A stretch of 64,000 nucleotides of DNA from a virus: IMG/VR virus record IMGVR_UViG_3300043436_002834, positions 1-64,000 of that record; one strand, given 5' to 3'. The position numbers were made by a program, and so were the translations under genes. This document shows, in pieces, positions 1 through 64,000 of this stretch; position 1 is the stretch's first letter, and each line of letters starts with the position of its first letter. The notes beneath the pieces are model-generated. The model made no database searches, had not been told where the DNA came from, and saw only the letters and a list, made by a program, of their open reading frames with translations.

Positions 1-147
1 TATCTGTGTTCTTGTTTGCCGAGGCTTAACATCTTGTTTCATAGCACAGGATTGACATAGCTTATAACGGATGCCATCAACAGTTACATTCTTGTAAATG
101 TATTTCTCTTGATGACACCCATTACATTCTTTCTTTTTTAAGATCAT
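1..147 (-). CDS. Partial small zinc-ribbon-like protein (C-terminus off the left edge)
   Basis: The first 49 codons of a minus-strand gene are present and the rest lies beyond the left edge. Two CxxC pairs, at residues 8/11 and 31/34, suggest a small zinc ribbon or treble-clef fold. The ATG overlaps the TGA of the upstream gene (ATGA), so the two are translationally coupled. The start is lysine-rich and there is no signal peptide. Phage zinc-ribbon proteins of this kind include HNH nucleases and small regulators; with the C-terminal half missing the family cannot be named. Confidence 0.6.
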   Translation of the reverse strand, partial: MILKKKECNGCHQEKYIYKNVTVDGIRYKLCQSCAMKQDVKPRQTRTQI

Positions 148-602
148 ATTGTTGCAAAATTCTGAGGCAAAATATTTTCTTGAATCAATTTGTTAATGAT
201 CATTACTTTATTAATGCCTAATTCCTTAAAGGTAAGAGTATTAATGTAATTCTTATTAACCGAGTTGTCACTTGTTAGTTCTTTAATCAATTTAGATTTA
301 GGAAATAAACTTGATAAGATGTTATTAGTGATCTTATTAGTTAACTCCTGCTTCCAAAGATTAAGTGTTGTTTGTGCAAGTTTGTGACGCTTCATGATCT
401 TTGCTTTCTTAGAGCTATTCATGGCATATAATTCTTGCGGTGTGTACATATCTAACCCAACCATAGCATGTTTAAATAACTTTTGTTGAGTAGGTGTAAG
501 TCTTGTGTAGTCTGTAAAAGACTGTTGTGGAAACTGTTTCATTTCCATCTGGCCGGAATACATCAATTCCTGTAAGCCATCAAAGCTAGTAACTGTTTGC
601 AT
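144..602 (-). CDS. Conserved-looking left-arm protein of unknown function, 152 aa
   Basis: A soluble, lysine- and leucine-rich protein predicted to be mostly helical. The middle (residues about 30-95) has a patterned helical stretch with basic residues (KKAKIMKRHK) followed by an amphipathic segment, which would suit nucleic-acid binding, but no named family is recognised. It starts at ATG 602 with an AT-rich leader and its stop overlaps the next start (ATGA). It is the second-to-last gene visible in this direction. Confidence 0.7.
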   Translation of the reverse strand: MQTVTSFDGLQELMYSGQMEMKQFPQQSFTDYTRLTPTQQKLFKHAMVGLDMYTPQELYAMNSSKKAKIMKRHKLAQTTLNLWKQELTNKITNNILSSLFPKSKLIKELTSDNSVNKNYINTLTFKELGINKVMIINKLIQENILPQNFATI

Positions 603-623
603 AATAAAATTTGTTAGGGGAAT

Positions 624-854
624 TTAATCTAAATCATCACTGATATCAAGATCATCAGCAATTTCATCAAGAGGTACATCATCTATGATGTATATGTCAT
701 CTTGATCTTCATTGATAGCAAAAGGATTGCCATCATCATAACTACATCCGATGTTATTTGACTCATTTAAATAGCGCAGGTCATCATCTGACATTCTAAG
801 GAATGCTTCAACACTAATGTTGATTGTCTTGCCATTGGGGAGTTGATATAACAT
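624..854 (-). CDS. Small acidic protein, 76 aa
   Basis: The C-terminal half is strongly acidic, with repeated DD and ID pairs from about residue 37 to the end, and there are no cysteine clusters or membrane segments. Small acidic phage proteins often act as DNA mimics or bind host factors, but that is only a possibility here. It sits between two other unassigned genes with short gaps (8 and 21 bases), consistent with one operon. Confidence 0.65.
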   Translation of the reverse strand: MLYQLPNGKTINISVEAFLRMSDDDLRYLNESNNIGCSYDDGNPFAINEDQDDIYIIDDVPLDEIADDLDISDDLD

Positions 855-862
855 CTATATAA

Positions 863-1267
863 TTACATAATTAATTCTGGGTTTTGTTCAGGAATGTAAC
901 CGGTATAGATATCTACCACTTCAAGTTTATTTTTTTCAGTGTAAATTTCAATTCCAACATATCCTGTCACAGGATTAATATAGCTAACTAGAACACGAAT
1001 ATACAAATCATTTACAATTAAGCTGTTAGATTCATAATATTTTTTATTTAATTTAGGATAACAACTTACATCGTGTTTGATGTAAATCATATCTCCTTCT
1101 TTAAAATTCTTGTCCTCATTAGTAATTTTCTTGCCATTTAAAAAGTCTACTATTGTATCTTGATTACCAATTGTTTCTAATAAATACTGCAATAACTTTT
1201 TTTGTTTACTCTTATCTGAGTTAATGAATTTGGTATACATTAAGTCAGCTATGTTTTCTCTGGTCAT
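863..1267 (-). CDS. Unassigned soluble protein with beta-rich second half, 134 aa
   Basis: The first 35 residues form a helical segment (ending around KKLLQYLLETIG). A stretch of alternating hydrophobic residues follows (about 55-130) that looks like a small beta barrel, including VSYINPVTGYVGIEIY. The ATG overlaps the stop of the 50-residue gene upstream (ATGA). I do not recognise the family. Confidence 0.65.
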   Translation of the reverse strand: MTRENIADLMYTKFINSDKSKQKKLLQYLLETIGNQDTIVDFLNGKKITNEDKNFKEGDMIYIKHDVSCYPKLNKKYYESNSLIVNDLYIRVLVSYINPVTGYVGIEIYTEKNKLEVVDIYTGYIPEQNPELIM

Positions 1268-1416
1268 GCTTCAGCAATTGCTTGTACATATAAGATGTCT
1301 TGATCACCATGTTTTTTGGTGAATTCTCTAAGAGCTTCCATGTAAGTCTTAGCCTTTACATTAACTCCAGTACAAAGTTTTTCGCATAAAGCAAAACAGA
1401 TGTGGTAAGTTTTCAT
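1264..1416 (-). CDS. Small unassigned protein, 50 aa
   Basis: A short ORF from ATG 1416 to a TGA that overlaps the next gene's ATG. This coupling is the main reason to believe it is real. It has three cysteines near the start (C7, C11, C15) and an amphipathic helix around residues 22-36. It is the first gene after the double hairpin at 1447-1561, so it probably opens a transcription unit. Function unknown. Confidence 0.6.
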   Translation of the reverse strand: MKTYHICFALCEKLCTGVNVKAKTYMEALREFTKKHGDQDILYVQAIAEA

Positions 1417-1446
1417 ACTTTAAAAATTAGTTTTGACAATAAAAAT

Positions 1447-1478
1447 AAAGGGTAGGAAATGTCACTAACCTACCCTTT
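1447..1478 (-). terminator. Perfect 10-bp hairpin, terminator candidate
   Basis: AAAGGGTAGG pairs perfectly with CCTACCCTTT across a 12-nt loop. Read on the minus strand, the stem is followed by a T-rich run (TTTATTTTTATT), as in an intrinsic terminator. It lies only 30 bases upstream of the ATG at 1416, so it could also act as a leader structure for that gene. Confidence 0.65.
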
Positions 1479-1528
1479 GTACAACCAGTGCAAGTCTATC
1501 CCTGCTGTCTTAGCATCTTTAGAATAAA

Positions 1529-1561
1529 GAACCACCGCGAGTCAGACTACAACGGTGGTTC
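1529..1561 (-). terminator. Perfect 9-bp hairpin after the 201-aa gene
   Basis: GAACCACCG pairs with CGGTGGTTC across a 15-nt loop. It starts 18 bases past the stop at 1580 and is followed on the minus strand by TTTATTC. Together with the 1447-1478 hairpin it forms two structured elements in series between two genes, with 50 unexplained bases between them. Confidence 0.7.
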
Positions 1562-1579
1562 ATTTATTCCCCCTAATGT

Positions 1580-2185
1580 TTATGACTTGCTATAAATTGT
1601 TTCTCCATTACTGAATGAAGCCTCAACTTTAAGCGGCATTGAATGCTCTTTAAAGATATTCTCAATGATTTCAATCAGCTCATCTGTTGCTTTAGTAGCC
1701 CATTTCTCTGCTGATTTAGTTTGTATTTTGATCATACCTGGATTCATCTCAGAATAGTGTGTAACACAATCGTAGAAATTAATTTCTTCAAGAGTATCTC
1801 CATCTAATTCATAAGTCATAAACCAATCAAGAACACCGCCTTCATAATATCCCCAGCGTATTACACAATTAATGTTTACTGTAAGATCAATATCACCGAA
1901 AGACTTTCTTCTATAAAATTGAAATAATGATCTAGCAGGATATGATCTTAATTCATAAGGATCTTCTGATGTTGTTTGATTATAAAAGACTTTTAATTGA
2001 TCTGATTTTTCTTTAGCATCTTCTTGGATGCAATAAACAAAATCATTTGTGTCTTCAACATCTGGTACATGATATTCTAATTCTGGTGATTCGCTGCCAT
2101 CTTCAAGAATAACAGGAGACTCAAAATGCATCAGTACGGCATAATACTGACTAGCATTTACTTTGTGAAAGTTACTTGCGCCCAT
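1580..2185 (-). CDS. Unassigned acidic soluble protein, 201 aa
   Basis: A globular mixed protein with no signal peptide or membrane segment. The start is acidic (residues about 17-60) and the centre holds an aromatic-rich patch (LFQFYRRKSFGDIDL). No catalytic motif is recognised. The ATG at 2185 follows the preceding stop directly, so it is in the same operon as the 64- and 121-residue genes. Two strong hairpins lie just after its stop and suggest the transcript ends here. Confidence 0.7.
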   Translation of the reverse strand: MGASNFHKVNASQYYAVLMHFESPVILEDGSESPELEYHVPDVEDTNDFVYCIQEDAKEKSDQLKVFYNQTTSEDPYELRSYPARSLFQFYRRKSFGDIDLTVNINCVIRWGYYEGGVLDWFMTYELDGDTLEEINFYDCVTHYSEMNPGMIKIQTKSAEKWATKATDELIEIIENIFKEHSMPLKVEASFSNGETIYSKS

Positions 2186-2186
2186 G

Positions 2187-2381
2187 TTAATAATTTTTTA
2201 GGGTTGGTAATAATTTAATTCTTTGTTCAAGCTCTAAGCGGAGCTCGGTACCACTTTTGTGGTAAAATTTGCGGGTTAGTTTTCTTAATATACCTTGTTC
2301 AGGCATTACATTTTCACGTCCAGGTAGACAACAGACTAGTGGATATGGTTCTACTACAACTGATTTTCTTTTTCTTTCCAT
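2187..2381 (-). CDS. Small basic protein, 64 aa
   Basis: Rich in Lys and Arg (opens MERKRKS) with two adjacent cysteines at positions 17-18. It overlaps the end of the upstream 121-residue gene by 28 bases in a different frame and abuts the 201-residue gene downstream, as expected for a compact operon. No family is recognised. Confidence is moderate because such short reading frames can arise by chance, but the tight spacing supports it. Confidence 0.55.
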   Translation of the reverse strand: MERKRKSVVVEPYPLVCCLPGRENVMPEQGILRKLTRKFYHKSGTELRLELEQRIKLLPTLKNY

Positions 2382-2719
2382 AGTTTTATAGTTTCCTCTT
2401 GTTTGTATAACTCATCATAATGAATTAAGATTTCAGCAAGATATTCTTTGCCTCCGTATAAGTCTATCAGATCTTCAAGAATATACGGGCACATAGCAAA
2501 AAGCTGGTTTATAGTATACTCATGACTATTGTTAAGCTTAATATTTAGATGAGGTGCATGTCGGTGTATAAGAAAAGCCAGTTCTTCATTTTCTGTAATG
2601 GTCATATCACAGCCGTCTAATTGAAAAGACATTCCTTTCTCTACTGCTTCTGCAATTGGAATACTAAGTACTTGGATCTGGTCATCTTTATCACGACCTA
2701 AGTATCTGATTTTACGCAT
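2354..2719 (-). CDS. Unassigned left-arm protein, 121 aa
   Basis: A small globular protein with beta-like alternation in the first half (MRKIRYLGRD onwards) and a helical second half ending in a charged Lys/Glu tail. It contains no recognised motif. The leader upstream (2720-2803) carries TTGAATGATTG, a sequence repeated in other left-arm leaders. Probably early or middle expressed; function unknown. Confidence 0.65.
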   Translation of the reverse strand: MRKIRYLGRDKDDQIQVLSIPIAEAVEKGMSFQLDGCDMTITENEELAFLIHRHAPHLNIKLNNSHEYTINQLFAMCPYILEDLIDLYGGKEYLAEILIHYDELYKQEETIKLWKEKENQL

Positions 2720-2803
2720 GGTTTTAGATTTTGAGTAGTGCCGTTGAAGTTATCTCTAGCACTAACCCTGTGTGAATAATAAATTGAATGATTGTGTTGA
2801 CAG
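2720..2803 (-). promoter_or_regulatory. Leader segment related to other left-arm leaders
   Basis: A short gap upstream of the ATG at 2719 contains TTGAATGATTG (2784-2794). Versions of this occur at 7560-7569 and 8293-8303 in other leaders. The adjoining CTGATGATAGTAACTG (2812-2827) is identical to 6328-6343, but here it lies inside the 3' end of the preceding gene. No clear -7/-33 promoter could be read. Confidence 0.35.
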
Positions 2804-3493
2804 TTAGACTGCTGATGATAGTAACTGAATGTGCTTATCCGGAGGAGGATTGCTGTGAAATAGATTGAGAAAGTTTGGATACAATCTGATGTGACATCTC
2901 TTGCCGTCAATGATTTCTCTCTCTACATTATTCATTGCAAACCTTACACGCTTTTCTGTGAGTACTTCATCTTTGTATGAATACATACCTATTAAGGCTA
3001 TGTTGTTCTCATGCTGTATGTAGTAACCCCAAGCAAAAGCTTTGTATGATGTTCCGTGTATGGATCTGTAGGAACTCTCAAGGTCTTCTGGATCCGCCTT
3101 AAATGTAGGCGAGAAATAAAACTTAACCGTGTTACCTACACCTGATAGAACAATGTACAACTTGAGTGATGTATTCTTACCCATGCGATTGACACCAGGC
3201 TCTCTATATTTTTCATCATAGACTTCCTTGCTTTCTTTACGCATGACTATAGCATCTTTATGAGCTTCATCAGCCTTCATATATTTAATAATGGAATGCT
3301 TATCTCTATATGCTATATCATTAGCAATGCGCATCCATGTATTAAACAATTTCTTGGGATAGTATGTACCGTTGTCTAAGTATGTATACTTAGTAGTAAT
3401 TTGAGTAACTGTTCTAATCCCTGTTTCTATTACAAATCTGTCACCTATTGATGCTTTGTTTTTACTAAGCGATTGAAGAGTTTCAAATTTCAT
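2804..3493 (-). CDS. Unassigned left-arm protein, 229 aa
   Basis: A soluble protein with a beta-rich opening (residues 15-45), a lysine-rich helical middle (about 60-105) and a beta-rich domain (about 108-200) with several aromatic residues. It ends in a proline-rich tail (NPPPDKH). The stop and start of neighbouring genes overlap (ATGA with ThyX downstream at 3490-3493), tying it to the nucleotide-metabolism gene. No family is recognised. Confidence 0.7.
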   Translation of the reverse strand: MKFETLQSLSKNKASIGDRFVIETGIRTVTQITTKYTYLDNGTYYPKKLFNTWMRIANDIAYRDKHSIIKYMKADEAHKDAIVMRKESKEVYDEKYREPGVNRMGKNTSLKLYIVLSGVGNTVKFYFSPTFKADPEDLESSYRSIHGTSYKAFAWGYYIQHENNIALIGMYSYKDEVLTEKRVRFAMNNVEREIIDGKRCHIRLYPNFLNLFHSNPPPDKHIQLLSSAV

Positions 3494-4110
3494 AAGTTAA
3501 ATGCTTCTAAAGTATCATTGAATGGATTCCCTTCAATGTTCTTGACAAGGTCAAGCATCTGTTGGGCTAACTCACGTACTTCTACTTGTGCATGCTCACT
3601 ATTGCGTAGCTGTTGGAAATGATAAAAGCTGCGCCAGTTAAACATAACATCCATAGTAATCTGTGAGTTCATTAGCTTAAAGAATCTAGCTGTTTCTTTA
3701 GCTCTCTTGCGACCTAACTTAGGTGTAAGTTTCTCAAGAGCCTCATGATACCAATGATTAGATTCCTTAGTGAACCATTCAAGATGTTCAAGCCAATCTG
3801 TTGGCCAATCCTGTGGTATGTAAGCCTTATCTTCTTTCAACTCTTTGTAGCGGGCAGACTCACCGTTGATACTCACACCGATCCGGTGCTTTAGAAGATG
3901 AATGTGTGTTGCCTGATCTACTGTTACAAGAAAGTGTAAAGAAGATTTCTCAAATGGTGTGTGATGTCCCTCACTTGCTAACATCTTTAGCAATGCAGGT
4001 ATACGTTCAAATTTATCAGGAGATAAATCCCTTGATGTACTAGTCCATGCTGACAATGCATGAATGATATCTGATCCGTAGTATCCAATAAGTTCTGCTT
4101 TATTCTTCAT
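3490..4110 (-). CDS. thyX: Flavin-dependent thymidylate synthase ThyX
   Basis: Makes dTMP from dUMP using FAD, NADPH and methylene-tetrahydrofolate, supplying thymidine for phage DNA synthesis. The family signature RHRxxSxNxxSxRY is present at residues 74-88 as KHRIGVSINGESARY, with Lys in place of the first Arg. An EGHHTPFE segment (47-54) precedes it, and the C-terminal part has the typical RSFYHFQQLR and RELAQQ segments. The length of 206 aa is normal for ThyX. It overlaps both neighbours by an ATGA, so it is translated within a compact operon. Phage-encoded ThyX is common in crAss-like and other Bacteroidota phages. Confidence 0.95.
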   Translation of the reverse strand: MKNKAELIGYYGSDIIHALSAWTSTSRDLSPDKFERIPALLKMLASEGHHTPFEKSSLHFLVTVDQATHIHLLKHRIGVSINGESARYKELKEDKAYIPQDWPTDWLEHLEWFTKESNHWYHEALEKLTPKLGRKRAKETARFFKLMNSQITMDVMFNWRSFYHFQQLRNSEHAQVEVRELAQQMLDLVKNIEGNPFNDTLEAFNL

Positions 4111-4337
4111 ATTAATCTTAATAAGTGTGCTTTTGCTATGCCCGAATCTTCTGGTTCACTGGCTAATCCAAGTGAAATAGATTCACCGTAACAATGACAA
4201 TCTAATTCACCATCTTTATTTGTGTAGAACTTAATGAAGCCTGCACTTACAGGACTTCGATGCATAAAGGTGCTGTGTAGTATTGATTCACTGAACACAA
4301 TCATTTCACCATCTTTTGTTTTGATATACTTAGCCAT
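4107..4337 (-). CDS. Small unassigned protein upstream of ThyX, 76 aa
   Basis: A small beta-rich protein opening with a repeated hydrophobic/charged pattern and ending in a short helix. The last codons overlap the ThyX start (ATGA), so it is coupled to ThyX. It contains His and Cys residues but no clear metal site. Unassigned. Confidence 0.6.
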   Translation of the reverse strand: MAKYIKTKDGEMIVFSESILHSTFMHRSPVSAGFIKFYTNKDGELDCHCYGESISLGLASEPEDSGIAKAHLLRLI

Positions 4338-4339
4338 GA

Positions 4340-4537
4340 TTACTTGTCTTCAAGATTCATGTATCCGATAAAAATACCCAGACCTGTAAAGGCACCTGTT
4401 GTATAGATGATTTCAGCCTTACCGATTGGATCCCAATTACAGGTAATAGCTTTGTAAATGCAGCGTACTTCTCCGAAGATAACTGCAGCAACTAGTAGTA
4501 CAGTTAAGACTACTCCTAATGATTCACTTTTTTTCAT
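4340..4537 (-). CDS. Small membrane protein with two transmembrane segments, 65 aa
   Basis: Two hydrophobic segments are visible, about residues 8-25 and 45-60, separated by a short charged loop containing a Cys. The protein should sit in the inner membrane. It lies 2 bases from its downstream neighbour and 1 base from its upstream neighbour, so it belongs to the same operon. Small phage membrane proteins may act in superinfection exclusion or host takeover, but there is no specific evidence here. Confidence 0.6.
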   Translation of the reverse strand: MKKSESLGVVLTVLLVAAVIFGEVRCIYKAITCNWDPIGKAEIIYTTGAFTGLGIFIGYMNLEDK

Positions 4538-4538
4538 G

Positions 4539-4721
4539 TTACTTGGTATTATATAGGTGATTTAAATATTTTAATTGATTGCCTTTCTTGGTAACAGACC
4601 AATCAGGTACGCTTTTAAAGCTGTAATGTTTTACAACTTTCTTTTTAACAGGGTCTTTATGTTTAGCCATGACTATAACCGTAAGCCCTAAGATAATAGA
4701 TATTAATTTAATCTTCCGCAT
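4539..4721 (-). CDS. Small basic protein with N-terminal hydrophobic segment, 60 aa
   Basis: Residues 4-19 form a hydrophobic stretch after MRK, like a signal anchor. It is followed by a strongly basic tail (KHKDPVKKKVVKHYS) that could bind nucleic acid or phospholipid. It is the first gene after the long structured non-coding region, so its messenger may begin with, or be processed from, that region. Unassigned. Confidence 0.55.
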   Translation of the reverse strand: MRKIKLISIILGLTVIVMAKHKDPVKKKVVKHYSFKSVPDWSVTKKGNQLKYLNHLYNTK

Positions 4722-4748
4722 ACTATAGTTATTTTAATAAATAAATAG

Positions 4749-4854
4749 AACTCTCACAAGGTTGCAACCCTTGACATCTTTACCATATTCTAATGAGTTA
4801 GCCTAATGGGACTCTGTAGCGGAAAGAACTATAGTACCTGCTTGGATGAGAGTT
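4749..4854 (-). ncRNA. Putative folded RNA closed by an 8-bp helix
   Basis: The ends AACTCTCA and TGAGAGTT pair perfectly. Inside, on the minus strand, are a GAGT/ACTC hairpin with a D-arm-like loop containing AGG, and a CAAGG/CCTTG hairpin placed directly next to the 3' end strand, as a T arm would be. The loop GTTGCAA is not a normal T loop, and about 33 extra bases lie between the 5' strand and the first hairpin. It shares AATATGG in its centre with the tRNA-like gene at 5012-5095. A degenerate or permuted tRNA-like RNA is possible; function unknown. Confidence 0.4.
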
Positions 4855-4869
4855 AAATGACTGTAAGAG

Positions 4870-5010
4870 CACGTTGTTCTTTGCTTCTCTTTGATATTCA
4901 CCGCGGTTAGTCAGACCGGATAGAGCGTTTCCCTATCAGAAGTTCCATGTAGGTAATCAGCCTACTTCTCATCATATTGGACATACTATTCAGTGATGAA
5001 CTGAAACGTG
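4870..5010 (-). ncRNA. Putative multi-hairpin RNA domain
   Basis: CACGTT (5005-5010 read on the minus strand) pairs with AACGTG (4870-4875) to close a domain of about 140 nt. Local hairpins inside include TCAGT/ACTGA, GTAGG/CCTAC with a 7-nt loop, GATAG/CTATC, CGGT/ACCG with a 7-nt loop, and AAGAG/CTCTT. There is no reading frame and no canonical T loop. It begins immediately after the tRNA-like gene, so the two may be co-transcribed. Covariation would be needed to call it a true RNA gene. Confidence 0.35.
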
Positions 5011-5011
5011 T

Positions 5012-5095
5012 AACCCTAGTCAGATTCGAACTGACACTAGCCCTGGCATACACCATATTAAATTAGGACCGTGTTACCAATTACACCATAGGGTT
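5012..5095 (-). tRNA. tRNA-like gene with an expanded 20-nt anticodon loop
   Basis: On the minus strand the acceptor strands AACCCTA and TAGGGTT pair perfectly. The D arm is GTGT/ACAC with loop AATTGGTA (containing the usual GG), and the T arm is GTCAG/CTGAC with the canonical loop TTCGAAT. A 5-bp anticodon stem GTCCT/AGGGC (one G-U pair) forms with a 4-nt variable loop, but the enclosed loop (5045-5064) is 20 nt instead of 7. No conventional class II fold with a normal anticodon stem could be found. CCA is not encoded and the isotype cannot be assigned. It could be an interrupted tRNA, a decoy or a decaying gene. Confidence 0.75.
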
Positions 5096-5099
5096 AAAA

Positions 5100-5124
5100 G
5101 GAGAGGTTTCTTTCGGTACTCTCC
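5100..5124 (-). terminator. Hairpin with T run just upstream of the tRNA-like gene
   Basis: GGAGAG and CTCTCC pair across a 13-nt loop and are followed on the minus strand by TTTT and then directly by the tRNA-like acceptor stem. It may be a weak terminator or a processing signal that frees the tRNA 5' end. Confidence 0.45.
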
Positions 5125-5291
5125 CATTCTACCTGCTGACTAAGCGTTAGGTTGGCTCTCACATCTCAAAGTCATTAAGAGAACGGCACATATTCAGTTT
5201 GCATAATAAACGGGTAACTCACATCCCTAGGTTGGGCGACACTAAGAGTCATGATCGTGTCTTGTTAAATAAATGAGGACTTTCCTCTAAT

Positions 5292-5343
5292 AAAACTGTG
5301 TGTGTAGGTGGCCGTTTTCAACTCCTAATTGACACACAGTTTT
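5292..5343 (-). terminator. Hairpin with a 12-bp stem
   Basis: AAAACTGTGTGT pairs with ACACACAGTTTT across 28 bases. The A and T ends make it terminator-like in both directions. It follows the 5355-5385 hairpin in the minus direction and may back it up. Confidence 0.5.
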
Positions 5344-5354
5344 TAAAATAGAAA

Positions 5355-5385
5355 TGGAGGAGCATATAATGCATCATCTCCTCCA
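5355..5385 (-). terminator. Hairpin terminator after the 60-aa gene
   Basis: TGGAGGAG pairs perfectly with CTCCTCCA across 15 bases. On the minus strand it is followed by TTTCTATTTT, and it lies 25 bases after the stop of the gene ending at 5410. This fits an intrinsic terminator. Confidence 0.65.
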
Positions 5386-5409
5386 GTATACTGAGCCTAG
5401 ATGCTTAGA

Positions 5410-5592
5410 CTATTCAGTTGGATAATCAGGTTGATCCCGTGGATCTTCCAGCTTTTGCATGAATATGTTAGCATTAACACAATCCCTGTTACGGAATACT
5501 GCTACATGTAACATGTTCTCTGCTTGATCTACTGTTAGGTCTGAATGTATTTGTACATGACCTCTGCCGAAGTGTAAGATAACTGTCCACAT
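5410..5592 (-). CDS. Small unassigned protein, 60 aa
   Basis: A small alpha/beta protein with pattern MWTVILHFGRG (strand-turn), then a helix around residues 20-33 and a charged tail. The size and pattern resemble a ferredoxin-like fold fragment, but no family is recognised. Two bases separate it from the upstream membrane protein gene, and a hairpin terminator follows its stop. Confidence 0.55.
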   Translation of the reverse strand: MWTVILHFGRGHVQIHSDLTVDQAENMLHVAVFRNRDCVNANIFMQKLEDPRDQPDYPTE

Positions 5593-5594
5593 AG

Positions 5595-5849
5595 TTAGAT
5601 TCTTTCTGTGTATGTGTTATCCTCGTCTGCTATGGCTGTACTCCTAGATTTGCTTGGTCCTACAGCTGTTCTTTGTGCATCTACTATAGAAGAGAATACA
5701 ATAGAGAGTATAAAGAGTGATTCAAAGAATAGAGTGGTTGAAGACCATTCTGTGAAATCAATCCATTTGTTGTAGTAGATCCCGTATAGGAGCTGTTGAG
5801 CTGCTAATGCTAAGGTTAGCCTTGTTGTTATGGCGCTAAGTGTTTTCAT
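5595..5849 (-). CDS. Small membrane protein, 84 aa
   Basis: Hydrophobic stretches at about residues 9-25 and 40-57 suggest two membrane segments, followed by a hydrophilic tail of about 25 residues. It opens a two-gene operon with the 60-residue gene. The leader upstream contains a large interrupted inverted repeat (5966-6040). Function unknown. Confidence 0.6.
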   Translation of the reverse strand: MKTLSAITTRLTLALAAQQLLYGIYYNKWIDFTEWSSTTLFFESLFILSIVFSSIVDAQRTAVGPSKSRSTAIADEDNTYTERI

Positions 5850-5965
5850 AGATATAACTATATAATGGGAACTTAAACCCGATTTAACTGATTGGTTGAA
5901 ATTGATTAATTGTTGGACCGTTGATTCTTATTACACACAAAGAACCCCATAATACCGTTAAATAA

Positions 5966-6040
5966 CCCTAATGAGAGTTTATTAATGCAATTAAGATGCC
6001 TATATACATAGTAAATTGCATCACAGAATTAACATTAGGG
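5966..6040. repeat. Interrupted inverted repeat in a 230-base gene-free leader
   Basis: CCCTAATG (5966-5973) pairs with CATTAGGG (6033-6040), and inside it TGCAATT (5986-5992) pairs with AATTGCA (6014-6020). The element lies between the gene starting at 5849 and the one ending at 6081. It could be an RNA leader structure for the downstream pair of genes or the end structure of the upstream one. Confidence 0.5.
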
Positions 6041-6080
6041 CTAAGTAACTGTATTTAAAGGCCTTATAGAGCCCTTATAA

Positions 6081-6278
6081 TCAAAAGTCAACACCTTGAG
6101 TGTAACCACAGGCTGCAAGGAAAGGAGCTTCAGTTGTTACAATACAATATGTGGTTTCCCACACGACTGTGAACTGGACTCTCTTCTCTAAAGCTAGTAG
6201 GCGGAAATCATAGTATTCTCTTGCAGACATTTTGCATTCTACCATGAAGGTTTTTGTGTAATCTACTGATTGTGACAT
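6081..6278 (-). CDS. Small unassigned protein, 65 aa
   Basis: The start is set at the ATG at 6278, which has an AT-rich leader; a longer reading frame extends upstream into repeat DNA and is less likely. The protein has the look of a compact alpha/beta domain with aromatic residues (REYYDFRLLALEKRVQFTVVWE) and a C-terminal pair of strands. No family is recognised. It sits directly downstream of the repeat-rich region 6279-6676. Confidence 0.55.
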   Translation of the reverse strand: MSQSVDYTKTFMVECKMSAREYYDFRLLALEKRVQFTVVWETTYCIVTTEAPFLAACGYTQGVDF

Positions 6279-6361
6279 TTTTGTGAGTATTTGTGATAGT
6301 AAATGAATTACTCCACACACGCTCTCTCTGATGATAGTAACTGCTAGGGGAAGCCCCTACC

Positions 6362-6582
6362 ATGGGACGGTAACTAAAACATGTAGCACCGCAATGCATA
6401 CTATGGGACTGTAACTATGCGGGAGTTTGAACCGAAGAGGTTCAACCCACGGAGTGTCAGGGATTTAGCCCAGGCGGCTTAAACCGAAGGTTTGAATGAG
6501 CCGACACATAGCACCACAATGGGCCTGTTACTTAAACACCTTGGGACTGTTACTAAAACACGATGGGACCTCATTTCTTAAC
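6362..6582. repeat. Five copies of a 19-20 nt repeat, three at 22-nt spacing
   Basis: The plus-strand consensus is about ATGGGACTGTTACTAAAAC. Copies start at 6362, 6403, 6519, 6541 and 6563; the last three are spaced exactly 22 bases apart. Two copies have TAACT in place of TTACT, one reads GGGCCT, and the last is the most diverged. The regular spacing of two helical turns suggests binding sites for one protein. It is not a CRISPR array: the gaps between repeats are almost absent or irregular. Confidence 0.75.
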
Positions 6583-6641
6583 ACCTTGATTTTCAGGGTG
6601 TGAGTCTACTTGGTCCACGCGGTGGAGACAAACAAAACCTA

Positions 6642-6661
6642 TGCCACACCGAAGTGTAGCA
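6642..6661 (-). terminator. UUCG-tetraloop terminator after the 220-aa gene
   Basis: On the minus strand TGCTACAC and GTGTGGCA pair (one G-U) around a TTCG loop, followed by TAGGTTTTGTTTG. It lies 16 bases after the stop at 6677. Similar UUCG hairpins end two other left-arm units. Confidence 0.75.
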
Positions 6662-6676
6662 CAGGTCTGAGGACTA

Positions 6677-7339
6677 TTAGCCGAGCTTAGCTTTCATGCG
6701 CTCTGCAATATCAGTAGCAAGATTAGCATTCATCACTTGTCTAATCTTACGAGTAGTAGTGCCGAGCTCATCTGCAATTTCCATGGTAGCAACAGTTCTC
6801 TTCATACGCATCTCTTCTTTCTGAAGAAGGCGCACAGCAAAGATATCATTGCAAGACTTGGAAAGAGTACCGCGATAACGGTTGTCTGCATTGTTATTGG
6901 CAACAAGCAAATCTCCTGTGAGTGTCTTGAAAGTTTCAGGACCCTCGTAGTTGAAGTGCATCACAGTACCAATAGCAATAGGACTTTCCTTGTGAATCTT
7001 ATATAAATCCACATCATTAGCTACCAACACAATTTTATCATTGTGCTTGAAGCGGAAAGTGAGACCATTTGTTTCAACCAATTCAAGACCGATGGTATAA
7101 TATGGTTCCCCTTTAGCAGTAACGCGGGCAACAACATTAGTAACATCTTCTACAGTTTCAGTTGAAACAACTTGAGGTACATCAGCTAAAGGTGCATTAT
7201 TATAATACATCTCAAGCTCTGCATCTGTGAGGTTCTTCACATCAGCATTTTTACCCTCGTAACCATTATCAGCACGGTTAGCCCAAATGTGTTTAACTAC
7301 TTGGGACTTTGTCAAAGTTGTGAATGGAATAGTATTCAT
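6677..7339 (-). CDS. Unassigned soluble protein, 220 aa
   Basis: The ATG at 7339 is chosen over a GTG 60 bases further out. An N-terminal helical region ends near residue 55. A beta-rich middle (about 60-150) has the alternation of a small barrel, with the segment GEPYYTIGLELVE. The C-terminal 60 residues are basic and helical, with a possible helix-turn-helix near the end (ADELGTTTRKIRQVM). DNA binding is therefore plausible but unproven. It is a single-gene unit between a long repeat-family leader and a UUCG terminator. Confidence 0.7.
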   Translation of the reverse strand: MNTIPFTTLTKSQVVKHIWANRADNGYEGKNADVKNLTDAELEMYYNNAPLADVPQVVSTETVEDVTNVVARVTAKGEPYYTIGLELVETNGLTFRFKHNDKIVLVANDVDLYKIHKESPIAIGTVMHFNYEGPETFKTLTGDLLVANNNADNRYRGTLSKSCNDIFAVRLLQKEEMRMKRTVATMEIADELGTTTRKIRQVMNANLATDIAERMKAKLG

Positions 7340-7635
7340 AACTGTTTTGGCGGTATTTATTAGTGTTGCCTGCACTTTAAGAAATAGATTGTGGGACACT
7401 TATCTGTAGGTAGTCCCGTATAACACCTGCCTATTAATATGCAACGCTTTGACAGCGCGAAAGCGAAAAAATAAGGCTTGCCGTTTAAATTTATGTATAA
7501 GGCTGAGTGTTCTGTTAAGAGAGAAAGATAGAAAGAGCGCGCGCAGCGCACAGATTGAGTGAATGATTGGGTGTGTGGTGTTATGTATGAGGCGGGTGTG
7601 CTGTTGTGTGGTTGGAGTGATAGTAAAAAACCAAA
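7340..7635 (-). promoter_or_regulatory. Long leader of the left-arm repeat family (copy 1)
   Basis: About 300 bases without a credible gene. In minus-strand order it contains TTTACTATCACTC, AATCATTCA, CTATCTTTC and ACATAAATTTAAA, and the same elements in the same order occur in 8175-8365. A GC-rich GCGCGCGCAGCGCAC stretch is inserted. This is probably the promoter and leader of the 220-residue gene. No canonical Bacteroidota promoter could be fixed. Confidence 0.5.
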
Positions 7636-7655
7636 GGTATCCCCGAAGGGACACC
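7636..7655 (-). terminator. UUCG-tetraloop terminator
   Basis: On the minus strand GGTGTCCC and GGGATACC form an 8-bp stem (one G-U) around TTCG, followed by TTTGGTTTTTT. It is directly after the stop at 7658. This is a textbook intrinsic terminator for the two-gene unit 8174-7658. Confidence 0.85.
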
Positions 7656-7657
7656 TG

Positions 7658-7834
7658 TTAGTTCCAATCTTGAAGACCTGATGTATCATCGTGCCAATAG
7701 CTTGGTACATCAGTATCTTCTTCTTCCAATGATGCTGGCATTTTCCAATTATCAGTGGTTGATGGCGTAGCTTTAAACTCTTGACAGATTTCTTCTTGCC
7801 AAAGGTCCATTTCTAAATTAATGTTGACTCTCAT
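7658..7834 (-). CDS. Small acidic, Trp-rich protein, 58 aa
   Basis: The ATG at 7834 is used; a longer frame would need a TTG start and overlap the upstream gene. The protein is acidic with four Trp residues and looks partly disordered in the C-terminal half (about residues 25-58). It follows the 111-residue gene after 4 bases and is immediately followed by a UUCG terminator. Function unknown. Confidence 0.5.
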   Translation of the reverse strand: MRVNINLEMDLWQEEICQEFKATPSTTDNWKMPASLEEEDTDVPSYWHDDTSGLQDWN

Positions 7835-7838
7835 GGTA

Positions 7839-8174
7839 TTAACTGTTGAGGTGGTCAATTAACCTTTGTGTTACGGCTCTGTGTACCATTGCATGAACAG
7901 GTTGTTCCACATTGTTGTTAATCATTACAAGAAACTCAAATTTCATTGAACCATCAGTAAGATGTGTTTGCTTGAATGTAGATACAGCAACATTTATGTT
8001 GAACTTTTTTCCTAATTCTTGTTCAACATAATCCAGTGGTCCATTGTTGTATTCCTCATACCTTTCTAAGTTACACATTAACTTATACATGTCAGAGGCA
8101 GTTGTTACTTTTGTAGCAAGGTTTAGAAGTCTTGATGTATCTGACTTACTTACATTTGTTGTAATAAAATTCAT
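7839..8174 (-). CDS. Unassigned soluble protein, 111 aa
   Basis: A compact mixed alpha/beta protein: an N-terminal helical part (residues 10-50), then beta alternation (about 57-92) and a C-terminal helix. No motif is recognised. It is the first gene after the second repeat-family leader and shares a transcript with the 58-residue gene. Confidence 0.6.
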   Translation of the reverse strand: MNFITTNVSKSDTSRLLNLATKVTTASDMYKLMCNLERYEEYNNGPLDYVEQELGKKFNINVAVSTFKQTHLTDGSMKFEFLVMINNNVEQPVHAMVHRAVTQRLIDHLNS

Positions 8175-8365
8175 AATTAAGGGGTTTAGTGAATAAAAAA
8201 ATGACTTGTCATTTGCATTTATGTTTTAAGAAGGGTGTGCTGTGTCATTGAAAGAAAGATAGATAAAAGTGAACGCAGTGAACACATTAAGATTGAATGA
8301 TTGAAGCATAGTCTGAGCGGTTGAGCGAAGGCTTGCTGAGAGTGATAGTAAACAACAAACAAAAA
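8175..8365 (-). promoter_or_regulatory. Leader of the left-arm repeat family (copy 2)
   Basis: It matches the 7340-7635 leader in the order of its elements (TTTACTATCACTC, AATCATTCA, CTATCTTTC, ACATAAAT). Close to the gene it carries the 16-bp palindrome AAATGACTTGTCATTT (8199-8214). The layout, from the terminator of the previous operon to the ATG at 8174, suggests a full promoter-operator-leader unit that has been duplicated. Confidence 0.55.
8199..8214. promoter_or_regulatory. 16-bp palindrome, operator candidate
   Basis: AAATGACTTGTCATTT is a perfect dyad (7-bp arms, 2-bp centre) 24 bases upstream of the ATG at 8174. An identical copy sits at 9170-9185, 22 bases upstream of the ATG at 9147, and the flanking CATTTATGTTTTA is nearly the same in both. 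Same sequence and same distance from two starts suggests a shared operator. Confidence 0.7.
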
Positions 8366-8386
8366 GGTAAGGGCCGAAGCCCTACC
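8366..8386 (-). terminator. UUCG-tetraloop terminator of the membrane-protein operon
   Basis: On the minus strand GGTAGGGC pairs with GCCCTTACC (one bulged T) around TTCG, followed by TTTTTGTTTG. It lies directly after the lipoprotein stop. This is a strong intrinsic terminator. Confidence 0.85.
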
Positions 8387-8387
8387 C

Positions 8388-8522
8388 TTAATGTGCGTGA
8401 GGCTTTGCTTGTGCCTTCTTAATAGACTTGGACACATAGTATCCCTTAGTGTGGCAAGACTTGGCTGTACCACAAGATGCTAAGAAGATAAGTGCCGTAA
8501 TGATTAGCAATGTCTTTTTCAT
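8388..8522 (-). CDS. Small lipoprotein, 44 aa
   Basis: A short gene starting at ATG 8522. The signal peptide (MKKTLLIITALIF) ends in the lipobox LASC, with the lipid-bearing Cys near residue 17 and Gly next to it, followed by a basic mature part of about 27 residues. It should be attached to the membrane. It is the last gene of the five-gene operon, 2 bases after the preceding stop. Small phage lipoproteins act as outer spanins or in superinfection exclusion; the lysis genes lie elsewhere, so exclusion or surface alteration is the better guess. Confidence 0.75.
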   Translation of the reverse strand: MKKTLLIITALIFLASCGTAKSCHTKGYYVSKSIKKAQAKPHAH

Positions 8523-8524
8523 AA

Positions 8525-8740
8525 CTATAAGTTATCTTTGATTAATACTGATGGAATACTGTCAATAGGGCAGAAGTATGTATGTCTGTCTAATCCCTCA
8601 ATGATTGCTGAATTACCTTTCAACTCAATGAAGTATTCAGTGTCCACGTGTCTTGTGCGGTGTTGTGTAGTTGATCCAATTAATAATCCAACTACTACAC
8701 CTAATGTGATATAACTCACAGCTGTTAAAACTTTTTTCAT
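8525..8740 (-). CDS. Small membrane-anchored protein, 71 aa
   Basis: One hydrophobic segment (about residues 6-24, with glycines) is followed by a polar domain of about 45 residues. Its ATG overlaps the TGA of a 24-codon frame upstream (ATGA). It is probably anchored in the inner membrane with the domain outside. Unassigned. Confidence 0.65.
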   Translation of the reverse strand: MKKVLTAVSYITLGVVVGLLIGSTTQHRTRHVDTEYFIELKGNSAIIEGLDRHTYFCPIDSIPSVLIKDNL

Positions 8741-8811
8741 TTCTTTTGATTTAAAAGGTGTTGACTGTAGAATAGAGCCATAGCCAACACCGTAATTAAT
8801 AATGCATTCAT
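8737..8811 (-). CDS. Putative 24-aa hydrophobic microprotein
   Basis: A 24-codon frame whose ATG overlaps the stop of the gene before it and whose stop overlaps the ATG of the gene after it (ATGA on both sides). The product is one hydrophobic helix ending in QKK. The double coupling argues that it is translated, at least to carry ribosomes to the next gene. Confidence 0.5.
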   Translation of the reverse strand: MNALLITVLAMALFYSQHLLNQKK

Positions 8812-8966
8812 TTCTCTAATTCAATTTTTGCTAATCCCCACACTGTCATTACAAATGCAAAGATGAAGGTGAATACTGCAAAGCTTGAATTGGTGAGACC
8901 AATCATTGGAATTGATACACCAACTAAGAGTGTACCACTGATTGTCAACTTTGTTCCTTTGTCCAT
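8808..8966 (-). CDS. Small two-helix membrane protein, 52 aa
   Basis: The ATG at 8966 is the likely start; upstream codons overlap the previous gene. Two hydrophobic segments (about residues 8-22 and 28-46) are joined by a short polar turn, a helical hairpin as in small holins. It belongs to the 9147-8388 operon. Its position in the early-type arm argues against a lysis role, but this cannot be excluded. Confidence 0.6.
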   Translation of the reverse strand: MDKGTKLTISGTLLVGVSIPMIGLTNSSFAVFTFIFAFVMTVWGLAKIELEK

Positions 8967-8973
8967 AGCGCAA

Positions 8974-9147
8974 TTAGTTATTGTCTTTGAACAAAGGATG
9001 AACCAAGTTGAGAGCGAAGATAGCACCACTCAATAGAAACAAATACAAGCCTAAGATAAGCTGATCATTGTTGTTTGAGATAACTACTTGGTAAGCGCTT
9101 GCTGCTGCCATGAGAACAAGCAATAATGTAAACAAATTGTTTTTCAT
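8974..9147 (-). CDS. Small membrane protein, 57 aa, first gene of the operon
   Basis: The ATG at 9147 is preceded by an AT-rich leader with the 16-bp palindrome. Two hydrophobic segments (residues 4-21 and 31-49) flank a short Asn/Asp-rich loop. Its neighbour follows after 7 bases. As the first minus-strand gene after the strand switch it is likely among the earliest expressed. Confidence 0.6.
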   Translation of the reverse strand: MKNNLFTLLLVLMAAASAYQVVISNNNDQLILGLYLFLLSGAIFALNLVHPLFKDNN

Positions 9148-9621
9148 GATAATTAGTTTAAGGGTTTTAAAATGACTTGTCATTTAAATTTATGTTTTAG
9201 ATGAGCGTGCTGTATTAACACCCAATATACATCTAACACACTGTGCTCTGCTCTCCTCCCTGCTCTCTCCTTCTCTGTGTCTGGTGCTCCGTGTCCTGTG
9301 CTCCGGTTGTGGGTGAGAGTGCTGTCTGTTGAGCAACACCTTCTCCCCAGAGATATTTCTTTGGATCCTGCCCAGGATTTTTTCTACCCAAACTTTTTAC
9401 CTAGGGGGTACACCACTCGCAGTCCGAGGGCGGGGGGTCCGGAATGGTAGGGTACCACCACACCCTTATATTGTCCAGTTTTAATTTACCCAAAAAGTTC
9501 TTACCTTTACAATGCTACAGATTGATTGCCCTGGGGGTTGTTCTTTCATTCTTACCCCTGGGGGGATCTAAATAATGGTAATGTAGTTTAGATTTTTATT
9601 TTAACCTGTGGAACAAACTGC
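9148..9621. other. Divergent strand-switch region, candidate origin and promoters
   Basis: All genes to the left run leftward and all to the right run rightward. The 470 bases between hold no gene. They include a long C/T-rich tract (about 9232-9280), two GTGCTCCG copies (about 9283 and 9298), CCCTGGGGG at 9529 and 9556, and TACCCAAA...TTACC arrangements near 9390 and 9488. The local GC content is well above that of the surroundings. Such regions carry divergent early promoters and often a replication origin, but no DnaA-type box or clear A+T unwinding element was identified. Confidence 0.55.
9170..9185. promoter_or_regulatory. 16-bp palindrome, second copy
   Basis: AAATGACTTGTCATTT is identical to 8199-8214 and again just upstream of a minus-strand gene. 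It is followed on the distal side by AAATTTATGTTTTA and GCGTGCTGT, which also recur in the other leaders. Confidence 0.7.
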
Positions 9622-10101
9622 ATGAGTACAATTATAATTGACTCTATTCCTTTAGAGCCCTATAGCTATGACAGACTAATTGTAGTCAGTGGGCATAATG
9701 CTGATGAAGTCATAGCTTGGTTTAAAGAAAACTATGGAAGCATAGATACCAGGGATCTTAAAAAAATCAAAAAGCATCACGAGTGGGTTAGAGAAATAGT
9801 GGCAGAAATTAATGATCTGCGTAAAGATTTAGAAGAACTGGATCAGTATGGAACATCTGCTTCTAATGGAATGTATACATGGCAAGATCTTAAAAGCTAT
9901 CCTAATTCTAAATTTAGAATGATTATTCTCAAATACGGGTTTGATCCAACTAATCCACATAACATGGGTACATTAGCTCATGAGACATTACACCTGTGTC
10001 AAGAGTTCTTGCCTATTTTCCTAGACCGCAATAAGGAAATGGAAGCCGAGGCTTATTTTCACTCACACATAATGGAGAAAATTTACTCTCTGTTCTTATA
10101 A
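9622..10101 (+). CDS. HExxH zinc-metalloprotease-like protein, 159 aa
   Basis: The first rightward gene. Near residues 119-124 it has AHETLH, an HExxH zinc-binding motif with catalytic Glu. A later EMEAEAYF segment (about 140-147) could give the third ligand, as in gluzincin-like or SprT/ImmA-like small proteases. There is no signal peptide, so it should act in the cytoplasm. The N-terminal part is helical and charged. A role in cleaving a host regulator early in infection would fit its position but is inference. The exact family is not identified. Confidence 0.7.
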   Translation: MSTIIIDSIPLEPYSYDRLIVVSGHNADEVIAWFKENYGSIDTRDLKKIKKHHEWVREIVAEINDLRKDLEELDQYGTSASNGMYTWQDLKSYPNSKFRMIILKYGFDPTNPHNMGTLAHETLHLCQEFLPIFLDRNKEMEAEAYFHSHIMEKIYSLFL

Positions 10102-10142
10102 AAAATAATTTATACATTTGCTCAAATCAAAATCAAGATAAA

Positions 10143-10283
10143 ATGGCAAAGGTTAACACTAGTTCTGTAGGAAAAAGAATTACTTCTAAAGTAAGTAGGC
10201 CAGGTGTCCATGCGAAGACTAAAACGTCTAAGTCTAAAGGCTCCAAAAACTACAAGAAAGCCTACAAAGGGCAAGGGAAATAA
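10143..10283 (+). CDS. Tiny polycationic protein, 46 aa
   Basis: A 46-residue frame with about one-third Lys/Arg, many Ser/Thr/Gly and almost no acidic residues. It resembles in style the other tiny basic proteins at 38911-39757 and 26203-26496. It is probably disordered and binds nucleic acid. A weak hairpin (10304-10325) follows its stop. Confidence 0.6.
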   Translation: MAKVNTSSVGKRITSKVSRPGVHAKTKTSKSKGSKNYKKAYKGQGK

Positions 10284-10303
10284 TACTCCCTAATATATAA
10301 TAT

Positions 10304-10325
10304 AGAGAGACTACCATAACTCTCT
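10304..10325 (+). terminator. Weak hairpin after the first two rightward genes
   Basis: AGAGAG pairs with CTCTCT over a 10-nt loop and is followed by AGTTTT. It separates the 9622-10283 unit from the winged-helix gene and its operators. Confidence 0.4.
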
Positions 10326-10352
10326 AGTTTTGACCTACTTATAAAGATATAC

Positions 10353-10412
10353 TGCACCCAAAAAGGTGCAAATTTCTCAAAAAACGGCATTTTTTGCACC
10401 TAAAAGGGTGCA
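10353..10412. promoter_or_regulatory. Two identical TGCACC-N6-GGTGCA dyads 42 bp apart
   Basis: The dyads lie at 10353-10370 and 10395-10412, each with perfect 6-bp arms and a 6-bp A-rich centre (CAAAAA and TAAAAG). The centre-to-centre distance of 42 bp is four helical turns, which suits cooperative binding on one DNA face. The second dyad ends 28 bases before the ATG at 10441. This looks like an autoregulatory operator or initiator-binding site for the winged-helix protein encoded next. Confidence 0.8.
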
Positions 10413-10440
10413 TTGTTGGAAAATAGTGCTATCTTTGGGT

Positions 10441-10932
10441 ATGGTTAAATCAGTTATCAGAAAGACTAGGCTTACAGAAGGCATTGTAGATGTTAGCACA
10501 GGAGAGATTCTCCCGGCTTCTACTACAGTTAATGTTGTTGACAAAGACTTGGTTATCATTCACAGCGAAGAGTATGTTATAATTGATAGTTCTGCCCTTC
10601 AGTACATCTTACAGAACTTTAGTCCTGTAGATTATGGAAGAATCTTAAAGATGGCAGACATGACTAACGGTCCATATAACATTCTTTATCATGAACGCTC
10701 AGTTCCACATAGTGATAATTCACTTATGAGTGAATTAAAGTACACCAGAAACAAGTATGCTGATTTTATGAAGAGACTCTACCGTAAGAGTGTGATTAGT
10801 TACATCCATACGGTAAAGGATGGGAAGGAGTACAAGTATATTATGCTCAATCCTAACCTAGCAAGGAAAAGAAAGACAATTGACAAACAGTGTTTGACAT
10901 ATTTTGATGAATTAGGAACTAAAAAGTTGTAA
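10441..10932 (+). CDS. Winged-helix protein, RepL-like replication initiator or regulator, 163 aa
   Basis: The ATG at 10441 is preferred because longer frames run through the operator dyads. After an N-terminal strand region, residues about 50-140 follow the winged-helix pattern seen in RepL-type plasmid initiators: helices around SPVDYGRILKMADMTNG and KYADFMKRLYRKSVISYI, then a wing ending in KYIMLNPNLARKRK. In RepL proteins the YIMNP-like end follows the wing. RepL-like genes are reported in crAss-like phages. Two identical dyads just upstream suggest it binds its own promoter or an origin. A pure transcription regulator is the alternative. Confidence 0.6.
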   Translation: MVKSVIRKTRLTEGIVDVSTGEILPASTTVNVVDKDLVIIHSEEYVIIDSSALQYILQNFSPVDYGRILKMADMTNGPYNILYHERSVPHSDNSLMSELKYTRNKYADFMKRLYRKSVISYIHTVKDGKEYKYIMLNPNLARKRKTIDKQCLTYFDELGTKKL

Positions 10933-10933
10933 G

Positions 10934-11125
10934 ATGGTACGAGTATTCTATAGGGTGTTCAATGGGTATAAGATTAAATTTTGCAGAGCTTACTTCTGTA
11001 TTGGAATTGGAATGGATCAACTAACCCCTGCTTACTATAAGTACTCAACTGGAAGATCAATGGGTCCTGTCAAGAAAGAAGTTAAAGCGTGTCCAACTAA
11101 AACTAAGTTAAATGTGGGTATTTGA
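10934..11125 (+). CDS. Small basic unassigned protein, 63 aa
   Basis: It starts one base after the upstream stop and overlaps the next gene by 14 bases, so it fits an operon. The protein is basic and aromatic in its first half and ends in a Lys/Pro-rich tail. No motif is recognised. Its short length makes it a moderate-confidence gene. Confidence 0.5.
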   Translation: MVRVFYRVFNGYKIKFCRAYFCIGIGMDQLTPAYYKYSTGRSMGPVKKEVKACPTKTKLNVGI

Positions 11126-11528
11126 AGGTAAGGAGTTTACTGAAGACATGATTCCGGAAGGAGCTGTTGGATTTGTTTATGAGATGTTGGCAATTATTGA
11201 TGGCAAATCTGTGCGCTACATTGGTAAGAAGAATTTCTATGCCGATGTCAAAACCAAATTGGCTAAGAAAGATCTTCCTACAGATAAAAGGTTAAAGAGT
11301 TATAAGCGTGTACGCAAGACTACATATCAGAACTACTACAGTAGTAATGAGGTTTTGAAAAAAGCTAAGAAAGATGGAATTCCAATCAGAAGAGAAATTC
11401 TAGAGATCTGTTTTAGCAAATTAAAGCTGTCTTATGCAGAATGCAAATACCAATTCACATTAGCTGTATTGGAAAAAGATGAATTCCTTAATGGAAACAT
11501 ACTTGGTAAATTCTATAAACAACAATGA
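11112..11528 (+). CDS. GIY-YIG-like (Seg-type) nuclease-fold protein, 138 aa
   Basis: Residues about 20-40 (GFVYEMLAIIDGKSVRYIGKK) match the two-strand start of the GIY-YIG fold, with Y and YIG spaced as in Seg-type phage homing endonucleases. Further on are the usual YYSSNEVLKKAKKDG and a helix with a conserved Glu (SYAECKYQ). T4 Seg proteins are free-standing homing nucleases that cut DNA of related phages; others act in DNA processing. It is not inserted in another gene, and the sequence around it is not disturbed. Confidence 0.65.
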   Translation: MWVFEGKEFTEDMIPEGAVGFVYEMLAIIDGKSVRYIGKKNFYADVKTKLAKKDLPTDKRLKSYKRVRKTTYQNYYSSNEVLKKAKKDGIPIRREILEICFSKLKLSYAECKYQFTLAVLEKDEFLNGNILGKFYKQQ

Positions 11529-11529
11529 T

Positions 11530-12042
11530 ATGCAAGTTAAAGTAATGCATGGCTCTTCAGAGTCAAAGGGACAAATGATTTTTAATGAATTCTTAGATGA
11601 AAATGGAAGCCAGTATCAGTTGCAGTTTCCAGAAGGACCGTTTTGGATTTCTAAAGATGCTGTTTGGGTAAGAAGAAATGAAAATTATAATTGGGAATCT
11701 GGTAGCAAATACAAATATGATGAACAAGGGTCAATTCAGGCAAATGTATTGTTGGATGATATTCATCAAACATTTCAAAACTGTATGGAAACAGCTATTA
11801 GAAAAAACAATGACTATGGGGGATCTAACAATAACCCATTTGCCAATTTTGAAAATTCAACAGTTGCAGGTGTACCTGTAGAAAGAGGTATCTTAGTTCG
11901 CTTGATGGATAAGATGTCGCGTATATCCACTTTGTTGGATAAAGAAGCTATGGTAAAAGATGAAGCAATCACAGATACAATTGAAGATGCTATCAATTAC
12001 TTGGCAATTTTGAAATCGTATATTAACCAAAAAAACAAATAA
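11530..12042 (+). CDS. DUF1599 (nucleotide-modification-associated) domain protein, 170 aa
   Basis: Residues about 78-170 match the DUF1599/Nmad1 pattern: a KNNDYGGSNNNPFANFE segment, then GVPVERGILVRLMDKMSRI and a VKDEAITDTIEDAINYLAIL helix with acidic residues. The family is linked to modified-nucleotide metabolism and resembles all-alpha NTP pyrophosphatases. The N-terminal 75 residues form a separate beta-rich part of unknown role. The ATG at 11530 follows the previous stop by one base. It probably shapes the phage nucleotide pool. Confidence 0.75.
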   Translation: MQVKVMHGSSESKGQMIFNEFLDENGSQYQLQFPEGPFWISKDAVWVRRNENYNWESGSKYKYDEQGSIQANVLLDDIHQTFQNCMETAIRKNNDYGGSNNNPFANFENSTVAGVPVERGILVRLMDKMSRISTLLDKEAMVKDEAITDTIEDAINYLAILKSYINQKNK

Positions 12043-12043
12043 C

Positions 12044-12151
12044 ATGAATGTTTTAGTAATTGCAACAGGTGTATGCCTAGGAGTATTGGCATCAGTAGGT
12101 TTAGTTTATCTAGGCGAGTATTTAATTGAAGTATACAAAAACCGAGATTAA
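12044..12151 (+). CDS. Single-span membrane microprotein, 35 aa
   Basis: The ATG lies one base after the previous stop, and the stop is one base before the next ATG. About 25 of 35 residues form one hydrophobic segment (small residues plus V/L), ending in a short charged tail (VYKNRD). The tight packing on both sides supports translation. Role unknown. Confidence 0.55.
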   Translation: MNVLVIATGVCLGVLASVGLVYLGEYLIEVYKNRD

Positions 12152-12152
12152 C

Positions 12153-12740
12153 ATGAAATATGTTAAAAGAATTGTAGCTATTGATGCGGTCCAATTTACG
12201 GACCCATCATTAGCAACTATGGATAAAATTGCAGAATTCATGGATGGATCACAAAGTGTATTACATACTTCTGGTGAACCAAAAATTGAAATTCCTACTC
12301 TTGAAGGAACTATGACTGCATCTCTTGGTGATTATATCATAAAGGGAGTCAATGGTGAATTCTATCCATGTAAGCCAGATATTTTTGAAAAAACCTATGT
12401 TTCTGCTGATGAAACTGGAAGTTTATCTGACGGGTACCATACATTTGATGAGTTGTATGAATTCAGAAAAATGTACAATGCCGTTGCATTTAATGCATGG
12501 GCAAAAGAAGGATTATATGATGTGCATAAATCCAAACATCACAGCGATGGCACAAAATGCTTTGGTGGTGGATGGTTTATTGTAATGGCAATCCTTCCTA
12601 CAGGACAAATCTCCAATCACTATAAGATGGAAGATTGGGATTTATTTCAATGTCCGGAAGAACTAATTGTAAAACAAGCATATGATGGACATACCGCTCA
12701 GGATGTGCTGAACAGATTAGAAGATGTCGCGAAAAACTAA
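12153..12740 (+). CDS. Two-domain phage protein with a WDGH-like C-terminus, 195 aa
   Basis: The N-terminal half contains the widespread phage segment GDYIIKGVNGEFYPCKPDIF (about residues 62-81). The C-terminal half contains GGGWFIVMAILPTGQISNHY, then DWDLF and YDGHTAQDVLNRL, a pattern also found across unrelated tailed phages next to nucleotide-metabolism genes. The function of neither domain is known to me. The ATG at 12153 has better spacing than an upstream TTG. Confidence 0.7.
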   Translation: MKYVKRIVAIDAVQFTDPSLATMDKIAEFMDGSQSVLHTSGEPKIEIPTLEGTMTASLGDYIIKGVNGEFYPCKPDIFEKTYVSADETGSLSDGYHTFDELYEFRKMYNAVAFNAWAKEGLYDVHKSKHHSDGTKCFGGGWFIVMAILPTGQISNHYKMEDWDLFQCPEELIVKQAYDGHTAQDVLNRLEDVAKN

Positions 12741-12870
12741 AAAAGAAATGCCTGATTATGGTTACAAAGGAAGATCAAACTATGAGGCTTCTATGTCTGC
12801 TATTTCCCTTTGTATAGTATTAATTGTATTAGGGGCATTTGTTTATATGACAGCGAGTTTAATTTTTTAA
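12724..12870 (+). CDS. Single-span membrane microprotein, 48 aa
   Basis: It overlaps the end of the previous gene by 17 bases. A polar, basic first half (about 22 residues) precedes one hydrophobic helix (about residues 26-46). It is probably an inner-membrane protein with its N-terminus inside. No family is recognised. Confidence 0.55.
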   Translation: MSRKTKKEMPDYGYKGRSNYEASMSAISLCIVLIVLGAFVYMTASLIF

Positions 12871-12892
12871 ATAATAATATTAATTTTACACC

Positions 12893-13174
12893 ATGAAATA
12901 TCAAGGAAAACTAGTCATCTTAGACAAACCAACTTATGAGCCTAAAATTGCCGGCTTAGAACTCAGTCCAGAAGCGCAAGCATCAATGGAAGCAGACTTA
13001 GTAAAACACTACACTAAACTTAAAGTACATGCTGTAGGAGAAGAAGTCACATTCTGCAAAGCCGGAGATGAAGTGCTTGTAACACCACGTCAACTTTCTT
13101 ACTGTGATGCAGTAGAAATTGATGGAAAAACAAAATTCATTGCTCAAGAATCACACATTGTAGCAATTTATTAA
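12893..13174 (+). CDS. GroES-like small beta-barrel protein, 93 aa
   Basis: Length and pattern fit a co-chaperonin fold: after an N-terminal segment, KVHAVGEEVTFCKAGDEVLV (about residues 43-62) matches the strand-turn-strand of Cpn10 proteins, followed by a final strand ending near SHIVAIY. Phage GroES-like proteins (T4 gp31 type) adapt the host chaperonin to fold the capsid. The mobile loop is short or missing, so chaperonin binding is uncertain. It is the last gene before a terminator and the first late-type promoter. Confidence 0.55.
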   Translation: MKYQGKLVILDKPTYEPKIAGLELSPEAQASMEADLVKHYTKLKVHAVGEEVTFCKAGDEVLVTPRQLSYCDAVEIDGKTKFIAQESHIVAIY

Positions 13175-13193
13175 GCTTGTTGTTTGTAAACTT

Positions 13194-13226
13194 AAAAGCC
13201 TTGTTAAATTTTAGCAGGGCTTTTTT
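13194..13226 (+). terminator. Intrinsic terminator before the fibre cluster
   Basis: AAAAGCC and GGGCTTTT pair across about 17 bases, followed by a T run. It lies 20 bases after the GroES-like stop and just ahead of the 13241 promoter motif, so it marks an early/late boundary. Confidence 0.7.
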
Positions 13227-13240
13227 GTTTTTTAAAGATA

Positions 13241-13256
13241 TTTTTTGTATATTATA
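13241..13256 (+). promoter_or_regulatory. Late-type promoter motif TTTTTTGTATATTATA
   Basis: The full 16-base motif sits 24 bases before the ATG at 13280 and right after a terminator. Exact copies lie at 14366, 18655 and 23406; close variants are at 44157, 50004 and 57108. No matching -33 TTG element was evident. Confidence 0.75.
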
Positions 13257-13279
13257 CTATACACTTAATAATACTAGAC

Positions 13280-14302
13280 ATGTTAAATAATAGCATTAAC
13301 TTCTTTAATCTGATTAAAACAAAAATGATCAGAAAATCTGTTCAGCCAAATGATTTAATTTATTATGGCGAAAAAGATTCTAAATATAATGGTGGCTACA
13401 AACCTGTAGCTATTTCAGGTGAAGACCTTAAAGCATCTTTAACTGGACTACAAGGTGCGGTAGGTCCACAAGGTCCAATTGGCCCACAGGGTGTACCCGG
13501 TCCAGTTGGTCCTGCAGGTTTAACTTGGCAAGGAGCTTGGACATCAGGAGCAACTTATGCAATTGATGATGCTGTTGGATACAATGGCGCATCTTGGTTT
13601 TGTATTGCTCCAACAAGTGCCACAACACCTCCAAACTTAGCCACAACTGAATGGGCTTTACTTGCTGCTCAAGGCGCTACAGGTCCACAGGGTCCACAGG
13701 GTATTGCTGGTCCTGCCGGTCCATCTGGATCAGGATTATCCGGTACTGCTTATGGTCAAACTACATACTGGAATTCATTTACAGCTCAATGGACACCGAC
13801 AGGTGGTCTAATGACTAATCCAGGCACAGGTGCTCAAGGAACAGCAAGAGTTGCAATTGGTACAACTTCAATTAACCAAACAGGTTATGCGTTAAGAATG
13901 TTTACCAATAATGCAGGTTTGCGAATTGACCAAATTACTCCAGGTTTTGGTATTGCTAATTGGTTAGCCAATAATGCAACTGCATCTCAATATGGATTAA
14001 ATGGTAGCAATGCTGATCCCCTATCTAACTATGCATTTTATTTTACTAATTTTAATAATTATGCAATTAAATTTGCTACAAACACTAATGGTGGCGGTGG
14101 TGACAGATTCCTTATTCAAGGTAATGGTCAGGTAACAGTAGGTTCTGCTTTGGCAACAAACACAGAAGCTAATTTAGTTGTAAAAACAAAAGACATTGAA
14201 GTAGAAGAAATTGGCAAAGGCCTTATTCTTACTTCTCCTGATGGAACTCGTTACAGAATTAGAGTAAGTAACGGTGGTGTTATTGCAGCTACTGCTGTTT
14301 AA
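13280..14302 (+). CDS. Collagen-like tail fibre/adhesin, 340 aa
   Basis: Residues about 55-82 and 132-156 are Gly-X-Y repeats rich in GPQGPIGPQG-type triplets, which form collagen-like trimeric stems. Between them lies a WQGAWTSGATYAIDDAVGY module of the carbohydrate-binding type common in phage fibres. The C-terminal part (about 160-340) is Asn/Gly/Thr-rich beta structure ending in a short strand pair. It is probably a trimeric virion fibre contacting the host surface. An alternative start is the ATG at 13325. Confidence 0.8.
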   Translation: MLNNSINFFNLIKTKMIRKSVQPNDLIYYGEKDSKYNGGYKPVAISGEDLKASLTGLQGAVGPQGPIGPQGVPGPVGPAGLTWQGAWTSGATYAIDDAVGYNGASWFCIAPTSATTPPNLATTEWALLAAQGATGPQGPQGIAGPAGPSGSGLSGTAYGQTTYWNSFTAQWTPTGGLMTNPGTGAQGTARVAIGTTSINQTGYALRMFTNNAGLRIDQITPGFGIANWLANNATASQYGLNGSNADPLSNYAFYFTNFNNYAIKFATNTNGGGGDRFLIQGNGQVTVGSALATNTEANLVVKTKDIEVEEIGKGLILTSPDGTRYRIRVSNGGVIAATAV

Positions 14303-14322
14303 TTAAAAGAATTAAAACAATT

Positions 14323-14350
14323 AAAGTCCTAAGCAGTTAGGACTTTTTTT
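14323..14350 (+). terminator. Perfect 10-bp terminator
   Basis: AAAGTCCTAA and TTAGGACTTT pair perfectly around GCAG and are followed by a T run. It ends the collagen-fibre unit. Confidence 0.9.
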
Positions 14351-14365
14351 TGCTTTTTAAATATA

Positions 14366-14381
14366 TTTTTTGTATATTATA
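14366..14381 (+). promoter_or_regulatory. Late-type promoter motif
   Basis: An exact copy of TTTTTTGTATATTATA, 27 bases before the ATG at 14409 and directly after a terminator. Confidence 0.75.
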
Positions 14382-14408
14382 GGATATTGTTTATTAAACA
14401 CACACACC

Positions 14409-14792
14409 ATGTCAATTATAAATTCAGATCAGTTTAATACTGATTGGCAACTAAGAGTATTAAAAGGACTACAATCTGTAAGCGATAAAATAGCTGCATT
14501 AGGCGGAGGTGGTAGTTCAATAACTCCAGTTCTAGTTATTCCTACAGTTCGCAAAGAATTAAACACACAGGGTTTACTTGATGAAGTTGTTAAATCAATT
14601 TCATTCGCAAGTATTGGTACAGCAAATGCATATGTTTCTTTTGATGGTGGTGCTACTAATGTAACTTTAAAACCAGGAGAAGTAGTAAACATGGATGCAG
14701 GAGCAGTTAACAATTTTTATGCGTCTAATACATTTGGTTGGGATACTACATTTAATCCTGGTGCAGAATTATTGATTTCATACAACAAATAA
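14409..14792 (+). CDS. Small fibre-associated structural protein, 127 aa
   Basis: A short helical start (residues 1-35) is joined by a Gly-rich linker (GGGGSS) to a beta-sandwich-like domain with alternating strands (about 40-127), including VNMDAGAVNNFYASN. It resembles small tip or adaptor proteins in phage fibre clusters. The ATG at 14409 follows the promoter motif; upstream in-frame codons lie inside the motif and are rejected. Confidence 0.65.
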   Translation: MSIINSDQFNTDWQLRVLKGLQSVSDKIAALGGGGSSITPVLVIPTVRKELNTQGLLDEVVKSISFASIGTANAYVSFDGGATNVTLKPGEVVNMDAGAVNNFYASNTFGWDTTFNPGAELLISYNK

Positions 14793-14797
14793 GTTGA

Positions 14798-15535
14798 GTG
14801 CCTGCCAACTTCCAAATACCCGCTGATGCTACTAAGGTTGTAGTAATAGGAAAAAATTTAAGTTCTTCATTCCTATATAGGGGGACTATTGTTTATTTAA
14901 CAAGTGATGGAAGTAAAAGACCAGTCTTTGTTAAGGCTCAAGCCAATACTGAATTAAGTTCAGAACACACTTTTGGTGTAATTGATAATGACATTCCACC
15001 TAATACTGAAGGACCTTGTGTTACTATAGGAACACTTGATGCATTAGATACCAGATCTACAGCAGCACATCCTTTTACAACGGATACTTTGGTGGATGGA
15101 GATACCCTCTACCTTTCTCCTACAGTTGCCGGTTATGTAACAAATGTACAACCAGCATATCCGAATCAAATAGTCAAAGTAGGACAGGTAATAAAAACAA
15201 CTCCTCAAACAGGGGTTATTATTTATAGAATTCAGGAGGCAGAAACACAGGTAGTAAGTCCAGGTAGTATAGTAATAGTTACTGTATCGCCATTTACACC
15301 GGCTGTAGGGCAATATTATATCTATGTTGATATGTTGACACCATGCGTCATTAATCTGCCGGCTATAGCGCTATCTAACCCTAATGGGTATAATATAAAA
15401 AACATTGGAGAAAATACAGTGAAAATTGTACCTTTATCTCCGGAACTCATTGATGAGCAGACTGAAATAAACATTAAGAATGCCTATACATCACTTGAGT
15501 TAGTACACACAACAACTAATTGGTATATAGTATGA
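14798..15535 (+). CDS. Fibre-cluster beta-rich protein, 245 aa
   Basis: A GTG start 5 bases after the previous stop. The protein is almost entirely beta-predicted. The N-terminal 140 residues resemble a head-decoration/fibre-adaptor fold (GTIVYLTSDGSKRPVFVKAQ), and the C-terminal domain is of the type used to cap fibres (IKNIGENTVKIVPL). It is most likely part of the virion fibre. Its stop overlaps the next start. Confidence 0.6.
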   Translation: MPANFQIPADATKVVVIGKNLSSSFLYRGTIVYLTSDGSKRPVFVKAQANTELSSEHTFGVIDNDIPPNTEGPCVTIGTLDALDTRSTAAHPFTTDTLVDGDTLYLSPTVAGYVTNVQPAYPNQIVKVGQVIKTTPQTGVIIYRIQEAETQVVSPGSIVIVTVSPFTPAVGQYYIYVDMLTPCVINLPAIALSNPNGYNIKNIGENTVKIVPLSPELIDEQTEINIKNAYTSLELVHTTTNWYIV

Positions 15536-15813
15536 GTTATATTGATGTAAAAGAGGTAAACCTCGTAGATGAAAATGGTCAGGTAATTAATCCAGCACAG
15601 GATGAAACTATCATTTTGCTTAGAAGAATTGCAAAACTTTTGGAACCTATAGGTACACAAGATATTAACCAGAGACAAAGGATTACGATTAGTTCTGCTG
15701 AAACAGGTTTTACTACGTCATTTTATGGAGGTGTAGATGCAAGATTTCAATTAATTGATTGGGCAAAAACAAACTATAATACAGGTATTAGAGCAAACTT
15801 AATTTTCTCATAA
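15532..15813 (+). CDS. Small virion protein, 93 aa
   Basis: The ATG overlaps the upstream stop (ATGA). The first 45 residues form a helix with an acidic start; the rest is polar with a Gly-rich segment. Similar short proteins between fibre genes act as connectors. Unassigned. Confidence 0.55.
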   Translation: MSYIDVKEVNLVDENGQVINPAQDETIILLRRIAKLLEPIGTQDINQRQRITISSAETGFTTSFYGGVDARFQLIDWAKTNYNTGIRANLIFS

Positions 15814-18632
15814 TGGCACTTACAAATAATCTTAAAGTACAAGTTGATCAACCAGTATGGGAGTGGACAAGATTTGCTCCACAAACATTTAACAACGCTG
15901 CTTCTGGTTTTGCAACAGCTATTGATGGATCAGATAGATATATTTATTATCAGCTTACCAGTGTAATGTATAGATATGATACTTGGAGTGATAGTTGGGC
16001 GCAGTTAATTTCTCCTACCTACAACACCACTTCAAATGTGCAATCAATGGTATATTCTAAATCCCAAGGTAACAGAGGTAAAGTATTAGCTGTACCATCA
16101 AGTTCTCAGTTAACTATACCTTCACTTATATCAGGAGCTAAATTAGTAGGCCAGAAAATTAGAATTACTTCAGGTACAGGAGCAGAACAAACAAGGACTA
16201 TTACTGCAGCAACAGATCCTATTACTGTAGAGTCTGGCGTTAACAGCTCTGGATCTTCAGCACAGCTTACAGATGTTACCAAAAGATGGCAAATTAATCA
16301 ATGGGTTGGTTACTCAGTTAGAATTACTTTTAGTAATAACTTTTCATTTCAAAGAACAGTATTATATAATACAGTTGATACACTAGTTTTTAATGATGGT
16401 AACTATTATGGTTATGAACCTTGGGATAACCAAAACTTTATTTCAACATTTTCAGGTACATTTTCAACATATGAAATTGCAAGTCAGACAATAACCGTTG
16501 ATACACCGTTTACTGTAACTCCTGCTGCAAATAGTAGGTTCATGATTATGTCAGGTGTAATATGGTTGTTGTCTTCACAAGGGGGTGCACCGTTTTTAAC
16601 ATGGCAAATGTATGATGTTCTTACAGATGTATGGTACCAAAAAACAATGTCTAATAACATCTTTTCCGCAGGTATTGGTACTGAAATAGCAATAACACCA
16701 ATGGATGAAGTTGAGGCTGCTTATGTAGCTAGTACTGCAACATCAGCAACTACAAGAAGACTTACTGACACAACTTTAACTCTTACAACAGACATATACC
16801 GTAATTACCAAATTAGATTAGTTGGAGGAGTAGGGGCAGGTCAAAGAAGGAGAATTGTATCAAACTCATCTAACACATTTGAAGTAGATAGTAAATGGGA
16901 TGTTACTCCTAATGCTACTACACAATATGAAATCTGGCCAGATACAGATTTAATTTACTTTGTAGGAAACGGTCAAGCATTAACATTAGCATATGATATT
17001 GAATCAGATTTATGGATAACAGGTCCTAAGTTTGATGATGGAATTGCTTGTAACGTTACTGCAACTAAAGTAGGAGATTTACCTTATGGTATTGCATCAG
17101 CAACAGACAACGGGACAGGTTCTGTACTTTCAGTAGCAGTAAATGCTGCTGGAGCTAACTATGCAGTTAATGATATTATTCAAATCAGTGGAGGTGGTGC
17201 TAACTGTCGTTTATATGTAACTTCAACAACACCTACTGGTGGCGTGACTGGAGTTTCTTTTAAATTTAATGGTAGTGGTTATGCTACATCTACAGGAACA
17301 GTAACAACTACTGTATCTGGTGTAGGCTCAGGTTGCACTATAAATGTATTAACTATTGGTAGAACAGGTAACGTTAACACAACCATTAGTCACCCGTTTA
17401 AAGTAGGTGATACTGTAACAATTGCAGGTTCATCTGTAGCAGGATGGAACGGCACCTATACAATATTAGGAGTAGATAGTAATACTGCATTTGTTGTAGC
17501 AAGTACTGCTACTGCATCTTTAGCTGCTACGTCTTCAACTAGTACATCTCTTATAGTTGACGCATCAAGAAACTGGGATGTAAATGAACATGTTGGAAAA
17601 TTTTTAATGGTTATTCAAAATACTACAATTACACCAACTACACAAATAAGAAGGATTACTTCTAATACCGCTAATACAATTACAATACCTGCTTATACTT
17701 CTTTTACTCCTGCAACAGGTAGTACAAGATATATAATAATGGATCCTGCATCCTACGGTAGAGATAGAAAGTTTTGGGCAGATGCTCAAGTAGCATATGG
17801 TTATCCAACAAGCGGAACAACAACATCTATTACAGATACAACCAAAAACTGGATAAGAGGTACTTGGATTGGTCATACTGTAAGAATTACCGCAGGTACA
17901 GGCCTTGGAAATGAGTTAGTTATCACAGCTAATAATAATAATACATTTACATTCGCTGCCGCTACATTTACGCCAGACACCACAACAAGGTATGAAATCA
18001 TGGATACTTTTGGTACAGCAACATCAGGATCCACAACAACTCTTGTTGATACAGGTAAAAACTGGGTTACTAACCAATGGGTGAACAAACGTCTTAGATT
18101 TATTGGAGGTGGTAGTACTACCAATGAGGTTACTATAACTTCTAATACAGCAACTACATTGACTTTTGGATCAGTTACAGCAATTGATAACTTAACCAAC
18201 TATGTTATTTACGGACCTCCAGCTAAAGGTGCAGGTACTATCCTTAAATGGACATGGGGTAATGGAAACCATAGATGGTTATTTTCTCCAACAGGTGGTT
18301 CCAGACTTGATGTAAATAGAATGGATATCACTACTGGTATATGGGATATTGCATACCAAAACTCTGGTCAAGGTGAAGTCTTTACCGTAGGTTCAATGTG
18401 GGCTTATGATGGTGCAGATAGAGTATATGTGCAAAAAGATCAAACAGGACGTATATTCTATTTTGACATGGTAAAACGCGAAATGGTAAATGCAGGTACA
18501 ATACCTTTTGGTATGTCAACTGCAATAACAGGAAATAGGATGGAGATTATTAAAACAGTAGATGGTCTTAAATATCTTTATGTAGCAAGACACAATGGTA
18601 CTGAAATGTGGAGATGTTTATTATTCTGGTAA
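15813..18632 (+). CDS. Large repetitive tail-fibre/receptor-binding protein, 939 aa
   Basis: It has a repeated domain of about 70 residues with the pattern W(V/I)G(H/Y)(T/S)VRIT...GTG...I(T/V)SNT..TF...TTRYEIMD; four to five diverged copies are recognisable between about residues 125 and 790. A separate Gly-rich insert (about 430-520) carries GGANC and GSGYA segments like the module in the 524-residue virion protein at 41003. The C-terminus includes WGNGNHRWLFSP. It is probably a long beta-rich fibre or baseplate spike. The start overlaps the preceding stop (TAATG). Confidence 0.75.
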   Translation: MALTNNLKVQVDQPVWEWTRFAPQTFNNAASGFATAIDGSDRYIYYQLTSVMYRYDTWSDSWAQLISPTYNTTSNVQSMVYSKSQGNRGKVLAVPSSSQLTIPSLISGAKLVGQKIRITSGTGAEQTRTITAATDPITVESGVNSSGSSAQLTDVTKRWQINQWVGYSVRITFSNNFSFQRTVLYNTVDTLVFNDGNYYGYEPWDNQNFISTFSGTFSTYEIASQTITVDTPFTVTPAANSRFMIMSGVIWLLSSQGGAPFLTWQMYDVLTDVWYQKTMSNNIFSAGIGTEIAITPMDEVEAAYVASTATSATTRRLTDTTLTLTTDIYRNYQIRLVGGVGAGQRRRIVSNSSNTFEVDSKWDVTPNATTQYEIWPDTDLIYFVGNGQALTLAYDIESDLWITGPKFDDGIACNVTATKVGDLPYGIASATDNGTGSVLSVAVNAAGANYAVNDIIQISGGGANCRLYVTSTTPTGGVTGVSFKFNGSGYATSTGTVTTTVSGVGSGCTINVLTIGRTGNVNTTISHPFKVGDTVTIAGSSVAGWNGTYTILGVDSNTAFVVASTATASLAATSSTSTSLIVDASRNWDVNEHVGKFLMVIQNTTITPTTQIRRITSNTANTITIPAYTSFTPATGSTRYIIMDPASYGRDRKFWADAQVAYGYPTSGTTTSITDTTKNWIRGTWIGHTVRITAGTGLGNELVITANNNNTFTFAAATFTPDTTTRYEIMDTFGTATSGSTTTLVDTGKNWVTNQWVNKRLRFIGGGSTTNEVTITSNTATTLTFGSVTAIDNLTNYVIYGPPAKGAGTILKWTWGNGNHRWLFSPTGGSRLDVNRMDITTGIWDIAYQNSGQGEVFTVGSMWAYDGADRVYVQKDQTGRIFYFDMVKREMVNAGTIPFGMSTAITGNRMEIIKTVDGLKYLYVARHNGTEMWRCLLFW

Positions 18633-18654
18633 ACACATTTGCTTGAGTAAATTA

Positions 18655-18670
18655 TTTTTTGTATATTATA
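18655..18670 (+). promoter_or_regulatory. Late-type promoter motif
   Basis: An exact TTTTTTGTATATTATA, 38 bases before the ATG at 18709, in a 76-base gap with no obvious terminator. Confidence 0.7.
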
Positions 18671-18708
18671 GTTAGCTGTGTATCCGCAGTAAAAAAAAAT
18701 TTAGAAAT

Positions 18709-21363
18709 ATGGCGACAAGTATTACATTACCTGGCGGTAAAGAATTAAAAGGACCAGAATATAAATATATATATGCTAACGGCACACCTGTAGAAAACGG
18801 TCAAGCCTTAAAAGATGCTTATGCGACCTTAGCTTCAGGAACAACTGAAAATAATACATTAGTTCTTGGGCCAGGTTCATATAACATGAACGGTCAACCC
18901 TTGTTATTAAATAAAAGAATAGATATAGTAAGCTTAACAGATAACCCTAGAGATGTAAAAATTCAAGCTTATAATGTACCTTATGATCAAAATATTCATT
19001 CTGTAATGGATCAAAATGGTAGCGCTGCTCCTTTTTCAATAACAGGATATAAAATAAATAATTTTAGATCTTATATAACTTTAGATTCAGGAGATAAAAT
19101 AGTATATGGAGACTTTAGTACAACTAATTTAACACCATTTGCTCAAATTTTAAGAATAGCACCTAATGGAACTGTAACGCCTGTTTTTAATCAACCATTA
19201 ATGAATTTGTATGGTTATGTAAATGCTATTGCATATTATAAAAATTATAATGGGGATGAAACAATTATTATAGTAACAAATCAAACTATACATTTGTATA
19301 CAGTAGTTGATAATAATCTAATACCCAATGTTTTTACAACTGACGGGTTTATTGACAAAATAGTTGTTAATGAGCACATTATTGGAAAAGATATTTTAAT
19401 ACAAGGTTATTTTGGCAATGTTACAGGAATCAATGGTACATATGCAGCACCATTTATAGCAAAACTAAATGTTGACTATGGTTCAGTGGATGATGCATTT
19501 TTACAAAATATTGGTACTGCTACAGGAAATCCAGTTAACTCTTTAGCTTATATTGGAAATACCATATTATTAATGGGGTATTTTACTTCTTGGAATGGCG
19601 CATCATGTCCTCAACATATAGTAGCTATTGGAGAAGATGGTATTATTGGATCTTCAAATACTAATATTTTTAATACTAACTTAGGTACTGGTTTTAATCA
19701 AAGTCCACAATCAACAATAATTGATGCTTCTCCACAAGGTCATATTTATTTAGTAACCCGTACATATGGAAATCCTATTCAACTTAATGGATTTACTTAC
19801 AACACCGGCATTATTAAAATTGATTTAGCTGGAAATTATATAGATACTGTAATTGATCCTAATTATTTTGTAGAGAATGCATTTTATAGCCCATCAACTC
19901 AAATTCTTTTTTTAAAAATATCTGGCAATGGTTATTACAATGGTAATTATTTTAAAGCTGGTATTTTACCATATTCTACAATAGATGAGCAACTAATTTA
20001 TTCTTACTTTCAGTCTAATATAACTATCCCTACAAGTGCTACTATATTTCCGCTCATTATTGTAGATCCAAATTCAGATATAATTGAATTTTTCTATTCA
20101 TTAAGTTTTAATACAGATGAATCAGTTTTTATTCCAAGCAGTTCTTGTAAATTAAAAGGTTTGTATTTTGGAACTTTGACTTATCAGTTTAATGCTAGTA
20201 ATTTAGAAATTATAAATTGTAATATAACAACAATAAATGGCGTTAATTCAATGTTTAATGGGTTTTACAATTTAACTGTTAATAGCAGTTACGTCCAGCA
20301 GATTTATGGCATGGAAGTAAGAATTGTTAATAACAGTACAGTTGGAATTATTTCAGAAGCTCCAGGTGCAACAAATGTTGGTGGATCTATTTATGTATCT
20401 AACTCACAAGTGCAACAATTATATCCTGTGAGATATGATAGCTTATTAACTTCTATGTCGTTTGGGTTTATAAGTATTTACAACTCAGACATAGGATCCG
20501 CATTAAATGGACAAAGCCTATTATTAACTCAAAAATCTTGTGTTAGTTTAATAATAACCGACACTGTTTTTAGAAGTCAAGTTTTTAACAATATAGATGT
20601 ATATCAGAACATCAAGCTGTATAATATATCACACAATGAGTCTAGTTTAAATGAGTCATTTAAATTTTTATTTGGTCAAATTAGCCCATATGCATATCCA
20701 GGAACTATAGAAATATTTAATTGTTCTGTACCAAATGGAGGAAATAACTTTCAATTTAGATTTCTTAATTTAATTAATTTAAATACCAGAATAAATATTA
20801 AAAATGTTGAAACTGGTTATAATGGTTTAGCATTTATTTATGAAGGTGTTACATTTAGTAATTATGGATTTAATGTAAAAATTTCAGATTGTGTTGTTCA
20901 TGGAAATGGGTACAATCAAACTTTTAATAATATTCCTTATAGTCCAGATTTATTAAACCGAATTACTTTTTTAAATTGTTTATCTGATACAGAATCAGGT
21001 CCTTCTTTTTGTTGTTATACTAATGCACCAAATACAGGAAATACTTGGAGTTATGGTAATTATATAAATTGTACAAGTTTAATTGGGTTTCCTTTTAACG
21101 GATATGCACAAAATAACGGACCTTATCTGCAACCATATCATATAGGATCATACATTAATTGTTTTGCAGGCAAAAATGACAATAATCAAGACTCATTTAA
21201 AAATATTATTTATTTAAATGAATGCAGCATGACTAATTGCACAGGCTACATTAATGGATCAGGTACAACATTTTTAAAACCTGCTAATTATTCTGCTAAC
21301 GGTCATATTATAAATGGTTCTACTATAACAATTACAGGTGATGTACAAATTGTAAATTATTAA
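18709..21363 (+). CDS. Beta-helix/propeller-type tail spike, 884 aa
   Basis: The start (residues 15-85: GTPVENGQALKDAYATLASG, then GPGSYNMNG) matches the head of pectate-lyase-like beta-helix proteins. The middle (about 110-460) has blade-like repeats with NG turns, and residues about 490-800 have many short Asn-ladder repeats (IINCNITT, NSSYVQQIYG) typical of right-handed parallel beta-helices. No catalytic residues are evident, so it may bind or cleave a glycan. It is very AT-rich, more so than neighbours, which hints at independent acquisition. Confidence 0.75.
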   Translation: MATSITLPGGKELKGPEYKYIYANGTPVENGQALKDAYATLASGTTENNTLVLGPGSYNMNGQPLLLNKRIDIVSLTDNPRDVKIQAYNVPYDQNIHSVMDQNGSAAPFSITGYKINNFRSYITLDSGDKIVYGDFSTTNLTPFAQILRIAPNGTVTPVFNQPLMNLYGYVNAIAYYKNYNGDETIIIVTNQTIHLYTVVDNNLIPNVFTTDGFIDKIVVNEHIIGKDILIQGYFGNVTGINGTYAAPFIAKLNVDYGSVDDAFLQNIGTATGNPVNSLAYIGNTILLMGYFTSWNGASCPQHIVAIGEDGIIGSSNTNIFNTNLGTGFNQSPQSTIIDASPQGHIYLVTRTYGNPIQLNGFTYNTGIIKIDLAGNYIDTVIDPNYFVENAFYSPSTQILFLKISGNGYYNGNYFKAGILPYSTIDEQLIYSYFQSNITIPTSATIFPLIIVDPNSDIIEFFYSLSFNTDESVFIPSSSCKLKGLYFGTLTYQFNASNLEIINCNITTINGVNSMFNGFYNLTVNSSYVQQIYGMEVRIVNNSTVGIISEAPGATNVGGSIYVSNSQVQQLYPVRYDSLLTSMSFGFISIYNSDIGSALNGQSLLLTQKSCVSLIITDTVFRSQVFNNIDVYQNIKLYNISHNESSLNESFKFLFGQISPYAYPGTIEIFNCSVPNGGNNFQFRFLNLINLNTRINIKNVETGYNGLAFIYEGVTFSNYGFNVKISDCVVHGNGYNQTFNNIPYSPDLLNRITFLNCLSDTESGPSFCCYTNAPNTGNTWSYGNYINCTSLIGFPFNGYAQNNGPYLQPYHIGSYINCFAGKNDNNQDSFKNIIYLNECSMTNCTGYINGSGTTFLKPANYSANGHIINGSTITITGDVQIVNY

Positions 21364-21375
21364 TAAATTAAGAAC

Positions 21376-21708
21376 ATGAAAACATATAATTGGAATACAA
21401 AATGGGTTATTAAAGTACCTGTACAAATTACAAGTTTAGAACAAGCTGTACTTTCTTCTAAAGTTAAAGAAAATGAAGAAGAAAGAAAAAGTGTAGGTGA
21501 TTCTATAATGGCAAGATCTGAGATTGAGATGACAGCAGCAGAAAGAACTAAATTAGAATCTTTTTTGTTAAAAAAATTAGAACTTAAAAGTAAAACAGGT
21601 CTTGAATTTATAAGTTGTTACTTTCAAGCAGATATTGATGAAGATATTATTTTTGGACATGTTATGTTCCGTAAAAATGATAAAACTGAAATTAAAAATT
21701 TTAATTAA
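21376..21708 (+). CDS. Small fibre-accessory protein, 110 aa
   Basis: An acidic/lysine-rich helical middle (residues 25-75) with a beta start and end. It lies between a spike and a YadA-like fibre, 12 bases after the former and 6 before the latter, and could be a chaperone or connector for either. No family is recognised. Confidence 0.55.
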   Translation: MKTYNWNTKWVIKVPVQITSLEQAVLSSKVKENEEERKSVGDSIMARSEIEMTAAERTKLESFLLKKLELKSKTGLEFISCYFQADIDEDIIFGHVMFRKNDKTEIKNFN

Positions 21709-21714
21709 TCACTC

Positions 21715-22983
21715 ATGGCATCAAATATAGATATTACCGGTCAGTATACTATTAATGGAGTACCTATTGGCGGAGGAGGCGGAGGAGGTCTTCCTCCTTA
21801 TTTAGAAACTGATGATACTACATTATCTGTTTGGAATAATGGTACAGGTAATATTAATACCAATACTGTATTTGGTGAATCTGTATTATCTTTTAATACA
21901 ACAGGATCTCAAAATGGAGGATTTGGTTTCTCTGCTTTAAATTCCAATACTACAGGTTTTTCAAATATAGCCTTTGGACAACTTGCTCTATCATCTAATA
22001 CAGTAGGATATGCCAATGTTGGCATTGGAGATATGTCTTTATTGGCAAATCAAATAGGTAATAATAATATTGCTATTGGAGCCGCAGCATTACAAAATTC
22101 TAGTAATCAAAACGACAATATTGCCATAGGTACTGCAAGTTTAGCTTCATCTAATACGTCAACTAATTTAGCTGTCGGCAATTATGCATTGCAAAATAGT
22201 CAAGCAATTAGAAATTTGGCTATTGGTTACTATGCACTTAATAATCATCGTTTTGGTCCTGATAATCTAGCTATCGGTGCATATGCATTATTAAATAATT
22301 ACGATGGTCAAGAGAATATAGCTATTGGAACTTCTTCTTTAGTTGGTAATACTTCAGGAGATTATAATATAGCTATTGGATTTAATGCTATGAGTAATTC
22401 TAATGATTCTCAATATAATATTGCTATAGGTAGTTTAGCATTATCTCAAGGTGTTACTTTAGGTACTGATAATATTGCAATTGGATACCAGGCTTTGTAT
22501 GTTGGAGCAAATAATTCGTATAATAATATTGCCATTGGTAGAAAAGCATTGCAAGCTGCAAATACATCATCTAATATTGCAATCGGATTGCAAGCTTTAG
22601 AAAAAGCAACTACAGGCGATTCAAATTTAGCTATGGGTACACTCACAGCACAGAATCTTACAACGGGTGCAGCTAATGTAAATCTTGGCGCTTCTGCTAG
22701 TCCTGCTTTAACTACAGGATCTTGGAATGTAGCAGTAGGTGTTGCAGGTATGGGTACAAATGCAACAGGATCAAGCAACGTAGCAATAGGTGCATCGACA
22801 AGTATTCCTAATTATAGTAGTTGTATTGTAATTGGTAGAGGTGCAACTGCAACGGCTAACAACCAATTTGTTGTTGGGTCTGCTACATATACTTCAGGCG
22901 CAGTAACAACAGAGACTGTAGCTAGTACAAGAACATGGTCTGTTGTAATCAACGGTGTAGCAAGAAAAATTTTATTAGCATAA
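21715..22983 (+). CDS. YadA-head-like trimeric adhesin fibre, 422 aa
   Basis: After a Gly-rich linker (GGGGGG near residue 22) there are about 20 tandem repeats of roughly 14-16 residues centred on NIAIG..AL (residues about 55-370), the left-handed beta-roll seen in YadA/trimeric autotransporter heads and some phage fibres. The C-terminal ends (about 380-422) form a small beta cap (TRTWSVVINGVARKI). It should trimerise and bind matrix or glycan. No membrane anchor is present, as expected for a virion fibre. Confidence 0.85.
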   Translation: MASNIDITGQYTINGVPIGGGGGGGLPPYLETDDTTLSVWNNGTGNINTNTVFGESVLSFNTTGSQNGGFGFSALNSNTTGFSNIAFGQLALSSNTVGYANVGIGDMSLLANQIGNNNIAIGAAALQNSSNQNDNIAIGTASLASSNTSTNLAVGNYALQNSQAIRNLAIGYYALNNHRFGPDNLAIGAYALLNNYDGQENIAIGTSSLVGNTSGDYNIAIGFNAMSNSNDSQYNIAIGSLALSQGVTLGTDNIAIGYQALYVGANNSYNNIAIGRKALQAANTSSNIAIGLQALEKATTGDSNLAMGTLTAQNLTTGAANVNLGASASPALTTGSWNVAVGVAGMGTNATGSSNVAIGASTSIPNYSSCIVIGRGATATANNQFVVGSATYTSGAVTTETVASTRTWSVVINGVARKILLA

Positions 22984-23001
22984 TAATTAATATATTTGAA
23001 C

Positions 23002-23214
23002 ATGGAATATACACAAGAAGAAGTTACAAAATCAATTAATGCTGCATATGATAGCGTGCATTTAATTAATGAACTTAAAGCTAAAGAAACACTTACTGAA
23101 TTAGAAGTGGCTATTTTAGACAGAAATGAAAGACATATTAGAATTATGTTAGAAAAAGAGTGGTTTGTTGAAGGACTAACTGCTGAACAAAAAACTGAAT
23201 TAGAAGCAATATGA
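23002..23214 (+). CDS. Small helical protein, 70 aa
   Basis: An acidic, fully helical protein (MEYTQEEV...LTELEVAILDRNE). It may be a fibre-assembly helper in the manner of T4 gp57A, but no family is recognised. It overlaps the next gene by an ATGA. Confidence 0.55.
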   Translation: MEYTQEEVTKSINAAYDSVHLINELKAKETLTELEVAILDRNERHIRIMLEKEWFVEGLTAEQKTELEAI

Positions 23215-23369
23215 ATCCAGAACAAGCACTTACAATTTTAAAACAAGCTATAGATAAAGGATTTACGGCTGGTTTATATTCAATGCAGGATGCTGCTGTA
23301 ATTTTACAAGCATTGACTACATTAAATTCTTCTGCTGCGCCAGAAACAAATTCAAATCAAAAAAGTTAA
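23211..23369 (+). CDS. Small helical protein, 52 aa
   Basis: ATGA overlap with the previous gene. The first 38 residues form an amphipathic helical pair (ALTILKQAIDKG, DAAVILQALTTL), followed by a polar tail. Its size and place match small fibre-assembly helpers. Function unknown. Confidence 0.5.
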   Translation: MNPEQALTILKQAIDKGFTAGLYSMQDAAVILQALTTLNSSAAPETNSNQKS

Positions 23370-23391
23370 ATTATCTTTTAAAGATAATTTT
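23368..23391 (+). terminator. A/T-rich hairpin, weak terminator
   Basis: AAATTATCTTT and AAAGATAATTT pair, followed by TTGC. It is only A/T pairs plus one G/C pair per strand, so termination may be weak. It separates fibre and lysis genes. Confidence 0.4.
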
Positions 23392-23405
23392 GCTTCTTAT
23401 ATATT

Positions 23406-23421
23406 TTTTTTGTATATTATA
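23406..23421 (+). promoter_or_regulatory. Late-type promoter motif before the lysis cassette
   Basis: An exact TTTTTTGTATATTATA only 12 bases before the ATG at 23434, leaving room for almost no untranslated leader. There is no Shine-Dalgarno sequence, in line with Bacteroidota practice. Confidence 0.7.
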
Positions 23422-23433
23422 GATATAAGATCT

Positions 23434-23928
23434 ATGATTAAAAAAGAAAATATATCAATAATCTTGACCCTTTGTTTAGGGGTAATGTGCTTTATCTTAA
23501 TTCTAAGAGAGCCAAAACAGGTTTACCCTGTATCTACTCAAAAGACAATTGAAAAACGCATAGAAGGCAAAGAAACTATTATTAAAGAAAAAGGTAAGGT
23601 TATTGACAACAGTAACCTTATCATTTCTGAACTTAACAATGGTCTTTTTGATTTACAGTCACAATTAGATGCTGTAAAAAATGCAAAAGATACTTTTAAC
23701 ATAGTACAAATCCAAGATACTATGATCCATGTGTTATATCGCAGGGATAAAGAAAAAGATGTGATTATAGCCGCGCAGGATACAATTATTCAAGCTCAGC
23801 GCTATATTATCAATTCAAAAGACACCATCATTGCTTCTAAAGAACTAGACCTTAAAAAAATTAAGCGACAAAGAAATTTGTCCTTATTGCTCAATGGAAT
23901 ATTAACTGCAGGATTGATTATAAAATGA
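23434..23928 (+). CDS. Membrane-anchored coiled-coil protein (spanin-like), 164 aa
   Basis: Residues 7-24 form an N-terminal membrane anchor, and residues about 40-150 a long charged coiled coil with a repeated KDTI-type pattern. A hydrophobic C-terminus follows (LLLNGILTAGLIIK). Topology and neighbourhood (holin candidates, endolysin) fit an inner-membrane spanin-like lysis factor. The hydrophobic C-terminus could contact the outer membrane directly (unimolecular spanin) and is unusual for Rz proteins. Confidence 0.6.
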   Translation: MIKKENISIILTLCLGVMCFILILREPKQVYPVSTQKTIEKRIEGKETIIKEKGKVIDNSNLIISELNNGLFDLQSQLDAVKNAKDTFNIVQIQDTMIHVLYRRDKEKDVIIAAQDTIIQAQRYIINSKDTIIASKELDLKKIKRQRNLSLLLNGILTAGLIIK

Positions 23929-24188
23929 TGGAAATTACACAACTCATACAATGGGGTCTTATAGCTGTAACAGGAGTTATTGGCTACTTTCTAAGAATGA
24001 TTCACACAGATGTTAGAAACAACACTGAAAGCCTTGGAAAACTAAAAGGAAAAATTGAATTAGTGGAACAAGAATCTCGACTCAAGTACCAGGCTATTCA
24101 AGAACAAACACAGTTAGAGATTAAAAATCTTGCTAGAACTGTAGGAGAACTATCAGATGCAGTTAAACAATTAATTTTACATAAATAA
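23925..24188 (+). CDS. Small membrane protein with coiled coil, 87 aa
   Basis: An N-terminal hydrophobic segment (residues 8-24) is followed by a charged helical rod (about 30-85). It overlaps the previous stop by ATGA and shares one base with the next start (TAATG). A holin or antiholin is plausible from size, one transmembrane segment and cassette position. Confidence 0.6.
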   Translation: MMEITQLIQWGLIAVTGVIGYFLRMIHTDVRNNTESLGKLKGKIELVEQESRLKYQAIQEQTQLEIKNLARTVGELSDAVKQLILHK

Positions 24189-24379
24189 TGGATACAGTAT
24201 CAACAGCACCGGACTTTGGAGTATTTGCTCAATTAGGCGATTATGGTCCGCTAGGATTAGCCGTATTAGCTCTTGGCTATGTTGCTTGGTTATTTATTAA
24301 GAGATATCTTGATGATAACAAAAGAATGAAAGAGGAGCTTGATGAAAAAAAAACAACAAAAAGAAAACCTAAGAAATAA
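24188..24379 (+). CDS. Holin-like single-span protein A, 63 aa
   Basis: A membrane segment around residues 20-37 (GPLGLAVLALGYVAWLFIKR) is followed by a highly charged C-terminal tail. It is a clear paralog of the following gene, sharing GPLGLAVLALGY/GVLGFAVLALGY. Small single-span proteins with charged tails are typical class III-like holins. Confidence 0.65.
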   Translation: MDTVSTAPDFGVFAQLGDYGPLGLAVLALGYVAWLFIKRYLDDNKRMKEELDEKKTTKRKPKK

Positions 24380-24621
24380 TGTCATTTGGTCCCTTTGAAG
24401 TATTAACGCAGTATGGGGTATTAGGCTTTGCTGTCTTAGCACTGGGTTACTTATGCTGGATGTTTTTAAATAAACTACTCAAAAGTGAGGAAGAATTAAA
24501 AGCAAAAGTTGAAGAACTAGAAGGTGATTATAGAGATGACCTAGAAAAAAAGCTTGAAGAAAGCACTGAAAGTTCTAAAAGTTTAAAAGAAACTATACTA
24601 TTGCTTTTTGGTAAAAAATGA
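24379..24621 (+). CDS. Holin-like single-span protein B, 80 aa
   Basis: Paralog of the previous gene with the same one-span arrangement (about residues 13-31) and a longer acidic/lysine-rich coiled-coil tail (34-75). The pair may work as holin and antiholin. The start overlaps the previous stop (TAATG). Confidence 0.65.
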   Translation: MSFGPFEVLTQYGVLGFAVLALGYLCWMFLNKLLKSEEELKAKVEELEGDYRDDLEKKLEESTESSKSLKETILLLFGKK

Positions 24622-24998
24622 AAACTAGACTATTTCTGATAGCGGGTGGTTTTATTCTACTTGTAGTATTGCAGATATTCTCAAGTGGGCACGGACATGT
24701 TGTAGTTGTAAAAGATAATGTAAAACTTACAGGAGAAAATAAACAACTTTCAGTTGCCAATACTAAATTAACTAAGAGTGTAGGTAAATTAAAAGCTGCA
24801 AATAAAGAGTTGGTGGAAGATAAAGCCAGTTTAGAAGAAATGGTTTCTGAAGTAATAGGAGATCTAGATTCAACCCGCAGTGTAGTTAAAGATATTAAAA
24901 AGGAGTTAGCAAATGAAAAGGATATTGTTCGTAGGCAGTCTACTGGTAAGCAGTTTGAGTTCCAGCCAATCACGCTACCCACTGCAGACGGTAATTGA
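24618..24998 (+). CDS. Membrane-anchored coiled-coil protein (i-spanin-like), 126 aa
   Basis: Residues 5-20 are hydrophobic and residues about 34-105 form a heptad-rich coiled coil. Its last 86 bases encode the start of the next gene in another frame, as in nested Rz/Rz1 pairs. This layout and the lysis-cassette position suggest an inner-membrane spanin subunit, though the downstream partner lacks a lipobox. Confidence 0.6.
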   Translation: MKTRLFLIAGGFILLVVLQIFSSGHGHVVVVKDNVKLTGENKQLSVANTKLTKSVGKLKAANKELVEDKASLEEMVSEVIGDLDSTRSVVKDIKKELANEKDIVRRQSTGKQFEFQPITLPTADGN

Positions 24999-25464
24999 AG
25001 GTGACTCAGTAGTTATACTTACAAAGGGACAGGCTGATACAATTAATGATATTTTTGAAAGCCAAAAAAAGAAACTAGCTGATACTAAAACACAATTGTT
25101 CTTAAAGGATTCTTTGTTAAAAGCTAAAGACTCTTTATTAAGAATTATTTATAGCAGAACATCAGATTATGAACAGTTAAAATCTGATTACCTGTCAGCA
25201 ATGTTTTTTCTTGATTATGTTGAAACTTGGATATATGACAGAGCAGTAGAAGGAGCTTGGATATACTATTCATATGACAGCAACTGGATTGAAGCTATGG
25301 ATCTATCAGAATACAAAGTAAGAAAGAATGATCAAACCGGAGACATATTCTTTTATAGAGCAGAAAATTGTCCTCCGGAAGACAAAAAGAAAAATGACTA
25401 TCCAAAAAGAGGATGGGAAAAAGAAGTAGTATTACCAAACAGACCTAAAATAAATAAGTTATGA
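24913..25464 (+). CDS. Secreted or periplasmic protein overlapping the spanin-like gene, 183 aa
   Basis: A signal peptide (about residues 1-20, MKRILFVGSLLVSSLSSSQS) without a Cys lipobox precedes a helical charged region (about 40-95) and a Trp/Tyr-rich C-terminal domain (WIYDRAVEGAWIYY). The start lies inside the previous gene in a different frame. If this is an outer spanin it is unusual: too long and not a lipoprotein. A periplasmic lysis helper is the alternative. Confidence 0.55.
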   Translation: MKRILFVGSLLVSSLSSSQSRYPLQTVIEGDSVVILTKGQADTINDIFESQKKKLADTKTQLFLKDSLLKAKDSLLRIIYSRTSDYEQLKSDYLSAMFFLDYVETWIYDRAVEGAWIYYSYDSNWIEAMDLSEYKVRKNDQTGDIFFYRAENCPPEDKKKNDYPKRGWEKEVVLPNRPKINKL

Positions 25465-25730
25465 AAAAGTTTTTTAGAGAGTTAATCTCAGACGACAACA
25501 ACATTAATGAGCAAGCCTTTGTAGGGGTTGTATCATTTTTTGCTATGGTATTTGTATTATTGACAGATGTAATTACAGGAATCATTGGTAACGAACTAAT
25601 CATTAAAGAATTTATCTTTGATGGATTTATGTTACTAACTTTAGGAGCATTTGGAATTACCACTGCAGGAAGAATTTTAAAGCTTAAAGAAAAAGCTAAA
25701 AAAGATGAAGAAGTAAACATTGAAGAATAA
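25461..25730 (+). CDS. Two-span membrane protein, putative holin, 89 aa
   Basis: Two hydrophobic stretches (about residues 20-37 and 48-66) with a charged C-terminal tail (KEKAKKDEEVN). It overlaps the previous gene (ATGA) and lies 15 bases before the endolysin. Of the membrane proteins here its two-span layout and place next to the endolysin make it the best holin candidate. Confidence 0.6.
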   Translation: MKKFFRELISDDNNINEQAFVGVVSFFAMVFVLLTDVITGIIGNELIIKEFIFDGFMLLTLGAFGITTAGRILKLKEKAKKDEEVNIEE

Positions 25731-25745
25731 TTAAAATAAATAACA

Positions 25746-26210
25746 ATGCAATTAAGTAAAAACCTATCACTTGCAGAAGTAACAAGAAGTGAAACTGCTA
25801 AACGTAGAGGAGTAAGCAACATGCCAACAGAAGCGCATATTGCAAACTTTAAATTATTAGCTGAGAAAGTGTTTCAGCCAATCCGTGAACACTTTGGTGT
25901 TCCAATTCATATTTCATCTGGATACCGCTCTGCAGCGTTAAATAAGGCTATTGGCGGAGCAGCCTCCAGTCAACATTGCACAGGAGAAGCGATTGATATT
26001 GATATGGATGGTACATCAATTACCAATGCGCAAATCTTTAACTACATTAAAGATAATTTAGAGTTTGATCAACTTATTTGGGAGTTTGGTACAGACAAAA
26101 ATCCTGATTGGGTACATGTATCTTATGAGTCAACTGGTAAACAACGCAAGCAAATGCTTAAAGCTGTTAAAACATCAACAGGTACAAAATACTTAGTTTA
26201 CAATGGCTAG
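25746..26210 (+). CDS. Endolysin, peptidase M15 (D-Ala-D-Ala carboxypeptidase-like), 154 aa
   Basis: Cleaves peptidoglycan stem or cross-bridge peptides. The zinc ligands of the M15_3 family are visible as H77 (SSQHCTG), D84 (EAIDID) and H124 (DWVH), with the catalytic Glu/Asp expected near W112-E113. The segment ISSGYRSAALN (57-67) is the family hallmark. There is no signal peptide, so release needs a holin. The length of 154 is normal for single-domain M15 phage endolysins. Confidence 0.9.
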   Translation: MQLSKNLSLAEVTRSETAKRRGVSNMPTEAHIANFKLLAEKVFQPIREHFGVPIHISSGYRSAALNKAIGGAASSQHCTGEAIDIDMDGTSITNAQIFNYIKDNLEFDQLIWEFGTDKNPDWVHVSYESTGKQRKQMLKAVKTSTGTKYLVYNG

Positions 26211-26496
26211 AAATTCATTAGCTGGAAAATCTACTGGCACAAGTAAATCTGCCAAGTATTTTGCTACTCATCCGGAAGCACGCAAGAAGAAGAATGCATA
26301 TAATAAAGAATATCATTCTAGTCCTTCGCGTGTTAACTATAGAGAAGAGTTGAATGCAGCTAATAGAAAGTCAGGTACTTATGGTAACAAAGATGGTAAA
26401 GATAAATCTCATACTAAATCTGGAAAACTAGTAAGTGAAAAAGCTTCTACAAACCGTGCTAGAAATGGTAGAGGCGGTAAACCTAAAAGAAAATAA
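26203..26496 (+). CDS. Small very basic protein of a widespread phage type, 97 aa
   Basis: It overlaps the endolysin by 8 bases. It is Lys/Arg/Asn-rich with the pattern KSAKYFATHPEARKKK, then YREELNAANRKSGTYGNKDG and a final NRARNGRGG, a layout seen in small proteins of many large phages. Probably nucleic-acid binding; the true function is not known to me. It ends a unit with a strong terminator. Confidence 0.65.
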   Translation: MARNSLAGKSTGTSKSAKYFATHPEARKKKNAYNKEYHSSPSRVNYREELNAANRKSGTYGNKDGKDKSHTKSGKLVSEKASTNRARNGRGGKPKRK

Positions 26497-26527
26497 CACA
26501 CCCTTTTGAATTTTATTTCATTAGCTA

Positions 26528-26552
26528 AGGCCCTCACATAGAGGGCTTTTTT
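26528..26552 (+). terminator. Strong terminator after the lysis unit
   Basis: GCCCTC and GAGGGC pair around ACATA, followed by six Ts (26547-26552). Confidence 0.9.
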
Positions 26553-26580
26553 ATTTAAACATTTATTAGTTAAACATTTA

Positions 26581-26595
26581 TTATTATATTTGACA
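26581..26595 (+). promoter_or_regulatory. Bacteroidota-type promoter candidate (TATATTTG)
   Basis: TTATTATATTTGACA contains TATATTTG, an exact fit to the Bacteroidota -7 consensus TAnnTTTG, 18 bases before the ATG at 26614. Upstream is a short direct repeat of TTAAACATTTATTA, but no clear -33 TTTG. The same 15 bases with one change occur at 37866. Confidence 0.6.
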
Positions 26596-26613
26596 CAATA
26601 AATATTTAAAATT

Positions 26614-26862
26614 ATGTCAGAACAAACCAACCAAGAAACAGACAGAGAATACACTGAAGCTGAGTTAAATGCAATGCGTGAAAAAACCATCAAGTATTAT
26701 GCTCAGCAAAAAAAAGTATTGACTAGTCAATGTGAAGTAGAAGAATTAAAAGCAAGAATTAAGAAAGCACAATTTGAAGCATTTGATTATACAGTTCGCA
26801 TGATGCAGATCAATCAAGCTATAAAAGAAGCAGAAGATGAAGTAGAACAAAAATCTGAATAA
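26614..26862 (+). CDS. Small coiled-coil protein, 82 aa
   Basis: A fully helical, acidic/lysine-rich protein with heptad repeats across residues 10-78. It opens the packaging/head unit. Small helical proteins at this place may be scaffolding or terminase helpers; nothing more specific can be said. Confidence 0.6.
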   Translation: MSEQTNQETDREYTEAELNAMREKTIKYYAQQKKVLTSQCEVEELKARIKKAQFEAFDYTVRMMQINQAIKEAEDEVEQKSE

Positions 26863-26864
26863 TT

Positions 26865-27230
26865 ATGGCCAAGGCATTAGTAGTAAATAAGCAAGTGCCT
26901 TTATCTTTAAAAGAAGTAATTAAGTTTCAAATAAACATGTATTGCTTTATTAATAAGATAAGGCTTAGTCCTGCGCAGTTAGACTGTTTATCATTGCTAG
27001 GACTTTATGGTGACATCAATATGTCTGATTTTTGTGCGGAAGTAGTATCTGAAGAAATTTTTGGAAATGTACAGACTACTAGAAACTTTATAACCAAATG
27101 TGTTAAAGAAGATTTAGTTACGCGCAGTGGATTAGGTAATAAAATTGTATCCATAAATAAGAAATTAGAGTTATTAACAGAAGGCACAATTTTACTTAAC
27201 TTAAAAGTGTATCACGTTGAGACCAACTAA
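26865..27230 (+). CDS. Helical DNA-binding-like protein, 121 aa
   Basis: The pattern of short helices with a possible helix-turn-helix in residues about 45-90 (SDFCAEVVSEE...TTRNFITKCVKEDLVTRSG) suggests a winged-helix domain, ending in two beta strands. It lies directly upstream of the IHF-like gene, overlapping it. It may act in late regulation or packaging, but no named family is recognised. Confidence 0.55.
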   Translation: MAKALVVNKQVPLSLKEVIKFQINMYCFINKIRLSPAQLDCLSLLGLYGDINMSDFCAEVVSEEIFGNVQTTRNFITKCVKEDLVTRSGLGNKIVSINKKLELLTEGTILLNLKVYHVETN

Positions 27231-27582
27231 AGCAAAAGAGTTAATTAAAAAAACTGCAGAAGAACTTAACTTAAATGAAGAACTAGTTAAGGATGTTGTA
27301 GATTTTTATTATTCAGTTGTTGTAAAGAAAATTGAAAACTTAGAAACAACTACAATATTCTTACATGGTTTAGGGACTTTAAGACTAAGCAGAAAAAAAT
27401 TAGATTTTCAAATTAGAAATCTTAAAAAACTGCTAGATAGTAACTCTCAAGAAGACTTTAAGAAAGTGGTTAAGTATAACCTTTCTAAAGCTATGCTTGA
27501 TAGCAAAGAAAAGGCATTAGAAATGTGTAATGATTATTATAAGGAATTATATGAAAAGCGTTATAAAGATTTGGAAAAATAA
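27217..27582 (+). CDS. IHF/HU-family DNA-binding protein, 121 aa
   Basis: The N-terminal helices (AKELIKKTAEELNLNEELVKDVVDFYY) and the following TTTIFLHGLGTLRL strand match the bacterial DNABII fold; the DNA-binding arm is shortened. IHF-like subunits among the head genes are a recurrent feature of crAss-like phages. A likely role is bending or packing phage DNA near packaging. The start is a TTG inside the previous gene; no better ATG exists. Confidence 0.75.
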   Translation: MRPTKAKELIKKTAEELNLNEELVKDVVDFYYSVVVKKIENLETTTIFLHGLGTLRLSRKKLDFQIRNLKKLLDSNSQEDFKKVVKYNLSKAMLDSKEKALEMCNDYYKELYEKRYKDLEK

Positions 27583-27871
27583 AAATCAAATTTTAGAAGG
27601 CATTAAAAACAATATTTTTAAATCTGAAGATGTAGAAATAATTGCTAATGAAAGATGGGTTATTTGTGAGGGTTGTCCTTTATTAGATAAAAAAGGTTCC
27701 AAGTGTTTAGTTCCAGGCACCGGTCCATGCTGTGGATCATGTGGTTGTAGCATGGGTCTTAAATTAAGATCTCTTGGATCAGAATGTCCAGAAGGCAAAT
27801 GGGATGCTGTATTAACACATGAAGAAAATTATTTATTGCAACAAAACTTAAAAAAAGAAGACAATGCCTGA
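27551..27871 (+). CDS. Cysteine-rich zinc-binding protein, 106 aa
   Basis: Residues about 40-80 hold a cluster CEGCP, KCLVPGTGPCCGSCGCS and SECPEGKW, enough for two zinc sites of a rubredoxin/zinc-ribbon kind. The ATG at 27551 is inside the end of the IHF-like gene; a longer frame is possible. This pattern recurs in Bacteroidota phages near the packaging genes, with function unknown. Confidence 0.7.
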   Translation: MKSVIKIWKNKNQILEGIKNNIFKSEDVEIIANERWVICEGCPLLDKKGSKCLVPGTGPCCGSCGCSMGLKLRSLGSECPEGKWDAVLTHEENYLLQQNLKKEDNA

Positions 27872-28145
27872 TATTAATTCAATACCAAGTGTAGATTCAA
27901 TGATATGGGGCGGAACATCTACTCATAACGGAAATGGTCTTTTTGCACATAGTGGCGGCAGTACAACTATTCATAGTCTTAATAATCACTTAGAAGAAAT
28001 TGAAATAATTGCTGATTTATTAGCTGCAGGTATAATTACATCTGATTCATATTTTAAATTAAAAACTTTACTTCGCTCAACAGATTTGGAAGTAAGACAA
28101 CTTGGACTAAAATTTATATCAGAAAAATCTAAATTAGAAATATGA
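27864..28145 (+). CDS. Small protein upstream of the nuclease, 93 aa
   Basis: A Ser/Gly/Asn-rich start (about 35 residues) is followed by a helical half (EEIEIIADLLAAGIITSD...). It overlaps both neighbours (8 bases and ATGA). It could form a subunit of the packaging machinery. Unassigned. Confidence 0.55.
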   Translation: MPDINSIPSVDSMIWGGTSTHNGNGLFAHSGGSTTIHSLNNHLEEIEIIADLLAAGIITSDSYFKLKTLLRSTDLEVRQLGLKFISEKSKLEI

Positions 28146-28981
28146 GTTTAAAGTTTTATTCAGAAGAACACAAGTATGTAAGTGATGATGATTCAGAAAA
28201 AATTGACTGGATCAGTGTTACAAGATTGATACATGCTTTTAAAGAACCTTTCAATACTCAGGTAATGGCTGAGGCTTGTTCTAAAGGAAAGAATCCCAAG
28301 TACAATAAAATGACTCCTCAAGAGATTATTGATTTGTGGGAAAAAGAGAATAAGCGAGCAGTTGCTGTTGGGTCATGGTATCATGATCAAAGAGAAAGAG
28401 ATTTGCTTTCATGTAATACCATTACCCGCCAAGGAAGAGAACTTGAAATTATTAATCCTCTTATGGATGGTAATATTAAGTTGGCCCCATCTCAACAACT
28501 TGTAGAGGGTATTTATCCTGAACATCTTGTTTATCTTAAATCTGCAGGTGTTTGTGGACAATCAGATAGAGTAGAAGTAGTTTTTGATCTTGTTGATGTA
28601 TTTGATTACAAAACCAACAAAGAAATTAAAATGGAAGGGTTTAAGGGAAAAGGCGGTAAAACAAAAAAAATGTTGCCTCCTTTGTCTCATTTAGATGATT
28701 GCAATTATAATGATTATGCATTGCAGTTAAGTACTTACATGTATATTATTTTAAAACATAATCATCATTTAAAACCAGGTAAAATTCAATTAGATCATGT
28801 TGAATTTGAAGTTGAAAAATTAGATGAAAATGGATATCCAATAGTATCAACTGATGCTATGGGTGATCCACTAGTAAAAAAAGTAACACCTTATGAATTG
28901 CCATATTTAAAAAAGGAAGTTATTGCAATGTTTAAGTTTTTACAAGAGAATAGAGATAAAGTTTTAAATCATGGCCATTAA
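28142..28981 (+). CDS. PD-(D/E)XK-family nuclease, 279 aa
   Basis: Around residues 138-157 it shows GQSDRVE, then DVFDYKTNKEI, the paired Asp and D-x-K of Cas4/RecB-like exonucleases (D141 and D155-Y156-K157). The N-terminal part includes WISVTRLIHAF and a conserved His/Asp helix. Found beside the terminase in several crAss-like phages, it may process DNA ends for packaging or recombination. It overlaps both neighbours. Confidence 0.8.
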   Translation: MSLKFYSEEHKYVSDDDSEKIDWISVTRLIHAFKEPFNTQVMAEACSKGKNPKYNKMTPQEIIDLWEKENKRAVAVGSWYHDQRERDLLSCNTITRQGRELEIINPLMDGNIKLAPSQQLVEGIYPEHLVYLKSAGVCGQSDRVEVVFDLVDVFDYKTNKEIKMEGFKGKGGKTKKMLPPLSHLDDCNYNDYALQLSTYMYIILKHNHHLKPGKIQLDHVEFEVEKLDENGYPIVSTDAMGDPLVKKVTPYELPYLKKEVIAMFKFLQENRDKVLNHGH

Positions 28982-29483
28982 GTTATTTGACATACAGGGA
29001 GGTAAGGTTGTTCCTACAGAACATTGCCATACACTACCCTTTTTAAAAAGAATCATGAACGAGTATGAGGATAACCACTTGGCTATCTTGGCATACCTGT
29101 TTTACATGTCTTGCCGCAGTTCTGAGAACCCTTATTTTAATAGACCGCAAGATGAAGTAGAGGAAGAGATTCTACGGGATCTAGAAGCAAACTTTGATCC
29201 GGAAGACAGATATATCAGAATGGCTCTGGACCGATGTAAAGATATGTATGAAACACCTACCGTTAGAGCATATAATGGTATTGCAAACATGTTAGAGAAA
29301 TTAGCATTGTATATGGAGACGCAAACAATTACTGATGGTAGAGATGGTAACATTACTGCTATTGTAAGTGCTGCCAAAAACTTTGATGCAATTAGAAAAT
29401 CATTTAAAGGTGTTGCTAAAGATCTTGAAGAAGAACAATCATCAAGAGCAAGAGGTGGACAAAAACTAAGCTACGATGATTAG
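28971..29483 (+). CDS. Candidate small terminase subunit or packaging partner, 170 aa
   Basis: A mainly helical, acidic protein directly upstream of and overlapping the large terminase gene, the usual place for TerS. Its pattern (helical body, a short central strand region and a C-terminal Arg/Gly-rich tail RARGGQK) is compatible with a TerS but no DNA-binding motif is certain. The overlap of 8 bases suggests coupled translation. Confidence 0.5.
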   Translation: MAIKLFDIQGGKVVPTEHCHTLPFLKRIMNEYEDNHLAILAYLFYMSCRSSENPYFNRPQDEVEEEILRDLEANFDPEDRYIRMALDRCKDMYETPTVRAYNGIANMLEKLALYMETQTITDGRDGNITAIVSAAKNFDAIRKSFKGVAKDLEEEQSSRARGGQKLSYDD

Positions 29484-31701
29484 AGATGACTTGGGAGAGG
29501 TTTATGAAGATATTCCTCTCTGGCATAATGGTGTATGGACTACGCATAATTTTTCTAGCCGTGAAGAAATGGCAGATGAATTAGAAACTAATTATTTCAA
29601 AGAACCTGGAGAATACCAATTTGATGAAATAATCAAAGAGTTTCAAAGAGAAGGTATCAAGTTTAAAAAACATGGTTACTTCTGTGATGCTCCTGATGGC
29701 ACCAAAGATTTTATTGATTATTGGAATCATGAAAAACTAAAATCTAGAAAAGGTGTATTATTTTGGAAAGATGACCGCAAGTTTTATTTACCAAGAGACT
29801 ACTATTTTTGGATTAACTTTTTACCTATTATTGATAAGATCAAAAGAAAAACTGATTTACCTGATATTCATGATGCACAGTATCACATGTCATTATATGA
29901 ATGGATTGGTGAGTTAAAATATAGGCATGGGGTTGTACTCAAAAAGCGCCAGTTTGGATCTTCTTTTTACCATGCAGCCAAGCTTATAAATATTCTTTGG
30001 TTTGAATATTCACCTGTACTTAAAATTGGTTCTTCTCTTAGCGCTTATGTTACAGGGGTAAATGGTACTTGGAAAATGTTACAAGAATATCGCATTTTTT
30101 TAAATACTCATACAGCTTGGTATAGACCAATGAACCCAGGAGGAGTTGGAGAATGGCAACAGAAAATTGAATATGTAGAAGGTGGGAGAAAGACTGAAAA
30201 AGGTAGAAAAGGAGTATTGCAAGCCTTATCTTTTGAACAATCAGATACTGCCGGTGTAGGGGGTTTATGTACCTTATTCTTTTATGAAGAAGCAGGTATT
30301 GCTAAAAGTATGGATAAAACATATGAGTTCATGCTTCCTGCATTACAAGCCGGTGAAATTACAACTGGTTATTTTATTGCTTCAGGAACCGTAGGTGATT
30401 TGAAACAATGTGAGCCATTGCGTAAATACATGTATAAAGCCCAAGGTAACGGATTTTATGAAGTACCCAACAAATGGGCTGATGCAAAAGGAACAGTTCT
30501 TAATACAGGTTTGTTTATTCCTGAACAGTGGTCAATGCCTCCATATATTGATGAGTTTGGTAATTCAAAAGTAGATGAGGCTTTAGAAGCGCTAGTTGAA
30601 TTAAAGAAACAGTGGAAGAAAGATTTGGATCCGGAAACATATCAAATTAGATGTTCTCAGCGACCAACAAATATGGAAGAAGCCTTTGCCTTTAGAGGTG
30701 AAAGCATTTTCCCATTAGAACTTGTAAAATCACATAAGCGGGATATTGAAGAAGGAGATTATCCATACCGATGCATTAACCTTGCTTATGATAACAAGGG
30801 TGACATTATTGCTAGTCCAACAACCAAGAAACCAATTCTAACCTTTCCTATAGAAAAGAATGCCGAAGATAAATCAGGTGCTATTCAAGTATGGGAGGAA
30901 CCAGATGAAGAAAAGGAATTTTGCACAACTTACTATGCTTCTGTTGACCCCGTGTCTGAAGGTAAAACAGTAACTTCAGACTCATTATGTTCTATCCATG
31001 TTTATAAGAATCCAGTTCATATACAAAGAGTAATGACCAATGGAGAAGTAGAAACATTTATAGAAGGAGATAAAATTGTATGTGCTTGGACAGGGCGATA
31101 TGATGATATCAATAAAACTCATGAAAGATTAGAACTAATTATTGAATGGTATCAGGCTTGGACTGTAGTAGAGAACAACGTGCCTTTATTTATTCAGTAC
31201 ATGCAGTTTAAAAGAAAACAAAAGTATTTGGTACCATCATCTCAAATTGTATTTTCAAAAGAGATACAAATGTCCAAAACACAATTTCAGCAATATGGTT
31301 GGCGAAATGTTTCTACAATATTTAAAACTGTAATGCTCAGTTATTTAATTGAGTACCTTAGAGAAGAATTAGATGTAGAAACTGATGACTCTGGAAAGAT
31401 ATATAAAAAGCATTATGGTATATCTAGAATACCGGATTACATGTCTATGGTTGAGATGGAACACTATCAGCCTGGAGTCAACGTGGATAGATTAATTTCA
31501 TTAGCAGCCTTAATTACTTTTGTAAAAATACAGGAAGCAAGTAGAGGATTAAAGAAAAGAGTTGAGTATGATAATGAAGAACATTTGGAAAAGTCAGAAA
31601 ATTTGTATAAATTAAATAAGAGTCTCTTTAGGCATATTGGATCAAGCAGTGAATCTTTATCAATGAAGAAGCCGCGCAATCCATTTAAAAATATTAGATA
31701 A
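29476..31701 (+). CDS. terL: Terminase large subunit, 741 aa
   Basis: The motor and nuclease that fill the capsid. The ATPase shows a deviant Walker A (KKRQFGSS, residues 156-163) and Walker B with catalytic Glu (FFYEEAG, 268-274). The nuclease domain begins near residue 488 with YYASVDPVSEG, whose Asp is a metal ligand, followed by further acidic sites. The length matches crAss-like terminases, which are longer than those of most phages. It overlaps the TerS candidate upstream and the portal start downstream. Confidence 0.95.
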   Translation: MIRDDLGEVYEDIPLWHNGVWTTHNFSSREEMADELETNYFKEPGEYQFDEIIKEFQREGIKFKKHGYFCDAPDGTKDFIDYWNHEKLKSRKGVLFWKDDRKFYLPRDYYFWINFLPIIDKIKRKTDLPDIHDAQYHMSLYEWIGELKYRHGVVLKKRQFGSSFYHAAKLINILWFEYSPVLKIGSSLSAYVTGVNGTWKMLQEYRIFLNTHTAWYRPMNPGGVGEWQQKIEYVEGGRKTEKGRKGVLQALSFEQSDTAGVGGLCTLFFYEEAGIAKSMDKTYEFMLPALQAGEITTGYFIASGTVGDLKQCEPLRKYMYKAQGNGFYEVPNKWADAKGTVLNTGLFIPEQWSMPPYIDEFGNSKVDEALEALVELKKQWKKDLDPETYQIRCSQRPTNMEEAFAFRGESIFPLELVKSHKRDIEEGDYPYRCINLAYDNKGDIIASPTTKKPILTFPIEKNAEDKSGAIQVWEEPDEEKEFCTTYYASVDPVSEGKTVTSDSLCSIHVYKNPVHIQRVMTNGEVETFIEGDKIVCAWTGRYDDINKTHERLELIIEWYQAWTVVENNVPLFIQYMQFKRKQKYLVPSSQIVFSKEIQMSKTQFQQYGWRNVSTIFKTVMLSYLIEYLREELDVETDDSGKIYKKHYGISRIPDYMSMVEMEHYQPGVNVDRLISLAALITFVKIQEASRGLKKRVEYDNEEHLEKSENLYKLNKSLFRHIGSSSESLSMKKPRNPFKNIR

Positions 31702-34436
31702 TGGAAATTTTAAATGCAATAGATTTAAAAAAGGGTAAAAGAACCAAAAAAAATAGATTTGGTGTTTTTACTCAACCAATTCAATTTGTTCCTTCTGATG
31801 AAAAAGATGATGAGTGGTCAAAGTGGAATATAGATTGGCTAGAATGGCAAGGGATTAAACAAATTCAAGCTAAGGCAAGACGCATAATGAAGAATTATAA
31901 ACTTGCTAAAGGAACAATTGATAAGACAGATTACCTGCCAGATGTTGAGAATGAAATGACTGAAATGGTTGAGGTTTTAACCGAAGGTCAAAATGAAGCT
32001 TTGGAATTAAAGTTCTATCCTATTATTCCAAATGTTATTAACACAATGGTTTCTGAATTTGCTAAAAGAAATACTAAGATTGACTACCGTGCAATTGATG
32101 AGTATTCTTACAATGAGATCATGGAAAAAAAGACTGAGGAAATAAGCAAAGTGCTTGTTGAATATGCTCAGCAAAAGTTAGTAGCTAAGATGGTAGAAAT
32201 GGGAATGGATCCTAATTCTGAAGAAGCTCAACAACAACTTGATCCAGAAGCATTAAAAAAATTACCAGAGATTGAAGATTTCTATTCTAAGAAATATCAA
32301 ACTATGGCTGAAAGATGGGCAGTTAAACAACATGCAATTGATGTTAACCGCTTTAGAATGGATGAAATGGAAGAACTTGCTTTCAGAGATTCATTAATTA
32401 CTGATAGTGAGTTTTGGCATTTTAAAATGCTTGAAGATGATTATAACATTGAGTTATTAAATCCAGCATTATCATTTTATCATAAATCTCCTAATGTTCA
32501 TTATATTTCACAAGGTAACTGGGCAGGATGGATAGACATGCTTACTATTTCAGATGTAGTAGATAAGTATGGCTACTTGATGACTGCAGAACAGTTAGAA
32601 ACATTAGAATTATTACATCCGGCTAGATCAGCAAGATATATGATTGATGGTATTCCTAATGATGGATCACTATACAACTCAGATGATTCTTATGAATCTA
32701 ATCGTAGATCAGGTGTTGATATGCGCAGGCATCTCTCTTTCCTAGAGAATGCTCATGACCCCCATGATGTTGTATCTTATATTGTTGGACAGAGTGAACA
32801 TGCAGGTAACTTACACACTGTGGAATTACTGCGTGTTTCTACTGTATATTGGAAGACACAACGCAGAGTTGGCCAATTGACTAAGATTGATGAAGATGGA
32901 GCAGTTATTACTGAGATAGTAGATGAAAACTATGTGGTAACTACTAAACCTATTTACAACAAAGTATTTCAGAAAAAAGAAGCTGCTGATAATTTAATCT
33001 TTGGCGATCACATAGATTGGTTTTGGATTAATCAAGTATGGGGTGGTGTAAAAATTGGAAATAACAGAACAATCTTTAATACTGAAACTGATACTGACTT
33101 TGATCCAATCTATGTTGGTATTGACAGACAGAAACCAGGACCGCTTAAATTCCAATTCCGTGGTGATAAAACTATGTATGGTGCCAAACTACCAATTGAA
33201 GGAAAAGTATTCTCTGATAGAAATACTAAATCAACTTCTTTGGTGGATTTAATGAAACCTGCACAAATTGGATATAACATCTGTAATAATCAAATTGCAG
33301 ATATTCTTGTTGATGAATTAGGTTCTGTAATTGTATTAGATCAAAATGCAATTCCTAAACATTCAATGGGTGAAGATTGGGGTAAAAACAATTTGGCTAA
33401 AGCATATGTAGCAATGAAAGACTTTTCAATGTTACCTTTAGATCCAAGTATTGCCAATACTGAAAATGCTACTAACTTTCAGCATTATCAAGTATTAAAC
33501 CTTGAGCAATCAAACCGATTGATGTCTAGAATTCAATTGGCTAATTACTTTAAACAGCAAGCCATGGAAGTTGTGGGATTAAATCCACAACGAATGGGTC
33601 AGCAATTGGGTCAAACAAATACAGCTACTGGTGTAGAACAAGCAGTATCTGGTTCTTATGCACAAACAGAAACTTATTTTATTCAACACAGTGATCATTT
33701 AATGCCTCGTGTGCATCAAATGCGTACTGACTTAGCCCAATACTACCATTCTAATAAATCATCTGTTAGATTGCAAGGAATGATCTCTCCAGATGAGAGA
33801 ACAAACTTTGAAATTAATGGAACAGATTTATTGCTTGTAGATTTAAATGTATTTTGCCAAACAAATGCAACTAATAGAAATATGCTTGAACAACTTAAAC
33901 AAGTGTTCATGAGTAATAATACTACAGGTGCATCAATCTATGACTTAGGTAAAGCAATACAAGCTGACTCAATTGGATCACTTAATGGTATTCTTAAAGA
34001 CATTGAGCAAAAAACTGAAGAGAGACGCAAAGAAGAAATGCAGCATCAAGAACAAATGCAGCAAGAGGAAATCAAAGCTAAACAAGCAGAAAAACAAATG
34101 GTGTTTGACCATGAATCTCGCGAGAAAGAAAAAGACCGCAGATCTAGATTGCTTGAAGCTGAGATTAAAGCTGCCGGTTATGGTGCTATGCAGGATGTTA
34201 ACAAAAATGAGCAATCCGATTTCCAAGATGTTCTCAAAGATGTTAAGCAGTCTGAGCAATATGCTGAAACCATGAACTTTAACAGAGAAAAAGAGTCTGC
34301 AAAAAACAACTTGCATCAACAGAAACTTGACTTAGAGAAACAAAAATTGATGAATGAGTCTCAAAATAAGCAAATTGAGTTTGCTATTGCTAGAGAAAAC
34401 AAGAACCGTTTTGATCAGAAAAAACCTAATAAGTAG
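31701..34436 (+). CDS. Portal protein, 911 aa
   Basis: Twelve copies form the ring through which DNA enters the capsid. It is next to TerL in the expected order. Residues about 95-700 hold the portal core, with Gly-Gln-rich GLNPQRMGQQLGQTNTATGV around 620-650. The last 140 residues are a long Gln/Lys/Glu-rich coiled coil (about 770-911), likely the barrel extending inward. The start overlaps the TerL stop by one base (TAATG). Confidence 0.9.
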   Translation: MEILNAIDLKKGKRTKKNRFGVFTQPIQFVPSDEKDDEWSKWNIDWLEWQGIKQIQAKARRIMKNYKLAKGTIDKTDYLPDVENEMTEMVEVLTEGQNEALELKFYPIIPNVINTMVSEFAKRNTKIDYRAIDEYSYNEIMEKKTEEISKVLVEYAQQKLVAKMVEMGMDPNSEEAQQQLDPEALKKLPEIEDFYSKKYQTMAERWAVKQHAIDVNRFRMDEMEELAFRDSLITDSEFWHFKMLEDDYNIELLNPALSFYHKSPNVHYISQGNWAGWIDMLTISDVVDKYGYLMTAEQLETLELLHPARSARYMIDGIPNDGSLYNSDDSYESNRRSGVDMRRHLSFLENAHDPHDVVSYIVGQSEHAGNLHTVELLRVSTVYWKTQRRVGQLTKIDEDGAVITEIVDENYVVTTKPIYNKVFQKKEAADNLIFGDHIDWFWINQVWGGVKIGNNRTIFNTETDTDFDPIYVGIDRQKPGPLKFQFRGDKTMYGAKLPIEGKVFSDRNTKSTSLVDLMKPAQIGYNICNNQIADILVDELGSVIVLDQNAIPKHSMGEDWGKNNLAKAYVAMKDFSMLPLDPSIANTENATNFQHYQVLNLEQSNRLMSRIQLANYFKQQAMEVVGLNPQRMGQQLGQTNTATGVEQAVSGSYAQTETYFIQHSDHLMPRVHQMRTDLAQYYHSNKSSVRLQGMISPDERTNFEINGTDLLLVDLNVFCQTNATNRNMLEQLKQVFMSNNTTGASIYDLGKAIQADSIGSLNGILKDIEQKTEERRKEEMQHQEQMQQEEIKAKQAEKQMVFDHESREKEKDRRSRLLEAEIKAAGYGAMQDVNKNEQSDFQDVLKDVKQSEQYAETMNFNREKESAKNNLHQQKLDLEKQKLMNESQNKQIEFAIARENKNRFDQKKPNK

Positions 34437-34523
34437 AAAATTTATCAATTATAACTATAGTATTGCAAAAACTTTTTTGTGCACCAAAAATAGTTAAACA
34501 TATATTATTTACAATTGAATAAA

Positions 34524-34538
34524 TTTGCTTATATTATA
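34524..34538 (+). promoter_or_regulatory. Promoter candidate before scaffold and capsid genes
   Basis: TTTGCTTATATTATA resembles the late motif with two extra bases between TTTG and TATATTATA. It lies 27 bases before the ATG at 34566 in a 129-base gap. The downstream leader AAACCAACAAAAATGA is shared with the gene at 37904. Confidence 0.6.
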
Positions 34539-34565
34539 TCATAGTCAGTAATTAAACCAACAAAA

Positions 34566-35846
34566 ATGACAGAAGAAGAAAAAGCAGCTCAAGCAGCTGC
34601 ACAAGTCTCTAGCGCAGCGGTGCAAGAGATTGAGTTTGACAACATTGATGATTTGTTAGGAATCCCTTCCGCAAGTTCTGTTATAGCTCCTGCGGATACT
34701 AAACCATCAGTATTGAAATCAAACAAAGTTGACATATCGTTCTTAGATGAGATTAGTGATGATGATACTGAATCTATTCAAGACCCTGATGTAGCAAAAG
34801 CTGTAGTATCTTCAATTGTTGATGCGCCACTTTTAAATACAGATGAAGAAGAAGATGATGATCAAGCGCAAGTCAACAAAGGAGGAAGACCTAAATTAGT
34901 TAAAGATGCAATGGTGGAAGCCGCAACTAGACTAATTGATAAAGGAATTCTACAACCTTTTGATGATGGAAAAGCATTAGCTGATTATACAGTTGATGAT
35001 TTTGAAGAACTCATTCAGGCAAACATTGACTCACAAACAAGTGAAGTTGCACAAAATGCACCAGTTCAGTTGTTTCAACAGTTACCTGAAGAAGTTCAAG
35101 CGGTTGTTCATTATGCTTTAAATGGAGGTCAAGATATTAAATCGGTATTTAATCAATTGGCTAAAGCACAAGAAACCTTTGACTTAGATGTAAAAAAGGA
35201 AGAAGATCAAGAAGTAATTGCTAGACAATACTTAAATCTTACCGGATTTGGATCTGTAGAAGAAATTGAGGATGAGATTAATGTTCTTAAAGATAGAGGG
35301 GACTTAGCTAAATATGCTGAAAGATACAAACCGAAGTTAGATTCACGCCAGGCTGAAGTAATTGAAAAAAGATTACAAGATCAGCAAAGTGCACAGGCGC
35401 GCAAGGTTGAGATGGAAAAGAAATACCATGATGTTGTTTATTCAACATTAAATGCTAAAAACTTAAATGGTATTCCATTAAATAATAAAGTTCAAACAAT
35501 GCTTTATTATGGCTTAACAGATGCAACTAAGTATCAAGACTCAAAAGGAAATCCTACAAATGCATTAGGATATCTACTTGAGCAACATCAATTTGGTCCA
35601 AAAGCTAATCCATCTTTAGTTGCTGAAGCACTTTGGTTGTTAGCTGATCCGGTTGAATACCGCAATTCAGTAAAACAATTAGGTGCAAACACAGCTAATG
35701 CAAATACTGTTCGCCAATTAAGAACTGAAGAAGCTTCAAGAAATGCTTCATCAACTGGAATTGGAGAGCAGGCATCAAATGCTGGAAGAGTTACTGCTAA
35801 AAGAGAGCCCGTTAAAAGGCAAGGCAGATCACTTTTTTCCAGATAA
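34566..35846 (+). CDS. Scaffold-like acidic protein between portal and capsid, 426 aa
   Basis: Strongly acidic and partly disordered over the first 115 residues (DDDTESIQDPD, EEEDDDQAQ), then helical with a charged C-terminus rich in Arg (about 370-426). Position, acidity and helical content are those of scaffolding proteins or capsid-assembly factors. No protease motif is visible. Confidence 0.65.
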   Translation: MTEEEKAAQAAAQVSSAAVQEIEFDNIDDLLGIPSASSVIAPADTKPSVLKSNKVDISFLDEISDDDTESIQDPDVAKAVVSSIVDAPLLNTDEEEDDDQAQVNKGGRPKLVKDAMVEAATRLIDKGILQPFDDGKALADYTVDDFEELIQANIDSQTSEVAQNAPVQLFQQLPEEVQAVVHYALNGGQDIKSVFNQLAKAQETFDLDVKKEEDQEVIARQYLNLTGFGSVEEIEDEINVLKDRGDLAKYAERYKPKLDSRQAEVIEKRLQDQQSAQARKVEMEKKYHDVVYSTLNAKNLNGIPLNNKVQTMLYYGLTDATKYQDSKGNPTNALGYLLEQHQFGPKANPSLVAEALWLLADPVEYRNSVKQLGANTANANTVRQLRTEEASRNASSTGIGEQASNAGRVTAKREPVKRQGRSLFSR

Positions 35847-35878
35847 TTAAATAGTAAACAATTAAATAATAAATAAAA

Positions 35879-37495
35879 ATGAGTACACCAGTTCTAAATA
35901 ATGGTATGTTCCTCCGGGACAACTATTACACAGCAAGCTCTCATGTGGATTCTTACCACTTGATGAATTTGATGAAGGATGCACAACCAGATGACTTAGG
36001 TCCAATTGAACTTTGGGCGCAAGTTAAAAAGTTGGAAATGCCTTTGTATCAAATGTCATCTTTCAATGGTAAGAATGTTATTGAGGTAAACCACCCTCGT
36101 GGTGAATACAAGTGGTCAACACCTGTATCAGAAGAACTTCCTTTCATCATGGAAGATCTTGATCCATCAAATACAGCAAAAGGTATTGATGGTACACCGT
36201 TCAAAATCAAATTGAACAAGCGCGTATTTGGACATGGTGATATCATCACTTATGACAAATTCAATGGTAAAGAACTTTACATTACTGACGAGGATATCCT
36301 TGACATGGGTGATGGCTTTATCTATACTGTTCAGATGCCAAACAATGATTCATCTGCAACATTTGACAACCGTTTCTTGACTAACAACACTTATTTCTTC
36401 CGTGTAGGTTCTGCACGCGGTGAATATGGTGAGCGTTACTCTGATATCTCTATGACTCACACAAGCCGTGAGTTCTACAACTATGTTGGTAATGCTGATG
36501 CTCACGTTCACTACACAATCTCTTCTAAAGTTAAATTGATGGAGAAAGGTGGTATGCAAGCTGATGGTTCTGTACCAGTTGTTGAGATTTGGAAAAACTT
36601 TGATACAACCATGGATCCATCTATCAATACTTTAGAAGGTATGGTTGCAGCAAAAGGTCAAGGTTATGTGAAAAAAGCAATGGACAATGGTAACCTTGTT
36701 CGCTCTTTCATCACTAAACTTGAAGCAGCTCACCTTTCTAAAATTGCTTATGACATTGAAACTTACCTTATGTGGGGTAAAGGTGGTCGCATTAAGCAAG
36801 ATGGTCCAGATGATCTTCGTTTGTCAGTTGGTTTGTGGAAACAATTAGACTTGTCTTACAAGCATGTTTACAACAAATCTGACTTCCGTCTTGATATCTT
36901 CCGCTCTGAGATTTTCAACTTCTACAATGGTAAAGTTGACTTCCAAGGTCCAGATCCAAAACGTGAGTTGATTGTTCAAACCGGTATGGGTGGTATGCGC
37001 ATGATCAATGAGGCAATTAAGCGTGAAGCATTTGCATCAGGTCTTGTATTGAATGCTAAAGAATTGGATGCTGTTAAAGGTTCAGGAATGGACTTGTCTT
37101 ATGGCTTCTCTTTCACAAGCTACACTATTCCATTCTTGGCTAATGTGAAGTTTGTATTGAACCCAGCATTTGATAACCTTCAAAACAATGAGATTGAAAA
37201 CCCAATCATTGATGGTTTCCGTTTGTCTTCTTACTCATTTATCATCTTTGATATTACTGAGAACGGTCAAGACAATATCAAATTGTTGAAGTGTGCTTGG
37301 AACAAAGACCTTGTATGGCGCTATGTAAATGGTACTATGGACTATATGGGTCGTACACAAGGTTTTGCATCTTCAGGTAACTTTAATGGATACCAAATCT
37401 ACATGACTCAGGCAATGCCTGCAATCAAAGTAGAAGATCCAACTAAAGTGTTGAAAATTGTGATGCGTAACCCAATCACAGGAGGATCACTATAA
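35879..37495 (+). CDS. Major capsid protein, 538 aa
   Basis: Forms the HK97-fold shell. Evidence is the position (portal, scaffold, this gene), the length typical for crAss-like capsids, and codon use unlike neighbours: Arg is mostly CGT/CGC and Asn/Phe often AAC/TTC, whereas neighbours use AGA and AAT, as expected for the most abundant product. Sequence features include an N-arm (1-60), a Pro/Gly-rich E-loop region near 60-125 and a C-terminal P-domain. It is followed by a strong terminator. Confidence 0.85.
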   Translation: MSTPVLNNGMFLRDNYYTASSHVDSYHLMNLMKDAQPDDLGPIELWAQVKKLEMPLYQMSSFNGKNVIEVNHPRGEYKWSTPVSEELPFIMEDLDPSNTAKGIDGTPFKIKLNKRVFGHGDIITYDKFNGKELYITDEDILDMGDGFIYTVQMPNNDSSATFDNRFLTNNTYFFRVGSARGEYGERYSDISMTHTSREFYNYVGNADAHVHYTISSKVKLMEKGGMQADGSVPVVEIWKNFDTTMDPSINTLEGMVAAKGQGYVKKAMDNGNLVRSFITKLEAAHLSKIAYDIETYLMWGKGGRIKQDGPDDLRLSVGLWKQLDLSYKHVYNKSDFRLDIFRSEIFNFYNGKVDFQGPDPKRELIVQTGMGGMRMINEAIKREAFASGLVLNAKELDAVKGSGMDLSYGFSFTSYTIPFLANVKFVLNPAFDNLQNNEIENPIIDGFRLSSYSFIIFDITENGQDNIKLLKCAWNKDLVWRYVNGTMDYMGRTQGFASSGNFNGYQIYMTQAMPAIKVEDPTKVLKIVMRNPITGGSL

Positions 37496-37511
37496 TCCTA
37501 CTACTAATACT

Positions 37512-37553
37512 AAAAAGGGAGGTGGATGCCAAGCAACTTCCTCCCTTTTTTTT
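37512..37553 (+). terminator. Terminator after the capsid gene
   Basis: AAAAAGGGAGG pairs with CCTCCCTTTTT across about 17 bases, ending in a T run. Confidence 0.9.
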
Positions 37554-37566
37554 AAATTAAAAAGTC

Positions 37567-37827
37567 ATGGCAGAAATTAAAGTAAGTGTATCAAGTCCAG
37601 ATCCTGTTTTAGCACGAACACCATATACTGAAGCAGCACCTGCAAGAATTGCTCATGTAAACGAGGCAATGAGATTATTAAAAGAAGAAATTGCTGCAGT
37701 AGGTACACTACCTGCATATACTGCAATTTCTGGTCAGTCTTCTGTTGCTGGATTGCAAGCTGCAACCAATGCAAAACTATTAGAAATTACTAATAAACTT
37801 AATGCTCTAATTACAGCATTATCCTAG
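37567..37827 (+). CDS. Small helical virion-associated protein, 86 aa
   Basis: Residues 20-48 and 60-86 form two helices, with a Ser/Gly-rich connector. It has its own terminators on both sides, so it may be expressed by read-through from the capsid gene at lower level. It could be a decoration or connector protein; no family is recognised. Confidence 0.6.
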   Translation: MAEIKVSVSSPDPVLARTPYTEAAPARIAHVNEAMRLLKEEIAAVGTLPAYTAISGQSSVAGLQAATNAKLLEITNKLNALITALS

Positions 37828-37837
37828 AAAGGTAAAT

Positions 37838-37867
37838 AGAGGCGGATTCAGTGTTCTGCCTCTTTTT
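37838..37867 (+). terminator. Terminator
   Basis: AGAGGC pairs with GCCTCT over 14 bases and is followed by TTTTT. It abuts the next promoter candidate. Confidence 0.8.
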
Positions 37868-37880
37868 ATTATATTTGTCA
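37866..37880 (+). promoter_or_regulatory. Bacteroidota-type promoter candidate (TATATTTG)
   Basis: TTATTATATTTGTCA is nearly identical to 26581-26595 and contains TATATTTG, 23 bases before the ATG at 37904. Confidence 0.6.
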
Positions 37881-37903
37881 GTCATAAAATAAACCAACAA
37901 AAA

Positions 37904-38896
37904 ATGAGTACAAAATTTGAAACAATCGGTAAGGTTACAGTCAAACCTTACACTGATCCTAATCAGGAAAACATGGGACTAGAAAAGTATAATTATGTGG
38001 TATTTCCAAATACTTTTCAAGTAGAAAGTTTAGCTGCTGTAGAACAAAATGGTAAGACCCGCTATTTAACTGGCCTTAATGAGTTTGCTCCAGAAGTTAA
38101 ACAAATTAAAGACCCAGAAAAAAGAAAAGCGGTTATTAAAGATATCCGTGAAACTGTAGCTACTTTAGAAAGAGAAAGAGCATTTAATCATTTAGATCCT
38201 GAAGACAAAGAGTTTTGGTCTAAAGTAGAAATGTTTAAGCCAGACAATTCAGAAATTTGGGGCAAGGTTAGTATTAAGTTAGGCAACGATGATGTTGTCC
38301 TTGATCCTAAAGAAAATCTTGATCACCTTATCTTAGTTAAAGCAATTGAAAACGGAGGATTTTCATTAGTGGCTTCTAACTTTGAAGAGGCAAAAAGAAC
38401 TAAAGCTAAATGGTACCTAGATAGACAAATTGATTCTGTTGCTTCTAGTGTTAGCATTACTAAGCTTAAAAATAAAGCAGGAGCTATTTTGGAAGAGTTA
38501 TCAGAAGAGCAACCAAGAAAACTATTCTACATTGCTAAAAACATTGATGGAAATAGTCCACAATACTCAAACAAAACTATGCCTGGTATTATCTATAGTA
38601 ATTTAGATAAATACATCAATGGTAAAGCATATGACAATAACTTAAAGCGTTGTGCTACTACATTTATTGAGCATGCAGAAATGAGTGTTGAGGATCTTAA
38701 AATTAAAGCAATTATTAAAGATGCTAGTTTCTATAAGTATATCATTGTTAAGTCTGATGGTATGCTTTATGAGCAAACACAAAATGTAATGCTTGGTAGA
38801 AATGTTTCTGATGTTTTAGAGTATTTAAAGAATCCAACCAATGAAGATATGTTAGATCTTTTAATGGCTAAGGTTGAAGATATTTGGAGTAAATAA
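37904..38896 (+). CDS. Head-region structural protein, 330 aa
   Basis: A mixed alpha/beta protein with charged helices (about 80-115 and 200-225) and no signal peptide. It follows the capsid unit in the place where crAss-like phages carry conserved head/tail-joining or internal proteins. Its product is probably virion-associated. I cannot assign it a specific role. Confidence 0.6.
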   Translation: MSTKFETIGKVTVKPYTDPNQENMGLEKYNYVVFPNTFQVESLAAVEQNGKTRYLTGLNEFAPEVKQIKDPEKRKAVIKDIRETVATLERERAFNHLDPEDKEFWSKVEMFKPDNSEIWGKVSIKLGNDDVVLDPKENLDHLILVKAIENGGFSLVASNFEEAKRTKAKWYLDRQIDSVASSVSITKLKNKAGAILEELSEEQPRKLFYIAKNIDGNSPQYSNKTMPGIIYSNLDKYINGKAYDNNLKRCATTFIEHAEMSVEDLKIKAIIKDASFYKYIIVKSDGMLYEQTQNVMLGRNVSDVLEYLKNPTNEDMLDLLMAKVEDIWSK

Positions 38897-38910
38897 TTAA
38901 AATCTAGGAT

Positions 38911-39021
38911 ATGAAAACTACAATGAAAAAAGCAGCAACAAAACCAGTTATGAAAAATGGTGGCAAAGTAGCTGTACCTAAAAAAGCTATGGGTGGCAAA
39001 ATGGGTAAGAAATCTTGCTAA
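38911..39021 (+). CDS. Tiny polycationic protein, 36 aa
   Basis: A 36-residue frame with twelve Lys residues, no acidic residue and Gly/Ala spacers (KNGGKVAVPKKAMGGKMGKK). It is the first of five tiny basic genes linked by overlaps. Probably disordered and binds DNA or RNA. Confidence 0.6.
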   Translation: MKTTMKKAATKPVMKNGGKVAVPKKAMGGKMGKKSC

Positions 39022-39170
39022 TGGTTAAGAAAGGGCTTTACGCAAACATCCATGCTAAAAGAGAGCGCATTAAAAATGGTTCCGGGGAAACAATGAAAAA
39101 ACCCGGAACCAAAGGTGCGCCTACTAAAAAGGATTTTGTTAATTCTGCAAAGACAGCAAAAAAGAAATAA
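39021..39170 (+). CDS. Tiny basic protein of a recurrent phage type, 49 aa
   Basis: The start overlaps the previous stop (TAATG). The segment HAKRERIKNGSGETMKKPGT (residues 11-30) is a pattern I recognise from tiny proteins in Bacteroidota and marine phages, followed by a KDF-NSAKTAKKK end. Its role is unknown; DNA condensation or virion cargo is plausible. Confidence 0.7.
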   Translation: MVKKGLYANIHAKRERIKNGSGETMKKPGTKGAPTKKDFVNSAKTAKKK

Positions 39171-39171
39171 A

Positions 39172-39300
39172 ATGGCTAAAACTACAACTAGTAAAACCAC
39201 AAAAAAATCAGATTGCGCAGTTAAGATTAAAAAATCTTTTCAAGCAGGATTAAATATAGGCCGTAATATGAAAAAGCCTGGTACTAAAAAGAAGAACTAA
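39172..39300 (+). CDS. Tiny basic protein, 42 aa
   Basis: Lys/Thr-rich, with a short amphipathic stretch (KIKKSFQAGLNIGRNMKKPG) that repeats the MKKPGTK segment of the previous gene, so the two may share ancestry. It is one base from the previous stop and overlaps the next start. Confidence 0.6.
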   Translation: MAKTTTSKTTKKSDCAVKIKKSFQAGLNIGRNMKKPGTKKKN

Positions 39301-39590
39301 TGGCAAAGACACCTGCTTGGACTCGCAAGGAAGGCAAAAATCCAAATGGAGGATTAAATGCTAAAGGTAGAGCTTCTGCTAAAGCGCAAGGTTCTAATTT
39401 AAAAGCTCCTGTAAAATCAGGAACTAATCCACGAAGAGTGAGTTTTGCTGCTAGATTTGGAGGAATGGCTGGACCAGAAAAGAAACCTAATGGTGAACCT
39501 ACAAGATTAAAGTTAGCTTTAAAAGCTTGGGGCTTTGGTAGTAAAGAAGCGGCCAGAAAATTTGCAAATACACACAAAAAGAAAAGGTAA
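39300..39590 (+). CDS. Small Gly/Lys/Ala-rich basic protein, 96 aa
   Basis: Residues 1-70 are rich in Lys, Gly, Pro and Asn with the recurrent GGLNAKGRASAKAQGSNLKA and TNPRRVSFAARFGGMAGP segments, and a final helix with KKK. This pattern (GGLNxKGR...) is widespread in small proteins of marine and gut phages. Probably virion or nucleic-acid associated. Start overlaps previous stop (TAATG). Confidence 0.7.
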   Translation: MAKTPAWTRKEGKNPNGGLNAKGRASAKAQGSNLKAPVKSGTNPRRVSFAARFGGMAGPEKKPNGEPTRLKLALKAWGFGSKEAARKFANTHKKKR

Positions 39591-39757
39591 TGGCAACTGT
39601 TAAAAAAGGTATGGGTTTTAAAGCAGCACAAAAAGGTATTGCTAAAAAACAAGGTTTATCAATGAAAGCTGCAGGAGCCATACTTGCATCTGCTGCTAGA
39701 AAAGCTTCGCCTGCAGCAAAGCGCAAAAACCCAAATCTCAAAAAAGTTAAAGGGTAA
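39590..39757 (+). CDS. Tiny basic helical protein, 55 aa
   Basis: Lys/Ala-rich with an amphipathic helix around residues 20-42, similar to histone-like or antimicrobial-type basic helices. TAATG overlaps link it to both neighbours. The function is unknown; linkage to the ring protein gene suggests late expression. Confidence 0.6.
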   Translation: MATVKKGMGFKAAQKGIAKKQGLSMKAAGAILASAARKASPAAKRKNPNLKKVKG

Positions 39758-40458
39758 TGACAAATGAAACTATTCAAATAAAGGTTAAGGAGCGTATTAA
39801 TAAGCTTGCTAGTAATGATTATGATAACATCATGCCTTGGCAAATTATTGAAGCTTTTAACAAAGGGATGACTGCTTGGTGCAGAAGAAACCTTATGGGT
39901 ACAAACATGACCAAAACTGGTGATGAGGCAAGTAAAAGAAGAATAGATGACCTTCAGATTTTGCTTACTGAAAAACCTTTAGCTATGGTTAAAAAAGATT
40001 TGTATTATCAATCCCCCAGTTTACCTACTAACTATTTTGAATGGAAGAGACTTTCTGCTAAAGCTAAAAAAGATTGCTGCGATGACAGAAGAATGGTAGT
40101 CTATTTAGCAGAGGAAGCCAATGTAGATGAGTTGTTAAGAGATCATAATAAGAAACCAAGTTTTGAATGGGCAGAAACATTTTCTACTATTCTTGGAAAT
40201 AAGATTAAGGTTTATACTAATAATGATTTTGAAATTGAATCTGCAGTATTGACATATTACAGACAACCCCGCAGAATTCAAATTCAAGGTGTATCTGATC
40301 CTTATACAGGACAAGTATCTACAAGTAATGTAGAATGCGAATTTAAAGATGACTTAGTGGAAGTTTTTATTGATGAGTGTGTCAAAATACTTGCAGGTGA
40401 TCTTGAAGATGTTACAGCAAATCAAATTGCAGATAATTCTGTAGAAACAAATAACTAA
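39757..40458 (+). CDS. Tail ring/head-tail connector protein, 233 aa
   Basis: A helical start (residues 8-40) and a beta region with the SPSLPTNYFEWKRLSAKAK and LTYYRQPRRIQIQG segments, then an acidic helix near the end. This combination (helical body plus a YYR-P strand) is typical of the adaptor/ring proteins of crAss-like phages, which stack below the portal. Its order relative to other tail genes fits this. Confidence 0.7.
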   Translation: MTNETIQIKVKERINKLASNDYDNIMPWQIIEAFNKGMTAWCRRNLMGTNMTKTGDEASKRRIDDLQILLTEKPLAMVKKDLYYQSPSLPTNYFEWKRLSAKAKKDCCDDRRMVVYLAEEANVDELLRDHNKKPSFEWAETFSTILGNKIKVYTNNDFEIESAVLTYYRQPRRIQIQGVSDPYTGQVSTSNVECEFKDDLVEVFIDECVKILAGDLEDVTANQIADNSVETNN

Positions 40459-40465
40459 TAATAAA

Positions 40466-40924
40466 ATGAACACTCCACAAAGAGGTCTATTAAAAAGACC
40501 AACGACCCAAGCTCCCGCTGCACCATATAAACAAGGTAACAGTAGTTGTGAAGAACAAACAACAATGTTAATTTGTGAAATGATGAATGCTGCATCTGCT
40601 TTTCATAAACTTCATTTAAAATTAACAGGTGTAGGTTCTTATGCAGCACACAAAGCACTTAACGAGTTGTATGATGCTTTGCCTGGACATGCAGATAGTC
40701 TTGCAGAAGGTTATCAAGGTGCTGCAGAAACAATACTAAACTATGTTGAATGTGCACCAAGAATATTAAATACTGTTGATGATGGCATAGCATATATTAG
40801 AGAAATGTATGACATGATTTGTGCGTTGCAAGAAGTTATGTGTTACTCAGAAATTTCTAATGAATTAGATAATGCAAAGAGTATATTATCTTCTACAAAA
40901 TACAAACTTTTGTTTTTAAAATAA
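40466..40924 (+). CDS. Ferritin/Dps-like fold protein (DUF5856-type), 152 aa
   Basis: Four predicted helices with the order and spacing of Dps-like proteins: FHKLHLKLTGVGSYAAHKAL (about 48-67), then an ALPGHADSLAEGYQGA segment. The pattern matches the DUF5856 family found in Bacteroidota phages. Whether it binds iron is doubtful, since only part of the expected Glu/His set can be seen. It is probably virion-associated. It is 41 residues longer at the N-terminus than the helical core, in a Pro/Gln-rich segment. Confidence 0.65.
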   Translation: MNTPQRGLLKRPTTQAPAAPYKQGNSSCEEQTTMLICEMMNAASAFHKLHLKLTGVGSYAAHKALNELYDALPGHADSLAEGYQGAAETILNYVECAPRILNTVDDGIAYIREMYDMICALQEVMCYSEISNELDNAKSILSSTKYKLLFLK

Positions 40925-40958
40925 AAAAGCGCTGGCAAATTTGCTTTTTCAAAAATAA

Positions 40959-40972
40959 TTTGCTATATTGAA
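40959..40972 (+). promoter_or_regulatory. Promoter candidate for the 524-aa virion protein
   Basis: TTTGCTATATTGAA resembles the late motif (TTTG then TATATT) 30 bases before the ATG at 41003, in a gap with a weak GC/AAAAAGC hairpin (about 40923-40949). Confidence 0.5.
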
Positions 40973-41002
40973 TATGTTGTTTATTAATTAAAAAAAAGAA
41001 AA

Positions 41003-42577
41003 ATGAGTTATTTTAATCACGCGTACCGCAAATCATTTGTAGGTACAAAAGCTACCCAATCTGGGTCAGGTACAGCTAAAGCGGTGAATAATGGATTCTT
41101 GCTTGATGCAGGTGTTCCTACTTCTGCTCTTGCTGATACAGCAGCACCATACTCTTTAGGAGTTGGTACTTACGGATTCTTTAATCCAAACACTTATCTA
41201 TCTGTAAACAATGCTTCTGCTGAAGTAATTGCCGGAAAACCTTTGGTTTTTGCTGCTGCGTCATTGTTTCAAAATGATAAGATTGGTCCATTCCACGGTG
41301 GATATAAAGAGTCTAACAAATCTAAGATGATCAATCCGCGATTTGTTCACAAATTTTCTAAAATGACAGGTGCTGGTTCAGAGCAATCAATCTGGCACTT
41401 AGGTAATACTAACTGGAATGCTAATTCAATTGCTACTTTAGGTGCAATTACAGCAGGTACTGGTTATACTAACGGTACTTATACTAATATTGCTTTAGTA
41501 GGTGGTTCAGGTGTTGGTGCATTTGCTACAGTAGTTGTAGCTGGTGGTATTGTAACAGGTATTACTATTACACAACCTGGTCAAGGTTATGCTGCTGGTG
41601 ATGTTCTTACTTTGCCTGCAACAGTTCCTTACACTGCAGGTACAGAGGCATCTGTATTAGTTGCTACTATTAAGTATACAAAAGGTGCAAAATGTGATTT
41701 TGAATTCTTTTGTGGTGAAAACTATAATCTTCGTTTGGACTTGTGGGGTTCACCAGTACTTCGTTACTTAAACCATGACTTGTACAAAACTCTTTCTGTT
41801 AACACAGCTTGTTGTCCTGCAGGTTCAATTGCTCCTACAAATGTAGATTCTACATTGGTAATGATTGACTGGGCTAACCAAATTGTTAATGATGTATGGT
41901 TGCAGTATTTTATTCGCCCAATTGTCTATACACAAACAGGTGTTCCATTGTTTGCTACTGCTGCTGAAGCTGTTGCTGCTGGTTTCCCTGCAGGTAATGT
42001 ATGGTCAACATATGTAAGCCCAGGTCATATTGCAGGTGCAACTGCTGGTATCCGTTTTATTGGTGCTTATGTTGAAACTAAATTTGGTAACTGTTCATTC
42101 CAAAACTCTGATTTCTTTGAGAAAGAAGTAGTTCAAATGAATGTATCATTAACAGATTTGACTGGTGATCCATGTGAGTTTTCTGCTCTTTGTGCTAACA
42201 AAGAATATGCAGGATTTACAGGTCAAGGATTTGGTGAAACTGTATTGCGTGATGTAATTCTTGATGAGTCTTACTTGCAAAATCACTTCTCTAATGATGT
42301 CCGCATTCGCGAGATTACTCAAGGAGATCAGTATTTTTCTGCAATCAACCGTAATGCATTATATACTCGCTATGTAATCCAACACAGTGTTCCACGTTAT
42401 AACAACCCTTCAGGTGTTTATGACGATGATCAATATGCATTGAACATTTATGTTCCTGCTGCTACAGCAACTGCATTTGAAACATTCATGGCAACATGGT
42501 TAGGTGCAGCCGCAGTAGGTGGTGTAGTAACACTACAAACTTACGGTCACACTGCTTACACACCAGCAGTACTTTAA
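41003..42577 (+). CDS. Abundant virion structural protein with an inserted Gly-rich module, 524 aa
   Basis: Codon use is as skewed as in the capsid gene (Arg is CGT/CGC, no AGA noticed), it has its own promoter and a strong terminator, so it is probably a major structural protein. Residues about 147-223 form a GGSGVGAFATVVVAGGIVTG / GQGYAAGDVLTL module common in phage surface proteins, inserted in an otherwise continuous domain. The start (MSYFNHAYRKSFVGTK) recurs, as I recall, in large Bacteroidota phages. It may form a tail, sheath-like or head-fibre structure; which one cannot be decided here. Confidence 0.7.
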   Translation: MSYFNHAYRKSFVGTKATQSGSGTAKAVNNGFLLDAGVPTSALADTAAPYSLGVGTYGFFNPNTYLSVNNASAEVIAGKPLVFAAASLFQNDKIGPFHGGYKESNKSKMINPRFVHKFSKMTGAGSEQSIWHLGNTNWNANSIATLGAITAGTGYTNGTYTNIALVGGSGVGAFATVVVAGGIVTGITITQPGQGYAAGDVLTLPATVPYTAGTEASVLVATIKYTKGAKCDFEFFCGENYNLRLDLWGSPVLRYLNHDLYKTLSVNTACCPAGSIAPTNVDSTLVMIDWANQIVNDVWLQYFIRPIVYTQTGVPLFATAAEAVAAGFPAGNVWSTYVSPGHIAGATAGIRFIGAYVETKFGNCSFQNSDFFEKEVVQMNVSLTDLTGDPCEFSALCANKEYAGFTGQGFGETVLRDVILDESYLQNHFSNDVRIREITQGDQYFSAINRNALYTRYVIQHSVPRYNNPSGVYDDDQYALNIYVPAATATAFETFMATWLGAAAVGGVVTLQTYGHTAYTPAVL

Positions 42578-42597
42578 GATTGTAACAATATCTTCCT

Positions 42598-42638
42598 AAA
42601 ATGGAGAATGGAGGCTTTCTCTATTCTCCATTTTTTTT
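42598..42638 (+). terminator. Strong terminator after the 524-aa gene
   Basis: AAAATGGAGAAT pairs perfectly with ATTCTCCATTTT across 13 bases, followed by more T. Confidence 0.9.
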
Positions 42639-42649
42639 AAATAGAAATT

Positions 42650-43210
42650 ATGGCAACAAATTCATTAAGTTTAAACATTCCTAATATTATGACAGATTGT
42701 ATTCTTCGCATTGAAGATACAAGTGTATATGAGCCTTTGTTGCCATATATTTGTCCAACTGTCCAAGTATTAGTTCCAGGCTACCGAGATTGTGTAACCT
42801 TTAATGACACAACTGTTCCTACAGTTGATAAAGGTTTTATATTCAATTTAACAGCCTGCGACCTAAAAGTACAAAGTGCTCATTGTGGAACTGAATTTGA
42901 TGCATTGCCTGATGGCATATATGTGATTAAATATTCTATCTCTCCTAATGACAGAATGTATGTAGAATATAATCATCTGCGAGTTACAGCTTTAAGAGCG
43001 AAACTTAAAGAACAATGGTGTAATTTGAAACTAAGTGCTTGCGAACCAATACCTGAAACCAAAGAGAAATTTTTATCTTTGATGGAGATTACTGGTTATA
43101 TAGATGCTGCTCAAGCTAAAGCAGAATACTGTTTAGATCATGAGCAAGCAATGGTTCTATATAACTATGCTAAAAAATTATTAGACGGTTATTGTTGTAA
43201 ATTATATTAA
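42650..43210 (+). CDS. Cys-containing structural protein, 186 aa
   Basis: A beta-rich first domain (about 1-105; LPDGIYVIKYSISPNDRMYV near 85-105) and a helical C-terminus with a CC pair. This layout recurs in a protein next to the tail genes of Bacteroidota phages, where it is likely virion-associated. It starts the cysteine-rich island and lies directly after a terminator, so its promoter may be weak or it relies on read-through. Confidence 0.6.
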   Translation: MATNSLSLNIPNIMTDCILRIEDTSVYEPLLPYICPTVQVLVPGYRDCVTFNDTTVPTVDKGFIFNLTACDLKVQSAHCGTEFDALPDGIYVIKYSISPNDRMYVEYNHLRVTALRAKLKEQWCNLKLSACEPIPETKEKFLSLMEITGYIDAAQAKAEYCLDHEQAMVLYNYAKKLLDGYCCKLY

Positions 43211-43211
43211 T

Positions 43212-43352
43212 ATGGCGAAGAGTTGTCCAAATTGTGGAATCTGCACATGCACAGGAACTTATTTAGTAAATGCCACAAATGGCAAACCATGCTGCACAGC
43301 ATGTGTTAATGTGGTCAATCAGCAAATTGCTGAAGGCCAAAATGTAAAATAA
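43212..43352 (+). CDS. Tiny Cys-rich protein, 46 aa
   Basis: An opening CPNCGICTCTG cluster and a later CCTAC give seven cysteines in 46 residues, compatible with one or two zinc sites or disulfides. It is one base after the previous stop and 3 bases before the next start. Confidence 0.65.
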   Translation: MAKSCPNCGICTCTGTYLVNATNGKPCCTACVNVVNQQIAEGQNVK

Positions 43353-43355
43353 CTA

Positions 43356-44138
43356 ATGGCTACAATTATACCAGAAGAAAGATATCAGCTTATCTGTTGT
43401 TCTACAGGAACTCCGTTAATGATTAATTCATTACCGGCTGTTTTTGTTTTTAATGGAATTACAAGCAATGATAATCATCCAGATGATTATTTAGAAGTAG
43501 TAATAACTGCAATTAAAGATATCAATGCTAATGTAGTCACTGGTTGTTATAGATTAGTTGAAGCAGATTGCGAACAGGAATGGGAAGAATTGCTTTGGCA
43601 AGACTTTTTTGTGCAAACAGAATGTGTAAATACATGTCAAGAGTGTTTACCTAAACCTGCACCTGTTGTTCCAATTACTAATCACAAAGTTATTTATGCG
43701 GATTATAAAGTTAATAATGCTGATCCGTATAAAGCAGAAAAAATCTTTTGCGCTTTTGGTGATGTTAATTATCAAAAGGTTTTATCATTAAGATATGGCA
43801 TTCAATTCTGTTGTCCTACAGATCTAATGCAATCTACTATAGAGCATGAAATACTAAAGATGGATATAACTACTGACCCGGATGCTTGTAAGTGTATTAC
43901 ACCGCCTCCAGGGACTTGTAAGAAGTACACAGTAACTATACCAAGTTCAGTTGAAGGTTACTTATACTTTAAAGACTGCGATAATGTTAGCAGAACAGTT
44001 CAGTTTTATTCTTCTTCATCTGCACATGATGTTTATGTGTGTGGTATAACAGGACAAACAAATCAAGATATTTATATCTTGGCTAATAATCATGCAGTAA
44101 TGCAAGTTCAGTTTTCTGAAGGAGTTGACTGCAATTGA
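43356..44138 (+). CDS. Cys-rich beta protein, putative virion surface protein, 260 aa
   Basis: About 20 cysteines are scattered through beta-predicted segments, with clusters near residues 15-16, 85-97 and 180-193. The C-terminal domain (about 188-260) has the pattern KKYTVTIPSSVEGYLYFKDC, typical of carbohydrate-binding or fibre-tip beta sandwiches. No signal peptide is present. Cys richness is unusual for a cytoplasmic phage protein and suggests metal or disulfide-stabilised parts on the virion. Confidence 0.6.
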   Translation: MATIIPEERYQLICCSTGTPLMINSLPAVFVFNGITSNDNHPDDYLEVVITAIKDINANVVTGCYRLVEADCEQEWEELLWQDFFVQTECVNTCQECLPKPAPVVPITNHKVIYADYKVNNADPYKAEKIFCAFGDVNYQKVLSLRYGIQFCCPTDLMQSTIEHEILKMDITTDPDACKCITPPPGTCKKYTVTIPSSVEGYLYFKDCDNVSRTVQFYSSSSAHDVYVCGITGQTNQDIYILANNHAVMQVQFSEGVDCN

Positions 44139-44156
44139 TTAGGATAATTAATTTAA

Positions 44157-44171
44157 ATTTTGTATATTATT
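44157..44171 (+). promoter_or_regulatory. Late-type promoter motif variant
   Basis: TTTTGTATATTATTA is very close to the consensus and sits 4 bases before the ATG at 44176, leaving almost no leader if transcription starts downstream. Either initiation is inside the motif or a nearby promoter is used. Confidence 0.6.
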
Positions 44172-44175
44172 AGCT

Positions 44176-44688
44176 ATGGGAAAGCCAACAAATACTAAAA
44201 GAGCCGGATGTGCTGTAACAACAAGTAATTGTGTTGTTTGGCAAGGACCTGATTTATGTTGCATTGATTTGTGTCATGGTGATACAATTAGCGATGTAAT
44301 AAATGAAATTGCAAAAAAGATTTGTAAGATCTTTGAAATGTTAAATGTTCAAAGTTATGATCTATCAGAACTTATTACAACTGAATGTCCTCCTGCAAAC
44401 TTTGTAGAATTAATTCAATTATTAATTGATCAAGTTGCAGCAATTAAAAATAATCCTGCATCTGGTGTTGCCGGTGCAAGTGGATGTCCAGATTGTGAAA
44501 TTGCTACTGCTGCTTGTTTTCATGAAAGATACGGAACTGTATTGCAATTAACAGATTATGTTACTGCAATTGGAACTACTTTATGTGAACAGCAAGTAGT
44601 AATTCAAACACAAAATAATGCTATTGCTCAATTGACTATTCAGTTAGCAAACATGCAAACTCAGTTGAACTTATTAATTGGAGGATAA
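44176..44688 (+). CDS. Cys-containing protein of the surface island, 170 aa
   Basis: The N-terminal 50 residues carry several Cys (LCCIDLCHG) and the middle another cluster (SGCPDCEIATAACF). The last 45 residues are a Gln/Asn-rich coiled coil that probably oligomerises. It overlaps the next start (TAATG). It may be a stem for the following proteins. Confidence 0.6.
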   Translation: MGKPTNTKRAGCAVTTSNCVVWQGPDLCCIDLCHGDTISDVINEIAKKICKIFEMLNVQSYDLSELITTECPPANFVELIQLLIDQVAAIKNNPASGVAGASGCPDCEIATAACFHERYGTVLQLTDYVTAIGTTLCEQQVVIQTQNNAIAQLTIQLANMQTQLNLLIGG

Positions 44689-45428
44689 TGAAAAGAAAAT
44701 GCACCCCAATAAATAATGCAATAACAATTAAAACTCCGGTTACTTGTCCTGCACCAATTGCTCCTATAGTTGATGGTTGTGTAGATCCATTTACATATAC
44801 TTGGAACATGGCGGTTAATCAAGCATTACTTGATAGCACATTTTCTGTAGGAGAATATTTTGATAGGATATTAGATAAAGGTTTAATGGCATCAAGTGCA
44901 ACAAATGTATGTTGCCCTGATTGCATTGAAAATCCAATTTATGTTTTAGCAAGTGTTGAATCATTTTTAAAATTAGCTGATTTTATGGGTTGGCTAAATG
45001 ATGATACAAATCAACCATGTTGTACAAATATTCAAGCAAGTATAGAAACTTATTTAAAATACAATGATGCTTGGCAAGTTGATCAACCAGAATGCTGTAA
45101 AACTGATTTTGAATCATGTTTAAATCAATTTTCAACTATTGTTAATTTAGATAGAATGATTGATAAAGGGATTGTGGAAGCAAATGGTTTTGATGGAAAT
45201 ACTTTGCTTTGCAAAATTTATGAATTGTTTGTTAATACTCCGGAAGATTTACTGCAAGGTGCAACATTATCAGATATATTTGATAGAATTTTAGATAAAG
45301 GTTTTGTTGCTTACTGTTGTGACTGTAATGTAATTATTGGTTCAATTGAAACATTTTTAAAATGGTGGGACGCCACAGGCGGATGTGGAACAGTGGCATT
45401 GCCAGCACCAGCACCAGCACTAGGATAA
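44688..45428 (+). CDS. Cys-rich repeat protein A, 246 aa
   Basis: Two internal repeats of about 95-110 residues, each with a FDRILDKG helix, a CC..C pair and a S(V/I)E(S/T)FLK segment (near residues 58-100 and 200-238). It is a tandem paralog of the next gene. The repeats suggest a solenoid or a pair of metal-bound domains on the virion. There is no signal peptide and no known family. Confidence 0.65.
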   Translation: MKRKCTPINNAITIKTPVTCPAPIAPIVDGCVDPFTYTWNMAVNQALLDSTFSVGEYFDRILDKGLMASSATNVCCPDCIENPIYVLASVESFLKLADFMGWLNDDTNQPCCTNIQASIETYLKYNDAWQVDQPECCKTDFESCLNQFSTIVNLDRMIDKGIVEANGFDGNTLLCKIYELFVNTPEDLLQGATLSDIFDRILDKGFVAYCCDCNVIIGSIETFLKWWDATGGCGTVALPAPAPALG

Positions 45429-45439
45429 ATTAAAAGAAG

Positions 45440-46105
45440 ATGAGTTGTAAAAAATGTAAAACAAGTAAATGCTCATGTGAAACTACAATTTGCACAAATC
45501 CTTTGATTTATGCAATGAAAAGTGTTTTTTCATTAGTTGATGGTAATGCAAATTTACCTACTGTACTTTCTGATGTTTTAACTGGAGGAATATCTATTTC
45601 AAATAACAAAAATCTTTGTTGTCCAGATTGCAAGAATGGAATTTACTTTTTAGGAGGTGCAGAAAATTTTATAAATTTATACAATACTACAACAACAAGA
45701 ATATGTTGTTTAGAACACGCATCCGCTGTAGAAACTTGGTTAACGGTAATAGAAGCAACAGGAAATAAATACGGATGTTGCAATACTGATTTTAATGAAG
45801 CATTTCAACAATGGTTTGATGCATCAAGTTCGTCAAGTGCTAACTTTTACTTAGATGATTTAGTAGAATTAGGTATTCTTGAATCTTCCTCATTTAATGG
45901 GTACAGCGGGCTAGGTATTTTATTTAACTATCTTCAGCTGAACCATCCGGAACTAACTCCTGAAAATTATTTAAACATTTTAAGCGTTATTGTAAATTTA
46001 GGACTTGTTATTCAATGTAACGGTTGTGAAATTGTAATAGCTTCTGTAGACACATATTTAACATGGGTTGAAGCTATTGGTGGCGGAGGCGGAGTACCTG
46101 CATAA
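45440..46105 (+). CDS. Cys-rich repeat protein B, 221 aa
   Basis: Tandem paralog of the previous gene: it shares the CCPDC cluster (about 55-60), the S-VET-L segment and the ending VEAIGGGGG. The start has CKKCKTSKCSC, a typical zinc-knuckle-like tract. Duplication followed by divergence is evident, since identity is low outside the Cys positions. Confidence 0.65.
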   Translation: MSCKKCKTSKCSCETTICTNPLIYAMKSVFSLVDGNANLPTVLSDVLTGGISISNNKNLCCPDCKNGIYFLGGAENFINLYNTTTTRICCLEHASAVETWLTVIEATGNKYGCCNTDFNEAFQQWFDASSSSSANFYLDDLVELGILESSSFNGYSGLGILFNYLQLNHPELTPENYLNILSVIVNLGLVIQCNGCEIVIASVDTYLTWVEAIGGGGGVPA

Positions 46106-46129
46106 TTATAAAATTAAAAATTACTAGAA

Positions 46130-47164
46130 ATGGGATGTTCATCTTGTCAACAAAATAATCATGTAGTACCAAGTACACATGTACACAATCCAACTGCACA
46201 AACTCATTGTGAATGTGCTTGTGGTTGTGAGGAACCGGTGTGTCCTACACCTCAGCCTTGTACTGAGATTACAGATAGCAAATGTATCATTTATACTGAT
46301 GCTCCTATTAAGTGTGGAAATAACGTTGTTGTAACCACTAATGCTAGTGTTTCTACAGCTCTAAACCAAATTACAAACTTTTTTTGTGGTTTAGCAGGCT
46401 TAGTAACAACAGCGGATATACTTTGCGGGGACACTGTAATTGTACCTGCAGGAAGTTCAATTCAGGCAGCTTTTGAATTAACAGTACAATTTATTTGTAG
46501 TATTCAATTAACCCCGGGTCCACAAGGTCCTGCTGGCGCTCAAGGTCCCGTAGGAGCAACTGGTGCAACTGGTGCTACTGGACAGCAAGGTCCAATTGGT
46601 TTAACTGGCGCAACAGGTCCACAAGGCCCGATAGGATTAACAGGACCCGCTGGAGCAGCAGGTTTATATTCACAAACTAGAAGTTCTACTCCTGTGACTA
46701 ATGCAACAGGAATGGCTTCATTAATTGGTCTTGGTTCAGGAACATTAAGTGTACCAGCAAATGCTTTTCAAGTAGGTGATTCTTTTAAAGCTACATTACA
46801 TGGACAAGTTACATGTGCAAATAACCAACAATTAAGGGTTGTAATTTTTTCTAATGGTAATATATTAGCCACTACACCTTTGATTGTATTGCCGCAAATT
46901 ACAGGAAAACACTGGACATTAGAAATTGATTTTGTTATTCGCGCAATTGGCGGTCCGGCAACTGCAGTTATTATGACAGGAGGTAATTTCATTTACAATA
47001 AAGATTCTAATAATGTCTATGAGGGTGTTGGTTTTAGATTTGAACAAGCTACTTTATTTGATACAACTGTATTAAACACATTGACTATTGAAGCTGAATG
47101 GGGAACGGTTAATGCAGCGAATTCTATCTACAGCGAAATTTTCAATTTATTTAAAACATTCTAA
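46130..47164 (+). CDS. Collagen-like virion fibre with Cys-rich head, 344 aa
   Basis: Residues 1-50 are Cys-rich ([19 protein letters not shown]), residues about 130-178 are Gly-X-Y repeats ([20 protein letters not shown]), and the last 165 residues are a jelly-roll-like beta domain of the TNF/C1q kind often found after phage collagen stems. It is likely a trimeric fibre with a metal- or disulfide-bound base and a globular binding tip. Confidence 0.75.
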
Positions 47165-47166
47165 GC

Positions 47167-47664
47167 ATGTGTGTAAATTGCGGAAATAATCATTGTGCTG
47201 GAAATTGCCAAGTACTTCCTAAAGGTTTAAGAGGACCTAGAGGATACAAAGGCGATAAAGGAGATAAAGGAGATCAGGGTCCTATTGGATTAACTGGTCC
47301 GCAAGGCCCTGCCGGAAATCCTGGCACTAACGGTGCTTCTGGTCTTCCTGGCGGTGTTGGACCTCAAGGTCCTATTGGACCCATTGGACCACAAGGGTTA
47401 CCTGGACTTCCTGGAGCAAATGGGATTAACGGTACTAATGGTTTAGATGGAGCTCCGGGTCCTGCCGGCAATGCAGGTCCACAAGGAGATCAAGGTTATT
47501 CAGGTAGAGGTGTAGCTGTATTTACACAAGCTAGTCAACCTACCGCAGCTGACTTTAATACGTCTTATGGTTCTGTAGATGGATTTGGTGTTAATTATGT
47601 ACCAGGTTCGGGAAACAATGCTATCCGTCCAGGAGATATCTGGATTCAATCTTGTACACCTTAA
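47167..47664 (+). CDS. Collagen-like fibre protein, 165 aa
   Basis: Residues about 18-117 are nearly continuous Gly-X-Y repeats (starting GLRGPRGYKGDKGDKGDQGP), the longest collagen-like run in the window, flanked by a Cys-rich start (CVNCGNNHCAGNC) and a short Trp/Cys C-terminus (WIQSCTP). Probably a thin trimeric fibre, expressed together with the VWA-like protein whose gene starts 2 bases later. Confidence 0.8.
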   Translation: MCVNCGNNHCAGNCQVLPKGLRGPRGYKGDKGDKGDQGPIGLTGPQGPAGNPGTNGASGLPGGVGPQGPIGPIGPQGLPGLPGANGINGTNGLDGAPGPAGNAGPQGDQGYSGRGVAVFTQASQPTAADFNTSYGSVDGFGVNYVPGSGNNAIRPGDIWIQSCTP

Positions 47665-47665
47665 T

Positions 47666-49384
47666 ATGAGCGGATTTAAAATTTTTGATGGTACAAACTG
47701 GGTTGATCCTTGTAATTGCAATATTAGCATCTTAGATGTTGATGGTGTAACTTATAAGTTAATTAATCCGCATAACTGTATTGTTAGTTATTTTGACGGA
47801 ACTAATTGGTGTCCGATAACTTGCCCTTGTGAATGTCCTTCTGGATATACATTTAATGCAAGCACCAATTCATGTGAAGCTGTAGAAATAAGTCCTGCAA
47901 CACCATCAGGCGGAACAACTGCTCCTGTAGTTGCAGGTAATACAAATACAGGTTATTCTGAATTTGGAGCCAGGCTTTATGAAAACATTACAGGTTCTGT
48001 ATATCCTCTTAATGGTTGGCAAAATACAACAATTTGCACTACCTGTTCTACAGGTTACCAAGTTCTTGAAAACGCAGGTACTGGATCTGCATTAGCCATT
48101 CAGCAACTTTCTGCAGTAGATAGCGATATCTTTAATTCACAAGGAACTACAACTTTAGGAAGACTTAATAATACAGGTCTGTGGGCTACAGGATTTCCTA
48201 ATAATCAATGGTTAAATGTAGAATTTTGCATAAACATTGCAGAAACTAAAACATATATATTTGCATTAGCTGGCGATAACCAAGTTAAAGCTGATATTAC
48301 ATCAACTACTTTTAATGGAGGTGGAACATTTAACTTAGTAAATTTATGGGCATCAGACAGTCCAACAGGATTGCCTGCAAGTATAACAACTATGCCACAT
48401 AAGTTATGGCACATGTTTCCTATTACATTGCCTGCGGGATCTCATACATTAAAATTATCAGGATATAACTTTGCTGCAGATAAAGCATTTGGTGCAGAAA
48501 TATATGATATTTCTGAATTAGACATGACTGGTTTGATGACATCATCTACAGCAACAGTTGGTGATCTACAACCTTATATTTTATTTTCAACAGAAAGTTT
48601 AATTACAAGTCCTCCTTTGCTTATTCCGATGCCGGGACAAACAATTACATGGTCTTGTCCTTCAGGTAGCACATACAGTCTTTGTTATGGTGCACCATCT
48701 TGCATTACGGTTGATTCTATTCCATGTGGTAATCAACAACCTTTAACTATCAATACCGAAGTTAATATTTGGTTTGATAATTCAGGATCAATGAATACTA
48801 CAAGATTGGGTCTTGAATTAATGCAAGCACAAGAACTTAAAACTGCGTTGCTTCCTATTTTTAATTATGATGAAACCTTGTACAATAAAAGAGTAAAACT
48901 CTTTGATATGAATGGTTCATCATGGAATTATAATCAGAGATTTATTAAATGTTTGGCAGAAGAAAGAAATTTTCAAAGAACTCCAGACACAGATGTAAAT
49001 CAAGTAATCAATCTTGTTTTTACAGATAGATCCGTTATCTATGGTTATGGTTCTACTGAAGAATTTGATAACACTGCTAGAGAAGAGCAATATGACTTAG
49101 ATGTAGATGATTTAAGAAATGTTATGGCTACTGCAGGTTATGATATTAAAGGAACCGTGTTTAGAATAAATAGTGATCAAAATAGTTATGTTGGGTTTAG
49201 AACATTAGTTCAATCTACTTTTGTAAACAATCAAGCATATACTAAACCTTATAATTTAAATGATTTTTATTCATTAAACTTTAACTGTAATTTAGATACT
49301 ATGGCTGCAGATAAATCATCCTATTATAAGGATCAGGTTGTTGCTGCATTAAGAGCTTTAGATATTGTTGTGCCAGTTGTATAA
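47666..49384 (+). CDS. VWA-domain-containing adhesin, 572 aa
   Basis: From residue about 366 on there is a VWA-like domain: VNIWFDNSGSMNTTRL contains the metal-ion MIDAS motif D371-x-S373-x-S375. A later acidic NLVFTDRSVIYGYG segment could complete it. The N-terminal 365 residues are beta-rich adhesive domains with CPCECPSG and GTTAPVVAGNTNTG parts. VWA domains bind proteins or glycans through a metal ion, so this is a good candidate for the host-binding tip. The ATG at 47666 is preferred over a longer frame overlapping the collagen gene. Confidence 0.75.
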   Translation: MSGFKIFDGTNWVDPCNCNISILDVDGVTYKLINPHNCIVSYFDGTNWCPITCPCECPSGYTFNASTNSCEAVEISPATPSGGTTAPVVAGNTNTGYSEFGARLYENITGSVYPLNGWQNTTICTTCSTGYQVLENAGTGSALAIQQLSAVDSDIFNSQGTTTLGRLNNTGLWATGFPNNQWLNVEFCINIAETKTYIFALAGDNQVKADITSTTFNGGGTFNLVNLWASDSPTGLPASITTMPHKLWHMFPITLPAGSHTLKLSGYNFAADKAFGAEIYDISELDMTGLMTSSTATVGDLQPYILFSTESLITSPPLLIPMPGQTITWSCPSGSTYSLCYGAPSCITVDSIPCGNQQPLTINTEVNIWFDNSGSMNTTRLGLELMQAQELKTALLPIFNYDETLYNKRVKLFDMNGSSWNYNQRFIKCLAEERNFQRTPDTDVNQVINLVFTDRSVIYGYGSTEEFDNTAREEQYDLDVDDLRNVMATAGYDIKGTVFRINSDQNSYVGFRTLVQSTFVNNQAYTKPYNLNDFYSLNFNCNLDTMAADKSSYYKDQVVAALRALDIVVPVV

Positions 49385-49394
49385 AAAATAAGAT

Positions 49395-49895
49395 ATGAGT
49401 TGTAGTTGTAAAGGCGCATGTGAATGCAGTAGTCATGAAGTTAAACTAAGAGGTCCTCGTGGATTTAAAGGAGACAAAGGGGAACCTGGTGTAGCCGGTC
49501 CTCAAGGAATTCAAGGTCTTGTAGGTCCCGTTGGACCCCAAGGACCTGTTGGTCCTCAAGGGCCTTCAGGAATGACAACTAACCAACTTGCTGTAAAAAT
49601 TACACATGTTGGCGGACAACTGAAAGCTAATGTATATGGAGGAATTGGTACCGTTACTTATGCATGGGAAATGGCTGATGTATTGGTAATGAATAATGCA
49701 TATCATTACTTTCAGTTTAATACTCCAATAAATATACAAACAGTTGGCGTTTCTTTAACTAACTTTACACCTGCGTTTAATGGTTGTAATGCAACTAACA
49801 ATGCGCAAATAGGAATGGCCAAGGTAACAGTAACAGATGCAACCGGCAGAAAAGCTATTGATACATTCTTACTTTTGAATGTGAATTGTGCTTAA
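49395..49895 (+). CDS. Short collagen-like fibre protein, 166 aa
   Basis: Residues 1-13 carry Cys ([12 protein letters not shown]), residues about 16-58 are Gly-X-Y repeats, and the last 105 residues form a beta sandwich with an Ig-like YAWEMA strand (VTYAWEM). It resembles a truncated version of the 46130 protein. It ends the island just before a terminator. Confidence 0.75.
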
Positions 49896-49943
49896 TGCGA
49901 AAAAAATGTCACAGAAGGTTGGTTTATGTGGCTGACTAGGATG

Positions 49944-49970
49944 AACCCCGGATAATACCGGGGTTTGTTT
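49944..49970 (+). terminator. Strong terminator after the fibre island
   Basis: AACCCCGG pairs perfectly with CCGGGGTT around a 6-nt loop, followed by TGTTTT. Confidence 0.9.
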
Positions 49971-50003
49971 TATCAATTAATTTGTATTTTTGATTTATAA
50001 TTA

Positions 50004-50013
50004 GTATATTATA
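50004..50013 (+). promoter_or_regulatory. Late-type core GTATATTATA overlapping a start codon
   Basis: GTATATTATA is an exact match to the 3' core of the late motif, preceded by TTTATAATTA instead of a T run. Its last base is the A of the ATG at 50013. If it is a promoter, the tail-gene messenger would be leaderless or the true start would be further in. Confidence 0.55.
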
Positions 50014-50504
50014 TGAAGGTTGATTTAAATAAACCAAGGGTTACAGAGAAAAAAGGAAAAGTAATTAACTACAAGGAAGTTAGAGATTTTAACAAGCTGT
50101 ATCCTGAACATAATTTAAAGCAATCAGATATTATTAAAATCATGCGTGCATTTAATACTAATCTGGCTGATGAAACAATGAACAATATTTATGGAGTTGT
50201 ACTTCCAGAAAATATTGGAGCCATATTTATTAATAATGCAGGCAAAGCAAAAGGTAAATCAATTGACTATGCCAAATCAAAAGCGGCAGAAAAAATTGTT
50301 TACCATAAAAATTGGCATACGGATAACAATTTGATGAGGATTGTTTATATAAATAGAACAAGAAGGACATTAGTAAAAAATGCCAGCTTGTTTACATTTA
50401 ACCCTCTTCAGCAATTTAAAAGAAGAGCCAGCGCATATTTTAAAAAACATTGGTCTAGATGTTTAACCACAACATATAAACCAACAGTTGACATAAAACT
50501 ATAA
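50013..50504 (+). CDS. Tail-assembly structural protein, 163 aa
   Basis: An N-terminal basic region, a central helical part, LPENIGAIFINNAGKAKG (about 69-86) and a basic C-terminus with FNPLQQFKRRASAYFKKHW. This pattern appears in a small protein directly upstream of ring and stabilisation proteins in crAss-like phages. It is probably a tail completion factor. Confidence 0.65.
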   Translation: MKVDLNKPRVTEKKGKVINYKEVRDFNKLYPEHNLKQSDIIKIMRAFNTNLADETMNNIYGVVLPENIGAIFINNAGKAKGKSIDYAKSKAAEKIVYHKNWHTDNNLMRIVYINRTRRTLVKNASLFTFNPLQQFKRRASAYFKKHWSRCLTTTYKPTVDIKL

Positions 50505-50506
50505 AA

Positions 50507-51178
50507 ATGGTTACAATTAGAGAAAGTATTTCTAGAATAAGAAATGTATTCAAATTAGTTAATGAAGATGCTTTTTTAACCGATAGGTTCATTTATAGTC
50601 TTTTAATCAAACATGCTAAAACATTAATCAGAAGACAAGATGTAGAAAACAAGTTGATGCAATATGACAGTTTGTTTGAAACATTACCTTTTGTTGAACT
50701 GATTGAAGTAGATAAAATTGAAGCTGACTGCGCTAGAATTAAAACTGGCTGCAAGATAATGCGAACTAAAAAAAAGCTTCCTAAACTAATGACAGGCAGC
50801 AATGGACCAATTCTAAGAACAGTTGCTCCTATAGATGGAAGTGATGTATTCCAACAATGTTTAGCTGCCGTATATGTAGCTATGTCTCAATCTACAAATT
50901 TTAAATACAATAAGTGTCATTACTTCTGGTATAAAAACGGGTATTTGTATTTTCCAGATATTGTATGGGATGCAGTATCGGTAGAAGGAATGTTTGAAGA
51001 ACCTGTAGATGATTTTTGTAATGAGAATGATTCTGAATGCACATTAGCTCAAGATAGAGATTTAACAATTCCTGATTATCTATTTACTGAAATTGAACAA
51101 TTAACTCAACAAGAGTTAATGACATTAGGTAAAATTCCATCTGATACTGGAGATAATTCACAAAACATATTGAGATAA
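50507..51178 (+). CDS. Ring/tail-tube adaptor protein, 223 aa
   Basis: It has a helical start with the RDRFIYSLLIKHAKTLIRRQ-type pattern (about 22-45) and a beta half with KYNKCHYFWYKNGYLYFPD near 145-163. This arrangement is shared with crAss-like ring proteins that stack below the portal. It ends in an acidic helix and overlaps none of its neighbours, with gaps of 1 to 2 bases. Confidence 0.65.
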   Translation: MVTIRESISRIRNVFKLVNEDAFLTDRFIYSLLIKHAKTLIRRQDVENKLMQYDSLFETLPFVELIEVDKIEADCARIKTGCKIMRTKKKLPKLMTGSNGPILRTVAPIDGSDVFQQCLAAVYVAMSQSTNFKYNKCHYFWYKNGYLYFPDIVWDAVSVEGMFEEPVDDFCNENDSECTLAQDRDLTIPDYLFTEIEQLTQQELMTLGKIPSDTGDNSQNILR

Positions 51179-51179
51179 G

Positions 51180-52154
51180 ATGCAAAATACATTTTTGAAT
51201 TATAGAACTTATGATCAGTTATTGGCGGAGATCCAATCTGATTTTAAAAAATACTATCTTGAAGATTTTATTAATCCTCAAGAGTTTATTAAAGTAGCTA
51301 AGCGTTGCAACTATGAATTAGGTCTTAGAATATTTAAGACTAAAGAAATTGTTCTTGATATAGAAAAGGGTAGAGCTAAACTGCCTAATAACTTTCAAGT
51401 ATTAAACTTTGCTTTTATTCTTGCTGATCATTATACAGTTGAACCATTAATATCAGGAACTCATGTTGAAAATGTAAACTTAGGTCCTGTATACAATCCT
51501 GGTAACTGGAATGATGTAGATCTTTGTTCTCCTGCTACTGTTCCTCATCAACCTGAAAACAAACCGTGTAATGTACCTCATCCACATTCTTGTGGTAGTT
51601 GTGGTTCTAAGTTTGAATCATGTACATGCAAACCCGTTGGCGATGTTAAACTAGATTGCAAAGGAAACTTTATGGTGCTTACACAACACTTTAAGTATCA
51701 TACAAGAAGATGGAAGACTATGCATTCTTTAAGAATAATTAATAGTCCTGATGTAGTTGATGCTGATTGTCCAAACAAAACTTGGCAGTCTGCAAATACA
51801 GCTTATATTAAAAATGGTTTTATCTATCCATCATTTAAAACAGGTAAACTATACATCAACTATCAATCAATGATGGAAGATGAAGATGGCAACATCTTAG
51901 TTCCCGATCATGATATGCTAAATGAGTTCTACGAATATGCTATTAAGCAAAGAGTTCTAGAAAACATGATTATGAATGGAGAAGCTGTTAATGGTAATCA
52001 AATTCAAATTATTGAACAACGCCTTAGAGCTGCTAGAAACAATGCATTTAGTTTGGTAAATACTCCAAACTTTAGTGAATTAAGAAGAATTTGGGAAGTT
52101 AACCGTAAAGCTCAATACCACAACTTCTACAATATGTTCTTATCTTATAGATAA
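51180..52154 (+). CDS. Tail tubular/ring protein with Cys-rich insert, 324 aa
   Basis: Helices with a QEFIKVAKRCNYELGLRIF core, then an insert (about 120-160) containing CNVPHPHSCGSCGSKFESCTC, which could hold zinc, then KLYINYQSMMEDEDGNILVP and a helical C-terminus. In crAss-like phages a protein of this type sits directly upstream of the stabilisation/muzzle protein. The Cys-rich insert is a local addition not expected in the core family. Confidence 0.75.
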   Translation: MQNTFLNYRTYDQLLAEIQSDFKKYYLEDFINPQEFIKVAKRCNYELGLRIFKTKEIVLDIEKGRAKLPNNFQVLNFAFILADHYTVEPLISGTHVENVNLGPVYNPGNWNDVDLCSPATVPHQPENKPCNVPHPHSCGSCGSKFESCTCKPVGDVKLDCKGNFMVLTQHFKYHTRRWKTMHSLRIINSPDVVDADCPNKTWQSANTAYIKNGFIYPSFKTGKLYINYQSMMEDEDGNILVPDHDMLNEFYEYAIKQRVLENMIMNGEAVNGNQIQIIEQRLRAARNNAFSLVNTPNFSELRRIWEVNRKAQYHNFYNMFLSYR

Positions 52155-52159
52155 TAGTT

Positions 52160-55100
52160 ATGGCAAAGAAATCACCAGCAGGAGGCAATACATTTAAGTC
52201 TCGTGGAACTTTTGATAAGTCACTTGTAACTGATACAAGTGATTTTCATTTACCGGAGAATTCATGGACATATGCAAGAAATGCTATTAACAATACAAGA
52301 AAAGGAGATTTAGGTAAACTTAGTACTGAGCCGGCTAATGCTTTATGTACTTTTGCACCCTACACAATTATTGGAGCAATTCATATTGAACAAGATCAAT
52401 GGTTGTTGTTTTCTACTAATAATACAGATTCTGAAATTGGTATTTTTAAAGAAGGTAGTTGCTCCTACAGCACAGTTGTAAATGATCCTTGTCTTAATTT
52501 TAATACAGATAATCTTATTAAGGGGATTATAAGACCAACATTTAATTGTTCTTTTAATGCTTACTGGGATGACGGCAGAAATGTTTCAAGAGTACTGGAT
52601 ATTAAAAATGTTCCATGGAAACAAGTATGTACAACCACAAATGGCTGCACTACATGCGTTGACACAACAGATCTTGATTGTGATAAGATAAGACTTGAGT
52701 CTTTCATAGAAACACCTTGTATTCAAATAAAAAAAGGTAAAGGTATTGGTAGCATACTTAATGGCACTTACCAAGCGCAGATTGCTTATTTAGTAGATCA
52801 GCAACGAGTAACTGACTACTTTATCCCTTCTAATGCATTAACTTTATTTGATCATACAAATGTTAATAGCTCAATAGAATTAAATCTTAGCAACCTAGAT
52901 ACAAACTTTGAAGATTATGAGTTGGTATTGATATCTACAATTAATGAAAAGACTGTAGCTAGAAAGATGGGTATTTATAGTACCCGTCAAACTCAAATAT
53001 CTTTTGATTACATTGATATTACTTTACCGGTAGTTCCTTTAGCAGATCTTACTATTATTACTCCGGTTCCAGATAAATCAGAAGCCATGTTTACTGTAGG
53101 AAGCTATGCATTGCGTGTAGGTCCTACAACTAAATTTGACTTTAATTACCAACCACTTGCTAATCAGATTTCAACTCTTTGGCAGTGTGTAGAATACAAA
53201 AAAGAGTATTATAAAAATGGGGGAACTAACATTGGATATATGCGAGATGAGGTCTACTCATTTTTTATCCGATGGGTGTATAACACTGGAGACAAATCTA
53301 AAAGTTACCACATTCCAGGAAGAGCAGCTGAACAATTTTATTTGACAAATGATGCGGGAGCTAATGCAGGTTTAATATCTGAAACAGCAATTTGTCCTGC
53401 AACAGTCAATGACATAGAAAGTCCTGACTATACTCCTAAAGTATTTGAAGTTTACAATACAGCTACTATATCATCTACACCAAATACAGTATTGGCTGAT
53501 GGCGGGGTTTTAGTGGCAGAAGGTAAAATGGGTTATTGGGAATCTGTTGAGAACTATGATGACAATAATCCTATTGTTTGGAACTCAAATGTACCTGGTC
53601 ATCCAGAATGGAATCTTTGCGGGCAGCCTATTAGACATCATAAATTTCCAGAGAATACTATTATTTCCGGGGGAGCCATAGATACTATTACCAATCACTA
53701 TGTTGATGGTGGTGAAAAAATTAGAATCATGGGTGTTGCTTTTGATAATATTCAGCCTCCTGTAGATAATAATGGCAACCCAATTACTAATATTGTTGGG
53801 TATGAAATTCTAAGAGGAAATAGAACAGGTACTAAAAGTGTATTGTATAAAGGTATTATCAATAACATGTTTGAATATAATGCTCCTGATTTAATTACAG
53901 GCAAAACAGCATTGTATGCTAACTATCCATTTAATGATTTAAGACCGGATCCATTTATTTCTTCTAATGCTTTACCGACTAGTTATGAACCACTTCAAGG
54001 TGGTTTAATTAACTATACACCTAATGCAGATTATAGCAAGAAACATTTTACATTTCATTCACCAGATACAATGTTTGCAAGACCATTTTTGGTTGATGAT
54101 GAAGTAAAAGTATATGGTACCTCTTATGGCACATCTAATGGTTATTATATTGAACCTGATAATCATCCAAGACATAAATTTATAACTGATATTTCTTTTG
54201 CTACATCAATTATTGTGGGTGTAGGATTTGCCATTTCTAAAATGGTAGGTAGTAGAGATACTAAGTATGTAGGTTATCAAATAGACAGCGATCAAATATT
54301 TGCAGGAACATCTACATCACCGGGTAACGTAGTGCCTGCTGGTGCGGCTTTAACTGCAGCACAAGCTACCGCTCTAAACACATTAGGTATTCAAGGAATG
54401 ACAGATGCATTTACCGGTCAGAATACCGGTTTAGCTTCTGCTACAAGCGGTGCACAAAATGGCGCCATAGCTGCTTCTAAAGTTGCTGCGTCAATTCCTG
54501 CAACAGGTATAACATCAGGTTATGTTGAGATCTCACTTAAAGATCAAGATGCAACACCAGGTATTTTAAAGACGGCCTTGTTGGCTTTAGGAAACCCTAT
54601 GTTCCAATCATATTTAGCTGATGGTACAGATACAACTATTAAGTTAATTCAATCATTAGGATCTTGGAGACAGTATGCTGTGCAGTATCAGTCACTCTGT
54701 AGATATGAAAATTTTGCGGGTCCTGCAGCTAAAAATAGAAGAAGAAGAGTTAATGATGCAAGGTATTTAAATCCAGGTGTACAAGATTACTCAACTAACT
54801 TTATAGTAAATCACATTAACAGGAATGAAACTGTAATGTTTGATACTACTGTAGATATTGAGAATGTACCTTCTGCTTATGCTGATGTATCCCGTCCTCC
54901 GCGTATTTCTCAATTACCAGGAGGAGCTGAGTTTAATACAATTAACAGAAGAGCATCTTCTCACTATGTAGCTTTAAAAACAAGATTGCGTAACCAATAT
55001 GGTCAATTGCAATCTATCAGACAAGTGATGGTTTCTTCTTGTGTGACTCCAATAACATACACTAAGTCACCTACTTTATTTGGAGGAGACATTTATATTG

Positions 55101-57079
55101 GAAAGTATTCAGAAAAAAACACTTTATACTATTTCCAACAGTGGTTAAATGGACAACCAGATGGTGCTGTATTTAATTACAATAAACAAAAGATGTTTGA
55201 GTGGACTGCATTTTGGATGGATACTGATCCATTTGATTTGGCTGAGTTTATTCAAAGTATTCCTACAGCTCTACAGAATGCTATTACAGGAGGTACAGTA
55301 AACTCATTCTTGGCATCATTGGTTACACCAAGCGATAAACACTGCTTAGATAGATTAAATCCGCACAACGGACAAGCAAATGGTATATTCTTGTTAAAGA
55401 GAGCCTTTATGTATTTGTTTAATTCTGGCGTAAGAGATTTCTATGTAGAGTCAGAGTTTAATATTGATATGCGCGATTGGCAAGATAATGTAGCAAAAAA
55501 ACATTATCCAATTCTTGCAGATCTTAAAACAATGTTTGGAATGGATTTAATTAAAGCTGATAACTATTATCAAATAGATAGAAGCTTATCTCATTCATTT
55601 ATGGCAAGTCAAAAAATACCTTGGGGTATAATGCAAGAAAGAGATTATGATCCACAATTATCTGAAACTTGTTATACTAAGTTTCCTCGCAGATTACTAT
55701 ACTCATTACCTCAAGTTGCCGCTCAGCAAAATGTATCACTACTTAAAAAAGATAATTGGAGAGTATTCTTACCAAATAACTTTGCTGATTATGAAAGTGC
55801 AATTACAGCTATAAAACCAATTGATAAAACAGGAGCTCTTATTTTGTTTGAAAATCAAGCTCCTGGTTTTTTACCAGGTGTTGATGAACTACAAACTCAA
55901 GGTGGTGCCGCTGTTACTATTGGTGATGGTAAATTATTTGCAAGAAAACTTCAACAGTTATCTAACTCTGAAACATCTTATGAGTATGCTTCATGCCAAA
56001 GCAGATTGTCTGTATTAAATACCCCGGCAGGTGTCTTTTGGATGAATCTTAATCAGGGTAAGATATTTAATTATGCAGGCGGTCTCAAAGAGATTTCACT
56101 TAAAGGAAACCGCTTTTGGTTAAACAACTATTTACCATACAAATTACTTGAAGATTTTCCTACCTATTCGGTATTAGATAATCCTGTAGCTGGTATTGGT
56201 TGTCAGACAATTTATGATAATGAGTACAGTTTAGTTTATTTCTGTAAGAAGGATTATAAGCTAAAGAAAAATCTTCCTGTTACAGTAGAATATATTGGCG
56301 GATCTAAGTTTTTAATTAATGGCATATTTGTAGCTCAAACAGGAGATCCATTATACTTTGATGATTGCTCTTGGACATTAAGTTATGATCCTAAGATTGA
56401 AGAGTTTGTTTCATTCCATGACTGGCATCCAGATTTATCTTTAGGAGCAAAGAATACTTTCTTGACAACTAAGGATAATAGCATTTGGAATCATAACAAT
56501 ATCTGCAGCAAGTATTGTAATTACTATGGTAAGGATTATCCTTTTGAGGTTGAATTCCAATTAGATAATAAGTTTTCTGTAGCTACAATGCGCAATGTTG
56601 AATACTACATTGAATCATATATTTACAATCCAGAAAACTGCTATGACCGTTTTCATGTATTAGATTATGGATTTGATGAAGCAATTGTATATAACTCAGA
56701 GCAAGTATCCGGTCTTTTAAAACTTCACTTGAGTCCTAAGAATGATATTCCTTTGTTACTTACATTCCCTAAGATTCAGACTAATTACATTGATATTCTC
56801 TTTTCTAAAGAAGAGCAGCAATACAGATTTAATCAGTTCTGGGATGTTACAAACGACAGAGGTGAATATTCAAATGCGCAAGAAACTATATGGCAAACCG
56901 AAGATAATGGCTACATTAGAAACCTGAATCCAAATAACTTAAACTATAATAAGCAGGAGTTTCAAAGAAAAAAATTCCGCCATTATAATAACCGAGTTAT
57001 TTTAAGAAGAAGCAAAAATACTAATGTAGAAATCTTGGTAAGTTTAGCTGCAAGTAACCAGCAACTATCTCACCGATAA
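52160..57079 (+). CDS. Tail stabilisation/muzzle-type protein, 1639 aa
   Basis: It opens with a Phe/Asp-Leu-Pro-Asn-type segment (FDKSLVTDTSDFHLPENSWT, about 19-38) and then a long beta-propeller-like series, the pattern of the crAss-like stabilisation protein related to P22 gp10. It also contains a small Ala/Gly-rich segment (about 690-795) with a hydrophobic helix (SIIVGVGFAISKMVG). It forms the closing nozzle of the tail. The length is larger than in many relatives. Confidence 0.8.
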   Translation: MAKKSPAGGNTFKSRGTFDKSLVTDTSDFHLPENSWTYARNAINNTRKGDLGKLSTEPANALCTFAPYTIIGAIHIEQDQWLLFSTNNTDSEIGIFKEGSCSYSTVVNDPCLNFNTDNLIKGIIRPTFNCSFNAYWDDGRNVSRVLDIKNVPWKQVCTTTNGCTTCVDTTDLDCDKIRLESFIETPCIQIKKGKGIGSILNGTYQAQIAYLVDQQRVTDYFIPSNALTLFDHTNVNSSIELNLSNLDTNFEDYELVLISTINEKTVARKMGIYSTRQTQISFDYIDITLPVVPLADLTIITPVPDKSEAMFTVGSYALRVGPTTKFDFNYQPLANQISTLWQCVEYKKEYYKNGGTNIGYMRDEVYSFFIRWVYNTGDKSKSYHIPGRAAEQFYLTNDAGANAGLISETAICPATVNDIESPDYTPKVFEVYNTATISSTPNTVLADGGVLVAEGKMGYWESVENYDDNNPIVWNSNVPGHPEWNLCGQPIRHHKFPENTIISGGAIDTITNHYVDGGEKIRIMGVAFDNIQPPVDNNGNPITNIVGYEILRGNRTGTKSVLYKGIINNMFEYNAPDLITGKTALYANYPFNDLRPDPFISSNALPTSYEPLQGGLINYTPNADYSKKHFTFHSPDTMFARPFLVDDEVKVYGTSYGTSNGYYIEPDNHPRHKFITDISFATSIIVGVGFAISKMVGSRDTKYVGYQIDSDQIFAGTSTSPGNVVPAGAALTAAQATALNTLGIQGMTDAFTGQNTGLASATSGAQNGAIAASKVAASIPATGITSGYVEISLKDQDATPGILKTALLALGNPMFQSYLADGTDTTIKLIQSLGSWRQYAVQYQSLCRYENFAGPAAKNRRRRVNDARYLNPGVQDYSTNFIVNHINRNETVMFDTTVDIENVPSAYADVSRPPRISQLPGGAEFNTINRRASSHYVALKTRLRNQYGQLQSIRQVMVSSCVTPITYTKSPTLFGGDIYIGKYSEKNTLYYFQQWLNGQPDGAVFNYNKQKMFEWTAFWMDTDPFDLAEFIQSIPTALQNAITGGTVNSFLASLVTPSDKHCLDRLNPHNGQANGIFLLKRAFMYLFNSGVRDFYVESEFNIDMRDWQDNVAKKHYPILADLKTMFGMDLIKADNYYQIDRSLSHSFMASQKIPWGIMQERDYDPQLSETCYTKFPRRLLYSLPQVAAQQNVSLLKKDNWRVFLPNNFADYESAITAIKPIDKTGALILFENQAPGFLPGVDELQTQGGAAVTIGDGKLFARKLQQLSNSETSYEYASCQSRLSVLNTPAGVFWMNLNQGKIFNYAGGLKEISLKGNRFWLNNYLPYKLLEDFPTYSVLDNPVAGIGCQTIYDNEYSLVYFCKKDYKLKKNLPVTVEYIGGSKFLINGIFVAQTGDPLYFDDCSWTLSYDPKIEEFVSFHDWHPDLSLGAKNTFLTTKDNSIWNHNNICSKYCNYYGKDYPFEVEFQLDNKFSVATMRNVEYYIESYIYNPENCYDRFHVLDYGFDEAIVYNSEQVSGLLKLHLSPKNDIPLLLTFPKIQTNYIDILFSKEEQQYRFNQFWDVTNDRGEYSNAQETIWQTEDNGYIRNLNPNNLNYNKQEFQRKKFRHYNNRVILRRSKNTNVEILVSLAASNQQLSHR

Positions 57080-57107
57080 ACATTTAATAGTTAAGATAAA
57101 TAAATTT

Positions 57108-57123
57108 TTTTTTGTATATTACA
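57108..57123 (+). promoter_or_regulatory. Late-type promoter motif variant
   Basis: TTTTTTGTATATTACA differs by one base from the consensus, 17 bases before the ATG at 57141 in a 61-base gap. Confidence 0.7.
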
Positions 57124-57140
57124 AGTATAACCAATATAAA

Positions 57141-60100
57141 ATGGAGAATCCGCAAGCACAAATGCCACAAGGGCAACCAGGTCCAGCTCAACAAGGAGGG
57201 GATGATCAAATGCAGCAAATTATGCAATATGTACAGCAATCTGTACAGCAAGGTGCACAACCTGTTGATGTTGCAATACAATTAATTCAACAAGGAGCAC
57301 AGCCTGAAATGATCATGCAAGTGTTTGTTCAAATGGGTATGCCGGAAGATCAAGCGCGTGAGGCTATAGAAACTGCAATGGAAGGTGGGCAACCTATGCC
57401 TGCTACAGGAGAAGGTGATCAATTAGAAGATGCTAGTAATCCGGATGCAGAAATGGCTGAAGAAGGTGATATGCCTGTAGATCAACCAGGTGATTTGGCT
57501 CAACAAATGGCATTTGGAGGTTCTCCCAGACGCGCACTTAAAAAGTATGCAAATGGTGCTGCAGTAGATCCTAATCAAGAATTGCAATCAGTAATGCAGC
57601 AGGTTCAAGAAATGATGGATGGTGGTGCTGATGCTAGACAAGTAATGCAACAAATTCAAGCGGCTGCACAACAAGGACAAATCAGCCCTGAAGTTGCTAC
57701 ATCTGTAATGGAGCAATTACAAGGAATGCAACAAGCAGAAAACCCACAAGGTTCTGATGCGGCAATGATGGCTCAATCACAAGATCCTCAACAAATGGAT
57801 CCTAACATGGCTGTACCAGATTCTCCAATGATGAAGTTTGGTGGGAATCTTAAAAAGCTTATGTCTAAAGCTTATGGAGGTAACATGACTCCACCAAGCA
57901 TTGACTCTAAAACATATGCTCAAGATAGAGCTGCTATGTTTGTAGGAGCTGTAAAGAACAATGCATTTAAATCAACTTTAGATGATGAGTTTCCTAGTCT
58001 TGTTGGAAATAAAATGGCTTACGGTGGAGATATTCCTAAAGCTGTAGATGGCTTTGATGTAACTAAATATAAAACAGCGGATGAAGCTGAATTAGCAGCT
58101 TACCGTTATAGAAATACATTAGCTCCGGAAGAACAAGCTAAGTTTGATGTAGGAGCTACATTAAAGAATTGGAAACAACCAGAGCCTACTTATGAAGCAG
58201 GTAAAAATTATCAATATGATCCTGCTACTAAAAGTTGGAAAGCAGCAGAAACACCCGCTGCTAATACAGTTCAAGCTAACAGCCAATTAAATCCTGTAGG
58301 TTATCCTAATCCTAATATGGGATTGTATGGTAATTTGTATGCAGGTGCATCACCGTTTGCAAGATTACTTGCTAATAGCGGTAATTACAATTTAGATCCA
58401 AGAATTACTGGAGCTAATCTACCTGGAGGAATGAGCGCTCAACAGTTTTTAGGAGCTGCTGGCCCTAATGGTTTAGTACCGGGTATGTCAGGAACAATTG
58501 GTGATCAAACTTGGAGAATCGGTGAAGCAGAAAAATTCAAAGAAGGCAGTATTTGGAAAGGCAACCGTAGAAAAGGTGTGCGCTATCAAATTGATTGGGG
58601 TTCACAAGCGGCAATGAATCCTAATGCACCACAACCTGCAATGGGACCGCAAAATCAACCAGTAGTTGGTCCACAAAATCAACCAGCGCCTGCACCTGCC
58701 GCAGCACCTACTGCTCCAGTTGTACCTTCTGTTCCAACAGCACCTGTTTCTCCTGCAGCAGCAACTCCTGCAGTTTCTTCAACAACTTCGGTTCCTGCTG
58801 CGGCACCTCCAACTAATCCATATTTTCCTGGAGAAAATCCGGCAGATGATGCAGGCTGGGGTTTACCAAGCAATGTACAACCTAATAACTATTTTGCTGG
58901 AGAAAATCCATCTGATGATTCTGGGTGGGGTTTACCAAAAGATCCTAATGCACCGGTTACACAAAGTGTTAATCCATCTATGGTTAATTCAAATCCTGCT
59001 CCTGATAACCCAATGAATGTTAATTCTCAGTTTGCTCAAAATTATATTAATTCGGCATATGGGGATATACGTTCTGATTTAACAGGAACAGATCAACAGG
59101 CTTTAGACCAATTAATTACTAATGGTGCAAATCAGAATCAAATTGATGAAAGTGTAACAGCCATTTTAAATAACCGTAACTTAAATCTTTCTCAAGCCAA
59201 TCAAAATGCTATGCAGCCGCCTGTTGAAGAATTTCCATCTTTAGCAACAGCTCCAACTGCAGTTAATACAGCAGATCAAACATTAGTTAATCCTGCAACT
59301 ACAGATGTAATTAATCCATCTAGTGAAGTAAATCCTGTAGATCAAAATGTTCAGCCTCAAGCTGTTTTGCCACAAGCTACTCAGTTAGCTGCTGCACCAG
59401 CATCTCCTAGGATTACTGTACCTCCAGTTAAACCAAAACCGGTAAGTCAAAATCCCCCAGTTACTCCGCCTACTACTCCTAAAAAAGGAAATAATCCTTG
59501 GGATCAAGATAAATCAAGCAACTGGTATGTTCCTAAAAATGATGACGCTGGTTTTGCTGAATTTAAAAAAACTAATCCTAAAATTCCAAATCCTAATGCT
59601 CCTCGTTGGGGTAAAGGTGGAACTGAGGAACAATTAAAAGCGGCACATTTACAAGCTATTAAAAATGCTCAAACCCGAATGGCCACATTTAATAGTCAAC
59701 AACAAAAGCAACAACAAGCTAATCGTAACTCAAATGCTAATTTAAATAGCTATGGTTATGGTGGAGGAGTTGATCCAGCTGCTTTAGAAAATGCAGTTGC
59801 ATTAATTAATCGTGCATTTGGGGGTATGATTCCAAGAGCTGACAATGGATTAAATCTTGGTACCCAGGATACAGACACCAATAATATTCCAGATTATTTG
59901 CAGTTTAATACTTGGCAAGAGGCTAATCCTGACAAAGGATCTATAGAAGCATCTAATGCCCAAAAATTAAATATTGACTGGAATGCTGCAGGTGACATGT
60001 ATATGAGTGGTGCGGGTAGACTTACTAACTTTATGAATAAAGCTAGAGCAAATGATCCAAATAGGACTAATGCTAAGTATTCTGCATTGAACACTGCTTC

Positions 60101-60326
60101 TAATACTTATGATCAAATGAAGCAAGGTCTTTATGATCAAGCTGGTAATTTTATTCCTAATGATATTGGAAACCAAGTTTTAAATCCTACTAATACTTAC
60201 TATAGTAATCAAAGACCTATTTTTGCATACGGTGGTAAAGTGTATGAAATTGGTGGCGATGTTGAGTTGGATGACAATGAAATGCAAGAACTTGCTGCCG
60301 CAGGATTTAAATTTTCAAGAATTTAA
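57141..60326 (+). CDS. Large low-complexity internal virion protein, 1061 aa
   Basis: The first 230 residues are Gln/Met/Pro/Gly-rich with helical repeats (MQQIMQYVQQSVQQGAQP). A middle part (about 230-490) is mixed, then comes a Pro/Ala/Thr-rich linker (about 510-580), two tandem repeats of the type YFxGENPxDDxGWGLP (about 557-600) and an Asn/Gln-rich segment. The C-terminus (about 890-1061) is helical with an acidic end. The order and style match the cargo-type proteins ejected with DNA. No enzyme motif is seen. Confidence 0.6.
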   Translation: MENPQAQMPQGQPGPAQQGGDDQMQQIMQYVQQSVQQGAQPVDVAIQLIQQGAQPEMIMQVFVQMGMPEDQAREAIETAMEGGQPMPATGEGDQLEDASNPDAEMAEEGDMPVDQPGDLAQQMAFGGSPRRALKKYANGAAVDPNQELQSVMQQVQEMMDGGADARQVMQQIQAAAQQGQISPEVATSVMEQLQGMQQAENPQGSDAAMMAQSQDPQQMDPNMAVPDSPMMKFGGNLKKLMSKAYGGNMTPPSIDSKTYAQDRAAMFVGAVKNNAFKSTLDDEFPSLVGNKMAYGGDIPKAVDGFDVTKYKTADEAELAAYRYRNTLAPEEQAKFDVGATLKNWKQPEPTYEAGKNYQYDPATKSWKAAETPAANTVQANSQLNPVGYPNPNMGLYGNLYAGASPFARLLANSGNYNLDPRITGANLPGGMSAQQFLGAAGPNGLVPGMSGTIGDQTWRIGEAEKFKEGSIWKGNRRKGVRYQIDWGSQAAMNPNAPQPAMGPQNQPVVGPQNQPAPAPAAAPTAPVVPSVPTAPVSPAAATPAVSSTTSVPAAAPPTNPYFPGENPADDAGWGLPSNVQPNNYFAGENPSDDSGWGLPKDPNAPVTQSVNPSMVNSNPAPDNPMNVNSQFAQNYINSAYGDIRSDLTGTDQQALDQLITNGANQNQIDESVTAILNNRNLNLSQANQNAMQPPVEEFPSLATAPTAVNTADQTLVNPATTDVINPSSEVNPVDQNVQPQAVLPQATQLAAAPASPRITVPPVKPKPVSQNPPVTPPTTPKKGNNPWDQDKSSNWYVPKNDDAGFAEFKKTNPKIPNPNAPRWGKGGTEEQLKAAHLQAIKNAQTRMATFNSQQQKQQQANRNSNANLNSYGYGGGVDPAALENAVALINRAFGGMIPRADNGLNLGTQDTDTNNIPDYLQFNTWQEANPDKGSIEASNAQKLNIDWNAAGDMYMSGAGRLTNFMNKARANDPNRTNAKYSALNTASNTYDQMKQGLYDQAGNFIPNDIGNQVLNPTNTYYSNQRPIFAYGGKVYEIGGDVELDDNEMQELAAAGFKFSRI

Positions 60327-60328
60327 TT

Positions 60329-62656
60329 ATGGCTAGATATACAATAACAGGATTCCCGGAGCAAGCCGTTCCTAAAGTTACTACATCTAAAACACTAGGT
60401 GCAGTAAATAGAAAGGTAGCTAATGTAGAAGCTGAGAAGGGAGAGACCGTAGTAACAAACATGAGTAGAGGATTGAACAACATCTTTGAAATGTATGGTA
60501 TTGGGGGGAAGAAACACAGTCAAGGGGGAACACCTTTGGCATTGCCAACTGATGAAGGAAAGGATACTGACGGCACATCTTTTATCTTTAGTGATAACAA
60601 AAGGATGATAGTAAAAGACCCTGCAATTTTGGAATACTTTGGGGTTGACCCAAAGAAGCCAAAAACATTTGCGGGTATTTCTAAATCATGGTTGGATGCT
60701 ATTAATAAGTCTAAGGAAATTATAATTAGCGACACTGCAGATAAAGTTGCCAAAAAATCTGCTGAGATGAGTATGGACAATGCTGCATTTAAGATTGCAG
60801 CTTTGAAGTTATTGCAAGAATCTAGAAAAGGATTTAAAGAAGGAATTCCTAACGGGTTATCTCCATTCTTTGACAAACTCAAGATTGATCCAAATGAGAT
60901 GTTTGCAATGAATCAACAAGAAGCCGACAACACTAACCAAGCTGTAGCTATGGCTATGGGTGGTGCAGCAAGAGAATTTGCATCTATGCAAGGGGATTAT
61001 CCTTTCCCTTCTCTCTCTATGGGTGGAGAGTTACCTAGGTATGATAAAGCAGGAGCTGTAACACCAGAAAATAATGCTGCAAAAACACCTCCTGCTGAAG
61101 GTACAACACCACCGGCAGAAGGTCCACAGCTTACTTGGGGTACAGCAGATCCAAAATCTAAAAAGCAGTATGATTATATTATTAATGTACTATCTAAGAA
61201 TGATAAATTCAAAGAAGCATTATATAAAGAATATCAGAACGCGGCTAATCAAAAAGAAAACTGGGGTAGAGGTTACAATGCTCAATTTGATAAAGATCCT
61301 AAGAATAAAGAAAAGGTAGTTAGAAAATCACCTGAAGAAGTATTCCAAGATTATCTTGAATTCCAAAAAAGAAACTTAATGTTTAAGTCTCATGGATTAA
61401 ATGTAGCAGGTACTGCACAAAATCCAGAAAGAGATAAAAACGGTAATCTAACTGTATCTAATAAAGATATTAAAGCTTGGGGTGAACAATATGGAGTTCC
61501 GCTTCCTAATATGGATAAAGCAACACAAGAACAGCTTTCGTTTATTGCATTTGAGAACTTGTCTAAAAACAGAGATGTTTATGATCAAGAATTAAAAGAT
61601 GTAATGAAACCATTTGGTACTAACCCTGTTGGTATGGCTGATGAAGTAGTTGCTGGATCAGGAGGTAAAAAAGGAGTTATTTCTAAAGCCGATGGTGCAT
61701 ATACAAATACTACAGCAGGAGAGATATCTTATTTTACAGAACCAGAGCCAACTGAACCATGTCCACCATGTCCTGATGGAACAGTAAGAGAAAGATTAGC
61801 AAGTGGTGTATGTCCGCCTTGTGAGCCTCCTCAAGAAGTTCCTGGTCAGCAAAAACCGCCAGCATACAAAGGTTTGGCTCAAACAACACCTCTTGTTAAT
61901 CCTTATGGCTTTAGAAGAGAAGATATTGCTGCTTTAAACAGAGCAACTCAAGCTAGATTTGAGATTCCTGAATTACATCCTTGGGCTAAGTCTGCAGAAG
62001 CTGTTATGCCGGATCGCGCATACTATTCTCCAGAAAGAACAATTGCAGCTAAGAATGAGCAATTAAATCAAATGATGCAAGGAGTAAGTGCATTTGGTTC
62101 AGCTCAAGGCGCTGGTGCCACTGCTATGGCTTTAAGTGGTCAAGCTTATGGTGATGTAGCAAATGCTATTAGTGATTATGCTGATAAAAATGTTGGAGTC
62201 TTTAATGCTGGAGAAAACTACAATACTCAAATTGCTAATGCAGTAAATGAAAAGAATGCGCAGTTAGCTACAAACATGTATGACAAAGAAAATATCTTAA
62301 AGCAAAGTTTAGCTAATTCAATTAGTGCTGCTAAAGATAAGATTGTACAATTGTCTAACCAAGCATTTACTAATGCATCAAACATTTATAATTTAAATAC
62401 CACTAATGAGAACTTCAAGAAGGATCCATTTACCGGACTTATTTATAAAATGAATGACAAGGCAATTACACCAAATACAGCAACAACTAAAGATTTTGGT
62501 GAAGAGTTTAATGAGTTTGCTAAATCAGTTCCTACAGTTAATCCTGATTTACAAATGAAAGCATTCTTGGCATATAAATCTGGTAAGTATCAAATTGAAC
62601 CGGATGATAATGTGACTAAAGCAGGTGAGCTGGACAACACCAATGTTCGGTCTTAA
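60329..62656 (+). CDS. Internal virion/cargo-type protein, 775 aa
   Basis: The start includes VEAEKGETVV, IGGKKHSQGGTPLALP and TSFIFSDNKRMIVKDP (about 32-100), a recognisable sequence block of proteins near tail genes in Bacteroidota and marine phages. A Pro/Glu-rich linker with a CPPCPDGTVRE segment (about 475-510) separates it from a long helical C-terminal domain (about 530-775). Role in the virion or in ejection is inferred from location. Confidence 0.65.
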   Translation: MARYTITGFPEQAVPKVTTSKTLGAVNRKVANVEAEKGETVVTNMSRGLNNIFEMYGIGGKKHSQGGTPLALPTDEGKDTDGTSFIFSDNKRMIVKDPAILEYFGVDPKKPKTFAGISKSWLDAINKSKEIIISDTADKVAKKSAEMSMDNAAFKIAALKLLQESRKGFKEGIPNGLSPFFDKLKIDPNEMFAMNQQEADNTNQAVAMAMGGAAREFASMQGDYPFPSLSMGGELPRYDKAGAVTPENNAAKTPPAEGTTPPAEGPQLTWGTADPKSKKQYDYIINVLSKNDKFKEALYKEYQNAANQKENWGRGYNAQFDKDPKNKEKVVRKSPEEVFQDYLEFQKRNLMFKSHGLNVAGTAQNPERDKNGNLTVSNKDIKAWGEQYGVPLPNMDKATQEQLSFIAFENLSKNRDVYDQELKDVMKPFGTNPVGMADEVVAGSGGKKGVISKADGAYTNTTAGEISYFTEPEPTEPCPPCPDGTVRERLASGVCPPCEPPQEVPGQQKPPAYKGLAQTTPLVNPYGFRREDIAALNRATQARFEIPELHPWAKSAEAVMPDRAYYSPERTIAAKNEQLNQMMQGVSAFGSAQGAGATAMALSGQAYGDVANAISDYADKNVGVFNAGENYNTQIANAVNEKNAQLATNMYDKENILKQSLANSISAAKDKIVQLSNQAFTNASNIYNLNTTNENFKKDPFTGLIYKMNDKAITPNTATTKDFGEEFNEFAKSVPTVNPDLQMKAFLAYKSGKYQIEPDDNVTKAGELDNTNVRS

Positions 62657-62703
62657 CTAATTTTTGTTTATCATATATTTAATACATTTACAAATAAAAA
62701 AGA

Positions 62704-64000
62704 ATGGCAACTTATATACAAGGTCAAGCGGATTATATCTCACAGATTCAGCCTACTGAACCTAATTTAGCATTTGATGCGCAAATCCTTCAGACTAAGC
62801 AAGCCAAATATGATGCTAATCACAAAAAAGTAAGTGATCTATATGGCTCATTGCTTAATGCATCTATGACTCGTTCAGATAATATTCAAGCTAGAGATGA
62901 ATTCTTTAAGATTATCAATGATGATATTAAAAGAATGGGGGGTTTGGATTTTTCTTTAGATCAAAATGTACAAGCCGCAGCTAGTGTATTTCAATCTATT
63001 TATACAAACAATAACATTGTTAAGGATATGGTATGGACCAAAAACTTTAACAATGAAGTAAATAGAATGGAAGCCTTTAAAAATTGTACTGATGAAGAAA
63101 AATGCGGAGGTACATATTGGGAAGAAGGTGAAAGATACATGCAGTATAAAAGACAAGAGTTTAAAAATGCTACATCTAATGAAGCACTTGGTATGGGAGA
63201 TGTTAAATATGTTCCCTACAAAAGTGTTATGAAACAAGCTATAAAGCTTGCTAAAGATGCTGGATTAAATGTAACTCTTGATAAAATTTCTGGAGATTAT
63301 AAAGTAACTACTAAAAATGGCGAGTTAATTAAATCACCATTGACTACTTTGTTTTCTGAAACTATTGGTAAAGATCCGGCTTATGCGGAAATGTTTAGAG
63401 CAAAAGCTTATGTTCAAAGAAATGACTGGGCTCAGTCAAAAGTAAACATGGGTGAATATGGAGATTTAAAATCAGCTCAATTGGGTTATTTACAAAATGT
63501 AGATAAGCAAAACAAAGCAAAGATTGATCAGGCTGCTGCGGATTTAAGTATTGATGTAGGTCACTTAGATCAAAAAGTAAAAGACATGGAGCTTGCTTAT
63601 CAACGTGGTGAGTTTCAACAAGGTAGCGATAAGTTTAATGAGTATGCTCAACTAGTACAATTGCAACAAAGTGCTAAACAGGCTCAATCATTTACATCTC
63701 AGGTTCAAGCCATTTCTGAAATGAAAAATAATAAAGCTGCTATTGAAACTATGTCTGACAACATAGACAATCAGAATGCTTATACATTTTTTAATGAGGA
63801 ACTTTCTAAAGCTGTAAACACACTTGCCTATAAAGATGCAGAGCAAACTTTAGAAGCAGATAAGTTTGCAGAAATGAAGTACGCAAACAAATATAAAATG
63901 TCTGAGATGGCTTTGCAACATCAATATGACATGGCAGAAGAACAGCAGTCATTTCAAAATAAACTGGATCTAGAGGCTTATAAGAAAAAGATTGGTCACA
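62704..64000 (+). CDS. Large helical virion protein, partial (right edge)
   Basis: The first 432 codons are present and the frame is open to the window end. It opens MATYIQGQADYISQIQPTEP, followed by QTKQAKYDANHKKVSDLYGS and RDEFFKIINDDI, a start I associate with large internal virion proteins of Bacteroidota and marine podoviruses. The rest is charged coiled coil with few Cys. It is probably very long and ejected with DNA. The 47-base gap upstream holds TTTTTGTTTATCATATATTTAATA-like A/T-rich DNA but no exact late motif. Confidence 0.7.
   Translation, partial: MATYIQGQADYISQIQPTEPNLAFDAQILQTKQAKYDANHKKVSDLYGSLLNASMTRSDNIQARDEFFKIINDDIKRMGGLDFSLDQNVQAAASVFQSIYTNNNIVKDMVWTKNFNNEVNRMEAFKNCTDEEKCGGTYWEEGERYMQYKRQEFKNATSNEALGMGDVKYVPYKSVMKQAIKLAKDAGLNVTLDKISGDYKVTTKNGELIKSPLTTLFSETIGKDPAYAEMFRAKAYVQRNDWAQSKVNMGEYGDLKSAQLGYLQNVDKQNKAKIDQAAADLSIDVGHLDQKVKDMELAYQRGEFQQGSDKFNEYAQLVQLQQSAKQAQSFTSQVQAISEMKNNKAAIETMSDNIDNQNAYTFFNEELSKAVNTLAYKDAEQTLEADKFAEMKYANKYKMSEMALQHQYDMAEEQQSFQNKLDLEAYKKKIGH

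Follow-up and report, generated by a model that had tools for sequence, protein, structure and literature searches.

Sequence comparison indicates that a row of at least four separate genes for structured RNAs lies in the non-coding region at 4722-5409 of the window (the whole 64,000-nucleotide stretch analysed, which belongs to a virus record of 84,842 bases). Four closely packed modules lie on the minus strand at 4749-5277, namely M4 (5096-5277), the tRNA-like RNA T1 (5011-5095), M2 (4858-5010, abutting T1) and element A (4749-4854), and each of them recurs independently, in changed orders, in other phage contigs. Scans of the viral collection yielded A in 114 stretches (more than 100 viral contigs), M2 in 20, T1 in 8 and the M4 core in 6, with a few chance matches among the hits to the A pattern (for example, L217); the pattern searches preset some of the conserved letters, and the invariance of those letters is thus partly by construction. 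At loci harbouring at least two modules the order varies, and all modules occupy a single strand in 66 of 66 such loci.

The region is flanked by the minus-strand genes 5410-5592 and 4539-4721, with no long ORF between them, and is present as a 100% copy in IMGVR_UViG_3300044846_003022. Genes around 1-9 kb are on the minus strand; from ~9.6 kb onwards the late genes occupy the plus strand. The major capsid protein shows a distant likeness to that of Leptolyngbya phage Lbo-JY46 (27% over 99%) and a weak likeness to those of Cellulophaga and other crAss-like phages. In addition, a ThyX thymidylate synthase (window 3490-4110) is 67% identical to the ThyX of a podovirus from Manatee Spring (MW202828), and several late-gene products (window 13280-14302 and 46130-49895) harbour collagen-like GPQG/GLTG repeats.

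A first-pass annotation had read 4722-5409 as a structured cassette that plausibly encodes a set of small RNAs. The set of RNAs is supported, as its three named parts plus 5096-5277 have independent homologues and compensatory changes were found in A, T1 and M2. Positions 5345-5409 lie outside the array and represent the conserved 3′ terminus of gene 5410-5592, located upstream, with its hairpin (5357-5385, minus strand), both shared with a sister phage. In the comparison with shuffled sequence that the annotation had proposed, the folding energy of the whole region is nearly neutral (z around −1.7; −1.67 on the minus and −1.71 on the plus strand), and on the minus strand the domains of A and M2 reach merely −0.9 and −0.4, respectively. 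The one exceptional fold is the long hairpin AAAACTGTGTGTG...CACACACAGTTTT at about 5284-5341 on the minus strand (z −4.9, measured over 5270-5345), for which no homologue was found in the search of other phages' loci. Folding energy alone is uninformative on RNA genes here; it is comparison between phages that shows them. Beside the long hairpin, a terminator scan in which ~0.8 such sites are expected by chance returned GAGGA-AAG-TCCTC, a small hairpin with T-rich sequence behind it (5275-5287, minus strand), as a terminator-like match.

Element A consists of a constant frame around a variable insert. The 8-bp helix AACTCTCA/TGAGAGTT that had been noticed earlier (4749-4756 with 4847-4854) is present and forms the outer stem of A (read on the minus strand, 4854-4847 paired with 4756-4749); inside it follow TCCAA-GCAGG (4846-4837), the insert (4774-4836) and the hairpin CAAGG-GTTGCAA-CCTTG (4773-4757). 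The GCAGG stretch may form a GCA:TGC contact with the loop of this hairpin. All members share the frame ACTCTCA-TCCAA-(TT)GCAGG ... CAAGG-RTTGCAA-CCTTG-TGAGAGT, and a 98% identical copy of A was found in L188 and L268, in a different context. Among 40 diverse members, 99.8% of the cells of predicted pairs are paired, and two-sided changes occur in 6 of the 12 pairs, compared with 0.4 in shuffles (0 of 500 shuffles was as good). Compensatory examples include ACTCTTG/CAAGAGT in the outer stem, and CAGGG/CCCTG, AAAGG/CCTTT and TAAGG/CCTTA in the stem of the T-arm-like hairpin (4757-4773, minus strand; loop RTTGCAA), where the changes likewise keep pairing. After alignment the identity is 95.4% in the frame and 35.5% in the insert; the absolute invariance of frame letters preset by the search should be discounted, the covarying positions of the outer stem being less affected.

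The inserts fall into ~31 classes that are freely combined with 62 classes of left flank and 48 classes of right flank. Within the class found in the window, TTCTTTCCG...GAATATGGTAAAGATG is retained in seven aligned members with differing apical hairpins, and TTCTTTCCG...GAATATGGYAAAGATG is likewise kept while the apical hairpin varies; TTTCCG...AATATGGTAAAG is an example of such a conserved insert motif with differing apical hairpins. Between different frames, a search for the same insert returned only chance-level matches of 12-13 nt. A model of A (R1), which scores 76 bits on the copy in the window, found it in 19 of 22 records, usually as a single copy in each genome, whereas 974 kb of further phage DNA gave zero matches. 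Among 84,980 bacterial and archaeal genomes the A pattern produced four hits, all without the outer stem and attributed to chance, and named phages contain no convincing match to A or to the RNA region of L216.

The frame of A resembles that of a tRNA in several respects. The T-arm-like 3′ hairpin that had been proposed for 4749-4854 was borne out, with a 5-bp stem and a 7-nt loop stacked without a gap on a 7-bp acceptor-like stem, just as the T arm of a tRNA abuts the acceptor stem; A also has a T after the 5′ strand at the place of tRNA U8, and the motif AATATGG is, as had been reported, common to A and the tRNA-like gene. The base preceding A is T in 71 of 80 copies, and AC follows the stem in 70 of 80, as it follows 107 of 142 tRNA-type genes in the same contigs; these flank motifs comprise few bases, and common descent of the copies could account for part of the agreement. 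In L224 and L163, A is located a few bases after a tRNA gene, in the former case inside a tRNA array. The canonical T loop TTCRANN is absent from A, whose loop is RTTGCAA in all members (partly preset by the search), and the Rfam tRNA model found no match over 4749-4854 at E values up to 10; A was therefore not filed as a tRNA. A point against reading these RNAs as tRNA scaffolds is that their 3′ ends mostly lack an encoded CCA.

The tRNA-like gene itself was recovered at 5011-5095 on the minus strand by ARAGORN and by the Rfam tRNA model (46.4 bits against a gathering score of 29; the whole-window run with fast filters did not report it). T1 has normal acceptor and T arms and a 4-bp D stem, and its anticodon stem is closed by a conserved 20-nt loop in place of the 7-nt anticodon loop that decoding calls for; ARAGORN fits this loop only as one with a 13-nt 'intron'. 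Extra sequence in the anticodon loop is also found in bacterial tRNA genes with group I introns, yet the 13 extra nucleotides of T1 are far too few for such an intron, and no intron family was matched in the window. Between phages, the acceptor stem of T1 is replaced completely with all seven pairs kept (two-sided compensatory changes in 7 of 7 pairs), and the T stem likewise (4 of 5 pairs). The middle of the molecule, including the 20-nt loop, is almost fixed, and across contigs of 19-174 kb the core is almost invariant (90% in L216), although part of it was preset by the search pattern.

It could be argued that the region is a decayed tRNA array, populated by functionless relics of tRNA genes, given that a tRNA-like gene unable to decode normally sits beside other tRNA-like pieces and that the D loop lacks GG in three of seven T1 copies. 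The compensatory changes that maintain pairing in T1 and A render such decay very improbable, and the near-invariance of the T1 core (in part preset, as stated) speaks in the same direction.

Phage tRNA genes and arrays (RF00005) are a close known likeness for both RNAs, with which T1 shares acceptor, D and T arms and A shares acceptor-like and T-arm-like helices and tRNA-type flank bases, and near which both are found. The differences are the 20-nt rather than 7-nt anticodon loop of T1 and, for A, the non-canonical T loop and the lack of a tRNA call. Further RNAs of 70-161 nt overall keep the frame AGTCAGGTGGCGGAA...GACGC / CAGGTTCGAATCCTGTCCTGACTAC around interiors that differ greatly in length. 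Moreover, at L163:644-1011, L171:11743-11905, L332:8904-9201 and L224:5155-5716 there are tRNA genes of 75-161 nt in which the anticodon arm is swapped for other sequence within an almost constant tRNA frame, several of them fitted by ARAGORN only as tRNAs with odd short introns.

M2 and M4 vary in a modular manner as well. M2 is 95% identical in L188, where it is located 3.6 kb from A, and 84% identical in L230; it has a conserved 5′ core with two hairpins, and its 3′ part is replaced in L340, L341 and L346. In most cases M2 begins immediately behind the 3′ end of a tRNA or tRNA-like gene, and another tRNA often comes next. Covarying pairs were thus found in the relatives for A, T1 and the two hairpins of M2 (7 of its 15 predicted pairs with two-sided changes), but the 6-bp helix CACGTT/AACGTG that had been proposed to close the domain, and which is indeed present (4870-4875 with 5005-5010), has no clear covariation. 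M4 has a 79% copy in L181 and partial copies in L252, L232, L216, L311, L282, L197, L247 and L165; in L252, L232, L216, L311 and L197 its 5′ half alone is joined to other 3′ halves. Its 3′ end is a terminator-like hairpin, GGAGAG...CTCTCC, followed by TTTT, and terminator-like ends with changed stems (L247 and L165) or a long T run (L181) are found in relatives.

One junction was found both with and without the modules. In the sister record G036, whose portal is 89% identical to that of the window, the upstream gene is retained together with its hairpin (83%) and the next gene follows immediately, without the RNA block; L181, which shares 84% identity with G036 at this place, has M4 directly before that same next gene. 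A block missing from this junction in a sister phage, M4 standing there alone in L181, and freely recombined inserts and flanks would also suit shuffling at the DNA level, in which the constant ends would serve small mobile cassettes as sites of recombination or insertion and the RNA folds would be incidental. This is improbable, as it does not account for the two-sided compensatory changes in A and T1, G-U intermediates included, or for the constant orientation of the modules to one another; no recombinase or target-site duplication was noticed, and the mosaic is explained by ordinary homologous recombination at conserved RNA genes.

The relatives carry other recurrent RNAs. Element B is a second constant-frame RNA (L230:4971-5125, minus strand; L233:5630-5750), the core of which occurs in 49 viral contigs and which was not found in the window. 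Its layout is TGCACC..[CTCAC]TTCCCAAGG[GTGAG]CAGTTGTA-insert (29-186 nt)-TACAACTGAGTGCAGAGGGG, and substitutions in the stem of its hairpin preserve pairing (CCTGA/TCAGG, TCTAC/GTAGA, TCAGC/GCTGA and CTTAT/ATAAG); the CCC of its loop could pair with the 3′ GGGG. Two more recurrent modules adjoin A: hairpin C (CCACAAGGTTTCAGGC..TCTCATCCTGTAAAGCAG..CTTGTGG; L216:2916-2980 and L167:825-891) and module D (L216:3091-3180 and L233:5538-5629), which has a hairpin, AAAGG-ATCGCAA-CCTTT, resembling that of A. Upstream of a C-A-D-B module run, a Hatchet self-cleaving ribozyme (81 bits) was detected at L167:46-208 and L251:7663-7825.

The main rival to trans-acting RNAs is a cis-acting punctuation of operons, in which the modules would be processing or stability signals in a polycistronic early mRNA, cleaved so that the following message is released, and the excised pieces would have no function; tRNAs punctuate mitochondrial transcripts in a comparable way. 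The modules do lie between genes, in the coding orientation, and copies of M4 end in terminator-like hairpins. Element B often stands shortly ahead of the next start codon: in 79 of 98 cases an ORF begins within 400 nt, at a median distance of 83 nt. No single neighbour gene is conserved at most of the loci, a pattern that suits a signal independent of the adjoining gene. Punctuation would leave unexplained, however, the ~31 insert classes, the conserved motifs within the inserts and the 20-nt loop of T1, and we regard it as unlikely.

In the window only tRNA (T1) reaches the Rfam gathering score, and A, M2 and M4 match no family; nor did any family match those modules in the relatives carrying A, M2 or M4, or in L216. 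No call of a tmRNA with a tag peptide was made by ARAGORN in the window. Two further candidates were rejected: GAGGAAAGTCC at 5277-5287, considered as RNase P RNA, is just a short hairpin with no Rfam match, and the C/D snoRNA-like boxes in M2 are weak matches far below threshold. GOLLD (RF02032) and ROOL resemble the modules as structured non-coding phage RNAs of uncertain role that are often near tRNA islands, and the GOLLD linker sometimes carries tRNAs (PMC12286853). On that basis the region might be one large ornate RNA of GOLLD/ROOL type with a tRNA inside, and L348 has GOLLD together with M2 and tRNA-frame RNAs. The Rfam models of GOLLD and ROOL gave no match in the window, however, with GOLLD recovered in L348 as a positive control, and the modules are separable pieces of 85-180 nt that are shuffled into different orders; this reading is largely refuted, and its probability is very small. 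In L348 the GOLLD RNA is located at 8832-9239 (335.8 bits), on a contig with M2 and several tRNA-frame RNAs.

The explanation we favour, at about even chances of being right, is that small trans-acting RNAs, built on tRNA-like scaffolds and released by tRNA-type processing, are arrayed in the region, their variable domains being directed against host factors. M4, T1, M2 and A would be separate RNA genes expressed within the early operon of the minus strand. Of these, A and T1 would be tRNA-like scaffolds, in each of which a 7-bp acceptor-like stem and a T-arm-like hairpin hold another structure in place of the anticodon arm, and would probably be cut out by RNase P and an enzyme that processes tRNA 3′ ends. 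The frame would supply ends and stability, and the variable inner domain would act in trans by binding an RNA or protein of the host, most probably serving as an inhibitor or decoy in a contest with host defence or translation. The independent recurrence, the shared strand, the covariation, the constant frame with a variable insert, the presence and absence in close relatives and the tRNA-like flanks support this explanation. As regards targets, antisense matches of the modules within the window are no more than in shuffles, and antisense action on the phage's own genes was rejected there, as the longest matches (11-14 nt) equal those of shuffles. A bolder version, a natural RNA display in which constant frames carry an inner domain that diversifies, is exchanged between phages and is used in trans against host defence or translation, is tentative and somewhat doubtful.

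In the design of engineered tRNA scaffolds, a foreign RNA replaces the anticodon arm of a tRNA frame; the phage version differs in being natural and, in A, in having ~31 insert classes. Engineered scaffolds are used for RNA expression, as described, for example, in PMC3753655. Across the open-access full-text literature, no description of a frame-and-insert RNA design was found; provisionally, this design is new, structured RNAs near phage tRNA genes being already known.

At least three RNA families without an Rfam match (A, M2 and M4, plus B in relatives) are present in many viral contigs; RNA genes thus account for a visible share of the 'empty' DNA in these phages. An RNA design in which the frame stays constant and the inner domain can be exchanged, as in A, B and the tRNA-framed RNAs, would be new and lends itself to testable constructs; if natural display is true, it would be an RNA counterpart of exchangeable binding domains. 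Frame-and-insert RNAs would also bear on the roles of GOLLD, ROOL and odd tRNAs in phage tRNA islands.

Follow-up and report, generated by a model that had tools for sequence, protein, structure and literature searches.

The analysed window comprised the first 64 kb (64,000 nt) of an 84.8-kb IMG/VR virus record (IMGVR_UViG_3300043436_002834). The portal, large terminase subunit and major head protein encoded in the window matched phage packaging families, and the nearest named relatives of the head protein included Cellulophaga phage phi17:2 and Azobacteroides phage ProJPt-Bp1; on these grounds the record was assigned to the crAss-like phages. Several open reading frames (ORFs) at 13280-14302 and 46130-49895 carried collagen-like GXY repeats and are probable fibre or structural proteins. 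A non-coding stretch on the minus strand (4722-5409), situated between two small minus-strand ORFs, contained a tRNA-like gene, the only one found in the record by a tRNA-model search.

Other conserved features shared this non-coding stretch. At 4751-4852 (minus strand) lay a module composed of CTCTCATCCAA(TT)GCAGG, a variable hairpin and TCAAGGGTTGCAACCTTGTGAGAG, with a closing stem (CTCTCA/TGAGAG) and a hairpin (CAAGG..CCTTG). An exact 22-mer of the module (TCAAGGGTTGCAACCTTGTGAG) occurred in 92 viral stretches, many of them crAss-like; no Rfam family matched the module, which is probably a separate new RNA motif. A Hatchet ribozyme (L029:2069-2206, minus strand, 82 bits) was located about 0.8 kb upstream of the three-way-junction module in a related phage. 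Upstream of the tRNA-like gene, positions 5100-5400 (minus strand) resembled non-coding blocks (L003:3019-3141 and 3375-3558) in L003, a near relative of the window phage with a neighbouring protein of 60% identity; common to both were AAGCATCTAGGCTCAGTATACTGGAGGAGATGATGC and a hairpin, GGGAGAG..CTCTCC, followed by Ts. Two strings near the tRNA-like gene, GAGGAAAGTCC and ACAGAG..CCC, resembled the core of RNase P RNA, a candidate that was dropped when Rfam returned no match at permissive thresholds.

The tRNA-like gene occupied 5011-5095 on the minus strand (85 nt including the discriminator A) and was recognised by ARAGORN, by the Rfam tRNA model and through a covarying family of 17 members. 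The 5' strand of its acceptor stem, AACCCTA (5089-5095), paired with the 3' strand TAGGGTT (5012-5018), beyond which lay the discriminator A at 5011 and a C in the C74-like position at 5010. The D arm (GTGT-AATTGGTA-ACAC, 5071-5086) included the D-loop GG, and the T arm (5019-5035) read GTCAG-TTCGAAT-CTGAC, so that the 7-bp acceptor, D arm and T arm of a canonical tRNA were all present. The anticodon arm was replaced by an insert (5040-5069) in which GTCCT and AGGGC enclosed a 20-nt loop (5045-5064; AATTTAATATGGTGTATGCC) with the core CCTAATTTAATATGGTGNATRCCAGG; a small hairpin, TGGT-GNAT-RCCA (5044-5055), is predicted within the loop, and the variable region was the 4-nt TAGT. The first-pass annotation had described canonical acceptor, D and T arms on the minus strand, a drawable 5-bp anticodon stem with a 4-nt variable region, and a 20-nt loop, and the sequence agreed on every pairing and exactly on the loop coordinates. 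Its overall extent of 5012-5095 placed the arms correctly and left out the discriminator.

No 5-bp anticodon stem with a 7-nt loop, U33 and legible anticodon was found in the element. ARAGORN returned 'tRNA-???' with an unreadable anticodon and made no tmRNA call. The element was missed by an Rfam scan of the whole window at default filters; the Rfam tRNA model matched 5011-5095 at 46.4 bits (E 1.2e-8, 801-nt stretch) with a 20-nt insertion in the anticodon arm. A class II tRNA, for which no standard solution had been found from the sequence at first reading, was rejected again here, as no pairing gave a 5+7+5 arm with U33. When the window copy was folded alone, an alternative structure scored -23.7 kcal/mol versus -22.1 kcal/mol for the cloverleaf; the cloverleaf was favoured because the alternative needs D-loop bases that are absent from four relatives. 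Single-copy folding of the family members likewise gave competing structures, and the comparative structure was relied on.

Searches with the window D arm and a longer-than-normal gap, and then with the loop sequence, yielded a family of 17 distinct copies in diverse IMG/VR phages. The core CCTAATTTAATATGGTGNATRCCAGG was near-invariant in the family and, among the matches listed from the viral collection, was found only within tRNA-like bodies. Around it the stems varied: nine versions of the acceptor stem and six of the T stem were present, with compensatory, both-sided changes at all seven acceptor pairs and at four of the five T-stem pairs. In the family alignment 96.3% of cells paired, and the covariation score was 0.433 versus 0.172 in shuffles (reached by 0 of 500) and no more than 0.078 in slid controls. 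D-stem pairs were kept in all 17 copies, two of which carried a single G-C to G-U change. The pairs of the small loop hairpin were also kept in 17 of 17; they showed one U-A/U-G change, and since the sequence is otherwise invariant the alignment speaks only weakly for this pairing. Outer anticodon-stem pairs were absent in up to eight copies and the D-loop GG in four, which together make decoding by this family very unlikely. A capsid protein of the window type was encoded in one of 17 other motif-bearing records searched, several of which were fragments; the insert thus appears to cross phage lineages.

These comparisons bear directly on two explanations that keep the element within ordinary tRNA biology. 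If the element were a tRNA gene in decay, or a mutated one, with an anticodon arm damaged by insertion, the missing anticodon, the failure of ARAGORN to type it, and a score of 46 bits where most canonical phage tRNAs reach about 60-75 would all be expected. The supposed damage, however, is near-identical in 17 copies whose remaining sequence varies by compensatory pairs, several such elements occur in many phages, and the bases at the processing sites are kept. The intact arms had already been read in the first-pass annotation as an argument against simple decay; compared across the family, the covariation and the invariant loop refute decay for the window family, and as a reading of the element it is scarcely credible.

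The second is an interrupted tRNA, also raised at first reading, from which about 13 nt would be spliced out to leave a normal anticodon loop. The loop is indeed 13 nt over the normal length, and the data set does include one phage tRNA with a likely group I intron: by sequence inspection, a 283-nt tRNA in a phage tRNA array (L186:6141-6423, plus strand) carries a group I-like intron in its anticodon region. Against splicing, the same insert is found with nine different acceptor stems, eight of the 17 copies leave the outer anticodon stem unpaired, and no spliced product shared by the family and retaining a conserved anticodon was apparent. Other inserts of the wider class described below (27-161 nt) had no common splice signals. 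As to particular intron types, a group I intron would be expected to exceed 200 nt and to carry a catalytic core, whereas the window insert is 20 nt and matched no Rfam intron, and a short protein-spliced intron of the bulge-helix-bulge kind was set aside for want of a common spliced anticodon across the nine acceptor versions. An interrupted tRNA is therefore highly improbable.

Public gut crAss phages with names also carried an unannotated tRNA-like relative of 80-83 nt, namely cr114_1 and cr125_1 (both Aurodevirus) and cr4_1 (Buorbuivirus), as did the unverified fecal scaffold MT835863 (L105:1449-1528, L106:1449-1528, L416:701-782 and L417:701-783). In cr114_1 and cr4_1 it lay directly before the DNA polymerase gene. 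These relatives had a conserved 12-nt anticodon loop (CAAWATGTAAGT), while compensatory pairs distinguished both the acceptor (TTCTGTA/TACAGAA vs TTCCGTG/CACGGAA) and the anticodon stem (CGTAG/CTATG vs CGCAG/CTGTG). L003 retained the non-coding blocks 5' and 3' of the element site, the 3' block containing the 4751-4852 module, with small ORFs inserted between the blocks. The tRNA-like gene that it encoded mid-locus was a different one, whose anticodon loop measured 6 nt; the insert of the L003 element (GTAGCAA..CTATGTG) resembled that of the named crAss phages.

A tRNA-model search of 40 records behind the 92 stretches matching the 4751-4852 module revealed several over-long tRNAs (86-123 nt) in which the acceptor, D and T arms were intact and unrelated sequence stood in place of the anticodon region. 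Four of them had a Leu-like body in common (AGTCAGGTGGCGGAATGGTAGACGC ... TACAGGTTCGAATCCTGTCCTGACTA). Scanning viral contigs with the 5' half of this body gave at least about 100 distinct elements, whose middles were hypervariable and included a usable anticodon arm in almost no case. Using a body scanner that required an acceptor, T8, a D arm with GG and a T arm, 352 canonical and 200 aberrant bodies were found in 2.53 Mb of phage DNA, compared with none and one, respectively, in the reversed/complemented control. A search with the T-arm/acceptor half that left the anticodon region free listed 110 new distinct hits, two of which had a canonical anticodon arm. By the body scanner, the D arm or acceptor was altered or missing in 49 of 110 hits to the fixed 3' half, and retention of the D arm is partly built into that scanner. 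Some elements carried inserts in the D loop (L367, L335, L379 and L371), and for this reason the constant part was taken to be the top half of the tRNA, i.e., acceptor plus T arm. Altogether, more than 200 distinct inserts of 27-161 nt replaced the anticodon arm on tRNA bodies; as these counts derive from pattern searches of metagenomic records, they are lower bounds biased to the pattern used, and related contigs are not independent. Six phage tRNAs of a different kind (L293, L297, L306, L310, L311 and L313; anticodons TTG or CAT, 86-88 nt) had a Gln-type D arm and an unusually long conserved variable region, about AGACAGNAAATGCTNG.

The commonest scaffold was a fixed acceptor/T-arm module, AGTCAGG...CAGGTTCRANTCCTG-CCTGACTA, with the fixed string CAGGTTCRANTCCTGNCCTGACTA, that was almost never used by canonical tRNAs. 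In the pooled set, 215 of 264 aberrant elements began with AGTCAGG versus 7 of 514 canonical tRNAs, the aberrant figure being inflated by the search pattern; the same start was found in 5 of 10 elements at loci fetched by an unrelated motif and in most of the D-arm-fetched set. Inserts moved between scaffolds: of 34 insert families with more than one member, 25 occurred on more than one acceptor or D arm. More than one element was present at 53 of 178 loci. Two arrays (L300:1264-2551 and L202:3995-5377) each comprised four scaffold elements that differed in their inserts, and canonical tRNAs were not found among them.

The scaffold was rejected as an ordinary host tRNA body. Its 3' half was found in one of 396 Bacteroidota genomes, which was the seed genome of that sample, and its 5' half was found among bacterial contigs in only four from metagenome bins (L237-L240: Neisseriaceae, Helicobacteraceae and two Chitinophagaceae bins), which may be proviruses or phage contigs assigned to the wrong bin. 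A blastn search of 50,697 public phage records recovered neither the Leu-like scaffold nor the window element. That real tRNAs in the same phages hardly ever begin with the fixed AGTCAGG acceptor suggests a private acceptor that escapes charging or, alternatively, homologous exchange of cassettes; the fixity of the scaffold sequence could come from phage-phage recombination and not from selection on processing.

Several features point to RNA as the level at which these elements act. A C followed the discriminator in 98% of 263 aberrant and 100% of canonical bodies (background 18%), and a U preceded position 1 in 79% of the 263 aberrant and 71% of canonical bodies (background about 31% T); neither base was a requirement of the scanner. 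All 98 elements located within 1 kb of a canonical tRNA were on the same strand as that tRNA. The 223 distinct inserts folded better than dinucleotide shuffles (mean z -0.73, p 3e-21), and compensatory changes inside inserts were seen by eye between L064 and L156 (GAATGG/CCATTC vs GTGG/CCAC) and between L124 and L357 (GTTGAA/TTCAAC vs AGAGCAA/TTGCTCT). Two candidate targets for the inserts were discarded: antisense pairing with the phage's own genome (longest complement 10.15 nt vs 9.88 nt in shuffles, p 0.40), and the 16S decoding site, a string of which (ACCGCCCGTCA) occurred in one insert where an estimated five or so 11-mer matches to 16S rRNA are expected by chance.

The same observations weigh on the proposal that the elements are boundaries of DNA cassettes, i.e., recombination or integration sites with tRNA-like ends that do not work as RNA. 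The constant 5' and 3' halves that flank hypervariable middles, the tandem arrays and the exchange from phage to phage are all what such cassettes would leave. Cassette boundaries would not account for the 98 of 98 elements on the tRNA strand, the RNA-type end signature, the compensatory stem changes around a fixed insert in the window family, or inserts more structured than their shuffles, and a purely DNA-level role is considered quite improbable.

Among known systems, the nearest natural case is RNA C of phage T4. The T4 stable RNAs C and D (species 1 and 2; rnaC/rnaD) are phage-encoded and transcribed from the tRNA region, and their role is unknown (PMC3014915). The 3' end of rnaC consists of a perfect T arm (CCGGG-TTCGAAT-CCCGG) and an acceptor-like strand, whose pairing with the 5' end is imperfect (by eye five of seven; CGATTCG/CGTTTCG). 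In contrast to the class described here, rnaC lacks a recognisable D arm and a fixed scaffold, was not found by the body scanner and is not known to belong to a family of swapped inserts. Many class members lie, like RNA C, in tRNA arrays, whereas the window copy is alone in its record.

A man-made parallel exists in the tRNA scaffolds of Ponchon and colleagues, which keep the acceptor, T and D arms, take an insert at the site of the anticodon arm, and are processed and stable in E. coli (PMC3753655). The phage class differs in being natural and in having hundreds of different inserts. The class also resembles tmRNA, in which another RNA domain replaces the anticodon arm below a tRNA-like acceptor end. 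The tmRNA is about 350 nt long; its D arm is reduced, its acceptor is of the alanine type, and it contains a reading frame for the tag peptide. The window element differs in its acceptor (AACCCTA/TAGGGTT), and ARAGORN found no tmRNA there. GOLLD and ROOL are likewise phage RNAs without a known function that often lie close to tRNA islands, and the GOLLD linker can hold tRNAs (PMC12286853). They differ in measuring hundreds of nucleotides and in having their own covariance models, and identity with them was rejected after those Rfam models found no match in the window, the related loci or the tRNA-array loci.

Bacterial Y RNAs include tRNA-like modules. The non-coding YrlA type offers this likeness to the phage elements, and a Y-RNA-like partner of a Ro60/TROVE protein was weighed as a further explanation. 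Some jumbo phages encode a TROVE protein, and a tRNA-like partner of Ro/TROVE has been mentioned (PMC7824862). The bacterial Y RNAs differ in depending on this protein, which is absent from the window record, and TROVE (PF05731) was found in one of 34 phage records, some of them fragments. A role of this kind is exceedingly unlikely.

The reading that best fits the locus, given a probability of roughly two in three, is that the window element is a non-decoding small RNA built on a natural tRNA scaffold, with the insert as payload, and that it represents one family of a modular class. The enzymes that process tRNA 3' ends read the acceptor end of the tRNA. RNase P similarly binds and measures the stack of T stem and acceptor (PMC4919913). 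From this established enzymology and the end signatures, it is proposed that the acceptor and T arm would let the host's tRNA-maturation enzymes recognise and trim the phage transcript: RNase P would trim the 5' end, 3' processing and CCA addition would complete the other, and the product would be a short stable RNA with protected ends. We further infer that the elements are expressed and that the insert acts as RNA. The payload would comprise the segment replacing the anticodon arm (CCTAATTTAATATGGTGNATRCCAGG and the small hairpin) together with the invariant D arm, and presumably binds a protein, an RNA or a ligand. More widely, phages would mount many structured inserts on such scaffolds, with the one fixed acceptor/T-arm sequence as the most frequent carrier and real tRNA genes often adjacent. 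An anti-defence or host-takeover role for the payload is possible.

A related proposal is that the elements are decoys for host enzymes that attack tRNA (nucleases or acceptor-end modifiers), shielding the real tRNAs during infection. Phages with large tRNA sets often carry the elements, enzymes that recognise the acceptor stem would be well served by an unvarying acceptor/T module, and anti-phage toxins that act on tRNA and inspect its acceptor stem are known (PMC11559606). A decoy for host tRNA-cutting defences had been put forward at first reading; its simple form, a lure for anticodon-cutting enzymes, is not supported, as the window element has no anticodon loop to cut. Nor is the conservation of inserts across scaffolds explained if the acceptor end alone matters, and the window record has no real tRNA to protect. 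A decoy function is accordingly regarded as unlikely, and the payload-bearing small RNA is preferred.

The case for a new class draws on the sequence statistics and their controls, and no description of such a class was found in the literature covered, subscription papers and preprints lying outside that coverage. A broader picture is offered tentatively and with more doubt than belief: phages of Bacteroidota and other aquatic bacteria may share a recombining library of RNA effectors, with hundreds to thousands of payloads on tRNA top halves, mostly on a single 'private' acceptor/T-arm sequence held separate from that of real tRNAs. The payloads might then be aptamer-like inhibitors, decoys or regulators of host defence or gene expression, and T4 RNA C an isolated known relic.

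Phage genomes are read mainly for their proteins, and tRNA finders silently drop such genes or mislabel them ('tRNA-???'). If the class is true, nature would have its own version of the laboratory tRNA scaffold, and the class would open up a large new reservoir of small functional RNAs; it could also place the old puzzle of T4 RNAs C and D in the context of a family. The 17-member payload family provides a fixed motif with which a partner might be fished out.
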